From Chlorobiaceae bacterium (GTDB taxonomy: Bacteria > Bacteroidota > Chlorobiia > Chlorobiales > Chlorobiaceae), in the NCBI GenBank assembly GCA_013335115.1, contig JAAXWQ010000007.1:1-64000 (forward strand): a DNA stretch of 64,000 nucleotides, written 5' to 3'. The notes under the pieces were generated by a model that saw only the letters and a program-made list of their open reading frames with translations, ran no database searches and was not told the DNA's origin. Both the position numbers and the translations under genes were made by a program. Of the stretch, positions 1 to 64,000 are shown piece by piece; position 1 is the first letter of the stretch; the number at the start of each line of letters is the position of its first letter.

Positions 1-128
1 GAAAAGAGGCGAAAAACATGTAACTTTCTCACAGCAAATCCGCCGGAGGAAGGTGGCACAGTTTCGAGCAGAATCAGTGGCACACTTTACTGCAGAATGG
101 GTGGTACACATTCGCCAGAATACTCACA
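1..128. mobile_element. Terminus of an IS21-family-like insertion sequence
   Basis: Three direct repeats start at 53, 77 and 101 with an exact 24-base period. Each opens GTGG(C/T)ACA and carries CAGAAT near its end. The last one runs into TACTCACA, so on the complement the element would begin TGTGAGTATTCTGG at about 128. Multiple terminal repeats of this kind, with TG...CA ends, are typical of IS21-family elements, where they are thought to bind the transposase. The transposase genes would lie to the left of the window and are not visible. The family call is inference from the repeat pattern. Confidence 0.6.
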
Positions 129-311
129 TTACAACAAAATAGGCCGGAAACTCTAGTTTTAAGGTGACCGATTAAGGGGCTATACGCACGCCGGAACCTA
201 CAAGTTGAACCAGCTGTCCTGTTTTCAAGGTGTATGTCAATCAACACCCTGCCCAACATCGTGCAGCAGCCTGGCGGTTTCGTTGATGAGCAAAAGCCCC
301 CGACCGCAACT

Positions 312-711
312 TCAGCCAGCAGGCCCATCAAGGAGCGTCTTGACTGAGGCGCTAAGGGTTCGAAGAGAAAACGGCTTTGGCAGAAAGTTGACGTCCCGAG
401 CCCCGGCCGAAGATTCCTTATCGACATATCCGGACATAAACAGGATCTTGAGGTTCGGAATGACAAATTTAAGACGATCCGCAAGCTCAAAGCCATTCAT
501 TTCCGGCATCGACACATCGGTCACCAGCAGGTCAATGCGGTGCTGATGTTGTTGGGCAATCCGGAGTGCCTGTAGTGGTGATGTGGCAGGCAAAACATTA
601 TACCCCCCCCCCCGTATGTAAAACGCGATGCAACAGCTTAACTATTTCATGCTCATCATCGACAAGGAGAATGGTTTTTTCCTGCAATGGGCTTTGGTTG
701 ATGCCGTCCAT
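312..711 (-). pseudogene. Response-regulator receiver domain, frameshifted at a run of 11 C
   Basis: Read on the minus strand, an ATG at 711 opens a receiver domain with the acidic pocket ILLVDDE followed by HRVLHTGG. The frame then stops just after the G11 run (C at 603-613 on the plus strand). One base removed, the next frame continues in register as YNVLPATSPLQALRIA, then the phospho-acceptor region LLVTDVSMPEMNG, MSGY and the conserved lysine in LPKPFSL, ending at a TGA at 312-314. A 7- or 10-base tract would restore about 132 residues. It resembles the C-terminal receiver of the hybrid kinase at 57909-59672. It could be a dead gene, a phase-variable gene or a homopolymer sequencing error. 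An in-frame stop shortly upstream of the ATG argues against a fusion to a kinase. Confidence 0.75.
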
Positions 712-774
712 CGGAGTAGCGTCAGGTTCATTGAAATCTGGTATTCATGATTACTGCTACCCATAAGCTATTCA

Positions 775-808
775 CACGTAACGGACAAAAACTGTCCCGG
801 GTGACGTG
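775..808. repeat. Imperfect hairpin upstream of the broken receiver gene
   Basis: CACGTAAC at 775-782 pairs with GTGACGTG at 801-808 with one mismatch, and GGACA at 783-787 pairs with TGTCC at 793-797. It lies about 65 bases upstream of the receiver ATG. It could be part of its promoter region or of the neighbouring repeat. No function can be assigned. Confidence 0.35.
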
Positions 809-822
809 TTTTTTAAAAAAAA

Positions 823-895
823 GATAAGGGGACGTCCTAAATTTCCTTAAGCAAAAAATACTGAAGGAAATTAAGGACGTCCCCTTTTTCTTATC
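823..895. repeat. Long inverted repeat (REP- or MITE-like hairpin)
   Basis: The left arm, 826-848, reads AAGGGGACGTCCTAAATTTC and on. Its complement is at 864-886 with one mismatch in 23 pairs, around a 15-base loop rich in A. The outer bases GATAAGG and CTTATC also pair after a small bulge. The right flank contains the stop codon of the aminotransferase gene (TAA on the complement of 891-893), so the element sits exactly at that gene's 3' end and may serve as its terminator. GGGGACGTCC-type palindromes are often mobile REP-like repeats; that assignment is inference. Confidence 0.6.
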
Positions 896-2048
896 CGATC
901 TTTGCAGCGCCGGAGATGATGGCGGCCGAGAGCTTGTCAATCGTGGCGTCGTCCATGAGTACCGGGATGTTCAGGCAGATGCTGCTCTGCAGGAGCTCGC
1001 CGGTCTTCGGCCACAGCTCTTCGAGGTTGGCGTCACGGTAGCGGTCGTAGCCCTTGAGCAGGTGGCCCCACACGGCCGCATAGTGCCAATCGATGGCTTC
1101 TGGCAGGATCTTGGTGCCAAACCCGTGCTCCGTGAGGTGCGCCTCGAACTGCAGGGCCGTCTGGCGGTCGCGCAGCTTGAAGATGAGCGTGTCGCCCTGG
1201 GCGCCGGCCTCATCGGTGAAGGGCCTCATCATGAGGTTTGAGAGGTGGCTGATGCGATCCTTGATCTTGTACTTGTTCTCGCGGGCTTTCGACAGGATAT
1301 AGTCGATCTTGCCGAGCTGGGCGATGCCGATGGCGGAGGTCACCTCGCTGAGGCGGTAGTTCAGGCCCTTGGCGCGGCGTGGGTCCTTGCCTCGCGGCAG
1401 GCCGGGCACGTGCATGTGGCCATGGTCCGAAAACTCGGCCACGCGGTCGTAGACATCCTTGTCGTCGGTGACGATGATGCCGCCCTCGCCGACGTGCAGG
1501 GTCTTGCCTGCGTCGAACGAGAAGGAGGCAACCTTGCCGATGGTACCGAGCTTCCTGCCCTTGTAGGTTGCTCCAAGCGCCTGGGCGGCATCCTCGATGA
1601 GGATGATGCCGCGGCTATCGCAGATCGCCTTGATCTCATCCATCTTCGGCGGCGCCCACATCGGGATGGCCACGATTGCCTTCGTCTTCGGGGTGATGGC
1701 TTTTTCGACCTCTTTGGGGTCGAGGTGGTAGGTCTCGTCGATCTCGACCGGCACCGGCACGGCGCCGAGGGCCGCAGCGGCCTCGACCGGCGCGATGAAG
1801 GTCCATGCCGTGGTAATCACCTCATCGCCAGGACCGACGCCGGCGCCAGCCAGGGCGCAATGGATGGCTGCGGTGCCCGATGAGACGGCGTGGGCATATT
1901 TCACCCCCATGTAGTCGGCGAATTTCTCCTCGAATTCCCTCGACTTGTAGTTGCCGGGAGCGTAACGGTACAGGGTGGTCTTCTCCCTGCTGAACAACTC
2001 CTGGATCTCGGCCAGCTCTTCGCGGCCTATAAGTTCTGCTCCTGCCAT
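891..2048 (-). CDS. DegT/DnrJ/EryC1 aminotransferase, KdnA-like
   Basis: A 385-residue PLP-dependent sugar aminotransferase. SSGTAAIHCALAGAGVGPGD (57-76) is the usual phosphate-binding start. D153 in IEDAAQALG contacts the pyridine nitrogen and K182 in DAGKTLHVGEGG is the Schiff-base lysine. It is the last gene of a minus-strand operon, 33 bases after a KdnB-like alcohol dehydrogenase. In Shewanella that pair turns Kdo into 8-amino-Kdo: KdnB oxidises carbon 8 and KdnA transaminates it. The same role here is inferred from the pairing; another keto-sugar substrate is possible. The stop codon touches the inverted repeat at 823-895. Confidence 0.75.
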   Translation of the reverse strand: MAGAELIGREELAEIQELFSREKTTLYRYAPGNYKSREFEEKFADYMGVKYAHAVSSGTAAIHCALAGAGVGPGDEVITTAWTFIAPVEAAAALGAVPVPVEIDETYHLDPKEVEKAITPKTKAIVAIPMWAPPKMDEIKAICDSRGIILIEDAAQALGATYKGRKLGTIGKVASFSFDAGKTLHVGEGGIIVTDDKDVYDRVAEFSDHGHMHVPGLPRGKDPRRAKGLNYRLSEVTSAIGIAQLGKIDYILSKARENKYKIKDRISHLSNLMMRPFTDEAGAQGDTLIFKLRDRQTALQFEAHLTEHGFGTKILPEAIDWHYAAVWGHLLKGYDRYRDANLEELWPKTGELLQSSICLNIPVLMDDATIDKLSAAIISGAAKIG

Positions 2049-2081
2049 GGTATTTGTAAATTTGGTGGTTAGTGGTGGTGC

Positions 2082-3212
2082 TTACGTCAATGCATCGATC
2101 ACGATGTTGGCCGACGCTTCGTTGAACTCGACGGGGTTGCCGGAGAACGATCCGGAGAGGGCCATCGAGGCGTTCCTGGCGAGTTCCGCCATGTTGCCCT
2201 TGCCGTAGCCGTAGGGGGCGAGGTTCGGTATCGAGAGCTGGCAATAGAGCGAATCCATCTGGTCGAGCAGTTCGGCACTCGCCTCCCTGGCCGTGCCGCC
2301 GGAGTGCATCGGATTGAGCATGGCGTACTTCTCGTACCCCTGGTTGTAGTTGTAGCGCATGACCTCCTTAAGGAAGATCGCTCCGGCAAGGCCGTGCGGC
2401 ACCTTGTGCTTGACGCCGACGTAGTAGGCGAAGCCGTTGGTGGGGCCGTCGCCCGAGTTCATCAGGGCCGTGACGCCGCAGACGCTGCCGAGGGCAAGGT
2501 CGAGGCGCGATTCGGCCCGGTCGAGCTGCCCCTGCTGGAGGGCGTAGAAGGTGCGCTGGAAGCCTTCGATCGAAAAGATGCGGCTCATCGGGGTGTGCTT
2601 CTTCGAACCGAAACTATCGACACAGTGCACCAGGCTGTCCATGGCTGATGCGATCACGCTCTCCATCGGGGCAGTCATGGAGAGCTTCGGGTCGATGACC
2701 GACTTCTTCGGGAAGTTCTTCCTGCTGTTGATGCCGAGCTTGCGCCCTTCGGCCTCGTCGATGAAGACCGCGTTGAAGCTCACTTCGGCGCCGCTACCCA
2801 GGAGCGAGGGCACGGTGATGAGCGGGACCGGGTCCGAGACATCCTTCGGGAATCCCTTGAGCGACAGGGCCGGCACGTTGTTGGTCAGGAGCAGCGCGAC
2901 ACCCTTGCCGAGGTCCATGGTGCTGCCGCCACCGATGGCGACGAGCCCGTCCGGGGATTCGCGACGGAAGAATTCGGCGACATTCTCCAGATGGGCATAG
3001 GTCGGCTCACCACGGAACTCGTTGCAGTAAACCACGCTGTTCGAGTATCCGACGCTGATGTTGCGCAGGACGTCCTGGAAGTAGTCGCTACCGGTCAGGA
3101 CCGCATCGTAGATGATGCCCGGCTTCTTGACACCGAGGGACTGCAGGTGTTCATGGACGGTGAGCGCCTCGTTGACCCCGATGCTCAGGTCGGTGGAGAG
3201 GAAGAAGTTCAT
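2082..3212 (-). CDS. Iron-type alcohol dehydrogenase, KdnB-like (Kdo 8-oxidase)
   Basis: A 376-residue group III (iron-containing) alcohol dehydrogenase. GGGSTMDLGKG (94-104) binds NAD(P), TVPSLLGSGAEVS (133-145) is the family block, and metal ligands D192, H196 and H273 (in PHG) are visible. The position where I would expect the third ligand histidine, about 14 residues before PHG, appears to be Asn259; by-eye alignment is uncertain here. The gene starts 9 bases after the CMP-sugar synthetase and is followed by the aminotransferase. This order points to oxidation of a sugar alcohol before transamination, as in Kdo8N synthesis. Family membership is sure; the exact substrate is inferred. Confidence 0.75.
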   Translation of the reverse strand: MNFFLSTDLSIGVNEALTVHEHLQSLGVKKPGIIYDAVLTGSDYFQDVLRNISVGYSNSVVYCNEFRGEPTYAHLENVAEFFRRESPDGLVAIGGGSTMDLGKGVALLLTNNVPALSLKGFPKDVSDPVPLITVPSLLGSGAEVSFNAVFIDEAEGRKLGINSRKNFPKKSVIDPKLSMTAPMESVIASAMDSLVHCVDSFGSKKHTPMSRIFSIEGFQRTFYALQQGQLDRAESRLDLALGSVCGVTALMNSGDGPTNGFAYYVGVKHKVPHGLAGAIFLKEVMRYNYNQGYEKYAMLNPMHSGGTAREASAELLDQMDSLYCQLSIPNLAPYGYGKGNMAELARNASMALSGSFSGNPVEFNEASANIVIDALT

Positions 3213-3221
3213 GGTATGGTA

Positions 3222-3941
3222 TTATTGGTGTTGGTTGTCAGGTCGTGCGGCCGGCGCGGGCAGCCCTTTTTTCTTCAGGTAATATTCAACGAGGTCGACC
3301 TCTTCGATCGTGTCGATCTCCCAGGTCTGCCAGAACTCCATGGTGTAGGCGGTCAGCTTCTGCCCGATACGGTTGCCGTATCGCTTCAGCACCTCGGGGG
3401 TGAAGATGTAGATGGATCCGTTCTCGATGAACTGTGCCGGGCGGTCCTGGCGCATCCCGCGGTTCCGGTAATCGAAGTTCACGCTGTCCCAGGCCTCCTG
3501 GCGGCGCTCCCAGATGGTAAGGTCGTCCGCCCGGGTGACCGAGATGAGCGAATCGGCGCCTTCGTTCCTGAAGGTCTCGATCGCGCGGTCGATATCACCG
3601 GGAAGCCGGAGGGGCGAGGTCGCCTGGAGGAAGACCACCGTATCGGGAACCACTCCATGGTCACGGGCGACAGTTTCGAGGGCGTGCTGGATGGCCGCCT
3701 CGGAGGTAGCCTTGTCTCCGCTGATCCCGTCCGGCCTCTCGATGACCTCGGCGCCGTACTCCCTGGCGACCTCGGCGATCGCCGGATCGTTGGTGGTCAC
3801 GAAGACCCGGTCGACAAGGACGGCTTCAAGGGCCTGCTGCACGGTCCATGCCAGCAGCGGAATACCCGCCACGGGATGGATATTCTTGTTCACGAGCCCT
3901 TTCGAGCCTCCCCTGGCGGGTATGACGGCAATGGTCTTCAT
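3222..3941 (-). CDS. CMP-sugar synthetase (NeuA/acylneuraminate cytidylyltransferase type)
   Basis: 239 residues from the ATG at 3941; an in-frame ATG at 3953 is also possible but lacks a better ribosome site. The N-terminus reads [20 protein letters not shown], the CTP-binding signature of the NeuA family. LQATSPLR and RAQ-like [16 protein letters not shown] are family blocks. It transfers CMP to a 2-keto-3-deoxy sugar acid. KdsB enzymes, which usually activate Kdo, start differently (PARxxSTRLPGKP). So a NeuA-type enzyme is paired here with Kdn-like genes. The activated sugar could be 8-amino-Kdo or a nonulosonic acid; the sequence alone does not decide. Confidence 0.8.
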
Positions 3942-3972
3942 GTCTCGGGTCATCAGCTAAGATTATGGTTCC

Positions 3973-4929
3973 TCATCCGTCGATCACCTGACGGCACACC
4001 TCGGCGATACGCTTTGCCGCCGAGCGGTTCTGGAGCGGGGTCAGCGCCTTGAGCACCTCGGGGTCGAGGCCGCAATACACCTCTTTGCCAAGGGCGGAAG
4101 CCACGAAAATGGTGGAGGAGAACTGCGCGATCAACATCTGTGAATTGGCGATCATCTCCTCGGTTTTGCCTTCGGAGAACACCAGGCTGTCGGGGGCGTA
4201 AAGCTCGACCTCCCGGGTTGCGCGCTCGACGTTCTCGTTCGGGTGGAGCTTGAAGAGCAGCTGTCGCCCGTCGGCTATTTCGAGGTACTTTTCGATGTTC
4301 CTGCGCCGGTTCTCGTAGATGAAGGTCTCGCGGTTGTCCGAAGTGCAGACCAGCACGTAGTCGCGATGGGGAAAATCGTTGACGTGGTAACGGGCGCAGT
4401 CGTCGAAGTTCGGGATGCTGGTCACCTCGATCTTGTCGGGATTCACCCCCTTGCCGATGAACACTTCACGATACCCTTCGCTGGCGACGCAGAACTTGTC
4501 GTAAACGTCCGAAAGGCCGGTTGTCGACGTACCGGCAATCCAGCGGGGCACCCAGCGGAAGTTGCGGGCAAGATGGAAAAGGATGGTTTCCGGTTCGGTC
4601 ATACCCTCCTGGACCAGGACGACCCTCTTTTTCCTGAAGTGTTTCGGGACGATCAGGTCGGTGCAGGTCACCACCAGGTCGTACGGATGCAGGATGCCCC
4701 CGACATCGATGTTCAAATCATGCGCGATAAGGTAATCCACCGCCCTGCCGGAGCGTTTTTTGCCCATGATGGTAAACTCGAGCATACCCAGGTCGCTGGC
4801 CTTGCCGAGCAGGCCGTCGCTGAAAAACGGCGTAAACCACTGGTCGTAATCACCGAGATGGCTGGCGATCTGGTGCATTTGCGTTGTCTGGTTCATCGAT
4901 CCGCAGACGAACAGGACCTTCTTGCTCAT
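3973..4929 (-). CDS. Probable glycosyltransferase-like protein (GT-B type fold)
   Basis: 318 residues, no signal peptide or membrane segment. The N-terminal MSKKVLFVCGSM strand-loop and a C-terminal half with LLFKLHPNENV (about 226-236), then SQMLIAQFSSTIFVASALGKEVY, look like the nucleotide-sugar half of capsule-type or CDP-glycerol-type transferases, in which KxHP and S-S-T motifs recur. Its ATG overlaps the stop of the upstream membrane protein (ATGA at 4926-4929), so the two are translationally coupled. Context suggests transfer of the CMP-sugar made by the next three genes. I cannot place it in a named family with confidence. Confidence 0.5.
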   Translation of the reverse strand: MSKKVLFVCGSMNQTTQMHQIASHLGDYDQWFTPFFSDGLLGKASDLGMLEFTIMGKKRSGRAVDYLIAHDLNIDVGGILHPYDLVVTCTDLIVPKHFRKKRVVLVQEGMTEPETILFHLARNFRWVPRWIAGTSTTGLSDVYDKFCVASEGYREVFIGKGVNPDKIEVTSIPNFDDCARYHVNDFPHRDYVLVCTSDNRETFIYENRRRNIEKYLEIADGRQLLFKLHPNENVERATREVELYAPDSLVFSEGKTEEMIANSQMLIAQFSSTIFVASALGKEVYCGLDPEVLKALTPLQNRSAAKRIAEVCRQVIDG

Positions 4930-5984
4930 GCGACCTCCCCGTCCGCCTTTTGGGCGTCGTCGAGCCGTATGCCTTCAAGGAACATGACGATGTAGCCGAT
5001 CGCGTACCACAGGATCTCCTTGGCCCTGCGCAGGAGCAGGAAGGCCGCAAGGTCGGCCTGGGAAACACCAAGGGCGCCGAAAAACGCGAGATACCCCAGT
5101 TCCTGGACTCCAAGCCCGGAGGGGATGAAAAAAAAGATCGCCCTGAGCATGAGCATCGCCGTATCGAAGGCAAGCACCTGCCCGAATGCGAGCTTGATGC
5201 CCAGGAGGTGCAGGATGAGGTAGCTCTCGACCGAGAGCATGAGCCAGGCGCAAATGTAAACAACCATGACCGGAACGAGGCCCGCCAGTCCGTCGGCCCT
5301 GAGGCTATGGAGCTTGCGGTCGGTCTCGGCAAACCCCTCCTCACGCTCGAGCAGCCAGGCCTTGACTTTCCGGAAAGGCACCTTCACCAGGAGCCGGTGG
5401 AGCGTCCCCACCGCCTTCCCGTTGACCATCATCAGCAGCATGGCCAGGAAAGAAATCGTAAGCAGCAACCCGACGGCAAACATGACGAAACCGAGGCCGC
5501 TGAACCCCGCGACTTTGGTCGACGCCGACTGCAGGATCGAGAAACCGGCAACGGCCCCGATGATCGTGTAGAGTCCCTGGGCAACGCCAAGCATGAGCTT
5601 GCGGACGGTGATGCTGGCAAAGCCGTCGGGAAGCGGCACACCCATGAAACGCCGGCAGAGCCAGGGCCGTAGGGGCTCACCCACGGCTACGCCCGCAGGC
5701 AGCGTCATCGAAACGGTCTCCGCCACGACCTGGATCTTGAACAGCTTCCACAGGTCCACCGGGCCGACGCTTCTGGGAAACAGCCGCCCCCAGGCAACCG
5801 TCTCAAGCAGGTGAAGGCCAAGGTATGGCAGCAGGATCAGGATCGAGGCGAACCCGATTGCATCGATCCGACGGAAGGCGCCTGCGAGGTCCATATTCGA
5901 CAGCAGGTAGCCGATTAATATGAAACCGACGGCCAAGCCTGCATAGCCAGGCAAGTTCCTGCCAGTTTTTTTTCCTGGATTCAT
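4926..5984 (-). CDS. Flippase-like integral membrane protein (UPF0104/AglD-MprF type)
   Basis: 352 residues from MNPGKKTGRN at 5984; the open frame extends upstream but the extension has no membrane-protein character. It has about eight hydrophobic segments, starting with GLAVGFILIGYLLSN. Family hallmarks are LLETVAWGRLF, the LPAGVAVGEPLRPWL loop and FIPSGLGVQELGYLAFFGAL near the C-terminus. Relatives include the MprF flippase half and archaeal AglD. As first gene of the operon it probably moves or presents a lipid-linked or envelope glycoconjugate made by the genes that follow. No biochemical role can be read from the sequence. Confidence 0.75.
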   Translation of the reverse strand: MNPGKKTGRNLPGYAGLAVGFILIGYLLSNMDLAGAFRRIDAIGFASILILLPYLGLHLLETVAWGRLFPRSVGPVDLWKLFKIQVVAETVSMTLPAGVAVGEPLRPWLCRRFMGVPLPDGFASITVRKLMLGVAQGLYTIIGAVAGFSILQSASTKVAGFSGLGFVMFAVGLLLTISFLAMLLMMVNGKAVGTLHRLLVKVPFRKVKAWLLEREEGFAETDRKLHSLRADGLAGLVPVMVVYICAWLMLSVESYLILHLLGIKLAFGQVLAFDTAMLMLRAIFFFIPSGLGVQELGYLAFFGALGVSQADLAAFLLLRRAKEILWYAIGYIVMFLEGIRLDDAQKADGEVA

Positions 5985-6467
5985 GGAGTAGGGATAAGGA
6001 GAATACCAACAATGCCGTAACAAAACATAAGCAGCAGGTTCGAAGGGAAATCGATTCAGAGAACACATCACTGCCATCGCACTCGACTGGGTGGATTGCC
6101 ACGTCACAACGGTCCGGCAGGAACGGAAGCGCCGCTGCGCCGCTGAGCCCGATCGAATATACTAAATAAAGCTCGCCCCTGAAAGCGCTCCTCCATATGG
6201 TTGCAATACGTTTCGGGCACACTCTGGAAAGCACCTGCCCGCCAAGTACCTGCCGTAACACATTCGCCATAAACTCGCCAAAAAACAGCCAGAAACGGAC
6301 AAAAGCTGTTGGAGAAAAGCGTAATGATTGTTACATAATTGTAACGGGCAGTAAACATCGAAACACTTCTTCTCCTTTCCGGACGTTAACGAGGCGCATG
6401 CCGCAGCGGATGCAGGATCCAGCCTTGCCCTGCCGGTGCATTTTCCACGACACAAACCCCTTCGCTT
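5985..6467. promoter_or_regulatory. Divergent 480-base intergenic region without a gene
   Basis: This lies between the minus-strand sugar operon and the plus-strand acyl-CoA synthetase and must hold both promoters. No reading frame in it has coding character. The central-right part (about 6240-6380) is more AT-rich and contains the palindrome listed separately at 6330-6345. I see no riboswitch or tRNA. Confidence 0.6.
6330..6345. promoter_or_regulatory. Perfect palindrome, candidate operator for the acyl-CoA synthetase gene
   Basis: GTTACA TAAT TGTAAC is a perfect 6-4-6 palindrome about 120 bases upstream of the start at 6468. Its size and AT-rich centre suit a dimeric repressor. No protein can be named for it. 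Confidence 0.35.
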
Positions 6468-8297
6468 ATGGGACTCATAAACCCGGATTTTCAGACGTTA
6501 CCGGAACTGTTCACCTCGGTATTCAGCCATTTCAGGGGACAGGGCGGCAAATCTCCCATCGCACGAAAAATCAACGGGTCATACCAGCCCATCAGTTACG
6601 ACTCCCTCGAAAAGGACTACCATCACCTGGCGGCGTTCCTCAAATCGCAGGGTATCAAGCAGAATGACCGGGTTGCCATCCTTTCAGAAAACCGTCCCGG
6701 CTGGTACCTTTCCGACATGGCGATCCTGTCGGTCGGCGCCATAGACGTGCCGCTCTACCCTTCCCTGCCTCCGAACCAGATCGAATACATCCTGAACAAC
6801 TGCGGGGCAAAAGGGATCGTCGTCTCCAACATGCTTCAGCTCGGCAAGATCATGTCCATATGGCAGAACCTTCCCGACCTGAACCTGGTGATCGTCATGA
6901 ACAGGCTCGAAGAGGCAATCGAGGACGTGATCGACCTGAACCATGCGAAAACCGCGGGGGAGCAGATCCTGACCGACAAGCCATGGATACTCGAAGGCCT
7001 CAAGACTGAACCGGACGACCTGGCGACCATCATCTACACCTCAGGCACGACCGGCCTTCCCAAAGGGGTCATGCTGACCCATCGGAACATCTGCGAGAAC
7101 GTCAAATCGTGTGCGGCGGTCATCCGCATCGACGAAACCGACACCTGCCTGTCGTTCCTCCCGCTCTCCCATGCTTACGAACGAACCGGCGGCTACTACC
7201 TGATGTTCGCCTGCGGTGCCCGTATCTACCTTGCCGAAAGCGTCGAGACCATCTCCCTCAATATCTCCGAATCCAGGCCGACCTTCATCTTCACGGTGCC
7301 GAGGCTGTTCGACCGCATGAAGACCAGCGTCCTGAAGGGTGCAACCAGCGAGGGTGGCATGAAGCAGAAGGTCTTCTTCTGGGCGGTCAGGACCGGCGAG
7401 AAGTACCACAAACAGCTGGCCGAGGGGAAAGTATCGTCGTTCATATCGATGCAACATGGCCTTGCCGACAAGCTTGTGTACAGCAAAATCATGAAAAAAT
7501 TCGGTGGGCGCCTTCGCTACTTCGTTTCCGGAGGGGCCGCACTCCCCCAGAAGACCGGAGAGTTCTTCCAGTCGATCGGCATCATGATCCTCGAGGGATT
7601 CGGACTGACCGAAACCTCTCCGGTCACCCACATCAACCGTCCCGAGAAACTCAAGTTCGGCACCGTAGGGCCGGCGGTCAAGAATGTGGAAGTCAAAATC
7701 GCCGAAGACGGGGAGATCCTGCTCAAGGGCCCCAACATCATGAAGGGATACTGGAAGGATGAAGCCGCGACGGCGGACGTGATGAAGGACGGCTGGTTCT
7801 GCAGCGGGGACATCGGCGAGATCGATGCCGACGGCTACCTGAAGATCACCGACCGGAAGAAGCACATCATTGTCACCTCAGGCGGCAAGAACATCGCCCC
7901 GCTACCGATCGAAAACCTGATCCACGAAAGCCCGTTCGTCGACCAGGCCATGATCGTCGGTGAAAAACGACCGTTCCTCATCGCCCTGATCGTCCCCGAT
8001 TTCACGAAACTGAAGGAGTTCGCCGCCGAGCACGGCATCAAGGCATCAAGCAACCGGCAACTGATCGAAAACAAGGAGGTCCTGCAGATCTACGAAAAGC
8101 TCCTGAGGAACATCTCGCGCCAGCTGGCCACGCATGAGAAGGTCAGGAAGTTCCTGCTCCTCGACGATGCGTTCTCAATCGAGAACAACCTGATGACCCC
8201 GACGCTCAAGCTGAAGCGGAAGGATATCCTCAAGAAGTTCAACCCGGAGATCGACAATGTCTACAACGCCTTGAACATGGTCTACAACACGGAGTGA
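6468..8297 (+). CDS. Long-chain acyl-CoA synthetase (AMP-forming)
   Basis: 609 residues of the ANL adenylating superfamily. The P-loop [20 protein letters not shown] lies at about 189-208, [12 protein letters not shown] is the A5-type motif, and [20 protein letters not shown] then [17 protein letters not shown] form the hinge and C-terminal lid. The extra helical block after the P-loop fits the bacterial long-chain (FadD15-like) group. It activates fatty acids with ATP and CoA. In an anaerobic phototroph this is more likely for recycling exogenous or membrane fatty acids into lipids than for beta-oxidation; that is inference. Confidence 0.9.
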
Positions 8298-8356
8298 CCT
8301 TATCGGTTTCCCCGTAGCGTTGACTGCTGCCATGGACAAATGGAACAAACGACCAT

Positions 8357-8387
8357 AACGCCTCGACTTCTCCGGAAGCGGGGCGTT
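8357..8387. terminator. Terminator-like hairpin between convergent genes
   Basis: AACGCCTCG(A)CTTC pairs with GAAGCGGGGCGTT around the loop TCCG, 13 pairs with one bulged A and one G-T pair. It sits between the ends of the acyl-CoA synthetase (8297) and the glycosylase (8415). The following tract is only weakly T-rich. Confidence 0.5.
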
Positions 8388-8414
8388 TGACGTTTCATGC
8401 TTTCCCTTGCAATC

Positions 8415-9257
8415 TCACCTCAAATCCTGCTGGAGCCCGGGTTCGGCGCTCCCGGCAATCCCGATGATGCGGCCCTCTTCGTACATCTCGGCCAAGCCTT
8501 CACGGACGAGGGCCTCGACGATCGTACCAATACCGTACGGGCAGTCGGCATAGCGTTCCACGAGCCCCTCCATCGGCATGGGGCCGGAGGAGAGCAGGTC
8601 GCGCAGCAGGCGTCCACGGTACCACCGTCGCGATCCCTTGAAGGGGGACTGCCTGGTTAGCGGGGCGATTCCGGTTTTCCTGCTGGTCAGTTCGAGGGCG
8701 CCGTAATCCATGAGTGCATTGTGCCAGTCACGGCTGCGTCCCTTCGGCAGTACTTCTTCCGCAATGGATCGGAGTCCGGATGGGCTGATGCCTTCCGGAA
8801 GCCCGAGTTCGTGGATCAACACCCTCCTGATGTTCGTGTCGATGGCCGCGACGTCGAGGTTGTCTGCGAAGACGGGTATAGAGCGGCTGGTGTATGGGCC
8901 GATGCCAGGAAGGTCTGCAAGGATGAGCGGATCGCCCGGCACCTTGCCTCCATGCCGTTCGACGATCCTGGCGGCCGCAAGCTGGAGGCGCTGCCCCCTG
9001 GCATTGTAGCCAAGGCCGCTCCAGAGCTGGAGCACCTCGCGCAGGGAAGCCGAAGCCAGTGAAGTTACGTCCGGGAAACGCCCGATCCATTGCATGAAAC
9101 GGGGTGCGACGCGCTCTGCCTGGGTCTGCTGGAGCATGATTTCGCTGACCATGACGGCATAGCGGTCACGGGTGCGTCGCCAGGGGAAATCACGCCCTTT
9201 TTCGCTGGAGAAACAAAAGATCTTGTCCTGGAAAGCCTCGACGGAAAAGCGCTCCAT
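8415..9257 (-). CDS. mutY: MutY-type A/G-specific adenine glycosylase lacking the 4Fe-4S cluster
   Basis: 280 residues of the HhH-GPD superfamily. [20 protein letters not shown] with catalytic E in SEIMLQQTQ, the hairpin [11 protein letters not shown] and catalytic D in [10 protein letters not shown] are all present, as is [14 protein letters not shown]. In classical MutY the last block is followed by C-X6-C-X2-C-X5-C; here it runs straight into [20 protein letters not shown] with no cysteines. The C-terminal NUDIX-like domain is replaced by a short winged-helix-like tail of about 60 residues. It should remove adenine opposite 8-oxoguanine. Clusterless MutY proteins are known, so the gene need not be defective. 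Confidence 0.85.
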
Positions 9258-9277
9258 GGCTCTGTTGGTAAGGATTC

Positions 9278-10096
9278 TCAGAATTCAGGCGCAGGCCCCG
9301 GCACGAAACCGGCAGGCCGCCTCAGCACCGTTGCGGCATGTTTGTAGGGATCGTGGCCGAAAAAGAGGATCCAGCCGTGCTGGCAGGCCTCCTCAAGGAT
9401 GTGCGACTTCTCCTCGATAACCGTCCTTGCGTCAATGTCGTTGCCGGATACCCTGGTGACCGGGTAATGCGAGGTAGTCGGAATGAGGTCGGCTCCGTGG
9501 AGCAGCGTTGTCCGGCCGTCGCTCACCCTGACGAGCTGCTGGCCGCGGGTGTGGCCGTTGCTCAGGATGACGTCGATGCCGGGAAAGAGTTCGTGGGTCC
9601 CGGAAACCGTCGTAAACAGCGAAAGCTGGCGGAACTCCTCGATGATGGTTTCATTGAAGCTGGGGCGTTCCCGGTCATCCGGACGGCAGGCGGTACGGAA
9701 GTTCTCCTCCTGCACGATGACCCGGGCATAGGGAAACACCGGCACCAGCCGGTCTCCGCCACAGGCGAAAGCGCCGCCAACGTGGTCGCTGTGCAGGTGG
9801 GTCATCACCAGGTCGGTGATGTCGCCGGGATGCAGGCCGTGCTTTCCGAGCTCCTCTTCGAGGCGGTACGGAGTGGTGGCATTGGTGGACCAGCGGCTGG
9901 TCCAGCAAAGGTCGCCGATGCCGGCGTCAACCAGGATGCGCCTGCCGTTGCCGACGATGAGCAACAGCCTGGTGGCCAGGTGGATTTTCGGCATTGGTTT
10001 CAAGGGATCGACATTGCGCACGGGCATCAATCCGCCTTCGAACAGGAAATCCTGCACCTTGAGCGAATGGATCTGGTAGTCACCGATGGAGAGCAT
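9278..10096 (-). CDS. MBL-fold metallo-hydrolase
   Basis: 272 residues. The zinc motif [10 protein letters not shown] (about 90-99) is intact, with a later histidine in [11 protein letters not shown] and a C-terminal ILFFGHDP that supply further ligands. The N-terminal GGLMPVRN and [18 protein letters not shown] match the lactonase/quorum-quenching-like group of the superfamily. No signal peptide is seen, so it is probably cytoplasmic. The substrate cannot be deduced; lactonase, phosphodiesterase or a housekeeping ester hydrolase all remain possible. It starts about 180 bases after the end of rplS and could be transcribed with it or separately. Confidence 0.8.
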
Positions 10097-10273
10097 CTAT
10101 CAAGAGGATGGCTTACGCTGGTTTTCAGCAAGACGAAAGGCACGCAACCGTGCAATCACCTGGCCGAAAGAGGCGGAAATGATTGGAGGGATCCGACAAG
10201 TTCCCGGGTAATCGACCCTGCCGTAAAGGCGGGCCGATCCGCGGGATTATCCTTTTTCGAGAAACGGGCGGGC

Positions 10274-10639
10274 TTACGCCTGGGCGTCTGCCGACTTGCG
10301 CTCTTTGACCTTCAGCGCTGCCTTTCCGGTACGCTTGCGGAGGTAGAACAGCTTTGCCCTTCTTGCCTTGCCGTGCCTCGTGACCGTCACGCTCTCGACG
10401 TTCGGGGAGTTGATCGGGATGATCCTCTCGACGCCGACGCCGTGGGAGATCTTACGAACGGTGATGGTCTTGGAAGCACCGGCTCCCCTGTCGCTGATCA
10501 CGACACCCTCGAAAGCCTGGAGGCGCTCCTTTTCGCCCTCGATGACCTTCAGCTGGATCCTGACGGTATCGCCGGGACGAACTTCGGGAATATCGCTCCT
10601 GTTCTGGGTTGCTTCCACCAATTGAATTAACTGATCCAT
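10274..10639 (-). CDS. rplS: 50S ribosomal protein L19
   Basis: 121 residues, matching the usual L19 length. [20 protein letters not shown] and [20 protein letters not shown] are family blocks, followed by [17 protein letters not shown] and [17 protein letters not shown]19 sits at the interface of the two ribosomal subunits. It closes the ffh-rpsP-rimM-trmD-rplS run, an order conserved in many bacteria. Confidence 0.97.
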
Positions 10640-10666
10640 GATTGCACTGTTGTCGTTATGTTGTCT

Positions 10667-11359
10667 TTACTCTTTCCATTCTTCTTGCTCAAGCAGGTCC
10701 GGTCGGCGCTGAAGCGTGCGTTCTCGCGCGTTCTCCTGCCGCCAGAGCCCGATTTTCTCGTGATGGCCTGAAAGCAGCACATCGGGCACGCCCATCCCCC
10801 GAAACTCGGCGGGACGAGTGTACCAGGCGCAATCCAGCACTCCTGCCTGGAACGAATCGGTCAGCGCCGACTCACCGTCCCCCAGCACGCCCGGGATGAG
10901 CCGGACGACCGCATCGGCAAGCATGAGCGCCGGGATTTCACCTCCGGAGAGCACCACGTCACCGACGGAGAGCTCCATGGTCACCAGTGTCTGGCGAATC
11001 CTTTCGTCCATGGCCTTGTAGTGGCCGCACAGCACGATCAGGTTTCCCTTGCGGGAGAGCCTGTTGGCTGTCTGCTGTTCGAAAGGCCTGCCGTCCGGCG
11101 TCATGAAGATCACCTCGTCGTAAGCCCTTTCAGCCAGCAATCCCTCGATGCATGCGAAAACCGGTTCCGGACGGATCACCATCCCCGCGCCGCCTCCGAA
11201 CGGGGTATCGTCCACCTGCCGGTACTTGCCCAGGCCATGGTCGTGCAGGTTGTGCACGTGGATATCGGCAAGGCCTTTCTTCCTTGCGATGCCGAGCAAC
11301 CCTTTCTCGAGGGGGGACGCAAAAAAATCCGGTATGACGGAAATGATATCTATCCTCAT
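10667..11359 (-). CDS. trmD: tRNA (guanine-37-N1)-methyltransferase
   Basis: 230 residues from the ATG at 11359 ([13 protein letters not shown]). A GTG three codons upstream would add three residues and is less typical. [15 protein letters not shown] and [12 protein letters not shown], followed by [18 protein letters not shown], outline the trefoil-knot SAM site. It methylates G37 next to the anticodon and prevents frameshifting. It lies between rimM and rplS in a ribosome-maturation operon. Confidence 0.96.
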
Positions 11360-11414
11360 GGCTTGCACACCCGAGATATTGCTTCAATCAATAATGTTTC
11401 AAGAACATGTCATG

Positions 11415-11918
11415 CTACAGGAACTCCGAAAAGCGCCTCAGCACCATGATCCCCTTCCGGAGATCGATCTCTTCGACAAAATCCTCGACGGCAGGCACCA
11501 ACACCTTCCGCCCGGCCGTTTCTATCTCATACACATCATGCGCGGGCATCTGGAGCACGTCACCGACCCTGCCGATTCGTTCCCCCCTTTCGTCAAGCAC
11601 CTCCAGCCCTATCAGGTCATGGATATATGCCCGATCGTCCGGGAGCGGTTCAAGGTTGTCGGTCGTCACGAACAAATGGCAACCGACGACGGCCTCAGCT
11701 TCCTCACGGGTGCCGATGCCGTCAAACACAATCCAGGCGAAGCCCTGGTAGAGCCTGGCCGACAGGACCCTGCGCGGCACGGCATCTTCCGGGGTTTTGC
11801 CAATATACAACTCCCGGCGCTTCATGAAGCTCTCCGGGTAATCGGTCACAGGCTGGACCTTCAGCTCACCTTTCAGCCCCTTGGGCTTGAGCACGTTGCC
11901 GGTCAGGTAAAGTTCCAC
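11415..11918 (-). CDS. rimM: Ribosome maturation factor RimM
   Basis: 167 residues. [20 protein letters not shown] is the N-terminal barrel signature, [12 protein letters not shown] lies in the middle, and the PRC-barrel half reads [18 protein letters not shown] and [16 protein letters not shown]. It binds S19 and helps 16S rRNA 3'-domain processing. It follows rpsP by about 32 bases and precedes trmD. Confidence 0.95.
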
Positions 11919-11950
11919 CCCGTTTCAGCGGATGACGGTTCGGAGCAAAA

Positions 11951-12364
11951 TCAGGCTTCAGCGGAAGCTGCGGCGGCATTGGCCTCAGCATCCTTCTTGG
12001 CCTGGCGGCGGCGGGTCTTGAGCGTAAGACGCTTCTGACGACGCTCGGCCTCCTTCTGCTGCCATGCTTCCATCTGTGTCGAGATATCGCTTTCGCTGAC
12101 GCCGCGGCGCTGCAGGTTCATTTCATGAAGCAGGCCGGTGCCGCGGATAAGGCTGCGGACCGTCGCGGTCGGCTGTGCGCCGACGTTCAGCCAGTAAGCG
12201 ACGCGATCCTTCTCGATGGTCACGGCATGCGGCTTGGCCGTAGGGTTGTAGTGCCCGACCACTTCAAGGAACTTGCCATCCCTCGGTGAGCGGCCATCGG
12301 CAGCGACAATCTGGTAGAACGGCAACTTCTTCCTTCCAGTCCTTTTCAGTCTGATCTTAACCAA
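11951..12364 (-). CDS. rpsP: 30S ribosomal protein S16
   Basis: 137 residues. The start [20 protein letters not shown] is diagnostic, followed by [13 protein letters not shown] and [20 protein letters not shown]. About 45 residues beyond the usual 80-90 form a charged, alanine-rich tail ([20 protein letters not shown]), seen in several phyla. It lies directly downstream of ffh. Confidence 0.97.
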
Positions 12365-12402
12365 AGCGTATAAGGTTTAATTAATTAAGAGACATTGATC
12401 AT

Positions 12403-13752
12403 TTATCGTTTCAAAAACTTGTCCAGCGCGAGGTTCTGCGAGGTGATCTTCCTGCCCGACTGGGTCAGGCGCGAGACCGAGCGCATCATCTTCTTCATCT
12501 CCCCGAACTGCTTCAGGAGCATGTTGACCTCCTGCACCCTCGTGCCGCTGCCGTGGGCGATCCTCTGGCGACGGCTCCCGTTGATGATCTCCGGGTTCTT
12601 GCGCTCATCCTTCGTCATCGAGGAGATCATCGCCTCGATCGGCTTGAAGTCGAGGTTCTCGAGGTCCTGCTTCGGCACCATCTTGTTCAGGCCGGGGACC
12701 ATCTCGATCAGCCCCTGGATCGAACCCATCTTCTTGAGCTGCTGCAACTGGTCGAAGAAGTCGTTGAGGTCGAACTCGTTCTTCATGAGCCTCGACTGCA
12801 TCTGCATGGTCTTCTCGAGATCCAGCGTCTCCTGTGCCTTTTCGACGAAGCTGACGATATCGCCCATGCCGAGGATCCTCTGCGCCATGCGCTCGGGGTA
12901 GAACACGTCGAGGTCATCGACCTTCTCGCCCACGCTCATGAACTTGATCGGCTTTTCGACGACCTGCCTGATCGACAGGGCCGCGCCTCCACGGGCATCG
13001 CCGTCGAGTTTGGTGAGCACCACGCCGTCGAAATCAAGGCGATCGTTGAATGCCTTGGCGGTATTGACCGCCTCCTGGCCCATCATGGAGTCCACGACGA
13101 ACAGCAGCTCGTCGGGCTTGAGGGCGTTCTTGAGGGCTTCGGCCTCGGCCATCATGCTTTCGTCGATCTGCAGGCGGCCTGCCGTGTCGACGATGACGAC
13201 ATCCCTGTTCCCGGCACGGGCAGCCTCGATGCCGCCGAGGGCTGCCTTCATGGCATCCTGCACATCCACCGAGAATACCGGAACCCCGACCTGCTCGCCA
13301 AGGGTCTTCAACTGGTCCACGGCGGCCGGACGATAGACGTCGGCAGCGACCAGAAGGGGATTCTTGCCGCCTTTCCTGAGGCGCTGCGCCAGCTTGGCGC
13401 AGAAGGTGGTCTTGCCGGAACCCTGCAGGCCGGCGACCATGACGATAGCGGGGGATTTCTTCGGCGGAAGGTTCAGTGGCTTGTTCTCGCCGCCCATGAT
13501 CTCGGTAAGCTCGTCATTGACGATCTTGACGATCATCTGGGCCGGCGACACGCTCTTGATGACCGACTCGCCAAGGGACTTCTCCCTGATGTCCTCGACC
13601 AGCTTCTTGGCAACCTTGTAGTTCACGTCGGCCGAAAGCAGGGCGCGCTTGATATCGCGCATGGCGATGCCGATGTTGATCTCGTTGATCGTGGCCTGGC
13701 CGGCTAGCTTCCTGAACGTCAGTTCAAGTTTGTCGCTGAGATTGTCGAACAT
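12403..13752 (-). CDS. ffh: Signal recognition particle protein Ffh
   Basis: 449 residues. The N domain starts [20 protein letters not shown]. The GTPase domain has [15 protein letters not shown], the insertion [21 protein letters not shown] and [10 protein letters not shown]. The methionine-rich M domain ends with [19 protein letters not shown] and [12 protein letters not shown], which bind SRP RNA and signal sequences. Ffh delivers ribosomes making membrane proteins to FtsY. It is the first gene of the ribosome operon, with an AT-rich promoter region upstream. Confidence 0.97.
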
Positions 13753-13928
13753 GGTTGGGCAGTCACATAAATTCTAAAAATGGATAGCTTTAAAAATAAT
13801 AAAATTCTCGTAAAATAAAACCATACGCAACAACCTTCTTCTGCATTATTTTCAACATGGCATTCGTACCTTAACCTGTTGCAAAACAATACCGGACCCA
13901 CGTAAATTCCCCTCCACCAGACAGCGCC
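13753..13928. promoter_or_regulatory. AT-rich divergent promoter region of ffh and the heptose kinase gene
   Basis: This 176-base gap separates two genes read in opposite directions. Its left half (13780-13830) is markedly AT-rich compared with its surroundings, as expected for a promoter feeding the ffh operon. I could not settle on one -35/-10 pair. Confidence 0.4.
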
Positions 13929-14912
13929 ATGACACCCGACCACATCGACAGCCTGTTCGACTCCTTCCGACGCCAGAAGATCGCCGTCATTGGCGACGTC
14001 ATGCTCGACAAGTACATCTTCGGCCACGTCTCCCGGATCTCGCCCGAATACCCGGTACCGGTCGTGGACGTGACCGGTGAAAGCAGCCGCCTCGGCGGGG
14101 CGGCCAACGTGGCCCAGAACATCCATGCACTCGGCGCAAAAGCTTTCCTGATCGGCGTGACCGGCCGCGACCAGGGCCGCGAAGCCATGATCTCCCTCAT
14201 GGAGGAGCACGGGTTCGACTCCGGGCTGCTCCTGGAGGACCCATCCCGCCCCACCACCTGCAAGACCCGGATACTTTCGCAGAACCACCACATCACCAGG
14301 GTTGACTACGAAAGCCGCAAGCCGCTCGACGCAGCCATCGAGGCGAGGCTGCTCGACATGTTCAGGGAGATTTCGGGATCGCTGGGGGCCGTGGTGCTGG
14401 AAGACTACAACAAGGGGGTGCTGACCGGGTCGTTCATCGCCTCGGTGATCGGCATCTGCCGGGAACTCGGGCTCCCGGTGCTGGTCGACCCGAAACTCAA
14501 GGGGTTCTTCTCCTACTCCGGCTGCTCGGTGTTCAAGCCCAACCTTTCGGAGCTGGCAGCATCGCTCGGCGTCGTGCTGCAGAATACCGACAGGGAGGTC
14601 GAGGAGGGATGCCTGCTGCTGTCGGAACGGTTGCAGGCGGACAGCTTCGTGGTGACCAGGAGCGAAAAGGGGATGACGATCTACGACGGCAGCTTCACCC
14701 ACATCCCCGCCACCTCGCTGGAAGTAGCAGACGTTTCAGGCGCAGGAGACACCGTTATCGGCATGCTGGCGCTCGGCACGGCAGCGGGACTCGACCTGGT
14801 GACCAGCACCAGGATCGCCAACCTCGCGGCTGGAACCGTCTGCCAGGAGGTCGGCGCCGTACCGGTCAGGCCCGGGCGCCTGCTCAGTGTGTGCCGTAAC
14901 CATCTTCGCTGA
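13929..14912 (+). CDS. hldA: D-glycero-beta-D-manno-heptose-7-phosphate kinase
   Basis: 327 residues of the ribokinase/PfkB family. IAVIGDVMLDKYIFGHVSRI and the ISPEYPVPVV block are specific to the RfaE/HldE kinase domain. SRLGGAANVAQNI follows, and DVSGAGDTVIGMLALG holds the catalytic aspartate. There is no C-terminal adenylyltransferase domain, so this is the single-domain form, with HldC expected elsewhere. It phosphorylates heptose-7-phosphate for ADP-heptose and the lipopolysaccharide inner core. Its 3' end overlaps the convergent START-protein gene by 29 bases. Confidence 0.93.
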   Translation: MTPDHIDSLFDSFRRQKIAVIGDVMLDKYIFGHVSRISPEYPVPVVDVTGESSRLGGAANVAQNIHALGAKAFLIGVTGRDQGREAMISLMEEHGFDSGLLLEDPSRPTTCKTRILSQNHHITRVDYESRKPLDAAIEARLLDMFREISGSLGAVVLEDYNKGVLTGSFIASVIGICRELGLPVLVDPKLKGFFSYSGCSVFKPNLSELAASLGVVLQNTDREVEEGCLLLSERLQADSFVVTRSEKGMTIYDGSFTHIPATSLEVADVSGAGDTVIGMLALGTAAGLDLVTSTRIANLAAGTVCQEVGAVPVRPGRLLSVCRNHLR

Positions 14913-15522
14913 TGTGGAAATGTTCGTCGACGATCGACGGCCATAAGGGGTTGTATGCCGGATCCTGCGCCAGGGCCCGCATCTTCTGCAGCGAGTAGAA
15001 CGGAACTTCGAACAGGGCAGCATTGCTGATTGCCGGAGGAACGTCGCTGCCGGGGTTCATGTGCATGACGAACGTGATGTGCACCCGCCCATCCCCTATC
15101 GGCATGAACACCCACACCCCCCGGGTTTCCCTCACCCGGTGCATGTCCAGCCGCTTCGGAAGGTAATCGGGCACGCCCGTCATGGTCAGCGCAACAGCCC
15201 CGGCCTCCGACACCTGCAAACCGGTACGGACGATCATCTCGCGTTTGGGCATCGGCCAGGGGGTGTTGATCACCTGGCGTACCACGTACTCGAGATCGTC
15301 GTTCTGGTCGAGCACCTGCATCTCGGCGAGCTGGTGGACCCAGCGCCCGTAGCTGCCGAAATCGTGGAACAGGCTTACCAGCTTCCTGAAGGGAACCTCG
15401 AACTCGGCCTCGCCCTTGAATCCGAGAAGCTCGGAACCTGCGATTTTGGAGGAGTAGATGCGGATATCCTTGTGCTCGACGCGAAACTCCCAGTTGCCCT
15501 CGAGGGCTTTAGCAACATCCAT
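14884..15522 (-). CDS. START/SRPBCC lipid-binding domain protein, copy 2
   Basis: 212 residues from MDVAKALEGNWEF at 15522. The open frame continues upstream into the neighbouring gene's region but that part is shadow sequence. The pattern FRVEHKDIRIYSS, RKLVSLFHDFGSYGRWV, VVRQVINTPWPMPKREMIVR and HITFVMHMNPGSDVPP fits the START/Bet v1 fold with a hydrophobic ligand cavity. It is the second of two tandem paralogues (see 15561-16214) lying after a periplasmic protease gene. No signal peptide is seen. Ligand unknown. Confidence 0.75.
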   Translation of the reverse strand: MDVAKALEGNWEFRVEHKDIRIYSSKIAGSELLGFKGEAEFEVPFRKLVSLFHDFGSYGRWVHQLAEMQVLDQNDDLEYVVRQVINTPWPMPKREMIVRTGLQVSEAGAVALTMTGVPDYLPKRLDMHRVRETRGVWVFMPIGDGRVHITFVMHMNPGSDVPPAISNAALFEVPFYSLQKMRALAQDPAYNPLWPSIVDEHFHISEDGYGTH

Positions 15523-15560
15523 TGATACATCGATGGTTTGAGATGGAAAAAACAGCTGCG

Positions 15561-16214
15561 TTACGCGTCGACGAAATCCTCGTAGCTCCTGAGGAAATCC
15601 TTCGACGAGCGGAACGGGGCCTCGACCGGGTTGCGGTACTTCTCCCGCCTGACCATGTCCCGCATGTTGCAGAGTGTATGGTATGGCGTATCGATCACGG
15701 CGATATTGGCCAGCCACGACGGGATCTCGCCGCCAGGCTCGACATGCAGCCTGAAGACCACCCGGCAGCTGCCTTCTGACAAGGGCAGGATATTCCATGC
15801 CCCCTCCATCTGCCTCACCCGGACGTATCCGGGATTCTCCGGGATGAAATCAGGAAGGCATTCGATCCTGATGAAGGCCTCGGAGGTCTCCGGGTCCATG
15901 TAGGCCGTGGAGCGGGTAATGATCTCACGGTCCGCTACCGGCCAGGGTGCGCTGACCAGCTGGTAGACCACCCGTCCTTCGTTTTCGGTAATCTCCCGGA
16001 GCACGCGCATCTCGCGGGTCTTCCAGACCCATTCGGTCGCGGCATCGACGTCATAAAGCAGGCTCAGCACCGAATGCTGCGGCGCATCGATGGTGGCCAC
16101 CGCCACGAACGAAAGGAAATTCGACGATGGCACCGGACAGGTAAAGATCTTCAGCCAGTCGTTCCTGAACCTTTCGGCACAGGTTGAACTATTGATTTTT
16201 TCGAGAAGAGACAT
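15561..16214 (-). CDS. START/SRPBCC lipid-binding domain protein, copy 1
   Basis: 217 residues from [14 protein letters not shown] at 16214. It shares with its downstream neighbour the blocks [57 protein letters not shown] and [20 protein letters not shown]. The two are clearly tandem duplicates that have diverged. The predicted fold encloses a lipid or other hydrophobic molecule. The gene follows the S41 protease by 57 bases and is probably in one transcript with it. Confidence 0.75.
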
Positions 16215-16271
16215 ATGGTTTCCGGTTGGGTTATGATTCTTGATGATTCGACGCCGTAATGGCCCGGGCAA

Positions 16272-17909
16272 TCAGAAAGCCTTCCTGCCCACGATCTGCC
16301 TGGCCGCAAGCATGGCGGGGTCACTTTCCCGGATCAACACTTTTAACTGCCCTTCCGTTCCAAAAAGCTGTCGGGCGATCCTCGCCTTCAGGGCCACCTT
16401 GATATAGGCTGCATCCCGGGCGTACTCCACGGCGTTGAAGGCGATCTTCTTCATCCTGCATTCGGTCCTGACCCTCGACTCAAGGTCGGCCGGGATGGCA
16501 TACCCGGCAACGAAACCGTCCGAAGAGCTCCGGTAGTTGCGGACCGGACTGGAAGGGTCGTCGATCAGCTTGAGCGAGATATCCTCGAACACCCCCTTGG
16601 CGAAAAGTTCCTGGTAAAGGTTCGTATAGGGCCTGCCGGTGACCCAGTAATCAGGCATGATTCCGCCGGCTTTCGCCAGCACGGCCTTGAGGCTGTCGCC
16701 TGCTTTGGCCCCGGCAGCACTGCCCGTCGTAAACACCCTGACCTCCCCGCTCTGGAAATACAGGGAACCGCCCAGCTTCTTCAGGACGCCCTCCGTCAGG
16801 CGCCTGTCGTCCATCTGCCGGTAATACGCTTCCCTTCCTTGGCTTCCTTCGTCGTAACCGCGCTGGATCTGACGGCCGGCCGGCGTGTAATACCTCGAAA
16901 CCGTGAGGCGCAGCGCCGAACCGTCCGGGAATTCGAACTGCCGCTGGACCAGGCCCTTGCCGAACGTCAGCTCACCGACGAGGAACGCACGATGGTTGTC
17001 CTGCAACGCACCGGCAAGGATCTCCGCAGCCGAAGCACTCCCCCGGTCGACCAGCAGGCAGAGCGTCCCCTTTTCAAACAGCCCGCCGGGCTTGGCGGAA
17101 TACCTCAACTCGTCGGATCCTCCGTGGCGGCTCTTGGTGGAGACGATCAGGCTGCGATCGGGCAGCAGTTCGTCGGCAACCTGTACCGCCTGGTCCAGGA
17201 ATCCTCCCGGATTGCCACGAAGATCGATGACGAGGCGCCGCATCCCCTGATGCTTCAAGCCGAGCAATGCCTCATGGAACTCACGGGCCGTTGTCTCGAC
17301 AAACTTGCTGATCCTCACATATCCCGAATCCTGGTCGAGCATGAAGGCCGCATCGATGCTCGACGTTGAAATCCTGCCCCTGGTCACCAGAAAATCCATC
17401 ATCCTCCGGGCGAAGGGGCGATAGACCCTCAGGGTGGTCCGGGTACCGCTTTTGCCCCGCAGTTTCCTGAGGACGGACTCCCTGGTGATTCCCACCGCAT
17501 TGACGGAATCGATGGTGAGGATCCTGTCGCCCGGCATGATGCCGGCCGATTCGCTCGGGCCTCCCGCCAGGGGAGTGACCACCAGCAGGGTATCGTTGAC
17601 CACATCAAACTCGATGCCGATCCCCTCGAAGTTGCCCTCAAGCTCGGAATTCGAGTACGCCGCCTTTTCAGGCTCCAGATAGATGGTATGGGGATCGAGC
17701 GATTCGACCATCCCCCTGATCCCTGCCATCGCCAGGCTGTCGTCGTTCACCGGATCGACGTAGCTCGACCGGATAAGGCGGTACGCCTCCTGGACCTTTT
17801 TCTGACGTGCCTCGAGTACACCGTCCTTTCCGCGGCTCAACCTCGAACCTATGAATATGCCGAATGCCAGGACGACAATCATGAGGACAGCACTGAATAG
17901 ACGAGACAT
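16272..17909 (-). CDS. C-terminal processing peptidase (S41 family, CtpA/Prc type)
   Basis: 545 residues from MSRLFSAVLMIVVLAFGIF at 17909, an N-terminal signal-anchor. The S41 N-terminal helical part is followed by a PDZ domain (GIGIEFDVVNDTLLVVTPLA through DRILTIDSVNAVGI). The protease domain has DLRGNPGGFLDQAVQVADE, nucleophile serine in GSASAAEILAGALQD and the general-base lysine in TFGKGLVQRQFEF. It should trim C-termini of periplasmic proteins. It is the first gene of a run with two START proteins. Related enzymes in phototrophs process photosystem proteins, but green sulfur bacteria lack that substrate. Confidence 0.92.
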   Translation of the reverse strand: MSRLFSAVLMIVVLAFGIFIGSRLSRGKDGVLEARQKKVQEAYRLIRSSYVDPVNDDSLAMAGIRGMVESLDPHTIYLEPEKAAYSNSELEGNFEGIGIEFDVVNDTLLVVTPLAGGPSESAGIMPGDRILTIDSVNAVGITRESVLRKLRGKSGTRTTLRVYRPFARRMMDFLVTRGRISTSSIDAAFMLDQDSGYVRISKFVETTAREFHEALLGLKHQGMRRLVIDLRGNPGGFLDQAVQVADELLPDRSLIVSTKSRHGGSDELRYSAKPGGLFEKGTLCLLVDRGSASAAEILAGALQDNHRAFLVGELTFGKGLVQRQFEFPDGSALRLTVSRYYTPAGRQIQRGYDEGSQGREAYYRQMDDRRLTEGVLKKLGGSLYFQSGEVRVFTTGSAAGAKAGDSLKAVLAKAGGIMPDYWVTGRPYTNLYQELFAKGVFEDISLKLIDDPSSPVRNYRSSSDGFVAGYAIPADLESRVRTECRMKKIAFNAVEYARDAAYIKVALKARIARQLFGTEGQLKVLIRESDPAMLAARQIVGRKAF

Positions 17910-18848
17910 GCGAAAAAGGGATTGAGTGGAATCAGGACGGTGGACCAGGATGCCGGAACCGGGCCACGGAGTAACGGTCAAGCAGAAGCATCCTCAAGGG
18001 AAGGCGGACGGAACACCGGCAATTCCGCTGAGGAAGATGAGACCGGAATAAGGATGACAACTCCGAAATCGGATGCCTTTAGTTTACCGAAGAGAAGAGT
18101 AATTCGCAACACTAACCATCACCCCTTACACGACGAGGCCAGCAATGGCGCGCCCCCGCTTCCCTTAAGCACGAAATTAATCAATCAACAAACACCAAGC
18201 ATCAGGACAATTAATAAACGCTCTATCAAAAAACGGAAACACATTTAAAAACCTTATAACAACTCACTATACAATAGATAATTACACGTATAAATCAAAT
18301 TTTAATCAGATTATTTTTTATCAAAAGACAGCCACCTTATACTTATTCTTCAAAACCATTACATCAAAAATAAAACTCGTTAAACAAGGCGCCACCAAAA
18401 CACATTTTCAAATTAATTAACACGAAAACTTTTTAAAATTATTATAAGCCTAAAGCCTCTTATTTATTTTATTGAAATATTTTAGAGTAACTAGCCTAAC
18501 ATTTTATTTATGATATTTCAATATCTTTTTTTATGTTTTTTAAAAACATATTTCAGCGTCCTTACAGACACCTATCATGAGCTTATTACAGAATAAATAT
18601 CAATTTCTAAGGCTCTTTATGAAGTCTTTTATTTGAATTCCGCAATTGAATCAAGCACATCTTATCAAGCAGTTGCCAAAACGTATTCAGATCTATTCAA
18701 ACTTCAATTCAGCGTGCCGTACCAGTGGCAATCATCATGACATCAACGGTTATCAAATGCCATTATTCGGGCATGCAAAGCTCCCTCCCCTGCCGGATCA
18801 AGCAAGGGAAAAGGACGGGTCGGAGGGGAGGATGAGCGGCTTTTTTGT
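17910..18848. other. 939-base gene-free region with a very AT-rich core
   Basis: From about 18170 to 18660 the sequence is strikingly AT-rich, with repeated A and T runs, stop codons in every frame and no open frame above chance size. This contrasts with the GC-rich coding DNA on both sides. The left part, 17910-18120, is normal in composition and should carry the protease promoter. I find no tRNA shape, clear terminator or tandem repeat. It may be a non-coding RNA locus, a horizontally acquired remnant or a nucleoid-protein binding zone. Confidence 0.6.
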
Positions 18849-19322
18849 TCAGAGGGGCAGGCAGGCAGCGACAAGTTCGACTTCAACGCTCGCATCAAGG
18901 GGCAGGGCGGCGACGCCGACAGCACTCCTCACATGGCGCCCCATGTCGCCGAATATTTCGGCCAGGAGCGACGACGCTCCGTTGGCGACGAGGTGCTGGT
19001 TGGTGAACCCTGGTTCGCTGGAAACGAAGACCGTCAGCTTGACGATCCTCGATATTTCATCCAGGGATCCGGCCGCCGCCCGAAGCGCGGCCACGGCGTT
19101 AATCGCGGCGATACGCGCCGCAGTCACGACCGCATCCTGGCGTTCGTCGCAAACCCTCCCCTTCCCTGCTGGCTCGACGAGCCGCCCCGAGACTATCGGC
19201 AGCTGCCCCGAAGTATAGATGAAATCCCCGACGCGAAGGGCTGGCTGGTAGAGGCCCGCGGGGGCCGCGACCTCGGGCAGGATGATTCCTGAACGAATGA
19301 GTGAAGCCTCGAACGATGCCAT
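18849..19322 (-). CDS. RidA/YjgF family enamine/imine deaminase
   Basis: 157 residues from MASFEASLIRSG at 19322; ATG codons further upstream are in the divergent promoter region. GLYQPALRVGDFIYTSGQLP, VKLTVFVSSEPGFTNQH and the catalytic arginine in GRHVRSAVGVAALPLDASVE match the YjgF group of about 150 residues found beside biosynthetic genes. It hydrolyses reactive enamines produced by PLP enzymes such as threonine dehydratase. Confidence 0.9.
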   Translation of the reverse strand: MASFEASLIRSGIILPEVAAPAGLYQPALRVGDFIYTSGQLPIVSGRLVEPAGKGRVCDERQDAVVTAARIAAINAVAALRAAAGSLDEISRIVKLTVFVSSEPGFTNQHLVANGASSLLAEIFGDMGRHVRSAVGVAALPLDASVEVELVAACLPL

Positions 19323-19545
19323 GATATGAAGGGTTTGGGGTTGCATTGTGTAATACATGGAAAAATAGTTATCGTGCCTGAAATTCCGGCATATCCCATG
19401 AAAAGACCACAGGCAAAGCCACCCCGGCCCATGATCGTCAGCAGCGGCAGGCGCCTACAGCGTCCACCTGGAGGAAAGACCTGCCGCGCACCGATGCCGG
19501 GGAACTTCGTAAAACCATCTTCACCTTCAGATCGTACGTTCCATC

Positions 19546-20160
19546 ATGACACTACCCAGACGATTCCTTTGCGTCATCACCGACGAACACCGCTGCCCCG
19601 TGGAGCTGGCGCGCATGGCCCTTGAAGGCGGCGCCAGGATGCTGCAGTTGCGCAGGAAACACGCATCGGGCAGAGAACTGTTCGCATGGGCTATCCGGAT
19701 CCAGGAACTCTGCCGGCAGCACGAAGCGATCTTCGTCGTCAACGACCGGCTCGACATCGCCATGGCGATGCACGCCGACGGCGTCCATCTTGGCCAGGAG
19801 GACCTCCCTGCCGCCACGGCACGAGCCCTGCTCGGTCCGGAGATCCTGCTCGGCGTCTCGGTGTCGAACGTCGAAGAGGCCGTTAAAGCGCATGCCGAGG
19901 GCGCCGACTACCTTGGGCTCGGACACATCTTCCCGACCGTTTCCAAGGAAAAACCGAATCCGCCCCTGGGCATTCCGATGATCGAATCGGTGAGAAAGGC
20001 CGTCGACCTGCCTATCGTGGCCATCGGCGGCATCGGCACTGACAACGCCGCCGAAGTGATGAAGGCAGGAGCATCGGGACTTGCGGTCATTTCGGCCGTC
20101 GCATCGGCCGGTGACCCGACGGCGGCCGCCAGGGAACTGGTCCGGAGGATATGGCTATGA
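19546..20160 (+). CDS. thiE: Thiamine-phosphate synthase
   Basis: 204 residues. The TIM-barrel motifs [53 protein letters not shown] and [20 protein letters not shown] are all present. It joins HMP-pyrophosphate to thiazole phosphate. The stop codon overlaps the start of thiD. The 220-base leader contains no recognisable TPP riboswitch. Confidence 0.95.
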
Positions 20161-20987
20161 GTGCCTCGCGGGAGTACACCACGATCCTGACGATTGCGGG
20201 ATCGGACGGTAGCGGCGGGGCGGGGATCCAGGCGGACCTGAAGACGATCGCCGCCGCCGGTTGCTACGGGCTCAGCGTCATAACGGCCGTGACCGCCCAG
20301 AACACGCTCGGCGTGACCGGGTCGTACCTGTTGCCGGCAGGCAGCATCCGTGAACAGTTCAAGGCGATTGCCGACGATATCCGCATTGACGCGGTCAAGA
20401 TCGGCATGCTCGGATCGAAGGAGGCCGCAGAAACCGTCGCTGAGCTCCTCAAAACGCTCGAAGGGGTTCCGGTCGTCCTCGACACCGTTCTTCGCTCTAC
20501 GGGCGGGGAAGCGCTGTTCCCGGCCGATGGGGCAGGCTCGATGGGACGACTGCTCTTCCCTGCCGCTTCGCTGATCACCCCGAACCTCCCCGAAACGGCC
20601 ATGCTCGCCGGGCTCGACCGCCAGCCATCAAGCCGCGAAGAGATCGAACAGGCCGCACTACGGCTCAACCGGCAAGGCGCCCGGTCCGTCCTGGTCAAGG
20701 GAGGTCACGGGACGGGCGGCGAGTGCCGCGACTGCCTGCTGCACGAAGGAGGGTTCTTCTGGTTCGCAAACCCGAGGATCGAGACGGTGAACACGCACGG
20801 GACCGGTTGCACGCTTTCGTCTGCGATCGCTTCGGGACTTGCCGGGGGGAAGGGTATGGTCGAAGCTGTGGAACGGGGGATCGCCTACACCAGGGCCGCG
20901 CTGCAGGCTGGCGCAGGACTACGGTTGGGTCATGGCCACGGGCCGCTGCAGCATTTCCCCGGCATTCACCAGAGAAGACGGAGTTGA
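20157..20987 (+). CDS. thiD: Hydroxymethylpyrimidine/phosphomethylpyrimidine kinase
   Basis: 276 residues. A GGAGG at 20144-20148 lies 8 bases before the ATG at 20157 but only 2 before the ATG at 20151, so 20157, which also gives an ATGA overlap with thiE, is preferred. [20 protein letters not shown] is the signature, with [13 protein letters not shown] and [20 protein letters not shown] later. It makes HMP-pyrophosphate, the partner substrate of ThiE. Confidence 0.95.
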
Positions 20988-21090
20988 AGGACCGAAAGGA
21001 GGGCCGGGACTGAAAAAGGAATAAAATAAGTGTGCTGCGGAGTATCGAACTCCTCCTCACCCTTTTGTCCTTTATGTCGTTTTAGTCTTT

Positions 21091-22443
21091 TCAGTCCTTC
21101 CTCTTCTCTTCAGCCCGCCTGGGCAATCGGCCGATCGAATAGTAGGTGAATCCCTGTTGCTCCAGGAAATCGGGGTTGTAGATATTCCTGCCGTCGAAAA
21201 TCACCGGACGGTTCAGCGCCTGCTTCATCTGGTCAAAATCAGGGCTGCGGAACACCATCCATTCGGTCATCACGGCCAGGGCGTCGGCGCCATTGAGGGC
21301 CTCTTCGGGATGCGAGGCGAACACCAGCCCGTCACGATCACCGTAGATCCTTCGCGCCTCGTCCATGGCTACGGGGTCGTAGGCCCGGACGACGGCCCCG
21401 GCCTTCAGGAGCTCGTCGATGACGACGCGGCTCGGGGCTTCGCGCATGTCGTCGGTGTTCGGCTTGAACGACAGCCCCCACATGGCGATGACCCGACCGC
21501 CGAGCTCACCGTCGAAATGGTCGCGGATCTTGCCGACGAGGCTCAGCTTCTGGTCGTGGTTGACCGCCTCGACCGCCTGAAGGACCCTGGCATCGTATCC
21601 GTGTTTCCTTGCGGTGCGCTCGAGGGCCTGGACATCCTTCGGGAAGCACGAGCCTCCGTAGCCGACACCCGGATAGATAAAGGAGAAGCCGATCCTCGAA
21701 TCGGAACCTATGCCTTTGCGGACGGCTTCGACATCGGCACCGACGCGTTCGGCGATGTTGGCGATCTCGTTCATGAAGCTGATCTTGGTGGCCAGCATCG
21801 CGTTGGCTGCGTATTTGGTCAGCTCCGCCGAACGGATGTCCATGGCGATGAAACGCTCATGGCTGCGGTTGAACGGCGCATAGAGGTTGCGCAACAGCTC
21901 CTTGGTCCTCGGGTTGTCCACCCCGACCACGATACGTTCAGGCTTCATGAAATCATCGACCGCATCCCCCTCTTTCAGGAACTCGGGGTTGGAAACCACG
22001 TCGAAATCGATATCGGCGCCCCTGGAGGCAAGCACCGAGCCGATCTTCTCCCGGACGAGGTCGGCCGTACCGACCGGCACCGTCGACTTGTTGATGACGA
22101 TCCGGTAATCCTTCATGTGCCGGCCGATGCTTTCGGCCACGCTCAGCACGTGGCGGAGGTCCGCCGAACCGTCCTCGTCGGGCGGCGTCCCCACGGCGAC
22201 GAACTGGTAAAGGCCGAAGGCGACCCCCTGTTCGATATCGGAGGTGAACTTCAGGCGCCCTTCGCGGACGTTTTCAACGACGATATCCTCGAGTCCGGGC
22301 TCATAGATCGGAATCTCCCCCTGCTTGAGCCTTGCGATCTTCGCCTCATCGATATCGACGCACAGGACGTCGTTGCCTACCTCGGCAAAACAGGAACCGG
22401 TAACGAGACCGACGTATCCGGTCCCGAAAATGGTGATCTTCAT
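21091..22443 (-). CDS. UDP-glucose 6-dehydrogenase
   Basis: 450 residues. [20 protein letters not shown] binds NAD, followed by [20 protein letters not shown]. The catalytic cysteine is in [18 protein letters not shown], and [19 protein letters not shown] opens the C-terminal domain. It oxidises UDP-glucose to UDP-glucuronate for envelope polysaccharide. The C-terminal tail is lysine/arginine rich. It stands alone, convergent with thiD. Confidence 0.94.
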
Positions 22444-22542
22444 GCAATCATGTCGTTAAATTTCAAAGCCCATTGCCAGACCGGCAACGGGCGACCTTCC
22501 AGATATCGAAAAATCGAGCAGGTCAGCTCACCCCGGTCAACA

Positions 22543-23391
22543 TCAGTCCCTGACGATGATCAGGCAGCGCGACTTCCTCCAGAACTCGGCAGGATCCTTG
22601 ATCAGCAGCACCGTCGAAGTGCCGCCGCCGACCAGTTCGTAGGAAGCCTTAGAATGCGGCGTGAGGATATGTAGGCTCTTTGCGGGCTTGTCGAAGAAGA
22701 TGTCGCCGGTCTCGGTGACGTCGATCTGCCTGAAGGCCCGGGTATCGAAATCGCTTGAAACGACCGGGGCGGTACCGAAAAATTTCGCAAGTGCTCCCGG
22801 CTTGACCAGGACGCCCTTCGTCGCCAGCTGTTCCACCGTCCCGACGATGTAATAGGCGGTCGACATACGGTCTTCCTGGTCGCTGATGACCTCGTCCATC
22901 ACGTCGACCGTCGACGAAAGCCGGGAAAGCTCCTTGTTCAGGCTCGAAATCTCCCCTTTCATGCCGGCGACCTCCTTGCTGCGGACCTCGAGGTCTGCCT
23001 TCAGCTCACGAGTCAGTCGATCGAGCGACTCGACCTTGTATGCCGAAGAGCGGTTCTCGCTTTCGAGCCTGCTGACCAGCGCCTGGCTTGCCGTGAGCGT
23101 CGAATCGAGGTAACGGATGTTGCCGTAGATCTGCTTGCCGATCTTTTCGGCACTGACCTCCTCACGGCCTTCGATATCCGAAGAGAGTCGCTCGACGACC
23201 GCTTCCTTCTGCCTGATACGGCCCAGGTTCTTCTGGACCTGCAACAGGATGGTCATCATGGACTCGACATGCTGGCGCTGCTCGTCACGCTTCTGCTCCT
23301 CCTGCTTGCAGGCGGCAAGCCCGGACGAGAGTGCGACCAGCAGGACCAGGCCGACAGGACGCTTCAAAGATTTCAAAGCCATTCTATCCAT
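22543..23391 (-). CDS. Coiled-coil lipoprotein of unknown function
   Basis: 282 residues. The N-terminus [16 protein letters not shown] is a lipoprotein signal ending in LAAC, so the mature protein is lipid-anchored. Residues about 35-180 are charged and heptad-like ([40 protein letters not shown]), predicting a long coiled coil. A more globular C-terminal domain ends with [15 protein letters not shown]. It overlaps the preceding hydrolase gene by up to 19 bases, so the two are co-transcribed. Envelope role likely, function unknown. Confidence 0.75.
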
Positions 23392-24077
23392 CGTTCAATT
23401 CCCTCTTTGGTGCCGTACCACCTGGTATGGGGTGTCGGCAGATGCTCGGTTTCGGATATGGTAACATTTTCGGCCCCTTCGAGAAAACAGCTTTTTGCAG
23501 GAACGATGCCGTCGCCGGGGACCGCACCGTCGTCCGAGACGCTCCGGTAGAACATGTAGCAGAGCTTTTCCGTGACGTTCCCGACCAGGGAGCCCATGTA
23601 CTGGTCGCTCACGACCGAGACGACCGGAAATCTCCTGAAGAAATCGGGTCCGAGATGGCTGAAAATAAAATCCGTTTTGATTTTCGCAAAACGTTCATGG
23701 GTATGGTAGGGCGTGCCCAGCGTCACCAGACGGCCAACCATGCCGTCTACCCGGTAGGCATCCCCCTGGAAAGGCTGCTGGAGCAGGTAGACCATCCCGA
23801 TCGTGCCACCGCCGCTATGGCCGACGATGGTAATCGGCTCGCCGGGAAAGCGCCGGGCCATCTGGCGGACCGTCCTGTCGAGAGAAGCCATCACCCGATT
23901 GGTCGAACGCTCGGGAGAGGGCGGGAAGCCGACCCAATCCACCAGGGTCACGGGCACGATGGCGATCTTCTCCTTCGGAACCCATTCGGCAAGGGCGTCC
24001 CGCATCACCTCGTAAAGAGAGTCCCAGAAAAGCACCCCGGGAATGATCACCACCGGGTTCTGCCTCACAGCTGCCAT
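23373..24077 (-). CDS. Alpha/beta hydrolase, lipase or PGAP1-like
   Basis: 234 residues from [15 protein letters not shown] at 24077; an upstream extension of 19 residues is possible. [17 protein letters not shown] is the first strand and oxyanion region, and [18 protein letters not shown] carries the nucleophile elbow [24 protein letters not shown] matches PGAP1/lipase-type proteins. SVVSDQYMG and [20 protein letters not shown] with a late histidine suit the Asp/His part of the triad. The next gene encodes a lipoprotein. Substrate unknown. Confidence 0.75.
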
Positions 24078-24130
24078 ATTCCAACGATGTTTGTGTTCAA
24101 AGAAACCCGTCACCCGCGACGCATAATCAG

Positions 24131-24158
24131 TCACGAGTTACGTGTCACGCGTCACGTT
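24131..24158. repeat. Four tandem heptamers just after the pepA stop codon
   Basis: TCACGAG, TTACGTG, TCACGCG and TCACGTT follow one another without a gap. The array ends 3 bases from the pepA stop (complement of 24162-24164). A shorter array of the same unit lies right after the hslU stop at 35531-35551. Confidence 0.5.
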
Positions 24159-24161
24159 TCC

Positions 24162-25718
24162 TCACGCCCACGATTTCAGCAGATCCACCAACAGGCGTAC
24201 GCCAAAACCGGATCCTCCGGAGACCGCCCCGCCGCCCCTGGCTGCGAAAGCAGGTCCGGCAATGTCGATATGGGCCCAGCGCTTGTGGCCCTCCACGAAA
24301 TTCTCCAGGAATTTGGCGGCCGTGATCGTTCCGGCCCCCTTACTGCCGGTATTGCTGACGTCGGCCACGTCGGACTTGATCTGTTCGGCGTATTCGTCCC
24401 AGAGCGGCAGGCGCCAGACCTTCTCCCCGGCAGCCTGGCCCGATTTGTAAATCCCTTCGGCGAGGTCGTCGTCATTGCTGAACAGTCCCGCGACCTTCAT
24501 GCCGAGCGCGACGATGCAGGCGCCAGTCAGGGTCGCAAGGTCAATGATCACATCGGGATCGAACTCCCTTTTGGCATACGTCAGCGCATCGGCCAGGATG
24601 AGGCGCCCTTCCGCATCGGTGTTTCCGACCTCGACGGTAACGCCCGACATCGTCGTGATGATGTCGCCGGGCTTCATCGCCGAACCGGCAGGCATGTTGT
24701 CCGTGGCGGGAACCACGCCGACGACCCTGAGGGGCACGCCAAGCTTCGCAACAGCCTCCAGCACACCGATCACGCAAGCCGCGCCGGCCATGTCGCTCTT
24801 CATTTCGTCCATTCCTGCCGAAGGCTTGATCGAGATGCCCCCGGAATCGAAGGTGATGCCCTTGCCGACCAGGGCGACCGTCTTGCGGACCTTGCCTTCA
24901 GGCCGGTAATCCATGATGGTGAATGTCGGGGGTTGCTCACTGCCCTTGTTGACGGAGAGCAGGCCGCCCATGCCCAGCTCGGTGATCTTCTTCCTGTCGA
25001 ACACCGTCACGTCGAACCCTCCGCGCTTTCCGGCCTGGCGGGCCGCTTCGGCGAGATCCTCCGCGGAAAGGTAGTTCCCCGGAAGGTTGACCAGGTCCCT
25101 CGACACGTTCTGGCAAGTTCCGGTCACCAGGCCTGCGTTCGCCCCCTTTTCGACCTCTGAGGCATATCCGCTGCAACCGGCGAGCACCAGCTTCGCAATC
25201 GATTTCGGCTTCTCGTCCGCCGTCTTCTTCTTCTCCTTGTCGAGCTTGCCGCTTTTCAGCCGGTCGAAACGATAGGAGCCATAAACGATTCCTTCGACGA
25301 TGACGCCGGCGAGGTATTCCGGGGTGCGCTTCGCATGCTTCGCCCACTCGCCGATGCCGGCGCAGTCCATCACCACGATGCCGCAATGCAACTCCCCCGC
25401 CTTGCGGGACAAGGCTTCGGCAGCCTTTCGGAAATCGTCGTTGGAGGCTGCCTCCCCGATGCCGAGCAGCGCGACCCTGGATGCCCGCTTGCCTGTCGCA
25501 GCACGGTAGGCAACGGTGATTTCACCCGCACCCGCCTTGAAATCGTTCAGCACGGATGCATCGATGCCAAGCGCCTTCAGGGCATCAGGGGCGATTTTCT
25601 TGAGGTCCTTCGAGTTCAGGGGCAGGGCGAGCAGGTCGGCCGTCACCGGCGCAGCCGGTTTTGCCGTCACTTCGATGCTGATTCCGGTTGCAGAAGGGGT
25701 CCCTGTTTTTTTCGTCAT
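24162..25718 (-). CDS. pepA: Leucyl aminopeptidase (M17)
   Basis: 518 residues from MTKKTGTPSATGISIEV at 25718; the open frame extends 56 codons upstream without family similarity. The C-terminal catalytic domain shows VALVGKGITFDSGGISIKPS, DEMKSDMAGAACVIGVLEAV and the hallmark NTDAEGRLILADAL, supplying both metal ions and the catalytic arginine. It removes N-terminal residues from peptides and is usually hexameric. The N-terminal domain is variable, as normal. Confidence 0.93.
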   Translation of the reverse strand: MTKKTGTPSATGISIEVTAKPAAPVTADLLALPLNSKDLKKIAPDALKALGIDASVLNDFKAGAGEITVAYRAATGKRASRVALLGIGEAASNDDFRKAAEALSRKAGELHCGIVVMDCAGIGEWAKHAKRTPEYLAGVIVEGIVYGSYRFDRLKSGKLDKEKKKTADEKPKSIAKLVLAGCSGYASEVEKGANAGLVTGTCQNVSRDLVNLPGNYLSAEDLAEAARQAGKRGGFDVTVFDRKKITELGMGGLLSVNKGSEQPPTFTIMDYRPEGKVRKTVALVGKGITFDSGGISIKPSAGMDEMKSDMAGAACVIGVLEAVAKLGVPLRVVGVVPATDNMPAGSAMKPGDIITTMSGVTVEVGNTDAEGRLILADALTYAKREFDPDVIIDLATLTGACIVALGMKVAGLFSNDDDLAEGIYKSGQAAGEKVWRLPLWDEYAEQIKSDVADVSNTGSKGAGTITAAKFLENFVEGHKRWAHIDIAGPAFAARGGGAVSGGSGFGVRLLVDLLKSWA

Positions 25719-25922
25719 GGCAGGAATGAAAATGCTTGTTGGGTTCTGTTGAAACGGATTTTGCGCGCTGTCCGGGGCATCGGCCATAACCGTCGGTCGT
25801 GCCGTCGATTGCCCGCGTTCGATCAAAGTACCAATTTTCCAGTCATTTTGTAACCCGGCAGCATTGGCGCAAGGGGAAATATTCAAAGAAAATTCACGAA
25901 ACGAAGCTTTCGCAGCACTCCG

Positions 25923-26663
25923 TCAGGGGCGGCATATCCCGCAGGGACGGTATCCCGCCGCAATGGCCGACGCCCGGCTCCCGAAGCCTGCCGTGCAGTT
26001 CGGGGCGTCGAAATAACGGCACCCCGCCCTGTGGAAGAGACGGCTTTGGACATTGCCCCGGTACATCTGCCCGGAAGTCTCCCCAGCCGGGACCTGTGCG
26101 GCGGATGTCGTCGATAACGGCCCCCTGACATACGGCCGATTCGTACGCTTCTCCCTGCGGAACGCCCACGGAGGCACGGGAGCGGGATCGGCCCAGAGGC
26201 CACGTCGGGCCCGACGCGCATCGACTTCAAGGGCAGCGAGGTGAGCGTCATGCGAATATGCCCGGTAGTGCCATGCCAGGCCGGCACGAAGCATCTCCTC
26301 GTTCAGCGACCTGCCGTCCACGGCCACCCGACCGATCGTCCGGCCGTAACGGTCGGTCCCGAACCGCTCGAGGCCGACCTGGCGGCCATAGGCGAACGAG
26401 GCCGCATACTGTTTTGCCTTTTGGCCGAAAGGCTGAGCTTTCTCGGGTGCGTCGATACCGTAAAGCCGGACCTTTTCGGGTCGGCCGTCGACCAGGAGGG
26501 TAACGGTATCGCCGTCGCTCACGCCGATGCAGCGGCCAAGGACCACCATCGCCCCCACGTACGCCCCCGGGAGGAGCAGGAAGAGGACAAGGAGCGCCAC
26601 TGCCATGATGCGGCTGAAACGTCGGCACGGCCTTCCGGCAACAGGAAGAACTGCTGAAAGCAT
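25923..26663 (-). CDS. Membrane-anchored or secreted SNase-type nuclease with Ada-like cysteine tail
   Basis: 246 residues. IMAVALLVLFLLLPGAYVGA (about 19-38) is a signal or anchor. The staphylococcal nuclease domain follows: VSDGDTVTLLV, VRLYGIDAPEKAQPFGQ, GTDRYGRTIGRV and MLRAGLAWHYRAYS, with the Arg-Glu-Arg catalytic set plausible. After a basic linker, residues about 203-246 read GNVQSRLFHRAGCRYFDAPN then ASAIAAGYRPCGICRP, the pattern of the Ada-type zinc-binding domain. Probably acts outside the cytoplasm on nucleic acid. The tail's role is unclear. Confidence 0.8.
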   Translation of the reverse strand: MLSAVLPVAGRPCRRFSRIMAVALLVLFLLLPGAYVGAMVVLGRCIGVSDGDTVTLLVDGRPEKVRLYGIDAPEKAQPFGQKAKQYAASFAYGRQVGLERFGTDRYGRTIGRVAVDGRSLNEEMLRAGLAWHYRAYSHDAHLAALEVDARRARRGLWADPAPVPPWAFRREKRTNRPYVRGPLSTTSAAQVPAGETSGQMYRGNVQSRLFHRAGCRYFDAPNCTAGFGSRASAIAAGYRPCGICRP

Positions 26664-26835
26664 ACTGCAGAGCTACTTCTGCGGTTATCAAAGGGGGGGA
26701 ATTGCAGAAAATAGCGAAAACGGAGCAGTAATCAGCAGGAGGGGTGAAGTAAATGCGGAATGGATTCGACACGGCAGGCAGGAGTACCGTCAGGGCACAA
26801 CTGCCGTAAAGTGGTTTGGGCGGAGTATCGGGTCG

Positions 26836-27927
26836 TCAGATATGCCTGTCGAACAGCGGCGACTCCTGGGCGTCGACCTGCTCACGGGTGAAACGGCGGA
26901 CCTCCTCGAAGATCACCTTCTGGGCTTTTTCAGCAGACATCTGCAACAGGCATCCTGCCGCGTTGATGTGGCCACCCCCACCGTACTGTTTGGCGAGCTG
27001 GTTCACGGGGATCTTGCCGCGCGACCTGAAGCTGACCTTGGCACGCCCGTCCTGCATCTCGACCAGCAGCACGGCGACCCTGACGGTCGGAACGCTCAGC
27101 AGGTAGCGGATGATGATGTCGGTATCGAACAGTTTGCTGCCAGTCTGTTCGAGCATTTCTCGGGAGATGAAGAGCCAGGAAATCAGGCCATTGTCCAGGA
27201 ACCGGATGCTGGCAAGCGACAGGCCGAGCAGTTTAATGGCTTCCGGGCTCAGCGAGTTGTAGATCCGGTCGTAGACCATTTCTGGATTGGCTCCCTTTTC
27301 GACCAGCTGGCCGGCAAGCCGGTAGACGTAAGGAGTCGTTTTCGGAAACCTGAACGAGCCGGTGTCGGTCATGATGGCCGCATAGAGTGCCGATGCAGAG
27401 TCCGGCGTGAAAAGCTCGCGTCCGTTCCGGGCGGAAAGTTCGTTGATCAGGTCGCAAACCAGTTCTCCGGTCGAAGAGGCGTATTTCTCGCAAACCATAA
27501 CGTCGGCGAAATCCTCCGGTTCGAGGTGATGGTCGATGCAGACGATCCGCAACTTTCCGAGTTCACGGGCGAACCCGATATGGGGCCAAAGGTTTCCTGT
27601 CCTGTCGTGGAGGTTGGCATCAAGCACGACGAGAAGGTCGGACATGCAGATATCCTGGATCGCCTCCTCGTCGCGATCCCTGAACACCCGGATGTCATAG
27701 AAATCTTTCAGGAAACGGTAGTTTGCGGGGACTTCCGTGGGATTGTAGATCAACACGTTCTTGCCGAGGGACTTGAGCGCCATGGCAAGGGCGATTTCGC
27801 TGCCTAATCCGTCGCCATCCGAATTCTCGTGGGTAGTAAGAAGGATATTCTCAGCCTGGAGCATCTCTGCAATGACCGGCTGCCAATCCCGGGAAGCCAG
27901 GGTCCGGCCAAGTTCGGGTATAATCAT
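26836..27927 (-). CDS. DHH/DHHA1 phosphoesterase, NrnA-like
   Basis: 363 residues. HENSDGDGLGSEIALAMALK is the first DHH motif, SDLLVVLDANLHDR and VCIDHHLEPEDFADVMVCEK hold the DHH triad region, and the C-terminal FRSRGKIPVNQLAKQYGGGG then HINAAGC form the DHHA1 domain. Relatives degrade nanoRNA and pAp or cyclic dinucleotide products. It could clear pGpG or short RNA here. Single gene, with the winged-helix regulator gene lying just upstream on the same strand. Confidence 0.87.
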   Translation of the reverse strand: MIIPELGRTLASRDWQPVIAEMLQAENILLTTHENSDGDGLGSEIALAMALKSLGKNVLIYNPTEVPANYRFLKDFYDIRVFRDRDEEAIQDICMSDLLVVLDANLHDRTGNLWPHIGFARELGKLRIVCIDHHLEPEDFADVMVCEKYASSTGELVCDLINELSARNGRELFTPDSASALYAAIMTDTGSFRFPKTTPYVYRLAGQLVEKGANPEMVYDRIYNSLSPEAIKLLGLSLASIRFLDNGLISWLFISREMLEQTGSKLFDTDIIIRYLLSVPTVRVAVLLVEMQDGRAKVSFRSRGKIPVNQLAKQYGGGGHINAAGCLLQMSAEKAQKVIFEEVRRFTREQVDAQESPLFDRHI

Positions 27928-28024
27928 CGGATCTGGAAATGGTTGTCGAAAAGTACATCGTCACTGATCGTATCAAAAATGAGGTCTGGCCTAGCCGTTC
28001 GGATGCGGGGTGTACGGCTCATCA

Positions 28025-28366
28025 TCAGGCCAATTGCAGGGCGGGCATTTCATCACAAAACATGTCGATATTCCGCCGGTGGCGGTTGAAGGCCTCCCGT
28101 CCCCTGTCGGTGACCCGGTAGTTGGTCAGGGGCTTCCTGCTTTCGAAGCTCTTCATGCATTCGACGTAACCCGCGGCTTCGAGTTTTCGAAGGTGGATGC
28201 TGAGGTTTCCGTCGGTCGCCTTGATGCTGTCCCTGAGCTCGACGAACGAAGCTTCGGAGACGCTCAACAGGTAGGCGAGGGCCGCAAAACGTATCCGGGC
28301 ATGAATGACCTTGTCAAGCAACTGATGATTGAAATCCTTTTTCTCTTTCGAAGAGTCGGGGGTCAT
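28025..28366 (-). CDS. Winged-helix transcriptional regulator
   Basis: 113 residues. ARIRFAALAYLLSVSEASFV, ELRDSIKATDGNLSIHLRKL and ESRKPLTNYRVTDRGREAFN form a winged helix with recognition helix near GNLSIHLRKLEAAGY, as in the small winged-helix/MarR-like family related to PadR. No ligand domain is visible. It is divergent from rlmN, and a perfect palindrome lies between the two genes (28481-28507). Regulon unknown. Confidence 0.8.
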   Translation of the reverse strand: MTPDSSKEKKDFNHQLLDKVIHARIRFAALAYLLSVSEASFVELRDSIKATDGNLSIHLRKLEAAGYVECMKSFESRKPLTNYRVTDRGREAFNRHRRNIDMFCDEMPALQLA

Positions 28367-28480
28367 TATATTCAGGGGATTTTAGCTGCTGCTTGAACAG
28401 GGAATTTATTTGTGCGACAAAGTACTTTTTTTATCGCTCCCGGACAAGACCGGCACTACATTATTATTATGTGCGGATCA

Positions 28481-28507
28481 AATTGAAATCCGCCGGCAAT
28501 TTCAATT
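28481..28507. promoter_or_regulatory. Palindrome between the regulator gene and rlmN
   Basis: AATTGAAAT at 28481-28489 is a perfect inverted repeat of ATTTCAATT at 28499-28507, separated by CCGCCGGCA. It lies 16 bases before the rlmN start and 115 bases before the regulator start. It may be an operator bound by the divergent winged-helix protein, or a hairpin in the rlmN leader. Confidence 0.4.
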
Positions 28508-28522
28508 AACAGAGCTCAAGAG

Positions 28523-29620
28523 ATGCATCAAAACGGTACCCGCCCCAACATACTCGAGTTCTCCCGTGAATCGCTGGCGGGGGTCATGGCCGGCCTCGGG
28601 GAGCCGAAGTTCCGGGCCGGTCAGCTGCACCGGTGGCTCTACAGCCAGCAAGCAATATCTTTCGCATCGATGAGTTCAATCGGCGCCGGCCTTCGGGAGA
28701 AGCTCTCCGCAGCCTATGAGATCAGGATGCCCGCCCTTCTCCGTTCCGAAAGCGACCGGCAGGCATGCGACCACGACGCTGAAGCATCGACGGTCAAGTA
28801 CCTGCTGCGAATGCCCGACGGCGAACTGGTCGAAAGCGTACTGATCCCCTCGGGCGAAAGGCTGACCGCCTGCGTCTCATCGCAGTCTGGTTGCCCGCTG
28901 CAGTGCAGTTTCTGCGCCACCGGACAGATGGGCTTCAGCCGGAACCTCCATGCCTTCGAGATGATCGGCCAGGCCCACGCCCTCCACCATGAAGCCCTGC
29001 AAAGGCCGGGCGGCAGGCTCACCAACATCGTCTTCATGGGAATGGGCGAACCGCTCCTGAACCTCGACAACGTGTTCGAAGCCGTCTCGACCCTGACGAA
29101 CATGGACTACAGGTTCGGCATCTCCGAAAAAAGAGTCACCATATCGACCGTGGGACTGATCCCCGGCATCGAGAGGATCGCAGACTCGGGCCTCAGGACC
29201 AAGCTCGCCGTTTCGCTGCACAGTGCAGACCAGCAGCAGAGGGAACAGTTGATGCCCGTAACGAGGCAGTATCCGCTCGATGAGCTCGGCAAGGCGATCA
29301 ACGGCTACAACAGAAAAACCGGCCTACCCGTTACGTTTGTCTACATGCTGCTCGACAGGGTGAACGACTCCCCCGAAGACGCCGGCAAACTGGCGCGTTT
29401 CGCCAGGCGGTTTTTGTGTAAAATTAATTTGATTGATTATAACCCAATCGTTAATTTTCAATTCAGGCCTGCCTATGACGACACCAGGAATGCGTTCGTA
29501 AGGCAGTTGCTGGATGCCGGATTGCAGGTCACCGTAAGAAAAAGCCAGGGCGCGGCCATCAACGCGGCCTGCGGCCAACTGGCCACCAGGCCTGACCCCT
29601 ACGGCGCCAATCCGCAGTAA
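28523..29620 (+). CDS. rlmN: 23S rRNA (A2503-C2)/tRNA (A37-C2) methyltransferase
   Basis: 365 residues. KFRAGQLHRWLYSQQ is the N-terminal accessory domain. The radical-SAM cluster is SGCPLQCSFCATGQMGFSRN (CX3CX2C). FMGMGEPLLNLDNV and ISTVGLIPGIERIA, SLHSADQQQREQLMPV are family blocks, and a late cysteine in VRKSQGAAINAACGQL supplies the methyl-carrying residue. It methylates A2503 in 23S rRNA and A37 in some tRNAs. Confidence 0.95.
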   Translation: MHQNGTRPNILEFSRESLAGVMAGLGEPKFRAGQLHRWLYSQQAISFASMSSIGAGLREKLSAAYEIRMPALLRSESDRQACDHDAEASTVKYLLRMPDGELVESVLIPSGERLTACVSSQSGCPLQCSFCATGQMGFSRNLHAFEMIGQAHALHHEALQRPGGRLTNIVFMGMGEPLLNLDNVFEAVSTLTNMDYRFGISEKRVTISTVGLIPGIERIADSGLRTKLAVSLHSADQQQREQLMPVTRQYPLDELGKAINGYNRKTGLPVTFVYMLLDRVNDSPEDAGKLARFARRFLCKINLIDYNPIVNFQFRPAYDDTRNAFVRQLLDAGLQVTVRKSQGAAINAACGQLATRPDPYGANPQ

Positions 29621-29644
29621 TCATCTAACCGGCTCTTCAGCATC

Positions 29645-31070
<1,426 letters not shown>

Positions 31071-31094
31071 TCGCCGCATTCACCAGCATTTTCA

Positions 31095-31130
31095 CGAAAA
31101 AAGTCAGTGCGGCGAGCACTGGCTTTTTTA
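31095..31130 (+). terminator. Intrinsic terminator of adk
   Basis: AGTCAGTGC at 31102-31110 pairs with GCACTGGCT at 31116-31124 (one G-T pair), loop GGCGA, flanked by an A run and followed by TTTTTT. It ends 10 bases before the priA start, so priA needs its own promoter or read-through. Confidence 0.85.
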
Positions 31131-31140
31131 TTTGATACCA

Positions 31141-33573
31141 ATGGATGCACTAGTCTACGTCGACCGGCTCTACCGCGAAGAGCCATGCTTCGTCTCCATC
31201 GCCGAAGGCATCGAAGGGGAGGTGCTCCCCGGATGCCAGGTCATGCTCTCCATCAACGGCCATAGCGCTTCGGGCTACATCGGCTACGTTTCTGCCGTAC
31301 TGCACGGCCCCCGGGCACAGGAGCCCGAGGGCGAGGTGGTCGACCTGCTTGCCGACGGACGCCCCGTGCTCTCCCCCGTCCTCCTTGAACTACTGGCGTG
31401 GCTCTCGGACTATTACCTTTCCAGGCCGATCGACGGTATCACGACCGCCTTGCCTGCGCCGCTCAGGTCGGTGGTGGACGATGTGGTTGAGCTGACGGAG
31501 TTCCGCCTCGAAAGCCCATCACTGAAAGTAAGGGACTCGGGGCTTCGGAGGAAAATCCTCAAGGAGCTTGCCGCAGCAAAGCGCCTGACCGTCCGGCAGC
31601 TCAGGAAACGGCTCGGGCGCAGGGAGTTGTACAGGACCATCGCGGAGCTCGAGCGGGGAGGCCTGGTCCGGGTGAGCAAGGAGTTCGCCGAAACCAGGCC
31701 GAAGACCAGGAGCGGCTGGCGGCTGGGCCCTTCGCTGCCGCCAGCCGCCCGCGAACTCCTGTCGAGATCCCCGAAAAAACGCGAGGCTTTCGACCTGCTG
31801 GCGGCCGACCCGGCTAAAGCCCTCTTCCCCGAGGAAGCGGGAGCCTCCCGCGAGGTGCTCAACGGCCTGGTATCGATGGGCCTGGCCGAAAAGATCGAGA
31901 TCGAGGTCGGCAGCCCGTTCTCTTCGAAGTTCGATGAACCCGCCAAAACCATCAAAGCCCTCAGCATCCACCAGCAGACCGCACTCGACGCCCTCTCTGA
32001 AGCCGCCGGAAAAGGGGGATTCCAGACCTTCCTGCTGCACGGCGTGACCGGCAGCGGCAAGACCCTGGTCTACATCGAACTGCTCCGCAGGGTGCTGGAC
32101 GCGGGCAAGACAGCCATTGTGCTCGTACCGGAGATCGCGCTCACGCCGCAGACGGCGTCACGGTTCCGCCACTACTTCGGGGACGGCATCCAGATCATGC
32201 ACAGCGCGATGAGCAACCAGGAGAAGTACGACGCCTGGCACCGGCTCAGGCAGGGCAAGGCCCGCATCGCCCTCGGGGCGCGTTCGACCATATTCGCCCC
32301 GCTCGAAAACGTCGGGGCCATCATCGTCGACGAGGAGCACGACACCGCCTACAAGCAGGACCGGACCCCGCGCTACCATGCCCGTGACACCGCCGTCATG
32401 CGGGCGAAGCTGGAGGGTGCGGTCTGCGTGCTCGGTTCGGCAACCCCCTCGTTCGAATCATACACCAACGCCCTCTCGGGAAAATACCAGCTCCTCGAGC
32501 TCCCGGAACGCATCGACAACGCCGCGCTCCCGAAGATCGGCCTCGTGTGGATGCCCGGCAGCCAGCGGGTCACCCCGTCGATCTCGGGGGTGCTGTACGA
32601 TGCCATCCGCAAGCGGCTGGAGCGGAACGAACAGGTCATCCTGCTCCAGAACCGCCGGGGATTCGCCGGCAGCGTGCTGTGCCTCGAATGTGGCCATATC
32701 CCCCAATGCCGCCACTGCAACATCCCGATGGTCTACCACACCTCGGACCAGAGCCTCCGCTGCCACTACTGCGGCCATACGACGCCCTACCGCCAGGTCT
32801 GCCCGGCCTGCTCGTCAGACCGGCTCTTCTACAAGAGCAGCGGGACAGAACGCATCGAGGAGGAGCTTGCCGAGCTCTTTCCTGACGAAAGGATCCTCAG
32901 GATGGACGTGGACACCACCTCGACGAAGGACTCCCACGCCGAGATCCTCGGCGCGTTCCGCGAGAAACGGTCGCGTATCCTCCTCGGCACGCAGATGGTC
33001 GCCAAGGGGCTTGATTTCCCCGACGTCACGCTAGTCGGCGTCCTGATGGCCGACATCGGGCTTAACATCCCCGACTTCAGGGCCGCCGAGCGCAGCTACG
33101 CCCTGCTGATGCAGGTGTCGGGACGCGCCGGCCGGTCGACGACGCCCGGCGAGGTTTTCCTGCAGCTCTACAATCGCGACAACGAACTCTACCGGCACGT
33201 GCTCGAAGGGGATTTCCGGAAATTCTATGATGAGGAGATGCTGGCCAGGACCGAGCTCGGGTACCCTCCGGCCTCGAAGCTCGTGAAGTTCGAATTCTCC
33301 GCCCCGGACGAAAAGGCGGCTGAAGAGGGTGCAGCCCTCTTGCTCGAAAAGCTCAGGCCCATCCTTCCCGAAGGAAAGGGGACGATCCTCGGCCCGGCGC
33401 CGGCAGGCATCAACCGGATGAAGGGGAAATACCGCTACCAGCTCATCCTGAAGCTGTTCGGCATCAAGCTCCCCGCCCACCTCCTGCGCCAGTTGCAGTA
33501 CGAAGTCTCGAGCGTCTTCCGCCGGCAGGAGCTCGCCATTTTTGCGGACGTCGACCCGCAACATCTTCTGTAA
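31141..33573 (+). CDS. priA: Primosomal protein N' (PriA helicase)
   Basis: 810 residues from MDALVYVDRLYREEP at 31141, directly after the adk terminator; the open frame extends 38 codons upstream across that terminator. Walker A is LLHGVTGSGKTLVYIEL, Walker B is IIVDEEHDTAYKQD. A zinc module of eight cysteines runs CLECGHIPQCRHCNIP, CHYCGHTTPYRQVCPACSSD. LGTQMVAKGLDFPDVTLVGV is a late helicase motif. It restarts stalled replication forks. Confidence 0.95.
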   Translation: MDALVYVDRLYREEPCFVSIAEGIEGEVLPGCQVMLSINGHSASGYIGYVSAVLHGPRAQEPEGEVVDLLADGRPVLSPVLLELLAWLSDYYLSRPIDGITTALPAPLRSVVDDVVELTEFRLESPSLKVRDSGLRRKILKELAAAKRLTVRQLRKRLGRRELYRTIAELERGGLVRVSKEFAETRPKTRSGWRLGPSLPPAARELLSRSPKKREAFDLLAADPAKALFPEEAGASREVLNGLVSMGLAEKIEIEVGSPFSSKFDEPAKTIKALSIHQQTALDALSEAAGKGGFQTFLLHGVTGSGKTLVYIELLRRVLDAGKTAIVLVPEIALTPQTASRFRHYFGDGIQIMHSAMSNQEKYDAWHRLRQGKARIALGARSTIFAPLENVGAIIVDEEHDTAYKQDRTPRYHARDTAVMRAKLEGAVCVLGSATPSFESYTNALSGKYQLLELPERIDNAALPKIGLVWMPGSQRVTPSISGVLYDAIRKRLERNEQVILLQNRRGFAGSVLCLECGHIPQCRHCNIPMVYHTSDQSLRCHYCGHTTPYRQVCPACSSDRLFYKSSGTERIEEELAELFPDERILRMDVDTTSTKDSHAEILGAFREKRSRILLGTQMVAKGLDFPDVTLVGVLMADIGLNIPDFRAAERSYALLMQVSGRAGRSTTPGEVFLQLYNRDNELYRHVLEGDFRKFYDEEMLARTELGYPPASKLVKFEFSAPDEKAAEEGAALLLEKLRPILPEGKGTILGPAPAGINRMKGKYRYQLILKLFGIKLPAHLLRQLQYEVSSVFRRQELAIFADVDPQHLL

Positions 33574-33645
33574 ACTTTTTTTTTATCTTACCTTTCAGCT
33601 GGTTACGATACCGGCCGGTTTTTCATCAACACCTACACGCAATTC

Positions 33646-34182
33646 ATGACCGACTTCGAATGGAAAAGCGGATATTTCGCCTCTCATCCGCTCAAGTCCA
33701 CCGGCGTTGCCGCCGCGATCCTCATCCGTTACCTGTATGTCCTGCTCTTCCTTTACGGTTTCGTTCACAAGATCATGAAAGGCTGGATGTGGACCGGCAT
33801 CATGGAGGCGCACTTCCTGAAGCGGCTGCACGAACTTCAGGCCGGGACGGCCCTTGCCGGCACCTTCGAAGCCTGGGCAGCCCCGTTCCAGGCCGCATAC
33901 CTCCAGCTGTTTGCAATTCCCATGGCCATGCCGATCGCCTGGATTGTCACCATCGGCGAGCTCGTCATTGGAGTCTGCCTGCTCCTCGGTCTTGCAACCA
34001 GGACGAACGCAGCCTTCGGCCTCTTCATGCTGCTCAACTTTTCCGCAGGCGGATACTACAACCTGACCATTCCCCCGCTGGTGCTCATGTCGCTCATGAT
34101 GATCATCCTGCCGACCGGCCACTGGCTGGGCTTCGACAGGACACTCAACCAGAAATATCCAGCCTCCCCATGGTTCAAATGA
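33646..34182 (+). CDS. DoxX-family membrane protein
   Basis: 178 residues with four hydrophobic segments. LIRYLYVLLFLYGFVHKIMK, PMAMPIAWIVTIGELVIGVC and LLLGLATRTNAAFGLFMLLN match the DoxX/TQO-small-subunit fold, and GYYNLTIPPLVLMSLMMIIL closes it. Members are linked to quinone-dependent oxidation or to poorly defined redox roles. Its stop overlaps the ATG of the next gene (34179-34182), so the two are translationally coupled. Confidence 0.7.
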   Translation: MTDFEWKSGYFASHPLKSTGVAAAILIRYLYVLLFLYGFVHKIMKGWMWTGIMEAHFLKRLHELQAGTALAGTFEAWAAPFQAAYLQLFAIPMAMPIAWIVTIGELVIGVCLLLGLATRTNAAFGLFMLLNFSAGGYYNLTIPPLVLMSLMMIILPTGHWLGFDRTLNQKYPASPWFK

Positions 34183-34991
34183 ACTCGATGCCAAAACCGG
34201 CTTACCATGCATTGGGCACCTTGGCGTTGTTTTCCTGCCTCGCATTTCAAGTAGTCCAGGGCTCACTGAAGGCTACCGAGCCAACAGGAAAGCAGGCCCC
34301 GTTTGCTGCGGCCGACCACGCATTCATGGCCCTGCAGTACGAAAAGGCGGATTCGCTCTACGACGCCATGCGCCAGACCGCTCCCGAAAATGCCGACCTC
34401 TACTGGAAGCTCTCACGACTGAACATCAGCATGGCTGAAGCGATCAGCCCGAAAGAGACCGACCGCCGCATGCCGCTCTACACGAAAGCCGTCGACTTTG
34501 CCCGCAAGGCGGTCAGTATCGACAGCACGAACGCGGCCGCCCACACCTGGCTCGCCGCCTCGCTGGCTGTCAAGGCCGACAAGTCCGGATCGAAGGAGAA
34601 ACTTGCACGGGCAAAGGAGATCAAGCATGAGCTCGACAAGGCGCTTGCCCTCAATCCGCACGATGACGTCGCATGGTCCATCCTTGGATCCTATTACCGG
34701 CAGGTTTCCTCAATCGGATGGATGAACCGGTTACTCGGCAACACCTTCGTCGGCAAGATGCCCGAAGGAAACCCCGAAGTCGCCGAGAAGGCGTTCAAGA
34801 AAGCCATAAGCCTCAATCCCCGGGTCATCAGGCACTACCACGAACTCGCCCTCCTCTACATCGACCAGCACCGGAATGAAGAGGCGCTGCAGACCCTGCA
34901 GGTCGCCGTCAGGAAACCGGTCCTGATGAAAAGCGACATCCGCCGCCTGGAAGATATCCGGGAATTGATCAAGAAATTGGAGGAAGAGTAG
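34179..34991 (+). CDS. Exported TPR-repeat protein
   Basis: 270 residues from MNSMPKPAYHALG at 34179, chosen for the ATGA overlap with the DoxX-type gene. ALGTLALFSCLAFQVVQG looks like a signal sequence. TPR-like helical pairs follow: FMALQYEKADSLYDAM, AVDFARKAVSIDSTNAAAHT, ELDKALALNPHDDVAWSIL and AEKAFKKAISLNPRVIRHYH, then EEALQTLQVAV. Middle repeats resemble the RMD1-type regulator repeats. It probably acts as a scaffold in the periplasm together with its membrane-protein partner. Function unknown. Confidence 0.75.
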   Translation: MNSMPKPAYHALGTLALFSCLAFQVVQGSLKATEPTGKQAPFAAADHAFMALQYEKADSLYDAMRQTAPENADLYWKLSRLNISMAEAISPKETDRRMPLYTKAVDFARKAVSIDSTNAAAHTWLAASLAVKADKSGSKEKLARAKEIKHELDKALALNPHDDVAWSILGSYYRQVSSIGWMNRLLGNTFVGKMPEGNPEVAEKAFKKAISLNPRVIRHYHELALLYIDQHRNEEALQTLQVAVRKPVLMKSDIRRLEDIRELIKKLEEE

Positions 34992-35015
34992 GGAAAAAGC
35001 CTCCGGTGAACTCCC

Positions 35016-35459
35016 CTATTTCGCCAGCATCCCCAACAGGCCGCGGACTCCGAGGTGGTAACTCTGGACCCCGAAGCCACCGATCACCCCGCCACAAACT
35101 TCCGAGATGACCGATCTGTGGCGGAACTCCTCGCGGGCGTAGATATTGGAGAGGTGGACCTCGACGACCGGAACCTTGACCGCGGCAATAGCGTCACGCA
35201 AGGCGATCGAGTAATGGGTCAAGGCTCCTGCATTGAGGATCACCCCGGAGCAGCCACCGTGATCCTCGATCTCGAACAGTTTGTCGATCAGCGCCCCCTC
35301 GTGTTCGGACTGGAAAAAGCCGAATTCTACTTCGGGAAATGCCTGCACCAGCCCATCGTTGATCTCCCCGAGGCTCCTCCGGCCATAGACCTCCGGTTCA
35401 CGCTTGCCAAGGCGGGAAAGATTCGGACCGTTCATGACCAGTATGTTCGTTATGCTCAT
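35016..35459 (-). CDS. aroQ: 3-dehydroquinate dehydratase, type II
   Basis: 147 residues. ILVMNGPNLSRLGKREPEVY begins the enzyme and contains the catalytic tyrosine and arginine of the flexible loop. GVILNAGALTHYSIALRDAI and VEVHLSNIYAREEFRHRSVI follow with the active-site histidines. It dehydrates 3-dehydroquinate in the shikimate pathway. Convergent with the TPR gene. Confidence 0.95.
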   Translation of the reverse strand: MSITNILVMNGPNLSRLGKREPEVYGRRSLGEINDGLVQAFPEVEFGFFQSEHEGALIDKLFEIEDHGGCSGVILNAGALTHYSIALRDAIAAVKVPVVEVHLSNIYAREEFRHRSVISEVCGGVIGGFGVQSYHLGVRGLLGMLAK

Positions 35460-35530
35460 GCTCTTGCTCCTTTGGAGGTTTTACGTGTGCCGCTTTCATA
35501 TCTTCATCGAAATCGGTATCGAAAAGATGT

Positions 35531-35551
35531 TCACTTGTCACGCGTCACGTC
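35531..35551. repeat. Three tandem heptamers directly after the hslU stop codon
   Basis: TCACTTG, TCACGCG and TCACGTC run to the base before the hslU stop (complement of 35552-35554). The unit is shared with the array at 24131-24158. Confidence 0.45.
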
Positions 35552-37039
35552 CTACAGAATATACTGGCTCAGGTCCCTGTCGGCGGCAACCTGTCCGAGT
35601 TTCTCCCTGACACGGTCGGCATCGATAACCACTTTCCGGTCGGTAATCTGCTCCGGTATGCCGAACATGAGCTCCTCGAGCAGGTTGGTCAGTATGGTGT
35701 GCAGGCGCCGGGCTCCGATGTTCTCGACACTTTCGTTCACCTTTGCCGCGGTGCGGGCAATCTCGCGTATCGCATCGTCGGTGAACTCCAGCTCGACCCC
35801 CTCGGTCATGAGGAGCGCCCGGTACTGCTTGATCAGGGCGTTGCGCGGCTGGGTCAGGATCTTGAAGAAATCATCCTCCGTCAGGCTCTTCAGCTCGACC
35901 CTGATCGGAAACCGCCCCTGAAGCTCGGGGATCAGGTCGGAAGGCCGGGCGACATGGAACGCACCCGAGGCGATGAAGAGCACATGGTCGGTCTTGACGA
36001 CACCGTACTTGGTGGTCACGTTCGATCCCTCGACGATCGGCAGAAGGTCCCGCTGGACCCCCTCGCGGCTTACGTCCGGCCCCTTGCCGCCGGCACCGGT
36101 AGTCGGTGCGGCGATTTTGTCGATCTCGTCGATGAAGACGATGCCCGACTCCTCGACCTTACGGAGCGCCTCCTTGACCACGGCATCCATATCGATAAGC
36201 TTCTGCACCTCCTCCTGTTCGAGCAGCTTCCTGGCTTCGGCGATCGACAGGCGGCGTTTCTTGCGCTTCTTGGGCATGCCGCTCATCAGGTCCTGCATGA
36301 AACCGCCCAACTCCTCCATCTGGCCGAGCGGGCCGAAGACCTGCATCATGCCCCCCTGCCCGTCACCACTGGTCTCGATCTCGATCTGGCGATCCTCCAT
36401 GCGGCCACTGCGCAGCCGCTCGAGCATCTTCTGGCGGCTCCTGCGGTTGATTTCGCGCTCCATGCCACCTTCGTCGCCGGAGGTGCCGCGGGATGAGGCC
36501 TGGAGCTCCTCATCCCCGACCGACTCCTCGAGGCCTGGCTTTTCGCCGTTGCCGACCGGAGGCAGCAGGAGGTCGAGCAGCCGCTCCTCGACATGAATGG
36601 CAGCCTTTTCGCGAACCTCTTCGGACTTTTCGCTACGCACCATGGCAACCGCCTGTTCCGCCAGGTCGCGGATCATCGACTCGACGTCACGTCCGACATA
36701 GCCCACCTCGGTGAACTTGGAGGCTTCGACCTTCACGAATGGAGCCCTTGCCAGCCTTGCGAGCCTGCGGGCGATCTCGGTCTTGCCGACACCGGTCGGG
36801 CCGATCATGATGATGTTGTTCGGCATGATCTCGTCCCTGAGCTCGCCGCTCACGTTCTGGCGGCGGAGCCTGTTGCGCAACGCGATGGCTACCGATTTCT
36901 TCGCGTCCTTCTGGCCGATGATGTATTTGTCGAGCTCTTCGACGATCTGGCCGGGAGTAAGGTGCTCCCGATCGATGAGGCTGGCACCGGGCATTCCGGA
37001 GTCCACCTCTTCGCTGTGCTGTTCAAGCATGTCGTTCAT
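35552..37039 (-). CDS. hslU: ATP-dependent protease ATPase subunit HslU
   Basis: 495 residues. [20 protein letters not shown] is the family start, Walker A is [17 protein letters not shown], the intermediate (I) domain spans about 125-280 and is acidic and glutamine-rich, Walker B is [11 protein letters not shown] and [12 protein letters not shown] is sensor-2 proximal. The C-terminal DLSQYIL tail docks into HslV. It unfolds substrates and feeds them to HslV, whose gene is 45 bases upstream on the same strand. Confidence 0.96.
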
Positions 37040-37084
37040 TTGTGGGTTTCGCTGACTGATAGCCGTCGCGCCTCGCGGGGACGG

Positions 37085-37636
37085 TCATAGGGTTTCGACG
37101 ACGATATGGTCGTTCGTGTAGATGCAGATGTCGGCCGCAATCCTGAGGCTTTCGGAGACGATCTGTTCGGCCGAAAGGCTCGTGTGCTTCATGAGCGCAC
37201 GTGCGGCGGCCAGGGCGAACATGCTGCCGCTGCCGATGGCCACGATGCCGTCCTCGGGTTCAATGACGTCGCCGGTGCCAGAGATGATCAGGGCTTTCTC
37301 GGGGCTGACGATGGCCAGCATCGCCTCCAGGCGGCGCAGGTACTTGTCGGTGCGCCAGTCACGAGCAAGTTCGACGGCCGACCTCTCGAGTCGCCCGCCG
37401 TATGCCTCCAGTTTCTCCTCGAAACGGTCCAGAAGCGTCACGGCGTCGGCCGTGGCACCGGCGAAACCCGCCACGAGCCGGCCCTGGTAAAGGCGGCGGA
37501 TCTTCCGTGTGGAGTGCTTCAGTACCGTGTTGCCAAGGGTCATCTGCCCATCGCTGCCGAGCGCGGCCTTACCGTCCCGAAGGACCCCGATGACGGTGGT
37601 CGACCTGATCTGCGGCTTCTCCTGGTTCCTGGACAT
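37085..37636 (-). CDS. hslV: ATP-dependent protease proteolytic subunit HslV
   Basis: 183 residues. After a 12-residue propeptide ([12 protein letters not shown]) the mature chain would start [20 protein letters not shown] with catalytic Thr. [19 protein letters not shown] and [17 protein letters not shown] are conserved. It forms the double-hexamer peptidase with HslU. Expressed from the same strand after rpoN, so the run 39676-35552 may be one transcript. Confidence 0.96.
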
Positions 37637-37646
37637 GGGATAACGT

Positions 37647-39104
37647 TTAAACTATTTTTTTTCTTAGTCTTGCAACTGGAATTTGCATTTGTTCCCGGTA
37701 TTTTGCAACCGTCCTCCTCGCGATCCTGACCCCCTTCCCGCTGATCATCTCCGCCAGGCGGTCGTCACTGAGGGGCTCGGTGGGAACCTCCGCTTCGATG
37801 AGCTCCCTGAGCTGCTGCTTGATGATCCTCGACGACAGCTCCTCGCCTTCATCGTTAGCCAGCGATCCGCTGAAGAAGTATTTCAGTTCGAACACGCCGT
37901 ACCGGGTCTGCGCGTACTTGCCGTTCACCGCCCGGCTGATGGTGGAGATGTCGAGCCCGGTGCGTTCGGCGACCGTCTTCATGATCAGCGGTTGCAGGTG
38001 CTGGGGGCCGTCGATGAAGAACCGCCCCTGGGTCTCGAGCAGCGCCTCCATCACCTTCAGGAGCGTCTGCCGCCTGATCTGCAAAGCCGAGGCGAACTCG
38101 TTGGCCCGCTGCAGCTTCTGCCGCATGAACTGCTTGTCCGCCCTCGGTATCGTCCGGCTGGAAAGCGCCTCCCGATAGCTGTCCGACACCCTCACCGACA
38201 GGCTGCTCCGGTCGTTCAGCACGGCCAGGAGCGCCCCGTTCTCATAGGTGACGATAAAATCGGGTGAAATGTAGTGGCCCCCTTCGTCAACGAAGATTCC
38301 CGGATGCGGGTCCAGGTTCGTGATGATGGCACCAGCCCGTTCGAGCTGCGCCCGGTCGAGCGAAAAACGCTTGGTGAGGCGGTCGAACCGTTTGTTCATG
38401 AAATCGTCGAAGGCCTCTTCGAGGATCCTGCGGGCAACGCGCACTGCCGGCAGGTCATGCTCCCGGCCGTTGATGGCGAGCTGCACCAGCAGGCGCTCGC
38501 GCAGCGTGCCGACCGCGATCCCGGGAGGATCGAGGTACCAGATGCGTCGCTGGATTGCCCGGACCTCCCCTTCGTCGGCCATGATGCCAGCCTGTTCGAG
38601 CCCGTCGATGATGACATCCGGCTCTTCGGTCAGGTAACCGTCGCCGTCAAGGTTCCCGAGTATCTCTGCTGCGATGAGCACCTCGCGACGGTCGATCCCA
38701 TCCTGAAGGGAGAGTTCACGGAGCAGCCGCTCATGGAGGGTGTCGTGCTGGACCGCCTGGAAAAAGCGATCCCCGGAAGGCCCGGAAGAGTTGAAGCCCG
38801 TCCGCCCGTCGACCCCTCCTTCACCGGAAGCCGCTGCCGGGCGCTCCTTCATCGAGTTTCGGTCGAAGCGCGACACGGAGTCGAACATGTCACGGGAATC
38901 GATTGCGGGGGCAGGCGCATCGGCAGTGCCGGAGCCATCGCCGGGCTGCCGCTCTTCGACGATCTCGAGCATGGGGTTCTCCTGGACCTCGTCGTAGATC
39001 CGCTGTTCGAGCTGGGTAAGCGGTAGCTGGAGCAACTGGCTGCTGATGACCTGCTGGGCTGATAGTTGGGCTGTCTGCCGGTGCTGAAGCCTGATCTCTG
39101 CCAT
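37647..39104 (-). CDS. rpoN: RNA polymerase sigma-54 factor
   Basis: 485 residues from [18 protein letters not shown] at 39104. The glutamine/leucine-rich region I ([20 protein letters not shown]) is followed by an acidic linker, the core-binding region and the C-terminal helix-turn-helix. The RpoN box [15 protein letters not shown] lies near the end. It directs polymerase to -24/-12 promoters, typically nitrogen-fixation and other activator-dependent genes. Its start shares one base with the stop of the DUF3109 gene upstream. Confidence 0.95.
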
Positions 39105-39676
39105 TATCGTCCGGTGGATGAAGAAGCGAACGTTCTGAGAGTGCCGTACCACTCCTCACCGTAAAGTTCGACGAGGGGAGCACCGACATAGTCGATCAGG
39201 GGGATATTCAATTCGGCACCACGATGCCTGGCGTCACGACACATCGGGTGCTGCTCATAGACAAGATAATCCAAACCGAACTTTTTTCGCACCCTGATCG
39301 GAAACAATCGGCACGAAAGCGGCTTGTTCTCCGGCAGGAGCCCTTCACGCCAGCCATTTTCCACGGCGCAGAGGGCCATGCCGTCCCGGGGCTCGACGAA
39401 GACGCATTCGCGACCATCGACGGTGCGGGTGTAGAGCTTTCCCTGGTAGATCTCCGTGCAACCGTGGCGGCGGATATGGCGGATCTGTTTTTCGGGGAGC
39501 ACCTCCCTGAGTTTTTCGACGGCCGATTCGAGGGCGGCCTGTTCACGCGGGTAAAGCGGGGCGCCGAGTTCGCCTTCAATACAGCAGGCGCCGCGGCACG
39601 AACCGAGCGGGCAGCTGAAACGGGCATCGAGAAGCGCCCGGTCAACGAGCACCTCCCCTATGGAGACGATGGACAT
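39104..39676 (-). CDS. DUF3109 cysteine-rich protein
   Basis: 190 residues from MSIVSIGEVLVDRALLD at 39676; the 52-codon upstream extension has no family character. Cysteines in FSCPLGSCRGACCIEGELGA, GREC, ALCAVENGW, LSCRLFPIR and HPMCRD resemble the CxxxCxxCC-type metal site of the YkgJ-related group. These are thought to bind zinc or iron-sulfur; function is unknown. Its stop overlaps the rpoN start (TAATG), indicating coupled translation. Confidence 0.8.
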   Translation of the reverse strand: MSIVSIGEVLVDRALLDARFSCPLGSCRGACCIEGELGAPLYPREQAALESAVEKLREVLPEKQIRHIRRHGCTEIYQGKLYTRTVDGRECVFVEPRDGMALCAVENGWREGLLPENKPLSCRLFPIRVRKKFGLDYLVYEQHPMCRDARHRGAELNIPLIDYVGAPLVELYGEEWYGTLRTFASSSTGR

Positions 39677-39854
39677 GGGCAGTGGCTTGTGGTGGGCCCG
39701 GCAAGGAGCAGACGGTCGATAGTTCTGTGCCGGATGGGGTTGCCGGGTCTGAAAAACCCTCTGATCTTTTCTCGCATCTTCATTATCTTTCAATTCTTGC
39801 GGCTGGCCTGGATGGCGCCGCGCAACCGACAACTTTCAACGGGAAATCCTCATC

Positions 39855-40742
39855 ATGGTGCTCATAGACGGAAAAAAAGTATCAGTCGATCTTCAGCAGG
39901 AGCTGAAAGCCGGTGTCGAAAAGGATCACGCAGCCACCGGCAAGGTTCCCGGCCTGGTGGTCATCATCGTGGGCCAAGACCCGGCGTCACAGGTTTATGT
40001 ACGCAATAAAGCCAAAACATGCAAAGAGATCGGCATGAATTCGACGGTGATCGAAATGTCGGCCGAAACGCCCCAACAGGAGCTGCTCGACCGGATCGCA
40101 GGACTGAACGCCAACCCGGATGTGCACGGCATCCTGGTGCAGCAGCCACTGCCCCGTCACATCGACGAGATGGCCGTCACGCTAGCCATCGACCCGAAAA
40201 AGGACGTCGACGGCTTCCATCCCGTGAACGTGGGAAACCTGGTCCTCGGCCACCTCGACCAGTGCTACATCAGTTGCACCCCCTACGGCATCCTGGAGTT
40301 GCTCGGCCGTTACGGCATCGAAACGAAAGGCAAGCACTGCGTGGTCGTGGGGCGCAGCAACATCGTCGGCAAGCCGATGGCGAACCTGATGCTGCAAAAG
40401 CTCGACGCGACCAACTGCACGGTGACCGTCTGCCATTCGGCATCGAAGGATATCCCGTCGCTGACCCGACAGGCCGACATCCTCATCGCGGCCATCGGCA
40501 AGGCTCGCTTCATCACGGCCGACATGGTCAAGCCCGGCGCCGTGGTGATCGACGTGGGCATCAACCGCATCGAGGACGCATCAACCAAGAGCGGGTTCCG
40601 CCTGGTGGGCGACGTCGACTTCGACCAGGTCTCCCCGATCGCCTCGGCCATCACCCCGGTCCCCGGCGGCGTCGGGCCGATGACCATCGCCATGCTCCTG
40701 AAGAACACGCTGCAGTCGTTCCGCCGCTCGAACGGGCTCTGA
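39855..40742 (+). CDS. folD: Bifunctional methylene-THF dehydrogenase/cyclohydrolase
   Basis: 295 residues. YVRNKAKTCKEIGMNS contains the catalytic tyrosine and lysine, QQPLPRHIDEMAVTLAIDP and KDVDGFHPVNVGNL follow, GRSNIVGKPMANLML binds NADP and TPVPGGVGPMTIAMLLKNT is the C-terminal signature. It supplies 10-formyl-THF. The stop is 3 bases before radA. Confidence 0.96.
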   Translation: MVLIDGKKVSVDLQQELKAGVEKDHAATGKVPGLVVIIVGQDPASQVYVRNKAKTCKEIGMNSTVIEMSAETPQQELLDRIAGLNANPDVHGILVQQPLPRHIDEMAVTLAIDPKKDVDGFHPVNVGNLVLGHLDQCYISCTPYGILELLGRYGIETKGKHCVVVGRSNIVGKPMANLMLQKLDATNCTVTVCHSASKDIPSLTRQADILIAAIGKARFITADMVKPGAVVIDVGINRIEDASTKSGFRLVGDVDFDQVSPIASAITPVPGGVGPMTIAMLLKNTLQSFRRSNGL

Positions 40743-40744
40743 AG

Positions 40745-42118
40745 ATGGCCAGGACCGCGACGCGCTATGTCTGCTCCGCCTGCGGAGCCGTCACCCTGAA
40801 GTACCAGGGGCGATGCTTCGAGTGCCAGAGCTGGGGGACCCTTGTGGAGACCCACGATGTGCGCGAAGAGCCGAAATCGAAAAAGCAGCGCCCCCCGATG
40901 GCGCTGCCTTCAGTCGAGAACCTCCACGACGACACCCCCTCCGCGGCCTTCCACCGGACGATGACCGGCATCGGCGAGCTCGACCGGGTGCTCGGAGGCG
41001 GCCTCATGGAGGCGTCGGCCATCCTGGTCGGCGGGGAGCCGGGCATCGGCAAATCGACCCTCATGCTCCAGCTCGTCCCTCGCCTTGAAGGCAAAAAAGT
41101 GCTTTACGTTGCAGGCGAGGAGTCCCCGAACCAGATCCGCGAACGGGCCCGCCGCCTCGGCATCAAGGCCCCGCACCTCAGGCTGGCCTCCGAGGTCTCC
41201 CTCGAACGCATCCTCGACACCATAGCCCACGAACAGCCCTTCATGGTGATCGTGGACTCCATCCAGACCGTCCACTCCGACGAGTACCAGAGCTCGGCCG
41301 GCACCATCACCCAGATCCGGGAATGCGCAGCGGCACTGATCCGGGCAGCCAAGGAGCAAAACTTCATCCTCGCCGTCATCGGCCACATCACCAAGGAGGG
41401 CTCACTGGCCGGTCCCAAGGCGCTCGAACACATGGTCGATACCGTCCTGCAGTTCGAAGGCGAAGGGTACCAGCGCTACCGGATCGTCCGTTCGGTCAAG
41501 AACCGTTTCGGCCCGACCAACGAGATCGGCGTCTTCCGCATGGAGGAGACCGGACTCGAGGAGGTCTCCAACCCATCCGAGTTCTTCATCTCCGACCGCA
41601 CGGCCGACGTGCCCGGCACCGCGGTGCTGGCAGGCATCGAAGGCTCCCGGGCCCTGTTGGTCGAGGTGCAGGCCCTCGTGTCCCGAACCGGATACTCGAT
41701 GCCGCAGCGCATCAGCACCGGCTTCGACCTCAAGCGTATCGCCATCATCCTCGCCGTGCTCGAGAAACGCCTGCAGTACCAGACGGCGACCCAGGACGTC
41801 TTCGTGAAGATCGCCGGCGGCCTGCGGCTCGTCGAACCGGCGGCCGACCTGGCCGTGGCCGCAGCCATCGCCTCCGGCCTCCGGAACCAGCCCTGCAGCC
41901 CCACCGCCGCCAGCTGCGGGGAGATCGGGCTCTCCGGGGAACTTCGCGCCATCAGCGACGGCGAGCGCCGCATTCGCGAGGCGGTGCACCTCGGCTTCAG
42001 CTCGATCGTCCTGCCCGCCGCCAACACCCGTGAACTCAAGCCCTCCGTCACGAAGCTCCCCATCCGGATCATCGGCTGCCGCACCCTGCACGAAGCCCTC
42101 GACGCCCTGGAGATCTGA
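40745..42118 (+). CDS. radA: DNA repair protein RadA
   Basis: 457 residues from MARTATRYVCSACGAVTLKY at 40745. The N-terminal zinc finger has CSAC and CFEC. Walker A is LVGGEPGIGKSTLMLQL, the RadA-specific motif is VKNRFGPTNEIGVFRM, and the C-terminal Lon-like domain follows (GGLRLVEPAADLAVAAAIAS). It migrates branched recombination intermediates. It is very tightly linked to folD (2-base gap). Confidence 0.96.
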   Translation: MARTATRYVCSACGAVTLKYQGRCFECQSWGTLVETHDVREEPKSKKQRPPMALPSVENLHDDTPSAAFHRTMTGIGELDRVLGGGLMEASAILVGGEPGIGKSTLMLQLVPRLEGKKVLYVAGEESPNQIRERARRLGIKAPHLRLASEVSLERILDTIAHEQPFMVIVDSIQTVHSDEYQSSAGTITQIRECAAALIRAAKEQNFILAVIGHITKEGSLAGPKALEHMVDTVLQFEGEGYQRYRIVRSVKNRFGPTNEIGVFRMEETGLEEVSNPSEFFISDRTADVPGTAVLAGIEGSRALLVEVQALVSRTGYSMPQRISTGFDLKRIAIILAVLEKRLQYQTATQDVFVKIAGGLRLVEPAADLAVAAAIASGLRNQPCSPTAASCGEIGLSGELRAISDGERRIREAVHLGFSSIVLPAANTRELKPSVTKLPIRIIGCRTLHEALDALEI

Positions 42119-42229
42119 AACGGCGCAAAAAATCCGCCCCCGCTCCATTTCCCCGAAATGTCGTACATTGAGCACGGATATAGTGCCATATCATATCATG
42201 ACAACGATGTGCAAAACGGAGAGACCGAC

Positions 42230-42571
42230 ATGCTCAGGATTCTGCTGACCTGGATCATCAACGCCACGGCCGTCTACGCCACCGCCCTTCTGTTGCAGGG
42301 CATCACGATCAGGAACTTCGGCGCCGCGCTCATCGTAGCCCTGGTGCTCGGCCTGGTCAACGCCCTCGTCAAGCCGGTACTCGTCTTCTTCTCGATTCCC
42401 TTCATCATCCTCACGCTCGGACTGTTCCTGCTGGTCATCAACGCGCTGATGCTGCAGCTTGCCGCGGTATTCGTCGAAGGATTCACGGTCACCGGCTTCT
42501 GGTGGGCCGTACTCGGCTCCGTCTGCATCAGTTTCGTGGCATGGCTCCTGGGAGCCATCTTCAACGTATAA
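42230..42571 (+). CDS. YvlD/DUF360-type four-helix membrane protein
   Basis: 113 residues from MLRILLTWIINATAVYATAL at 42230, preceded by GGAGAG. Four hydrophobic helices, with ALVLGLVNALVKPVLVFFSI and LTLGLFLLVINALMLQL in the middle, match the mycobacterial 4-TM holin-like family (PF04020). Despite the name no phage genes are near. Function unknown; some homologues respond to envelope stress. Followed 22 bases later by bchC. Confidence 0.8.
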   Translation: MLRILLTWIINATAVYATALLLQGITIRNFGAALIVALVLGLVNALVKPVLVFFSIPFIILTLGLFLLVINALMLQLAAVFVEGFTVTGFWWAVLGSVCISFVAWLLGAIFNV

Positions 42572-42593
42572 CTTTAACCGACCGTCACCCACC

Positions 42594-43550
42594 ATGCAGG
42601 GAGAAGCAAAGGCCATCGTCCTCCTCAAGGCCAACAAGCTCAAGATCCAGACCGTAAGATACGACGCCGGCCAGCCCGGCGACGTGCTGGTCAGGACCAT
42701 CGCCAGCACCATCACCCCCGGCCTCGACCGGCTGCTCCTGACGAACAAGCCCATTTCGAACAAGGTACTCTCCTTCCCCGTCATGCTCGGCAGCGAGACC
42801 ATCGGCCAGGTCATGGAGGTCGGCCCCGGCGTGACGGACCTGAAGGCCGGTGATTTCGTCTATGCCTTCAAGGGAGACCGGTGGGTCGGCGTCGACCCCT
42901 ATTACGGGTGCCACGCCGAAATGGTGCCGACATCAAGGGAGAACCTCCTGGCGCTCGGAGGCCAGCCGAGCCACCGCAACCTGCTCACCGGGCTCGTCGC
43001 CTATGTGATCAGCGCGCTCGAAAAAGTCCGGATCGAGCCGTCGATGCGGGTGCTGATCCTCGGCCTCGGATCGGTGGGGCTGATGGTTTCAGAACTCCTC
43101 CACTATCGCGGGATTGCCCACGTCGACGCGCTTGAAACCTTTCCGCTGAGGGGCCAGCTCTCCCACGCCGAAAACATCGCCATCGACATCGTCGACTTCA
43201 CCGGGGAGTTCAACGACCGCTACGACCTGGTGATCGAAACGACAGGGCGCATCCTCATGGTGGAAAAGGCCATCAGGCTCATGAAGCACCAGGCGACGGC
43301 GCTCCTCATGGGAAGCTACGAGGTCCTCGGCTACGACTACCGGCTGATCCAGCACAAGGAGCCGGTGATCGTCAGCTCGAGCATCACCTCCATCCGCCAT
43401 CTCGAAGAGGCGTCAAGGTTGCTCGGCGAAGAGTCCATCGACACCGAAAAGTTCTTCACCAACGTCTTCCCGCTCGCCCAGTATGAACTTGCCTACAGGA
43501 TCGCCCTCGACAGCAAGGAGGCGATCAAGACGGTCATCAGCTGGATCTGA
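42594..43550 (+). CDS. bchC: 3-hydroxyethyl bacteriochlorophyllide a dehydrogenase (BchC)
   Basis: 318 residues of the zinc-free medium-chain dehydrogenase type. MLGSETIGQVMEVGPGVTDL, VGVDPYYGCHAEMVPTSREN and VLILGLGSVGLMVSELLHYR (NAD-binding fold) match BchC of phototrophic bacteria. It oxidises the C3 hydroxyethyl group to acetyl late in bacteriochlorophyll a synthesis. It is the best taxonomic marker in the window. Other pigment genes are not adjacent, a common layout in green sulfur bacteria. Confidence 0.9.
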   Translation: MQGEAKAIVLLKANKLKIQTVRYDAGQPGDVLVRTIASTITPGLDRLLLTNKPISNKVLSFPVMLGSETIGQVMEVGPGVTDLKAGDFVYAFKGDRWVGVDPYYGCHAEMVPTSRENLLALGGQPSHRNLLTGLVAYVISALEKVRIEPSMRVLILGLGSVGLMVSELLHYRGIAHVDALETFPLRGQLSHAENIAIDIVDFTGEFNDRYDLVIETTGRILMVEKAIRLMKHQATALLMGSYEVLGYDYRLIQHKEPVIVSSSITSIRHLEEASRLLGEESIDTEKFFTNVFPLAQYELAYRIALDSKEAIKTVISWI

Positions 43551-43554
43551 CGGC

Positions 43555-45105
43555 ATGGACGGCGCGCACGGTTCTGCACGGCTTTCGGGCATCTCGAAGT
43601 CCTTCGGGGCATTCATGGCCAACGACGACATCAGCCTGACGCTCGCACCGGGTTCGATCCATGCCCTGGTGGGCGAGAACGGTGCCGGGAAAAGCACCCT
43701 TTCGAACATCCTCTACGGCCTGATCAAGCCCGGATCGGGATCGATCGAAGTAAACGGGAAGCAGGTTTCATTCGATTCGCCCCGACAGGCCATTGAGGCA
43801 GGCATCGGCATGGTCCACCAGCACTTCATGCTCGTCCCCACCCTGACGGTCGCTGAAAACATCGTGCTCGGAAGCGAGCAGACCGCCCTGTTCCGACCGC
43901 TGCCGATGAGGAACCTCGAACGTGGGATCGTCGCACTGTCCAGGCGGCACGGCATGGAGGTCGATCCCCGGGCATTGGTCTCCAGCCTGTCGGTCGGCGG
44001 ACAGCAGCGGGTCGAGATCCTGAAAATCCTCTATCGGAAGGCCCGTATCCTCATCCTCGACGAACCGACGGCCGTACTCTCCCCACCGGAAACCGAAGGA
44101 CTCTTCGGAACGCTGCGCTCGCTTGCCGCCGAAGGGCGCTCGATCATGCTCATCACCCACAAGCTCGACGAGGTGCTCGCCGTTGCGGATACCGTGAGCG
44201 TCATGCGCCGGGGCAGGCTCGTCGGCACGATGCCTGCGGCGGCCGCCACCAAAGTAAAGCTGGCGCAGATGATGGTCGGCCGCGACGTGCTCCTCCGGGC
44301 CGACAACCCGCCCGGAGAGTCCGGTAGGGTCGTACTCTCGATCGACAACCTCAACTATGCGACGCCAGACAAACGGCGCCGGCTGCAGGATCTTGCACTG
44401 AAGGTACAGGCCGGGGAGGTCTATGGCATCGCCGGTGTTGAAGGCAACGGCCAGAGCGAGCTGCTCTCGATCTTGCGAGGCACCCGGGATCCCGAGGCCA
44501 GCGTCTCGGGCAGCATCGAACTCGAAGGGAACCCGCTTTGGTCCCTGACTCCGGACAGGATCGCCGCCCTCGGCATTTCGATCGTCCCGGAGGATCGGCT
44601 CAAGAACGCCGTCATCCCTGAACTCGGCATCAGGGAGAACCTGCTTTTAGGCCGGCATGCAGAACAGGCATTCCACCGCGGGTTCGGATTCGACCGCGAA
44701 AGGCTCGCCTGCGAAACAGAGCGCCTGGTTTCGGAATACGATATCAGGTACGGCGCCGAAGGCAATCCGCCCCTCTCGTCGCTTTCGGGAGGCAACCAGC
44801 AGAAGCTGGTGCTGGCCCGTGAACTGGAGCGGCCCGGCCTCAGGCTCCTGGTACTGGCCCAACCGACGCGAGGCGTCGATATCGGGGCAATCGAACAGAT
44901 CCACCGAAGGATCATCGAGGCTCGCCGCAAAGGGGTGGCCATACTCCTGATCTCTTCAGAGCTTGAGGAGGTGATCTCCCTCTCGACCCGTATCGGTTGC
45001 CTGTTCGAAGGGACGATCCGCCACGAGTTCAGCGAACGGGAGGTGCTGCGCGGCCGACTCGAGGGCTCGGGATTCGAAAAAGAGATCGGACTCCACATCA
45101 CCTGA
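43555..45105 (+). CDS. Nucleoside/sugar-type ABC importer ATPase (two fused ATP-binding domains)
   Basis: 516 residues from MDGAHGSARLSGISKSF at 43555. The first domain has Walker A LVGENGAGKSTLSNILYGL, signature LSVGGQQRVEILK and Walker B ARILILDEPTAVL. The second domain has GVEGNGQSELL and SLSGGNQQKLVLARELE with LVLAQPTRGVDIG, an unusual Walker B end. This duplicated layout is typical of BmpA-linked nucleoside importers (YufO/NupA type) and sugar importers such as RbsA. It lies 4 bases after bchC and 15 before its permease. Confidence 0.88.
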   Translation: MDGAHGSARLSGISKSFGAFMANDDISLTLAPGSIHALVGENGAGKSTLSNILYGLIKPGSGSIEVNGKQVSFDSPRQAIEAGIGMVHQHFMLVPTLTVAENIVLGSEQTALFRPLPMRNLERGIVALSRRHGMEVDPRALVSSLSVGGQQRVEILKILYRKARILILDEPTAVLSPPETEGLFGTLRSLAAEGRSIMLITHKLDEVLAVADTVSVMRRGRLVGTMPAAAATKVKLAQMMVGRDVLLRADNPPGESGRVVLSIDNLNYATPDKRRRLQDLALKVQAGEVYGIAGVEGNGQSELLSILRGTRDPEASVSGSIELEGNPLWSLTPDRIAALGISIVPEDRLKNAVIPELGIRENLLLGRHAEQAFHRGFGFDRERLACETERLVSEYDIRYGAEGNPPLSSLSGGNQQKLVLARELERPGLRLLVLAQPTRGVDIGAIEQIHRRIIEARRKGVAILLISSELEEVISLSTRIGCLFEGTIRHEFSEREVLRGRLEGSGFEKEIGLHIT

Positions 45106-45120
45106 AATGCATCACCTCCC

Positions 45121-46152
45121 ATGACCCCCAGGAACCTCCGCCCTTTCATTCCGATCTTCTCGGTGCTGCTCGCCCTGGGACTGGGTAGCGTGGTGATCGC
45201 CGCCACCGGAACGAACCCGATCGAGGTCTACCTGCGAATGATACGCTCGACCTTCGGCTCGGGATACGGGTTCGGGCAGGTACTCTTCAGGACGACCACC
45301 CTCGTCTTTGCAGGACTTGCCGTAGCGGTACCGTTCAGGCTCCGGCTCTTCAACATCGGCGTCGAAGGCCAGCTGCTCATGGGCTCATTCGCCGCGGCGC
45401 TCTGTGGTATGGCCCTGCCCGCCGGCGTGCACCCGCTCCTCGGGGTGCCGGCTACCCTGCTTTGCGCCATGGCCGCTGGAAGCCTCTGGGCGATCACGGC
45501 CGGTTGGCTGAAAGTCGGCTACGGCGTGAACGAGGTCATTTCGACCATCATGCTGAACTTCATCGCCCAGGCCATCACCGGCTACCTCCTGACCAACCAT
45601 TTCGCCGTACCGTCGACGGTGCATACACCGGCGATGGTTCCCGGCGCCACCCTGCCGGGGTTCGACCAGCTGCTCGGCCTCTCCTGGCACGCTCCGGCCA
45701 ACCTCTCGGCACTCCTTGCCATCGTCGTTTCATCGGCTACGGCCATCCTGTTCTACCGGACGAGGTACGGCTACACGCTGACCGCTTCGGGCCTGAACCC
45801 CGAAGCGGCGCGACACGCGGGCATCGATACCGATGCCCGCATACTCTGGGCGATGGCCATTGGCGGGGCAATCGCCGGGCTGGGGGCCGGCAACCTGGTG
45901 CTCGGCTACAAACACTGCTTCGAATCCGGCCTGACGACCGGAGCCGGCTTCATGGGCATCGCCGTAGCGCTCCTCGCCGGCGCCCACCCGGTATGGATCC
46001 TCCTCTCCGCCCTGCTGTTCGGCTGGCTCGACTACGGCGGACTCACGGTCAACACGCTGGTCCCCAAGGAACTCTTCATGATCGTCCAGGCGGTCACGAT
46101 CCTCTGCATCATCTCCTTTTCGGCGTTTTTCAGGGGAAGACCCGCAAAATGA
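45121..46152 (+). CDS. ABC importer permease, nucleoside-type (BPD_transp_2)
   Basis: 343 residues with about eight to ten membrane segments. RLRLFNIGVEGQLLMGSFAA is the family signature, and GYGVNEVISTIMLNFIAQAI and GAGFMGIAVALLAGAHPVWI follow. It matches the first of the two permeases usually encoded after a fused-ATPase gene. The second permease and the substrate-binding lipoprotein are not found downstream, where a histone-like gene comes next. They may be elsewhere. Confidence 0.87.
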   Translation: MTPRNLRPFIPIFSVLLALGLGSVVIAATGTNPIEVYLRMIRSTFGSGYGFGQVLFRTTTLVFAGLAVAVPFRLRLFNIGVEGQLLMGSFAAALCGMALPAGVHPLLGVPATLLCAMAAGSLWAITAGWLKVGYGVNEVISTIMLNFIAQAITGYLLTNHFAVPSTVHTPAMVPGATLPGFDQLLGLSWHAPANLSALLAIVVSSATAILFYRTRYGYTLTASGLNPEAARHAGIDTDARILWAMAIGGAIAGLGAGNLVLGYKHCFESGLTTGAGFMGIAVALLAGAHPVWILLSALLFGWLDYGGLTVNTLVPKELFMIVQAVTILCIISFSAFFRGRPAK

Positions 46153-46214
46153 GGGCCCCTGTCCGGACAGATGCGGCCAAACACGCCCCGATCCAGTGAA
46201 AAAACGACGAAGTC

Positions 46215-46243
46215 TTTACACAAAAGGCGGAAATGCTTATCTT
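46215..46243 (+). promoter_or_regulatory. Candidate sigma-70-type promoter for the histone-like gene
   Basis: TTTACA at 46215-46220 and TATCTT at 46238-46243 are separated by exactly 17 bases and lie about 60 bases upstream of the ATG at 46304. Confidence 0.45.
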
Positions 46244-46303
46244 TAGAAAATTTGTCGTACCCGAAGCATCTCATATTCACCAGACCTGAAGACCAGGAAC
46301 GCC

Positions 46304-46672
46304 ATGCCAAAAAAATCAGCCGCTGATAAACCGGCAAAAGAAAAGGCCCCGGCAAAAAAGAGCCCGAAACCTGCCGAGAAAACCGAGCCGAAGGAAGAGA
46401 AGAAGGTGACGAAGAAAGCCGTGAAGCCGGCAGCCGTCGCTGAAACCAAGCCGAAGGCCGCCAAAAAGGCCGCAGCCGAAAAAGCCGCAGCCGAAAAGCC
46501 CAAGGCTGCCAAGGGTGCCGGCAAAACGAAAAAAGCAGCAGTAGCCGTGCCTTCGGAACAGCTTGAAGAGCACATCAGGGTTGCCGCATACTACCGCTGG
46601 GAAGAGAGCGGACGTCCCGAAGGCGCCCATGAAAACGACTGGCTGGAAGCGGAGAAAAGTATCCGGAAATAA
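46304..46672 (+). CDS. Histone H1-like lysine/alanine-rich protein with DUF2934 domain
   Basis: 122 residues. About residues 2-85 are almost only K, A, P, E and V in repeats such as KAAAEKAAAEKPKAAKGAGK, like bacterial histone-H1-type or AlgP tails. The last 38 residues, EEHIRVAAYYRWEESGRPEG and ENDWLEAEKSI, are a clear DUF2934 domain. The strong positive charge suggests nucleic-acid or membrane contact; the domain's role is unknown. It has its own candidate promoter and a bidirectional terminator at 46694-46725. Confidence 0.8.
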   Translation: MPKKSAADKPAKEKAPAKKSPKPAEKTEPKEEKKVTKKAVKPAAVAETKPKAAKKAAAEKAAAEKPKAAKGAGKTKKAAVAVPSEQLEEHIRVAAYYRWEESGRPEGAHENDWLEAEKSIRK

Positions 46673-46693
46673 TATCCGTGCCTGGACCAACCA

Positions 46694-46725
46694 TAAAAAA
46701 AGCCATTCGACGAATGGCTTTTTTT
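46694..46725. terminator. Bidirectional intrinsic terminator
   Basis: AGCCATTCG at 46701-46709 pairs perfectly with CGAATGGCT at 46711-46719, with an A run before and a T run after. It ends the DUF2934 transcript. Confidence 0.9.
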
Positions 46726-46768
46726 ATATTCCTGCATTCAAAAGTAACCGCCTTACCGACGAAACCAC

Positions 46769-46936
46769 ATGAATTGGATCAGTTCGATAGCCGGAAGCAT
46801 CAGGATCGTCTTGGCCGGACTGTGGCTGGTCATCCGCATCATCCTTGAATATTTCGGCCTTATCAGCGACGGTAATGACCGCACCACCGGCATCAAGGAC
46901 CTGCGGGAAGAGTACCGGAAGGCAAACTACCGCTGA
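46769..46936 (+). CDS. 55-residue single-span membrane protein
   Basis: ATG at 46769, TGA at 46934-46936. The protein starts MNWISSIAGSIRIVLAGLWL and continues VIRIILEYFGLI, one long hydrophobic or amphipathic helix with two arginines, then a charged tail with DGNDRTTGIKDLREEY and ends KANYR. It lies between a strong terminator and the convergent PASTA gene. It is too short to place in a family by eye, and the ATG has no strong ribosome site. Codon content looks like real coding DNA. Confidence 0.55.
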   Translation: MNWISSIAGSIRIVLAGLWLVIRIILEYFGLISDGNDRTTGIKDLREEYRKANYR

Positions 46937-46943
46937 GGCCCGC

Positions 46944-47681
46944 CTACTTCCGTTCGTTCGTCACCACCGTCATATCGATAGCCTGCCCTGCCGGCGCAAA
47001 GCTGTTCACCGATGGCTTCTGGCTGATTACCGTATTCGGCACGAGCATGGAAGAGTACTCCCAGGTGATCTTGCCGACCGTCAGCCCCTGCTGGATGAGG
47101 GTGCTTTTCGCCTGGTCAAGCGACATGCCGAGCACCTCGGGAACGACCACGCGCTTCATCCCTGCCGGTTCGACCTCATACTTCCCGACAATAAGGGAGA
47201 CGGCGCTGCCGATCCTGACAACCACGTTCGGCGGAATCGACTGGTTCAGCACTCGCCCCTCCTCATCGGGGTTCGAGACGGCGCGGAACTGAACTTCATC
47301 GACAACCATGCCGATCCTGGCAAGTGCCTGACGGGCCTCGCCCTCGGCGCGTCCCCCGAGCTCGGGCATCGGATAGCTGGGCTTGTCGAGGCGGTTGAGT
47401 ACAAGATAGACGTTCCTGCCGGGTTTGACCGTCGACTGCGGCGTCGGCACCTGGTCGAGGACGACATTGGCGGAGACATCAGGGAGATAGCGGAAATTGT
47501 AGCTCTTCTGTGCATGCAGGCCGGAACGCTTCAGTACCCGGTCGGCCTCCTCGTATGGCAGGTTCCTGACATCCGGTACGGTGGTATCCCTCCCGCTTGA
47601 GGTGTAGAACGGCAGGATGACCCTGTCGAAGACGATGATGCCGACAAACACAAGCAAAACCCGGATCCAGACTTTTTTCAT
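46944..47681 (-). CDS. Membrane-anchored protein with three PASTA domains
   Basis: 245 residues. WIRVLLVFVGIIVFDRVILP is an N-terminal anchor. Three PASTA domains follow: TTVPDVRNLPYEEADRVLKR (about 33-97), YPMPELGGRAEGEARQALAR (103-165) and VVVPEVLGMSLDQAKSTLIQ (178-241). PASTA domains bind muropeptides or lipid II and usually sit on Ser/Thr kinases or penicillin-binding proteins, but no kinase or transpeptidase domain is present. It may recruit cell-wall factors to the periplasmic face. A polyprenyl synthase gene precedes it on the same strand. Confidence 0.88.
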   Translation of the reverse strand: MKKVWIRVLLVFVGIIVFDRVILPFYTSSGRDTTVPDVRNLPYEEADRVLKRSGLHAQKSYNFRYLPDVSANVVLDQVPTPQSTVKPGRNVYLVLNRLDKPSYPMPELGGRAEGEARQALARIGMVVDEVQFRAVSNPDEEGRVLNQSIPPNVVVRIGSAVSLIVGKYEVEPAGMKRVVVPEVLGMSLDQAKSTLIQQGLTVGKITWEYSSMLVPNTVISQKPSVNSFAPAGQAIDMTVVTNERK

Positions 47682-47706
47682 TTCCTGACGGTAAGATGGT
47701 ATGGGT

Positions 47707-48732
47707 TCAGTGCTGGCGCTTCATGACAAAGTCCACCAGTAGCCGGAGCGATTGCTTGGCATCGCTTTCGGGGAACGGGGCGATCGATTCAAGGGCCCTG
47801 GAGGCGAACCCCTCGGCCACCTCGGCGGCATATTCGAGCCCGCCCTTGCCCCGCACGAACTCGATCACCTCCGCACTTTTGACGGCCCGTTTCTTCGAGC
47901 TTTTCAGGATTGATTTGATCTTCTGCTGCTCGGTTTTCCCCGAATGCTTCAGGGCATGAATGAGCGGAAGGGTAATCTTGCGGTCCTTGATGTCGATACC
48001 AAGCTGCTTGCCCGTTTTCCGGGAATCACCGGTATAGTCCAGGAGGTCGTCCCTGATCTGGAAGGCAAGTCCCAGGAACTCTCCATAACTCTTGAGGCTG
48101 GCGATCTGCTCTTCCGACGAAGTGGCGCTGGCCGCCCCGATGGCACAGGATGTAGCGATCAGCGACCCGGTCTTGCCGGCGATGACGCCGACGTAATCCT
48201 CCTCGGTGATATCGAGGCTCCTGGTCTTCTGTATCTGCAGGATCTCCGCCTCGCTCATCCTCCTGACCGCATCCGAAACCAGGTGGAGGGAACGGTAGTC
48301 GCTGTTTTCAAGCGAGTAGAGCAACCCCTTCGAGAGGAGGTAGTCGCCGATGAGCACCGAAATCTTGTTCTTCCACAACGCGTTGATCGACGGGATGCCC
48401 CGGCGCATCTCGGCGCCGTCCACGACATCGTCATGGATGAGGGTCGCCGAATGGAGGAGTTCCACCATGATCGCACCGCGATAGGTGACCTCCCCGACCT
48501 GGCCGACCGCCTTGGCCGAAAGGAGCACCAGCAACGGCCGGATCTGCTTGCCCTGCTGCTTCAGGACGTAACGGGTGACCTTGTCCACCAGGCTGTTGCT
48601 GGAGTGCAGGACGGTCTTGTAGCGCTCCTGGAACAGTTTCAGTTCTTCCGAGACCGATGCAGTAACCTCTTTGATATCCACTGAATGCGATGGCTTAGAT
48701 GCTTGTGCCGGAAAAGGGCGGCTTACGTTCAA
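47707..48732 (-). CDS. Long-chain polyprenyl diphosphate synthase
   Basis: 341 residues. The first aspartate motif is LIHDDVVDGAEMRRG and the second is QIRDDLLDYTGD, with GKQIRPLLVLLSAKAVGQ near the start. The bulk of the residues before the first motif (HSATL) suits long-chain products of the IspB/HepT group. It probably makes the menaquinone side chain. In this organism GGPP for carotenoids and chlorophyll would be made by another gene. It precedes the PASTA gene by 26 bases. Confidence 0.9.
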   Translation of the reverse strand: MNVSRPFPAQASKPSHSVDIKEVTASVSEELKLFQERYKTVLHSSNSLVDKVTRYVLKQQGKQIRPLLVLLSAKAVGQVGEVTYRGAIMVELLHSATLIHDDVVDGAEMRRGIPSINALWKNKISVLIGDYLLSKGLLYSLENSDYRSLHLVSDAVRRMSEAEILQIQKTRSLDITEEDYVGVIAGKTGSLIATSCAIGAASATSSEEQIASLKSYGEFLGLAFQIRDDLLDYTGDSRKTGKQLGIDIKDRKITLPLIHALKHSGKTEQQKIKSILKSSKKRAVKSAEVIEFVRGKGGLEYAAEVAEGFASRALESIAPFPESDAKQSLRLLVDFVMKRQH

Positions 48733-48968
48733 ATTCGTGAGAAGTTATCGATATTGCAATGATTAAAAAAATCACCCCCGGGTCACCATTCCTGACGCCA
48801 TGCGCCTGGCGCAAGGGCGTAAAAAACCATTTGCGCCCAATACGGTTCTTTTAGTACACTATAAGCCGGGTCACAGGTCGTTTCCGCACGAATTCCGTCG
48901 ACTTGCCCATATCCTCCGAAGTTTTCCAATAAGATGAACGTCGCCATACGACGCTTCCCCGATTCCCC

Positions 48969-49892
48969 ATGAGCAACGACAACGAACCCATACAGCCCGC
49001 CTCCGAAGACCCCGGAACCGGAGCGGATTCCGGAAGCGGAATGACGCCTGCCACCGGCCTCGGAGATACCGGAACCGAAGCCGCCAGGGTGCCGGATACC
49101 ACCGCCGTGGCAGGACCCGTCGTGCAGGAAAATGAGGAAGAGACGGCGGAAACGGGAGGCATGTCGTTCTTCGACCACCTCGACGAGATCCGCATGCGGC
49201 TCTTCAAGGCGGGAATCTTCTTCGTCCTGGCCACTATCGTCAGCGGCGTCTACGCCGATATCCTGGTGAACCGGGTGCTTATCGGCCCCCTGACGCAGAG
49301 CGGGCCGAACATCGTACTGCAGAACCTCGTCCCCTACGGCCAGATCACGCTCTACCTCCAGGTCGTCCTCTTCTCGGGCTTCGTGCTCTCCTTTCCGGCT
49401 CTGGCATGGCACATCTGGAAATTCGTCGAACCTGGGCTGCACGAACGCGAACGGAAGGCCAGCAGGTTCGTCACCCTCTTTATCTCCGCCTGTTTCTTCA
49501 GCGGCATCGCGTTCGGCTACTTCGTCTTCCTGCCGATATCGCTCAAGTTCTTCGCAGGGTTCGGCTCTCCGCTCATCAAGAACAATATCGCCGTCGCCGA
49601 CTACGTCAGCTTTGTCCTCAGCACCCTCCTGACGGCAGGGCTGGTGTTCGAACTTCCCTTCATCTCCTATGTGCTCTCCAAAGTGGGCCTCCTGACGCCG
49701 GCCTTCATGAGATTCTACCGCAAGCACTCCGTCGTCGCCATGCTGGTCATCGCGGCCATCGTAACGCCATCGACCGACCTGGTCACGCAGATGGTCATCG
49801 CGGTGCCCATGATCATCCTCTACGAGATCAGCATCTACATCTCCGCCGCCGTGCAGCGCAACCGGAACCGCAAGGAGCTCCTGGAACACTGA
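48969..49892 (+). CDS. tatC: Sec-independent translocase subunit TatC
   Basis: 307 residues. FFDHLDEIRMRLFKAGIFFV (from about 66) is the TatC signature, and six membrane segments follow, with the SFPALAWHIWKFVEPGLHER loop and a stretch DLVTQMVIAVPMIILYEISI. Residues 1-65 are an unusual acidic, glycine/threonine/proline-rich extension (EDPGTGADSGSGMTPATGLG). TatC recognises twin-arginine signals and exports folded redox proteins. The stop codon overlaps the next gene's ATG. Confidence 0.93.
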   Translation: MSNDNEPIQPASEDPGTGADSGSGMTPATGLGDTGTEAARVPDTTAVAGPVVQENEEETAETGGMSFFDHLDEIRMRLFKAGIFFVLATIVSGVYADILVNRVLIGPLTQSGPNIVLQNLVPYGQITLYLQVVLFSGFVLSFPALAWHIWKFVEPGLHERERKASRFVTLFISACFFSGIAFGYFVFLPISLKFFAGFGSPLIKNNIAVADYVSFVLSTLLTAGLVFELPFISYVLSKVGLLTPAFMRFYRKHSVVAMLVIAAIVTPSTDLVTQMVIAVPMIILYEISIYISAAVQRNRNRKELLEH

Positions 49893-50917
49893 TGGACGGA
49901 GCAAACTTACAGCGACCGAACCTCGTGTTCGAGGCCGTTGCCGGGCACACGCTCGAAGGCAACCCGTTGCGTGATCCGTCGGCAAGGCTCCTGCCAGTCT
50001 ATCTGCCGCCGGGTTATGACGGCGCCAGACGATTCCCGGTGATCTACCTGCTGGCGGGCTTCGCCTCGACCGGCTTGAGCTTCATGAATTTCAGCTTCGG
50101 CAGGCCTACCGTGCCGGAAATGCTCGACGCCATGATCAGGGAAGGGGTGATGCAGGAGGCGATCGTGGTGATGCCCGACTGCATGACCCGCTACGGAGGT
50201 TCGCAGTACGTCGACTCAGCCGCCACCGGCCCCTACGAAACCTACCTGACCGATGAAGTTGTCCCGTACGTCGACACACGGTTCCGGACGCTCACCGGAA
50301 GGCGTCACCGGGCTATTGCAGGAAAATCGTCGGGGGGTTTTGGCGCGCTCAGGATCGGCATGCGGCATCCCGGCCTCTTTTCGGCAGTGGCCTGCCATAG
50401 CGGCGACATGGGCTTCGAGCTCTGCTACCGGCCGAACTTCCCTGCAGCGGCACGGACGCTCGAACGTTACGGGGGCAGCATCGCCAACTTCTTCGGCAAC
50501 TGGGAATCCCTCGACAAGAAGCCCCGCGGCGAGTTCGCCCTGCTCGACGCCATGGCCATGGCCGCAGCCTACGCTCCAGACCCGTCGAAGCCGGCACCCG
50601 AAAACATGCTGCTTCCCTTTGATCCGCGAACCTGCGACCTCATTCCGGAAGTGTGGGAGCGCTGGCTGGAGTTCGACCCGCTGGTGATGATCGGGCAGGA
50701 ACGATACCGGGAGGCGCTTGGCTCGCTCGAAGCGCTCTTCCTCGACTGCGGTTCACAGGACGAATACAACCTGCAGTTCGGCCTCAGGAAGTTCTCCGGC
50801 ATCCTGGCTGCAGCCGGCATCAGGCACCAAAGCGAGGAGTTCGCCGACTCCCACGCCGACACCTCCTATCGTTACCGGCGCTCACTGCCGCTACTGGCCG
50901 CTGCCATCGCCCCCTGA
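49892..50917 (+). CDS. Putative esterase (esterase D/alpha-beta hydrolase family)
   Basis: 341 residues from the ATG at 49892, which shares a base with the tatC stop (TGATG). RLLPVYLPPGYDGARRFPVI and YLLAGFASTGLSFMNF open the fold, RAIAGKSSGGFGALRIGMRH is the nucleophile elbow, FLDCGSQDEYNLQ holds the aspartate and EEFADSHADTSYRYR the histidine. The family includes S-formylglutathione hydrolase and siderophore esterases; no signal peptide, so the substrate is cytoplasmic. Its 3' end overlaps convergent coaE by 27 bases. Confidence 0.82.
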   Translation: MDGANLQRPNLVFEAVAGHTLEGNPLRDPSARLLPVYLPPGYDGARRFPVIYLLAGFASTGLSFMNFSFGRPTVPEMLDAMIREGVMQEAIVVMPDCMTRYGGSQYVDSAATGPYETYLTDEVVPYVDTRFRTLTGRRHRAIAGKSSGGFGALRIGMRHPGLFSAVACHSGDMGFELCYRPNFPAAARTLERYGGSIANFFGNWESLDKKPRGEFALLDAMAMAAAYAPDPSKPAPENMLLPFDPRTCDLIPEVWERWLEFDPLVMIGQERYREALGSLEALFLDCGSQDEYNLQFGLRKFSGILAAAGIRHQSEEFADSHADTSYRYRRSLPLLAAAIAP

Positions 50918-51541
50918 CGACGCGATCGACTCGAGCCGTCCGTAGAGCTCGACGGTCCTTGCCCTCAACTCCTCCAGGGTGCCGTTGTTCCAGATCACGA
51001 AATCCGCCCGCTCCACCAGCCGCTCCTGCGGCCACTGCGCCTGCATCCGCCGGAGCACCTCCTCGCGGCTCCCGAGGCCGCGCGACACGGCCCGACCGAT
51101 CCGGGCCTCATCGTCGGCAGCCACGACGACGATCAGGTCGAGATCACCCGCCTTGCCGGACTCGAACATGATGGCCGCCTCCTTGCACAGGATTTTCCGC
51201 TTCTCGCGCCGGCAACGTTCAACTTCCCGGTCGAATGCCGTGAAGACCTTCGGGTGGATCAGCGCGTTCAGGGCCTCGAGTTTGCTCCGGTCCGAAAAAA
51301 CCGCCGTGGCGATCGACTTGCGATCGATGCCGAGCGTCCCATCCTGCTGACAGAAGTACACATCATTGCCAAACAGCGCCCTGATCCCCCGGATGACCTC
51401 GGGGTCCGTGACCTGAAGCTCCCTGGCGACCCTGTCGGCCTCGAACAGTTCGCAACCGAGCGCAGCCAAAATCGAGCAGACCGTACTCTTTCCGCTTCCT
51501 ATCCCGCCGGTCACGCCGACCAGCAAGGGTTTTCCGTCCAT
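50891..51541 (-). CDS. coaE: Dephospho-CoA kinase
   Basis: 216 residues from MDGKPLLVGVTGGIGSGKST at 51541. An alternative GTG at 51550 would overlap the upstream stop by four bases, so the start is not fixed. The P-loop GGIGSGKST, FEADRVARELQVTDPEVIRG and ALIHPKVFTAFDREVERCRR are characteristic. It carries out the last step of coenzyme A synthesis. Confidence 0.94.
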   Translation of the reverse strand: MDGKPLLVGVTGGIGSGKSTVCSILAALGCELFEADRVARELQVTDPEVIRGIRALFGNDVYFCQQDGTLGIDRKSIATAVFSDRSKLEALNALIHPKVFTAFDREVERCRREKRKILCKEAAIMFESGKAGDLDLIVVVAADDEARIGRAVSRGLGSREEVLRRMQAQWPQERLVERADFVIWNNGTLEELRARTVELYGRLESIASSGGDGSGQ

Positions 51542-51546
51542 GGCCG

Positions 51547-51900
51547 TCACTGCTGCCGACGAAGGTTCTTGCGCACCTGAAGCAGCACCTCACGCCACAA
51601 GGCAGGATCCTTCGAATAACTGCGGAGCTTCGTATCGAAGGCCTTCTGGTCGATGCCGTTGCGGGCGAACAGGGAATCCAGCTCCCCGGCAGTCATGGAG
51701 GGGCTGTCGGCCCCGCTGTCGGGAAGGGTTGTGCCCGAACGCACCAGGTAATCGCCGTAGAATGCAGCGAATTTCATATCCGTAGCATCGAGCTTCGGCC
51801 CTGACTGCATCCCGCAACCGGCAAGCAGGAGCGCGAAAAACGCCAGGACCGGCAGCCGGCGCGACTGCCCGACAAGGCCGGACAATACCTTATTGCTCAT
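51547..51900 (-). CDS. Small lipoprotein of unknown function
   Basis: 117 residues from MSNKVLSGLVGQSRRLPVLA at 51900. LPVLAFFALLLAGCGMQSG is a lipoprotein signal, cleaved before the cysteine in LLAGC. The mature part, KLDATDMKFAAFYGDYLVRS and AGELDSLFARNGIDQKAF, is helical and charged. It precedes coaE and probably shares its transcript. No family recognised. Confidence 0.7.
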   Translation of the reverse strand: MSNKVLSGLVGQSRRLPVLAFFALLLAGCGMQSGPKLDATDMKFAAFYGDYLVRSGTTLPDSGADSPSMTAGELDSLFARNGIDQKAFDTKLRSYSKDPALWREVLLQVRKNLRRQQ

Positions 51901-52022
51901 GGATCTGTCTATTCTTGAATGTTTTACACTATTTTCCACAAGGAGAAACTAAAACGAACGAAGGGTAGTTTCAAAGATACCTCTCGATATCACCTGTACA
52001 ATCATTTAAACGCTTTTTCACC

Positions 52023-52625
52023 ATGGCATACCAGCAACCACCGCTCCCCTACGCCGACAACGCGCTCGAGCCGACCATCTCGGCCAACACCATCGGCTTC
52101 CACTACGGCAAACACCACGCCACCTATGTCAAGAACTACAATGGCATGGTCGAAGGCACCCCGTTCGACTCGCAGCCGCTTGAAGAGGTGATCCGCGCCA
52201 CTGCCGCCGACGCCTCGAAAGTCGGCGTGTTCAACAACGGCGCACAGGCCTGGAACCACACTTTCTACTGGAACTGCCTCACCCCGAACGGCGGCGGCGT
52301 GCCCACCGGTGAGCTTGCTGCGAAGATCGACGCGGATTTCGGCAGCTTCGACAAGTTCAGGGAGGAGTTGAAGAACGCAGCGGCCACACAGTTCGGCAGC
52401 GGCTGGGCATGGCTCGTGCTGGACCACGGCACCCTGAAGGTGGTCAAGACCGGAAACGCACAGACCCCGCTGACCAGCGGCCAGGCGCCACTGCTCTGCA
52501 TCGACGTCTGGGAACACGCCTACTACCTCGACTACCAGAACCGCCGCCCCGACCACGTCGCTGCCGTCATCGACAACCTCTTGAACTGGAACTTCGCCAC
52601 CGACAACTACAACGCCGCGAAGTAA
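52023..52625 (+). CDS. sodB: Superoxide dismutase (Fe/Mn family, iron type)
   Basis: 200 residues. TIGFHYGKHHATYVKNYNG has the first two histidines, NGAQAWNHTFYWNCL the third histidine region and VLDHG, DVWEHAYYLDYQNRRPD the metal Asp and His. The AAATQFGSGWAWLVLD motif with Q69-type residues suits the iron form. In an anaerobe it protects from incidental oxygen. It is transcribed alone and ends with a good hairpin. Confidence 0.95.
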   Translation: MAYQQPPLPYADNALEPTISANTIGFHYGKHHATYVKNYNGMVEGTPFDSQPLEEVIRATAADASKVGVFNNGAQAWNHTFYWNCLTPNGGGVPTGELAAKIDADFGSFDKFREELKNAAATQFGSGWAWLVLDHGTLKVVKTGNAQTPLTSGQAPLLCIDVWEHAYYLDYQNRRPDHVAAVIDNLLNWNFATDNYNAAK

Positions 52626-52646
52626 ACTGCCTGGCGACAACATCAA

Positions 52647-52680
52647 CGAAAGGCTCCGACACCGGGGCCTTTCGTATTTT
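52647..52680 (+). terminator. Intrinsic terminator of sodB
   Basis: CGAAAGGC at 52647-52654 pairs with GCCTTTCG at 52667-52674, extended by inner C-G pairs and followed by TATTTT. Confidence 0.75.
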
Positions 52681-52711
52681 GCCCAAATACATCGCGGTCA
52701 AGTGGAGCGAT

Positions 52712-53575
52712 TCACAGCCACGGCATGCGCTCGACCTCATCCAGGTTCACCACCTTTGCCTTCGAAGGCTTCCTGAAGGTGATCGTAAGGTTCTCCGGGT
52801 TGATGACCCTTTCGTCGTACACTACCCTGAGGCTATGCGAGCTGTCTGGCTCTTCAGGACGGTAGAGCGCCATGTCGATCTCCCTCGGTACCCGCACCTC
52901 TCCCGTGCCGGAGTGCTGGGCCTGGAAATCGGAGAACCTGAATTCGACACTCTTCCTGCCCGTCGTATCGAACAGCGTCAGGCCTTCGAGCGCTTTCGAC
53001 GCCTCGTCGATGACCAGCACCTTGCGTCCTCCGACCGACTTTACCGTAAAGCTCACCTTTCCCGACCCCTGCCTGACGGACTCGATGGAGTTCTCGGACT
53101 CGGGCATGCCGGCAATGCCGAAAAGGGTCTCGGTCAGCTGACCGAACCCGGCCTGTACGCCGAGGATCTTTTCGAGGTTCCGGCCGCTGTTCCGACCGAC
53201 AAGCATCCTGTTGTTCAGCATGTCGTGCACAAAGAGTGAATCGGGCCGGATCAGCATGTCGGCGACCGGCCAGTTGAGGATGCCTGCCGTCACGATCAGC
53301 CGGGCTTCGCCCGCACGATGCAACTGCACCGTGCAATAGGCTTTGGCCGTCTTCCGGGGCGTCTTGAGGTAGAGGTCGGCATAACCGTCCAGCGCTTCAA
53401 CCCGGGCCGAACCGGCGGCCGCATCCCGGTAGAGGCGCCTGAGTTCAGGCGTCAGTGCCACCCGATCCTTCGGGGCCTCCGGCGCCCTGATGGCGGTCTG
53501 CATCCCCGAACACCCGGCGAGCCCCACGAGCGCCAGCATACCGCAAAAATTCCTGATCGTTTTGTTCATCTTCAT
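52712..53575 (-). CDS. DUF4292/LolB-like lipoprotein
   Basis: 287 residues. FCGMLALVGLAGCSGMQ gives a lipobox with the cysteine at 22. The body, RVEALDGYADLYLKTPRKTA, AYCTVQLHRAGEARLIVTAG, MLIRPDSLFVHDMLNNRML and VEFRFSDFQAQHSGTG, alternates strands as in the half-barrel LolB/DUF4292 lipoproteins of Bacteroidota and Chlorobiota. It may carry or sort outer-membrane lipoproteins. ATG codons at 53575 and 53569 both have a GGAG-like site; the first is given. Confidence 0.72.
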   Translation of the reverse strand: MKMNKTIRNFCGMLALVGLAGCSGMQTAIRAPEAPKDRVALTPELRRLYRDAAAGSARVEALDGYADLYLKTPRKTAKAYCTVQLHRAGEARLIVTAGILNWPVADMLIRPDSLFVHDMLNNRMLVGRNSGRNLEKILGVQAGFGQLTETLFGIAGMPESENSIESVRQGSGKVSFTVKSVGGRKVLVIDEASKALEGLTLFDTTGRKSVEFRFSDFQAQHSGTGEVRVPREIDMALYRPEEPDSSHSLRVVYDERVINPENLTITFRKPSKAKVVNLDEVERMPWL

Positions 53576-53716
53576 CTCCGTCTCCTGTCCATCTTTTCAA
53601 GCCCTTCAGGCGTTTCTCCGACAATCTTGCTTCAGCAGCAAGGTTCGTCTCCATGAAATGTTATTTTACAGCAATTCGAACCGGCATCAAAACACGAACC
53701 TGGGAGTTTTTCATCC

Positions 53717-54901
53717 ATGCGAGCACTGCACCTCAAACCAAAGGAACACCGGAGGCTGCTCAGCGGCCACCTGTGGGTCTTCAGCAACGAACTCCGCGAA
53801 GTCCCGCGGGATATCGCTGCCGGAGAGACCGTGCAGCTCTTCACGCACGACGACCGCCTCCTTGGAACAGGATTCTTCAACCCGCAGTCGCTCATCGCCT
53901 TCAGGCTCCTGACCAGGAGCGAAGAGCAGCCCGACCGCGAGTTCTTCCGGAAAAAGATCCTCGAGGCCCTCAAGCTCCGCCAGAAGGTCTACCCCGAAAG
54001 CGTCACCAACGCCTGGCGTCTCGTCCACGGCGAATCCGACGGGTTACCGGGCCTGGTCATCGACCGGTTCGACAAGGCACTCGTGATCCAGTCCTTCTCG
54101 GCCGGCATGGACCGGCACCTCCCCCTCATCACCGAGGTACTGAAAGAGGTGTTCGGCCCCAAAGCCATCGTGGTCCGGAACGAGGCCCAGCTGCGGGAAC
54201 TCGAAGGGTTGCCGCTTTACCGGGAGATGGTTTTCGGTACTCCCGAAGAGGCGCAGCAGGTAATCGTCGACGACGGCATCAGCTTCCGCGTCAACATCCT
54301 CGAAGGCCAGAAAACCGGGTTCTTCCTCGACCAGCGTGAGAACCGGCGGATCGTCAGGAAATACTCGGCAGACGCCGACGTGCTCGACGTCTACACCAAT
54401 GACGGCGGATTCGCGCTGAACGCCATGCACGCCGGCGCCCGCTCGACCACCATGATCGACATATCGCAGGAAGCGCTGCAGCGCGCCGAGCAGAATGCCC
54501 GCATGAATGACATGAAAGAGTTCTCCATCGTCGCCTCGGACGCCTTCGAAGCCCTGGCCAGGCTCAAACAGGAGAACCGCGCCTTCGACCTGGTCATCCT
54601 CGATCCCCCGAGCTTCACCAAGAGCCGCAAGACCGTACCCACGGCGCTCAAAGCCTACGCCAAGCTCAACAGGCTCGGCCTGCAGCTTGTCAGGGACGAA
54701 GGCTTCCTGGCCACGGCTTCGTGCTCCCACCACATCGCCGAAGAGGACTTCCTTGCCGCCGTGCACCTCGGAGCGCTGCAAGCGGGAAAGCACCTCCGCA
54801 TGATCTACCGGAACTCCCAACCGGCCGACCATCCGGTACTGCTCTCGATGCCGGAAACCGGCTACCTCAAGTTCGCCTGCTTCTACGTCACCAGCCTCTG
54901 A
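53717..54901 (+). CDS. 23S rRNA (cytosine-C5) methyltransferase RlmI-like
   Basis: 394 residues. The N-terminal PUA domain ([20 protein letters not shown]) is followed by an EEHE-type linker domain and a Rossmann SAM domain: [57 protein letters not shown] and [20 protein letters not shown]. It resembles RlmI, which makes m5C1962 in 23S rRNA. Divergent from the lipoprotein gene. Confidence 0.9.
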
Positions 54902-54910
54902 CCCAGTGCG

Positions 54911-54946
54911 GCAGCCCCATGCCGGAAAGATCCGGCACGGGGCTGC
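54911..54946 (+). terminator. Strong hairpin after the RlmI-like gene
   Basis: GCAGCCCCATGCCGGA at 54911-54926 pairs with TCCGGCACGGGGCTGC at 54931-54946, 16 pairs with one mismatch and the loop AAGA. No T run follows, so its strength as a terminator is uncertain. Confidence 0.6.
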
Positions 54947-55095
54947 ATGGCCCCCTCCGTCCCCGATCCTGCTCCTGCCGCCATGACATCCAAAAAAGCA
55001 CCGCCAGACTTTTTTTTGGAAACGGTTTCTGAAGGAAGCCGTATCTTTCATGACGATACCCAAAGCACCTCAGCAATGTTTTACCCGATCCGGCA

Positions 55096-56028
55096 ATGAG
55101 AAGTTTCCTGAAGAATGGAGTCGGCGGCGGCCTCGAGCGCATCGAAGAGTGGCAGGAGAAGTGCTGGATCAACATCGAATGCCCCGACAAGAACGACGAA
55201 TACCTGATACGCAACAAGCTGAACGTCCCCGAGTGGTTCTACAATGATATCGAGGATATCGACGAACGCCCGCGCATCGAGGTAGAAGACGAGTGGACGA
55301 TGGTGCTGCTCAGGATACCCCACAAGACCAAGGACGAAAACCTGCCGTTTTCCACCATTCCGCTCGGCATCATCTTCAATCAGGAGGTCATCCTGTCGAT
55401 CTGCTTTTTCGAGACCGACCTGATCCATGATTTCATCGCCTACACCAAGCGGAAGAACATCTTCATCGAAAACAACTATGACTTCGTCCTCAAGCTCCTG
55501 CTCTCGGCCAGCATCTGGTTCCTGAAGTACCTGAAACAGATCAACCTGCAGATCAAGACCGCCGAGGAGAAACTCGAGAAATCGATCAAGAACGAAGACC
55601 TCCAGACCCTCCTCCAGATCGAGAAATGCCTGGTCTACTTCATGACCTCGCTGAAAAGCAACGACATCCTGCTCCACAAGATCAAGAACATCCTGTCGAG
55701 GAAAGAGGGATTCGACCTGGAGCTGGTCGAGGACGTGGAGGTGGAACTGAAGCAGGCGCTGGAACTGACCAACATCTACAGCGACATCCTCAGCGGCATG
55801 ATGGACGCCTACGCCTCGGTCATCTCGAACAACCTCAACGTGGTCATGAAGCGCCTGACCTCGATCTCGATCATCCTGATGATCCCGACCCTCATCGCGA
55901 GCCTCTACGGCATGAACGTACCCAACTCGTTCGAAAACCACAGCCTGGGCTTCTGGTTCATCATTCTCTTCTCGTTCGTCATCTCAACCTCGGGAGTGCT
56001 CTTCTTCAAGAGCAGGAACTGGCTGTAA
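55096..56028 (+). CDS. CorA-family divalent metal ion transporter
   Basis: 310 residues. The N-terminal cytoplasmic funnel ends with a long helix (LQTLLQIEKCLVYFMTSLKS, ASVISNNLNVVMKRLTSISI). Two C-terminal membrane helices flank the family motif YGMNVPNSFENHS, and FWFIILFSFVISTSGVLFF is the second one. The protein forms a pentameric Mg2+/Co2+ channel. It starts after the hairpin at 54911-54946. Confidence 0.92.
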   Translation: MRSFLKNGVGGGLERIEEWQEKCWINIECPDKNDEYLIRNKLNVPEWFYNDIEDIDERPRIEVEDEWTMVLLRIPHKTKDENLPFSTIPLGIIFNQEVILSICFFETDLIHDFIAYTKRKNIFIENNYDFVLKLLLSASIWFLKYLKQINLQIKTAEEKLEKSIKNEDLQTLLQIEKCLVYFMTSLKSNDILLHKIKNILSRKEGFDLELVEDVEVELKQALELTNIYSDILSGMMDAYASVISNNLNVVMKRLTSISIILMIPTLIASLYGMNVPNSFENHSLGFWFIILFSFVISTSGVLFFKSRNWL

Positions 56029-56032
56029 CCCG

Positions 56033-56611
56033 TCAGGCCTTCCATGTGTGGACAAGGTCGTAGACCTCCCTCCACGAACATGCCCTCGGCTCGCCAATAT
56101 GGGTGTTCGTGCTGTTGCCGAAACAGATAGTGTAGAGCCCCTTCGACCGCAGGCTGAGAATGTTGTCGGGAGTATCCTCCACATAGATGTCCGCGCCGAC
56201 CTGGGACTTCTCCTTCATGAAGCAGAGGTCCCAGAACGGTATGCCGTGGCTATCGAGCCAGTTGACCGTCTGTTCGACTGCCGTGGCGTGGAAGTAGTGG
56301 ATGAACAGCCGATGGGTAATGATGCGGATCCGGTACCCTTCGTCGGAAAGAAGCCGCAGGTACTTCCGCGCCCCCGGAATCATCTCCATGCTGCTGAAAA
56401 GTGCGCGCTGGGTAACCGCGAAACGGTGCAGGCTGTCGTAGTGGCTCCTGTCGGCGATGCCCCACTCCGAAAGGCCATAGGAGACCTCGGTACTCAGCTC
56501 TTCGATCGGCCGTTCGAACCATTCGGCGGCAACCACCCGCATGCGTCCGTAAAAATCGGCGCAAACCCCGTCGAGGTCCACCCCGATAACGATATCGCTC
56601 CTCTCATCCAT
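56033..56611 (-). CDS. HAD-type 5'(3')-deoxyribonucleotidase-like phosphatase
   Basis: 192 residues from [20 protein letters not shown] at 56611, preceded by a strong [27 protein letters not shown] carries the two catalytic aspartates, [20 protein letters not shown] is the second motif and [18 protein letters not shown] the acidic third. This matches small 5'-nucleotidase-like HAD proteins in length. It ends 5 bases from the convergent CorA gene. Confidence 0.75.
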
Positions 56612-56729
56612 GGCTACCTCCTTTTTAATAAAATGGCTCGGAAGCACATCCCCCACCCCCTTCCCCTCAACGATCAACCATCCATAAAATACCGTGCCGG
56701 GATGCCATGGCCAATCTCGACGAACTGGC

Positions 56730-57485
56730 TCAGGGATTGTGCGGATCGAAAGAAAACGCGTCGCCCATGAAGTTGAGTGTCGGCAGGGCACGTTTCGGCA
56801 GCTGGTTCAATTTCTTTGACATCTTGTCAGTGGAGACGTTTCCGGTGGAGACGACCTCCCTGCCGGTCAGGAAGTTGACGCTCGTTTCGGTCATCTCGCC
56901 GCTGGCGCGGTTCACATCGGTCCTGTCGAAGCCGACAAGGGCGACATCCTGCCCACGCTTCCTGAACGTAAAGGTCATGGTCGCGCTTCCCCAGCTCCCG
57001 GCGTTCGACGACTGTTCGAGCAAGAGCTTCACCGCCCCCTTGTCGATGGACAGGTCGACGAACGGATCGTTCATGAACGGATCTTCAAGGCGAGGGATCA
57101 TGCTCAGGTTGACCGCATCGATCGTGAATCCCCCAGCCTTGTCAGCCATGGCGATCGCGATCATCCTCGGATTGGTGTCGAGAGGTTCGCGATCCGCCTC
57201 TTCCGGATCCCTGAGGACGTTCTTCGGATCGTCCATCCTGATGATCATGGCAAGGTCGGGCAACAGGTCCCCGTCCAGGTCGCCTTTCGCCACCTTTTCG
57301 AGCTTCATGCCAGGCATGAGGAACCCTTCGGGCGCCGATGCCCTGTCGGGGATATTCGGGAAGTATGCTGCCGGCGCCTGGGGAAATTCCGCCATTGCGG
57401 CAAAGGGAGCAGCAATGGTCATTGCCGGAAGGGCGACAAGAAGTGCGGCTGCCATCCGCCTGCTGATGAAGGTAATAGGGGTCAT
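56730..57485 (-). CDS. Exported protein with an FG-GAP-like calcium motif
   Basis: 251 residues from [20 protein letters not shown] at 57485; the upstream 84-codon extension is shadow. [20 protein letters not shown] is a signal peptide. [20 protein letters not shown] (about 62-81) has the DxDxDxxPD calcium-loop of FG-GAP repeats, followed by a mixed strand region ([20 protein letters not shown]). Only one such repeat is seen. Periplasmic or outer surface location likely; function unknown. Confidence 0.65.
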
Positions 57486-57600
57486 GTGGTACTTCGTTTG
57501 TTTACAGTTCAATGACCGCCGCCGTTGAAGTCTGGCAGCAGGGGAAAAAGAGGACGGGAAACCTGGCGCTGTTGGCCTCAGGCCCGCCGTCGCGAAAAGG

Positions 57601-57789
57601 TCAGGCCTGCGGCTGGCGTATATCGCCCATGGCTTTCTTGATGTAGTCGGCGGCATCCTCAAGGTGCTTGAGGGCCTGCCGGATTTCGTAATCGTCGTCA
57701 ACGTCGGCACGGGCCCTTTCAAGCCGCTTGCGGGCATCCTGCAGGGAATCGGTAGCGAGCTGGAGGGTGGACAGAGCTGAAACAGACAT
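57601..57789 (-). CDS. Small helical protein of 62 residues
   Basis: Start at 57789 (MSVSALSTLQLATDSLQDAR) with a GGAGA five bases upstream; the longer open frame to 57891 adds only non-conserved residues. It is almost wholly amphipathic helix: KRLERARADVDDDYEIRQAL, KHLEDAADYIKKAMGD. No signal peptide. The repeated DA and LE pattern suggests a helical pair. Function unknown. Confidence 0.6.
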   Translation of the reverse strand: MSVSALSTLQLATDSLQDARKRLERARADVDDDYEIRQALKHLEDAADYIKKAMGDIRQPQA

Positions 57790-57908
57790 GATATCTCCGG
57801 GTTTGATGGTGGTTGATCGAATCAACCCTTCTTCCTCATTGAATGTAAGGAAGAGCAGGGCAATATCGCAACTGGGCGGCATGGAGGCCATTGATCCGGA
57901 GAGCCCCC

Positions 57909-59672
57909 CTATACTTCATCCAGCCTTGACCTCACGGCCAACGCAAGGATCGACAGCGAATAGGGCTTGCTGAGCAACGGCATGCCGCTGACCGGAGATG
58001 CCGCCATCTGCCGGCTCTCCGTGGTGTAGCCCGAAATGAACAGGCACGGCAGGTCCGGGCGCCTTGATGAGAGTTCCCTTGCCAGCTCCCGTCCGTTCAT
58101 GCCGGGCATGATCATGTCGGTGACGAGCAGGTCGATCTGCATGGGCATGGCATCGAACAGGCGGATCGCCTCTTCAGGCCTGCTGGCCTGAAACACCTTG
58201 TAGCCGGATCGTTCGAGGAATTCGGCACTCATCGAACGCACCCCGTCATCGTCCTCGACCAGCAGGATCGACTCGTGCCCACCAGACACGGCGAGCGGAT
58301 TTTCGGAAAGATGCAGTTCAGGCTCGAAACCCGAGACAAGGGGGAGCAGTATCTCGAACGTCGCCCCTTCCCCCACGACGCTCGATACCCTGATGAAACC
58401 GCTGTTCTGCCGGACAATCCCGTAAACTGAAGCAAGCCCGAGGCCGGAGCTTTCCGCCAGGGACTTCGTGGAATAGAATGGTTCGAAAATATTGTCAAGG
58501 ATCGCCGGATCGATACCGGAGCCGTTATCCGCAACGGCAAGAAGGGCATAGTGGCCGGGAGGAATCTCCTGGCGATCCCAGAAAACCGGGCTGAGGATCC
58601 TGAAGTCGGAGACCTTGATGTTCACCACCCCGCAACCACCGATGGCATCGCGTGCATTAACGGTGAGGTTGGCCAGGATCTGGTCGATCTGCGACGGGTC
58701 CATCTTCACCAGCAGCGGCTGCGGGGAACGGGTGTACGAGAGAGTGATGTTTTCGCCGAGCAGGCGTCCGAGCATGTTCATCATGTTGGCGACCGTCGTG
58801 TTCAGGTCGATCACCTCCGGTTTGAAAGGCTGGCTCCGGGCGAAGGCGAGCAACTGCCGGACGAGGTTGGCCGACTTCTGGATACATTTCCGCATCTCCG
58901 ACAATCGTTCGGACCTGAGGTGATGAGCTTGATCGTCCAGGTCCATCAGTTCGACGTTGGAAAGCATGACCTGGAGCATGTTGTTGAAATCGTGGGCGAT
59001 CCCCCCCGCAAGCCGGCCGATCGACTCAAGCCTCATGACCTGGGCCATGGCAGCCTGTAGGGCCGCATTTTCGATCTCGACGATTTTCTGCTCACTGATG
59101 TCGGTCATCGCGATCCGGCACTCGCGAAGATCATTCCTGATTGCCGTATCGATACGCACGCTAACCGGCGTCTCCGAGCTCACAGCATCTGCAGCGCCGG
59201 TCGTTGCCGCTCGCGCCTTCAGGCTGTTTTTCCTGACCAGTCGAACCTCGAAGGATTTCCCCGCTTTTCCCGAAAAAAGGCCTGCAAAAATCTTGGCGAA
59301 CAACGGCTTGTCCATATCGGCGACAAAGTTGCCGAATGCCTCACCCGTGAGCTCCGGACGATCGACGCCCAACATTGCCGCCGTGGCAAGGTTCGCATTC
59401 ATGATGCTGCCGTCGAAGGAGAGGGTGACATAGCCGATCGGGGCAAAGTCGAATAACTCCTTGTACCTCTCGAGGCTCTTCTCGAGTTCGTCCCTCGAAG
59501 CGATCAGCTCCTCGTTCTGCATCTCGAGTTCGACCCGGTGTACGGCAAGCTCATGCATCTCACGCTGCCGATTGTCCGAAGAATCGCCGGGGTCCGGATA
59601 TTGGCCGAGACGCTCTTCGGCAAGCTTTTTCAGGTCATCGAACACTTCTGGGTTTGTTTTGCGCTTGCGCAT
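57909..59672 (-). CDS. Hybrid PAS sensor histidine kinase with C-terminal receiver
   Basis: 587 residues. A coiled-coil start (ELEMQNEELIASRDELEKSL) leads to a PAS domain (about 68-195; FDFAPIGYVTLSFDGSIMNA). The H-box LESIGRLAGGIAHDFNNMLQ has H227. The ATPase domain has N-box LANLTVNARDAI, ADNGSGIDPAILDNIFEPFY and SSGLGLASVYGIV. The receiver (about 468-585) has acidic LLVEDDDG, D519 in LVTDMIMPGMNG and K569. No membrane segment is seen, so the sensor is cytoplasmic. It follows the CheB-CheR-PAS gene and probably shares its signal. Confidence 0.93.
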   Translation of the reverse strand: MRKRKTNPEVFDDLKKLAEERLGQYPDPGDSSDNRQREMHELAVHRVELEMQNEELIASRDELEKSLERYKELFDFAPIGYVTLSFDGSIMNANLATAAMLGVDRPELTGEAFGNFVADMDKPLFAKIFAGLFSGKAGKSFEVRLVRKNSLKARAATTGAADAVSSETPVSVRIDTAIRNDLRECRIAMTDISEQKIVEIENAALQAAMAQVMRLESIGRLAGGIAHDFNNMLQVMLSNVELMDLDDQAHHLRSERLSEMRKCIQKSANLVRQLLAFARSQPFKPEVIDLNTTVANMMNMLGRLLGENITLSYTRSPQPLLVKMDPSQIDQILANLTVNARDAIGGCGVVNIKVSDFRILSPVFWDRQEIPPGHYALLAVADNGSGIDPAILDNIFEPFYSTKSLAESSGLGLASVYGIVRQNSGFIRVSSVVGEGATFEILLPLVSGFEPELHLSENPLAVSGGHESILLVEDDDGVRSMSAEFLERSGYKVFQASRPEEAIRLFDAMPMQIDLLVTDMIMPGMNGRELARELSSRRPDLPCLFISGYTTESRQMAASPVSGMPLLSKPYSLSILALAVRSRLDEV

Positions 59673-59768
59673 GCTCCTTGTCTCCCTGTCAGATCCGGTC
59701 AGGTTATTGTCGTTACGACGTCTAGAGCGTCATTTCAATGAAAAATTGTCGAATGGCCACCTTACACC

Positions 59769-59810
59769 ATCGAAATCGATTTCGAACCCGATGGCGATTT
59801 CGATTTCGAT
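59769..59810. repeat. Interrupted palindrome of ATCGAAATC units
   Basis: ATCGAAATCGAT at 59769-59780 is mirrored by CGATTTCGATTTCGAT at 59795-59810. It lies between the CheB-CheR-PAS gene and the hybrid kinase gene, which are on the same strand. It may be a REP-like hairpin or an attenuator between the two genes. Confidence 0.45.
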
Positions 59811-59826
59811 GACCTAACACCGAGGT

Positions 59827-62763
<2,937 letters not shown>

Positions 62764-62959
62764 GGCGAAACTCAGGCTGTTGATGGTTATATATTATAAG
62801 TTAACAACTGGATCGGTAATATGCCTCAGCAATTCGGCCATACGATCGCCTGATGACGCCGGGACCGCAGGCCAGGATGTGAAAAATGCCCCGGATTGGA
62901 TATATTTGCGTTACCTTCGGCACCTCAACCGCCGGAACCATATAAAACAGGACAGGAAA

Positions 62960-63406
62960 ATGAAAAAGACACTTTCGGCCCTGCTCCTGCTCGGGGCCGT
63001 TTACGGACCGGTGCAGGCGCAGGAGACGAATGCCGGCGGCGGTACCATAAGGGTTACCGTCGGCAACATCCGCAACACGCAGGGGCTGGTCGGCATCGCC
63101 CTCTTCGATACGAAGCAGGGATTCCCCGACAAACCGGACAAGGCGATCGAAGGCCGCAGCGTGCCGGCCGGCGATCATTGCGTCGTCGTGTTCGCCAACG
63201 TCCCCTACGGCACCTATGCCGTCAGCGTGCTGCACGATGAAAACGGCAACGGAAGAATGGACAAGAACTTCATCGGCATCCCCAGGGAGGGGTTCGGCAC
63301 TTCGAACAACCCGAAGATCAGGCGGGGCCCTCCGTCGTTCACCGAGTCATCGTTCACCCTCGAGGAGAGCGACCTTGCCATGAAAATCGACATCAACTAC
63401 TTCTGA
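62960..63406 (+). CDS. Exported DUF2141 protein
   Basis: 148 residues from MKKTLSALLLLGAVYGPVQA at 62960, after AGGAAA. The signal peptide ends at AQA-like VQAQ. The mature part, TIRVTVGNIRNTQGLVGIAL, FDTKQGFPDKPDKAIEGRSV and AVSVLHDENGNGRMDKNFIG, is the DUF2141 pattern. DUF2141 proteins are periplasmic and of unknown function. It is divergent from the CheB-CheR-PAS gene. Confidence 0.85.
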   Translation: MKKTLSALLLLGAVYGPVQAQETNAGGGTIRVTVGNIRNTQGLVGIALFDTKQGFPDKPDKAIEGRSVPAGDHCVVVFANVPYGTYAVSVLHDENGNGRMDKNFIGIPREGFGTSNNPKIRRGPPSFTESSFTLEESDLAMKIDINYF

Positions 63407-63528
63407 AGACTGCCCGATGCCAGGCGTATGCACCTGCGGTGATTGCCGATACCCGGACACCAGGGAATCCTACGCCCGGGTAGGTTCTCCTCGCATTTCC
63501 ACATCCATGTAGTATTCCGCCCCCGGAC

Positions 63529-63561
63529 CGGCAACAGGTTACTGCTATTAACCTGTTGCCG
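63529..63561. terminator. Perfect 12-base inverted repeat, possible terminator or operator
   Basis: CGGCAACAGGTT at 63529-63540 pairs exactly with AACCTGTTGCCG at 63550-63561, loop ACTGCTATT. It lies 123 bases after the DUF2141 stop and 94 before the next ATG. No T run follows. Confidence 0.5.
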
Positions 63562-63654
63562 CATATCACCTTGCCCGAGACACTCCATCGTGGCACGTTT
63601 GTTGTTGGATGAACATCAGGTCTTCTATGGAATCCAACAAAAAAACAGACAAGG

Positions 63655-64000
63655 CATGAGCAGTTTCATCACGGCATACGGCACGCTCGACGGAGTCGAG
63701 TTCAGGACCCTTTTCTCGAACGGCAAGACCGACGGTTGCCTTGTCGGCAGGAAAAACAGCCTGACAACCCCTTACGGAGAGCTGATCCCCCAATACGAGG
63801 CCGAAGACATGGGGCGCAGGCCGGTCAAACCGCTCTATTTCTACAAAAGTGGAGCCATCAAATCGGTCGCCCTGCAGGCGCAGACGCTCCTGGAGACTCC
63901 GGTCGGCCCGGTACCCGCCGAACTCGTCACGTTCCATGAATCGGGCAGCATTAAACGCGTCTTCCCCCTCGACGGAAGGCTCTCGGGATTCTGGACATCG
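63655..64000 (+). CDS. Unidentified protein, 5' part (truncated by the window end)
   Basis: The open frame from the ATG at 63655 runs past the window edge; at least 115 residues are visible. It starts MSSFITAYGTLDGVEFRTLF and continues SNGKTDGCLVGRKNSLTTPY, with PLYFYKSGAIKSVALQAQT and VTFHESGSIKRVFPLDGRLS. The repeated Y/H-x-SGxIKxV units resemble repeat proteins of the MORN or toxin-antitoxin-repeat type, which is only an impression. No ATG occurs in frame upstream. Ribosome site is weak. Confidence 0.6.

Follow-up and report, generated by a model that had tools for sequence, protein, structure and literature searches.

Does an operon of the Chlorobiaceae that combines an alcohol dehydrogenase and an aminotransferase with a CMP-sugar synthetase make an 8-amino sugar like the Kdo8N of Shewanella, or a different one? 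The operon occupies positions 891-5984, on the minus strand, of the window, i.e. the whole 64,000-nucleotide stretch of contig JAAXWQ010000007.1 that was analysed.

Gene content and conservation

All five open reading frames recognised in the first-pass annotation were found, tightly packed (an overlap or gaps of 9-33 bases) and in the order flippase, GT-B glycosyltransferase, NeuA-type synthetase, iron-type alcohol dehydrogenase (Fe-ADH) and DegT aminotransferase; the Pfam calls, in the same order, are LPG_synthase_TM, none, CTP_transf_3, Fe-ADH and DegT_DnrJ_EryC1. With the divergent neighbour, the features are:

891..2048, minus strand: DegT-family PLP aminotransferase, in the sister clade of KdnA (PF01041; PDB; tree)
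2082..3212, minus strand: iron-type alcohol dehydrogenase, from a lineage other than that of KdnB (PF00465/PF25137)
3222..3953, minus strand: NeuA-type CMP-sugar synthetase (PF02348; best PDB match PpNeuA/NeuA; tree)
3973..4929, minus strand: glycosyltransferase of GT-B fold, with a putative CMP-nonulosonate donor (AlphaFold model; motifs; neighbourhoods)
4926..5984, minus strand: flippase-like membrane protein (LPG_synthase_TM/HpnL-like), the operon's first gene (PF03706, 94.5 bits)
6468..8297, plus strand: AMP-forming long-chain acyl-CoA ligase, divergent neighbour (PF00501; FadD-type models below cut-off)

The longest reading frame of the flippase-like protein begins at 6107, but its homologues align from about residue 41, consistent with a start at 5984; its score against the HpnL model is below the cut-off. 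That this protein and a dedicated transferase belong to one operon, as had been claimed, is borne out, both being found there and conserved in the Chlorobiaceae; the flippase-like protein is retained beside the transferase in this family (48-64%) and in sister families (29-37%).

The five-gene order is kept in all 20 Chlorobiaceae loci fetched, usually with the same acyl-CoA ligase alongside, and the operon's dehydrogenase is present in 82 of the 86 members of the family; a chance arrangement is therefore unlikely. As to the four members without it, G013 breaks off at a contig end and the other three genomes are 66-86% complete. The operon is conserved across the Chlorobiaceae and does not occur in the sister families. 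At one of the 20 loci, extra DNA separates the dehydrogenase gene from that of the synthetase. A scan of IMG/VR did not find the aminotransferase.

Relationship to the Kdo8N pathway

The operon is like the Kdo8N system of Shewanella oneidensis (KdnB, KdnA, KdsB) in its set of an Fe-ADH, a DegT aminotransferase and a CMP-sugar synthetase. The likeness proposed at first holds for the logic of dehydrogenase plus aminotransferase, KdnA being the best solved relative of the latter, yet the trees do not extend it to the identity of the enzymes.

A case in point concerns the dehydrogenase. KdnB (5k8c) is matched in the PDB search at E 2e-15 only, with 29 other structures ranking above it, whereas a Bacteroidota KdnB (L142) matches the same structure at E 7e-134. 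In the tree, the KdnB clade (KdnB is FeADH3, cd08184) is set apart at 100/100, while the Chlorobiaceae enzymes group with SAR86 (100/100) and then with L139 and L287 (100/99). Moreover, the set of metal ligands Asp, His, His, His is not complete: the third, corresponding to His263 of FucO, is Asn in Chlorobiaceae and SAR86, and L139 and L287 have Gly or Ala there; the remaining ligands are kept. The residue lies in a TNGF motif, and relatives have His at the ligand position. As read from the sequence, this altered site casts doubt on an ordinary dehydrogenase activity. Identity with KdnB is thus contradicted both by the tree and by the loss of a metal-ligand His; placement in another family, named in the first-pass annotation as counting against its proposal, therefore applies to the dehydrogenase and, in part, to the aminotransferase. 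A phosphonate reading of the gene (PsrA-type Fe-ADH) was dropped as well, the Phn_Fe-ADH model scoring 120 against a cut-off of 424.

The aminotransferase stands closer to its Shewanella counterpart, KdnA being its closest PDB match (5k8b, E 1e-77) and the S. oneidensis enzyme being 42% identical to it. In the tree it falls in a clade (100/99) that is sister to a separate KdnA clade (100/99) excluding it, so that relatedness to KdnA is upheld and orthology is not; the substrate-side motif differs too. Its clade contains all 8 entries from NeuB clusters, and the members from outside the Chlorobiaceae all come, bar one, from NeuB-type clusters. The motif TK[IN][LI]P[ED]A..WH is common to the window's aminotransferase and its NeuB-linked homologues. 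As a sole marker of nonulosonate use, the motif fails on L194, where an aminotransferase of the same type shares its operon with a synthetase of the KdsB type; a C9 substrate is therefore unproven from the aminotransferase type alone.

The third enzyme had been described as NeuA-like rather than KdsB-like, and PDB matches, profile scores and tree placement all agree. In the family profile search, the PseF model gives 105 bits and no KdsB model exceeds 64; because the score is below the PseF equivalog cut-off, no substrate can be named. The synthetase belongs to a NeuA-side clade (100/98), the KdsB clade (97/93) being separate, and it is 48-51% identical to SAR86 orthologues adjoining NeuB. The evolutionary link of the operon is to NeuB and not to KdsA. 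A canonical KdsB is encoded elsewhere in the same genome.

It might still be argued that Kdo8N is made as in Shewanella and that a NeuA-type enzyme was recruited to activate it beside the ordinary KdsB. With KdsA and KdsB both in the genome, Kdo is available as a precursor, and both the nearness of KdnA and the gene pairing in L194 would fit. However, genuine Kdo8N-type loci of Bacteroidota combine KdsB with orthologues of KdnB and with a KdnA that scores 50-62% against the Shewanella enzyme, and all three differ here; the transferase and the synthetase follow NeuB rather than KdsA/KdsB, and the SAR86 and Bacteroidota neighbourhoods likewise indicate NeuB. This explanation is regarded as improbable. 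Membership of the Kdo8N pathway itself is rejected by the trees and by the PDB and family searches, and the 8-amino octulosonate once envisaged as the product is not supported, on three grounds, namely a dehydrogenase outside KdnB, an aminotransferase in the sister clade, and NeuB/NeuA neighbourhoods.

Association with NeuB and proposed chemistry

In other bacteria, homologues of the dehydrogenase, the aminotransferase and the transferase have nonulosonate genes (NeuB/NeuA), not KdsA/KdsB, as neighbours. In SAR86 loci L214 and L286, orthologues of the synthetase, dehydrogenase and aminotransferase (48-51%, 46-48% and 60-64% identity, respectively) stand in the same order directly before NeuB, which there is a CBS-NeuB-SAF-TIM-barrel fusion, unlike the SAF-less NeuB of Chlorobiaceae; no orthologue of the transferase was seen. 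A close aminotransferase occurs patchily, in 3 of 203 genomes of the SAR86 order.

The transferase has no Pfam match and no family profile above its cut-off. Its AlphaFold model (pLDDT 85, pTM 0.85), which with more diverse sequences superseded an earlier one from 17 close sequences (pLDDT 60), has GT-B structural matches, among them TagF, a bacterial polysialyltransferase and a capsule polymerase with bound CMP. HPNE is invariant in 23 of 23 orthologues, all 23 have S-[ST], and QEG occurs in the 22 of 22 covering the site; the first motif is Q-E-G, versus the acidic-Glu-Gly of sialyl-type GT-B transferases. The modelled fold and the motifs fit a CMP/CDP-using GT-B enzyme. Of 18 Bacteroidota loci with orthologues (47-59% identity), 15 have the transferase and a SAF-less NeuB in a single operon, in many cases together with a HAD protein, and two further loci are cut by the fetch edge; the transferase tracks NeuB rather than Kdo.

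This Bacteroidota cluster (GT-SpsF-transketolase-class III aminotransferase-SDR-HAD-NeuB), for which no name or usable literature was found, shares with Chlorobiaceae an orthologous transferase, the HAD and the SAF-less NeuB, and likewise has a single cytidylyltransferase, dehydrogenase and aminotransferase. The latter two, however, belong to families unrelated to those of the operon, and the cytidylyltransferase comes from another branch of PF02348; a transketolase was not seen in the fetched Chlorobiaceae loci. Judging from these sequences, the SpsF/transketolase/class III aminotransferase/SDR cassette appears to have been replaced in Chlorobiaceae by the NeuA/Fe-ADH/KdnA-like enzymes.

In Chlorobiaceae, NeuB and HAD are encoded together, away from the operon. 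NeuB passes the cut-off of its family but not those of the NeuB_NnaB and PseI equivalogs, and has no SAF domain, the domain that in NeuB contacts the N-acetyl group. BT1713, a KDN-9-P phosphatase, is the best PDB match of the HAD, in which inspection reveals the Glu56/Lys67 pair described for BT1713. Its best NCBIfam model, NF058599 (KDN-9-P phosphatase), gives 139 bits, under the cut-off of 180 and only 10 above KdsC (129); because of this, and because the KdsC-like protein adjoining KdsA has no nucleophile, the HAD might serve Kdo-8-P. Among 74 good genomes of the Chlorobiia, 73 encode NeuB and 73 the transferase; a single genome (G088) is without both, keeps KdsA and KdsB, and has no second strong cytidylyltransferase. 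L323, with the order NeuA-HAD-NeuB, has the same genes as the KDN pathway described in Bacteroides (PMC6200933). Along the same line, the genome has counterparts of the KDN-9-P synthase, phosphatase and CMP-KDN synthetase of Bacteroides thetaiotaomicron and Prymnesium parvum in its NeuB-family synthase, BT1713-like HAD and NeuA-type synthetase, whereas Chlorobiaceae add the dehydrogenase, aminotransferase, dedicated transferase and flippase-like protein, with the genes spread over two loci.

The operon may thus be regarded, with a probability of about 0.6, as making and attaching an aminated nonulosonic acid, a sialic-acid-like C9 sugar, and not 8-amino-Kdo. As to the chemistry, I infer substrate, carbon position, order of steps and acceptor alike. 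The SAF-less NeuB and the KDN-9-phosphate-phosphatase-like HAD would yield a free C9 acid, which is most likely KDN, with mannose-6-phosphate as the starting material. The Fe-ADH would oxidise one of its hydroxyls, and if it acts like KdnB this would be the terminal CH2OH, at C9; the KdnA-like aminotransferase would then aminate the oxidised carbon, probably C9. The aminated sugar, predicted to be 9-amino-9-deoxy-KDN or an isomer close to it, would be coupled to CMP by the NeuA-type enzyme. The GT-B transferase would pass it to an acceptor in the envelope or to a lipid, and the PF03706 protein may move the product or its lipid carrier. Counterpoints are that NeuB and HAD are unlinked to the operon, that the transketolase of the ancestral Bacteroidota cassette is unexplained by a plain KDN route, and that the sister genus g8 has an SpsF-type enzyme and the transferase unlinked.

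Since DegT aminotransferases usually aminate ketones, amination at C8 or C7 is possible; a keto group at C8, C7 or C4 might be the target, or the skeleton might be an N-acetylated or deoxy nonulosonate, and related aminotransferases do occur in clusters (L139, L195) that also contain NeuC and genes of the LegC type. Yet KdnA, the nearest characterised relative, acts on a terminal aldehyde in Kdo8N synthesis, the core NeuB has no SAF domain, and at the SAR86 loci with true orthologues NeuC is absent from the surrounding 10 kb or so, all of which makes such variants unlikely.

Acceptor and significance

For the predicted aminated nonulosonate, a compatible alternative to lipopolysaccharide as the acceptor is a membrane glycolipid, whose sugar head the operon would build. 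An aminoglycosphingolipid of Chlorobium limicola is on record (Jensen 1991, cited in PMC11762602), and KDN-bearing sphingolipids occur in Emiliania huxleyi (PMC6200933, PMC12471762). In the genomes, an acyl-CoA ligase, a candidate and possible lipid link, lies beside the operon and also in L288, L289 and L299 of sister families; the PF03706 protein is flippase-like; and NeuB has an OlsE-like fatty-acid hydroxylase as a neighbour at loci of Bacteroidota and of sister families. Acyl-CoA ligases and proteins of the flippase-like kind can have many roles, though, and a glycolipid in place of lipopolysaccharide is put forward tentatively, at somewhat less than even odds; the lipid hints by themselves favour the two acceptors equally. 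Protein O-glycans (of an S-layer, pilin or similar) are a doubtful third candidate: the transferase orthologues match the BFO_1060 glycosyltransferase family at 36 bits, below its cut-off, and no oligosaccharyltransferase or polymerase is visible in the neighbourhood.

9-Amino-9-deoxy-KDN is a constitutional isomer of neuraminic acid, the name reportedly given to the sugar of the C. limicola lipid. The literature searched held no description of it as a natural sugar, and nothing usable on neuraminic acid in Chlorobium or on nonulosonic acids in Chlorobi. A more speculative proposal, for which the chances seem rather low, is that a membrane glycolipid of Chlorobiaceae, for instance the aminoglycosphingolipid, has as its head group 9-amino-9-deoxy-KDN or a closely related sugar made by the operon, while the parallel, largely non-homologous SDR/class III aminotransferase/SpsF cassette makes a comparable amino sugar in Bacteroidota.

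To sum up, the preferred reading would assign a biosynthetic locus to a universal, uncharacterised component of the green sulfur bacterial envelope, and predicts a terminally aminated sialic-type sugar beyond the known Kdo8N system. A sugar-nucleotide cassette would have been exchanged for an unrelated one while transferase, synthase and phosphatase were retained. Related aminotransferases would have arrived in parallel at two amino sugars, Kdo8N from a C8 acid and an amino-KDN from a C9 acid. If this is true, annotations as 'N-acetylneuraminate synthase' would be misleading in Chlorobia and in many Bacteroidota.

The operon and its distribution

The minus strand carries a tight operon of five genes (891-5984), encoding a PF03706 flippase-like protein, a glycosyltransferase (GT) for which the Pfam search returned no family, a PF02348 CMP-sugar synthetase, an iron-dependent alcohol dehydrogenase (ADH) and a DegT aminotransferase; the functions assigned to these genes are all predictions from sequence. 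The host genome (2.1 Mb in 29 contigs, 99.6% complete) also encodes a canonical KdsB and a KdsA, as well as exactly one NeuB-family protein, of 289 aa, in which the domain search found no SAF domain; a KdsC-family HAD gene precedes it on the same strand. The host family is called Chlorobiaceae because three loci (L211-L213) whose records bear that name have this same operon. The ADH is present in 82 of its 86 genomes, the four missing cases being due to a contig break (G013) or to incompleteness, and is absent from all 12 sister-family genomes. Gene order is unchanged in all 20 fetched loci, most of which have the same divergent acyl-CoA ligase within view. Downstream of the operon, a short ORF (312-593, minus strand) matches a receiver domain, its best match being the C-terminal part of CckA-type kinases; possibly, it is the end of a longer gene.

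Placement of the enzymes relative to the Kdo8N pathway

The best PDB match of the aminotransferase is KdnA (E 1e-77), the aminotransferase of Kdo8N (8-amino-Kdo) synthesis in Shewanella. In a tree of 72 sequences, Shewanella KdnA forms a clade (100/99) with 19 Bacteroidota KdnA-like proteins, and the window enzyme lies in another (100/99), whose members are the Chlorobiaceae enzymes, that of locus L194 and eight encoded in nonulosonate clusters. The ADH is far from KdnB (PDB E 2e-15); in a tree with flagged long branches, it is split from KdnB at 100/100, joins SAR86 at 100/100 and, with L139 and L287, forms a 100/99 group. The His aligned with one of the metal ligands of FucO is Asn, Gly or Ala in 18/18 members of the window ADH group, and is kept in all other aligned ADH rows, including KdnB. 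The synthetase groups with NeuA enzymes (100/98), separate from the KdsB clade (97/93) that contains the Kdo8N-type partners.

Genuine KdnA-type loci in Bacteroidota are often accompanied by KdnB orthologues and KdsB. All three occur together in L140, L141, L142 (whose ADH matches the KdnB structure 5k8c at E 7e-134), L145 and L153, likely Kdo8N producers outside Shewanella. L194 has the window-type aminotransferase motif and KdsB as partner; KdsB, a non-KdnB iron-dependent ADH and a KdnA-like aminotransferase are found in L194:8064-11140, L205:7440-10804 and L206, possible Kdo8N operons with a different dehydrogenase. Two MAGs, one actinomycetotal (L193) and one verrucomicrobial (L197), have a KdnB-type dehydrogenase and a KdnA-like aminotransferase next to NeuB, a further combination of components which suggests that aminated nonulosonates occur elsewhere too.

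The NeuB product as candidate substrate

Three lines point to the NeuB product as the putative substrate of the operon. In two SAR86 genomes (L214, L286), an orthologous synthetase-ADH-aminotransferase trio in identical order is directly followed by a NeuB fusion. This protein (L214:11155-13401, L286:11116-13362) has 748 aa and joins, as read from L214, CBS, NeuB, SAF and a xylose-isomerase-like TIM barrel.

The sister families have both the flippase-like protein and the GT, the latter at 57-59% identity in L288, L289 and L291, and in L288, L289 and L299 the acyl-CoA ligase adjoins them too; an SpsF-type cytidylyltransferase takes the place of the trio and one family (f2) has a split transketolase and a class III aminotransferase in addition. 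In Bacteroidota, a SAF-less NeuB (62-76% identity) shares an operon with a GT orthologue, SpsF, class III aminotransferase and SDR, usually also with transketolase, and in many cases with the HAD. GT and NeuB occur together in 15 of 18 such loci (L313-L330), two of the others being cut by the fetch edge and the last, L323, being NeuA-HAD-NeuB. This widely conserved, unnamed Bacteroidota operon (L288, L289, L314-L330) comprises glycosyltransferase, SpsF-type cytidylyltransferase, split transketolase, class III aminotransferase, SDR, KDN-9-P-phosphatase-like HAD, SAF-less NeuB and an OlsE-like hydroxylase.

The phylogenetic profile agrees with the NeuB product as the likely substrate: among good Chlorobiia genomes, NeuB is present in 73/74 and GT in 73/74, the single exception for both (G088) retaining KdsA and KdsB.

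The putative sugar and its attachment

The absence of a SAF domain from NeuB argues against an N-acetylated substrate. The NeuB-linked HAD best matches a KDN-9-P phosphatase (BT1713 in the PDB); against NF058599 (cut-off 180), the Chlorobiaceae HAD scores 139 bits and that of L317 160, both scoring lower against the KdsC model (129 and 151). Synthase and phosphatase make up the phosphorylated KDN route (PMC6200933). The ADH and the KdnA-like transaminase could convert the terminal CH2OH of KDN into CH2NH2. In the Bacteroidota cassette, too, a dehydrogenase (SDR) is accompanied by an aminotransferase, here of class III, a type of enzyme whose substrates are often terminal aldehydes, and both cassettes may give the same kind of amino sugar. 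A plain KDN route does not account for the transketolase of the ancestral cassette.

Another KdsC-like protein lies beside KdsA:
L292:7631-8194, minus strand, KdsC-like protein beside KdsA (also L305-L308, L310, L312)
It lacks the HAD nucleophile Asp in 7/7 Chlorobiia genomes where found, FPID, FTID, ISLD and similar replacing DxD, and in Chlorobiaceae the catalytic Lys is missing too; judged by these residues, it is a conserved pseudo-phosphatase, and the HAD linked to NeuB may therefore act in Kdo synthesis as well.

The predicted structure of GT is of the GT-B type (pLDDT 85, pTM 0.85); its top-ranked matches are UDP-GlcNAc 2-epimerases, and TagF, a polysialyltransferase and a capsule polymerase with bound CMP are among the others. 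All 23 orthologues have HPNE without variation as well as S-[ST], and QEG occurs in 22/22 covering the site. Possible hints of a lipid come from the acyl-CoA ligase, the flippase-like protein and the OlsE-like hydroxylase that adjoins NeuB elsewhere; they bring to mind an aminoglycosphingolipid known from Chlorobium limicola (Jensen 1991, as cited in PMC11762602). The formula of 9-amino-9-deoxy-KDN, C9H17NO8, is that of neuraminic acid. The sugar of the C. limicola lipid was reportedly described as neuraminic acid.
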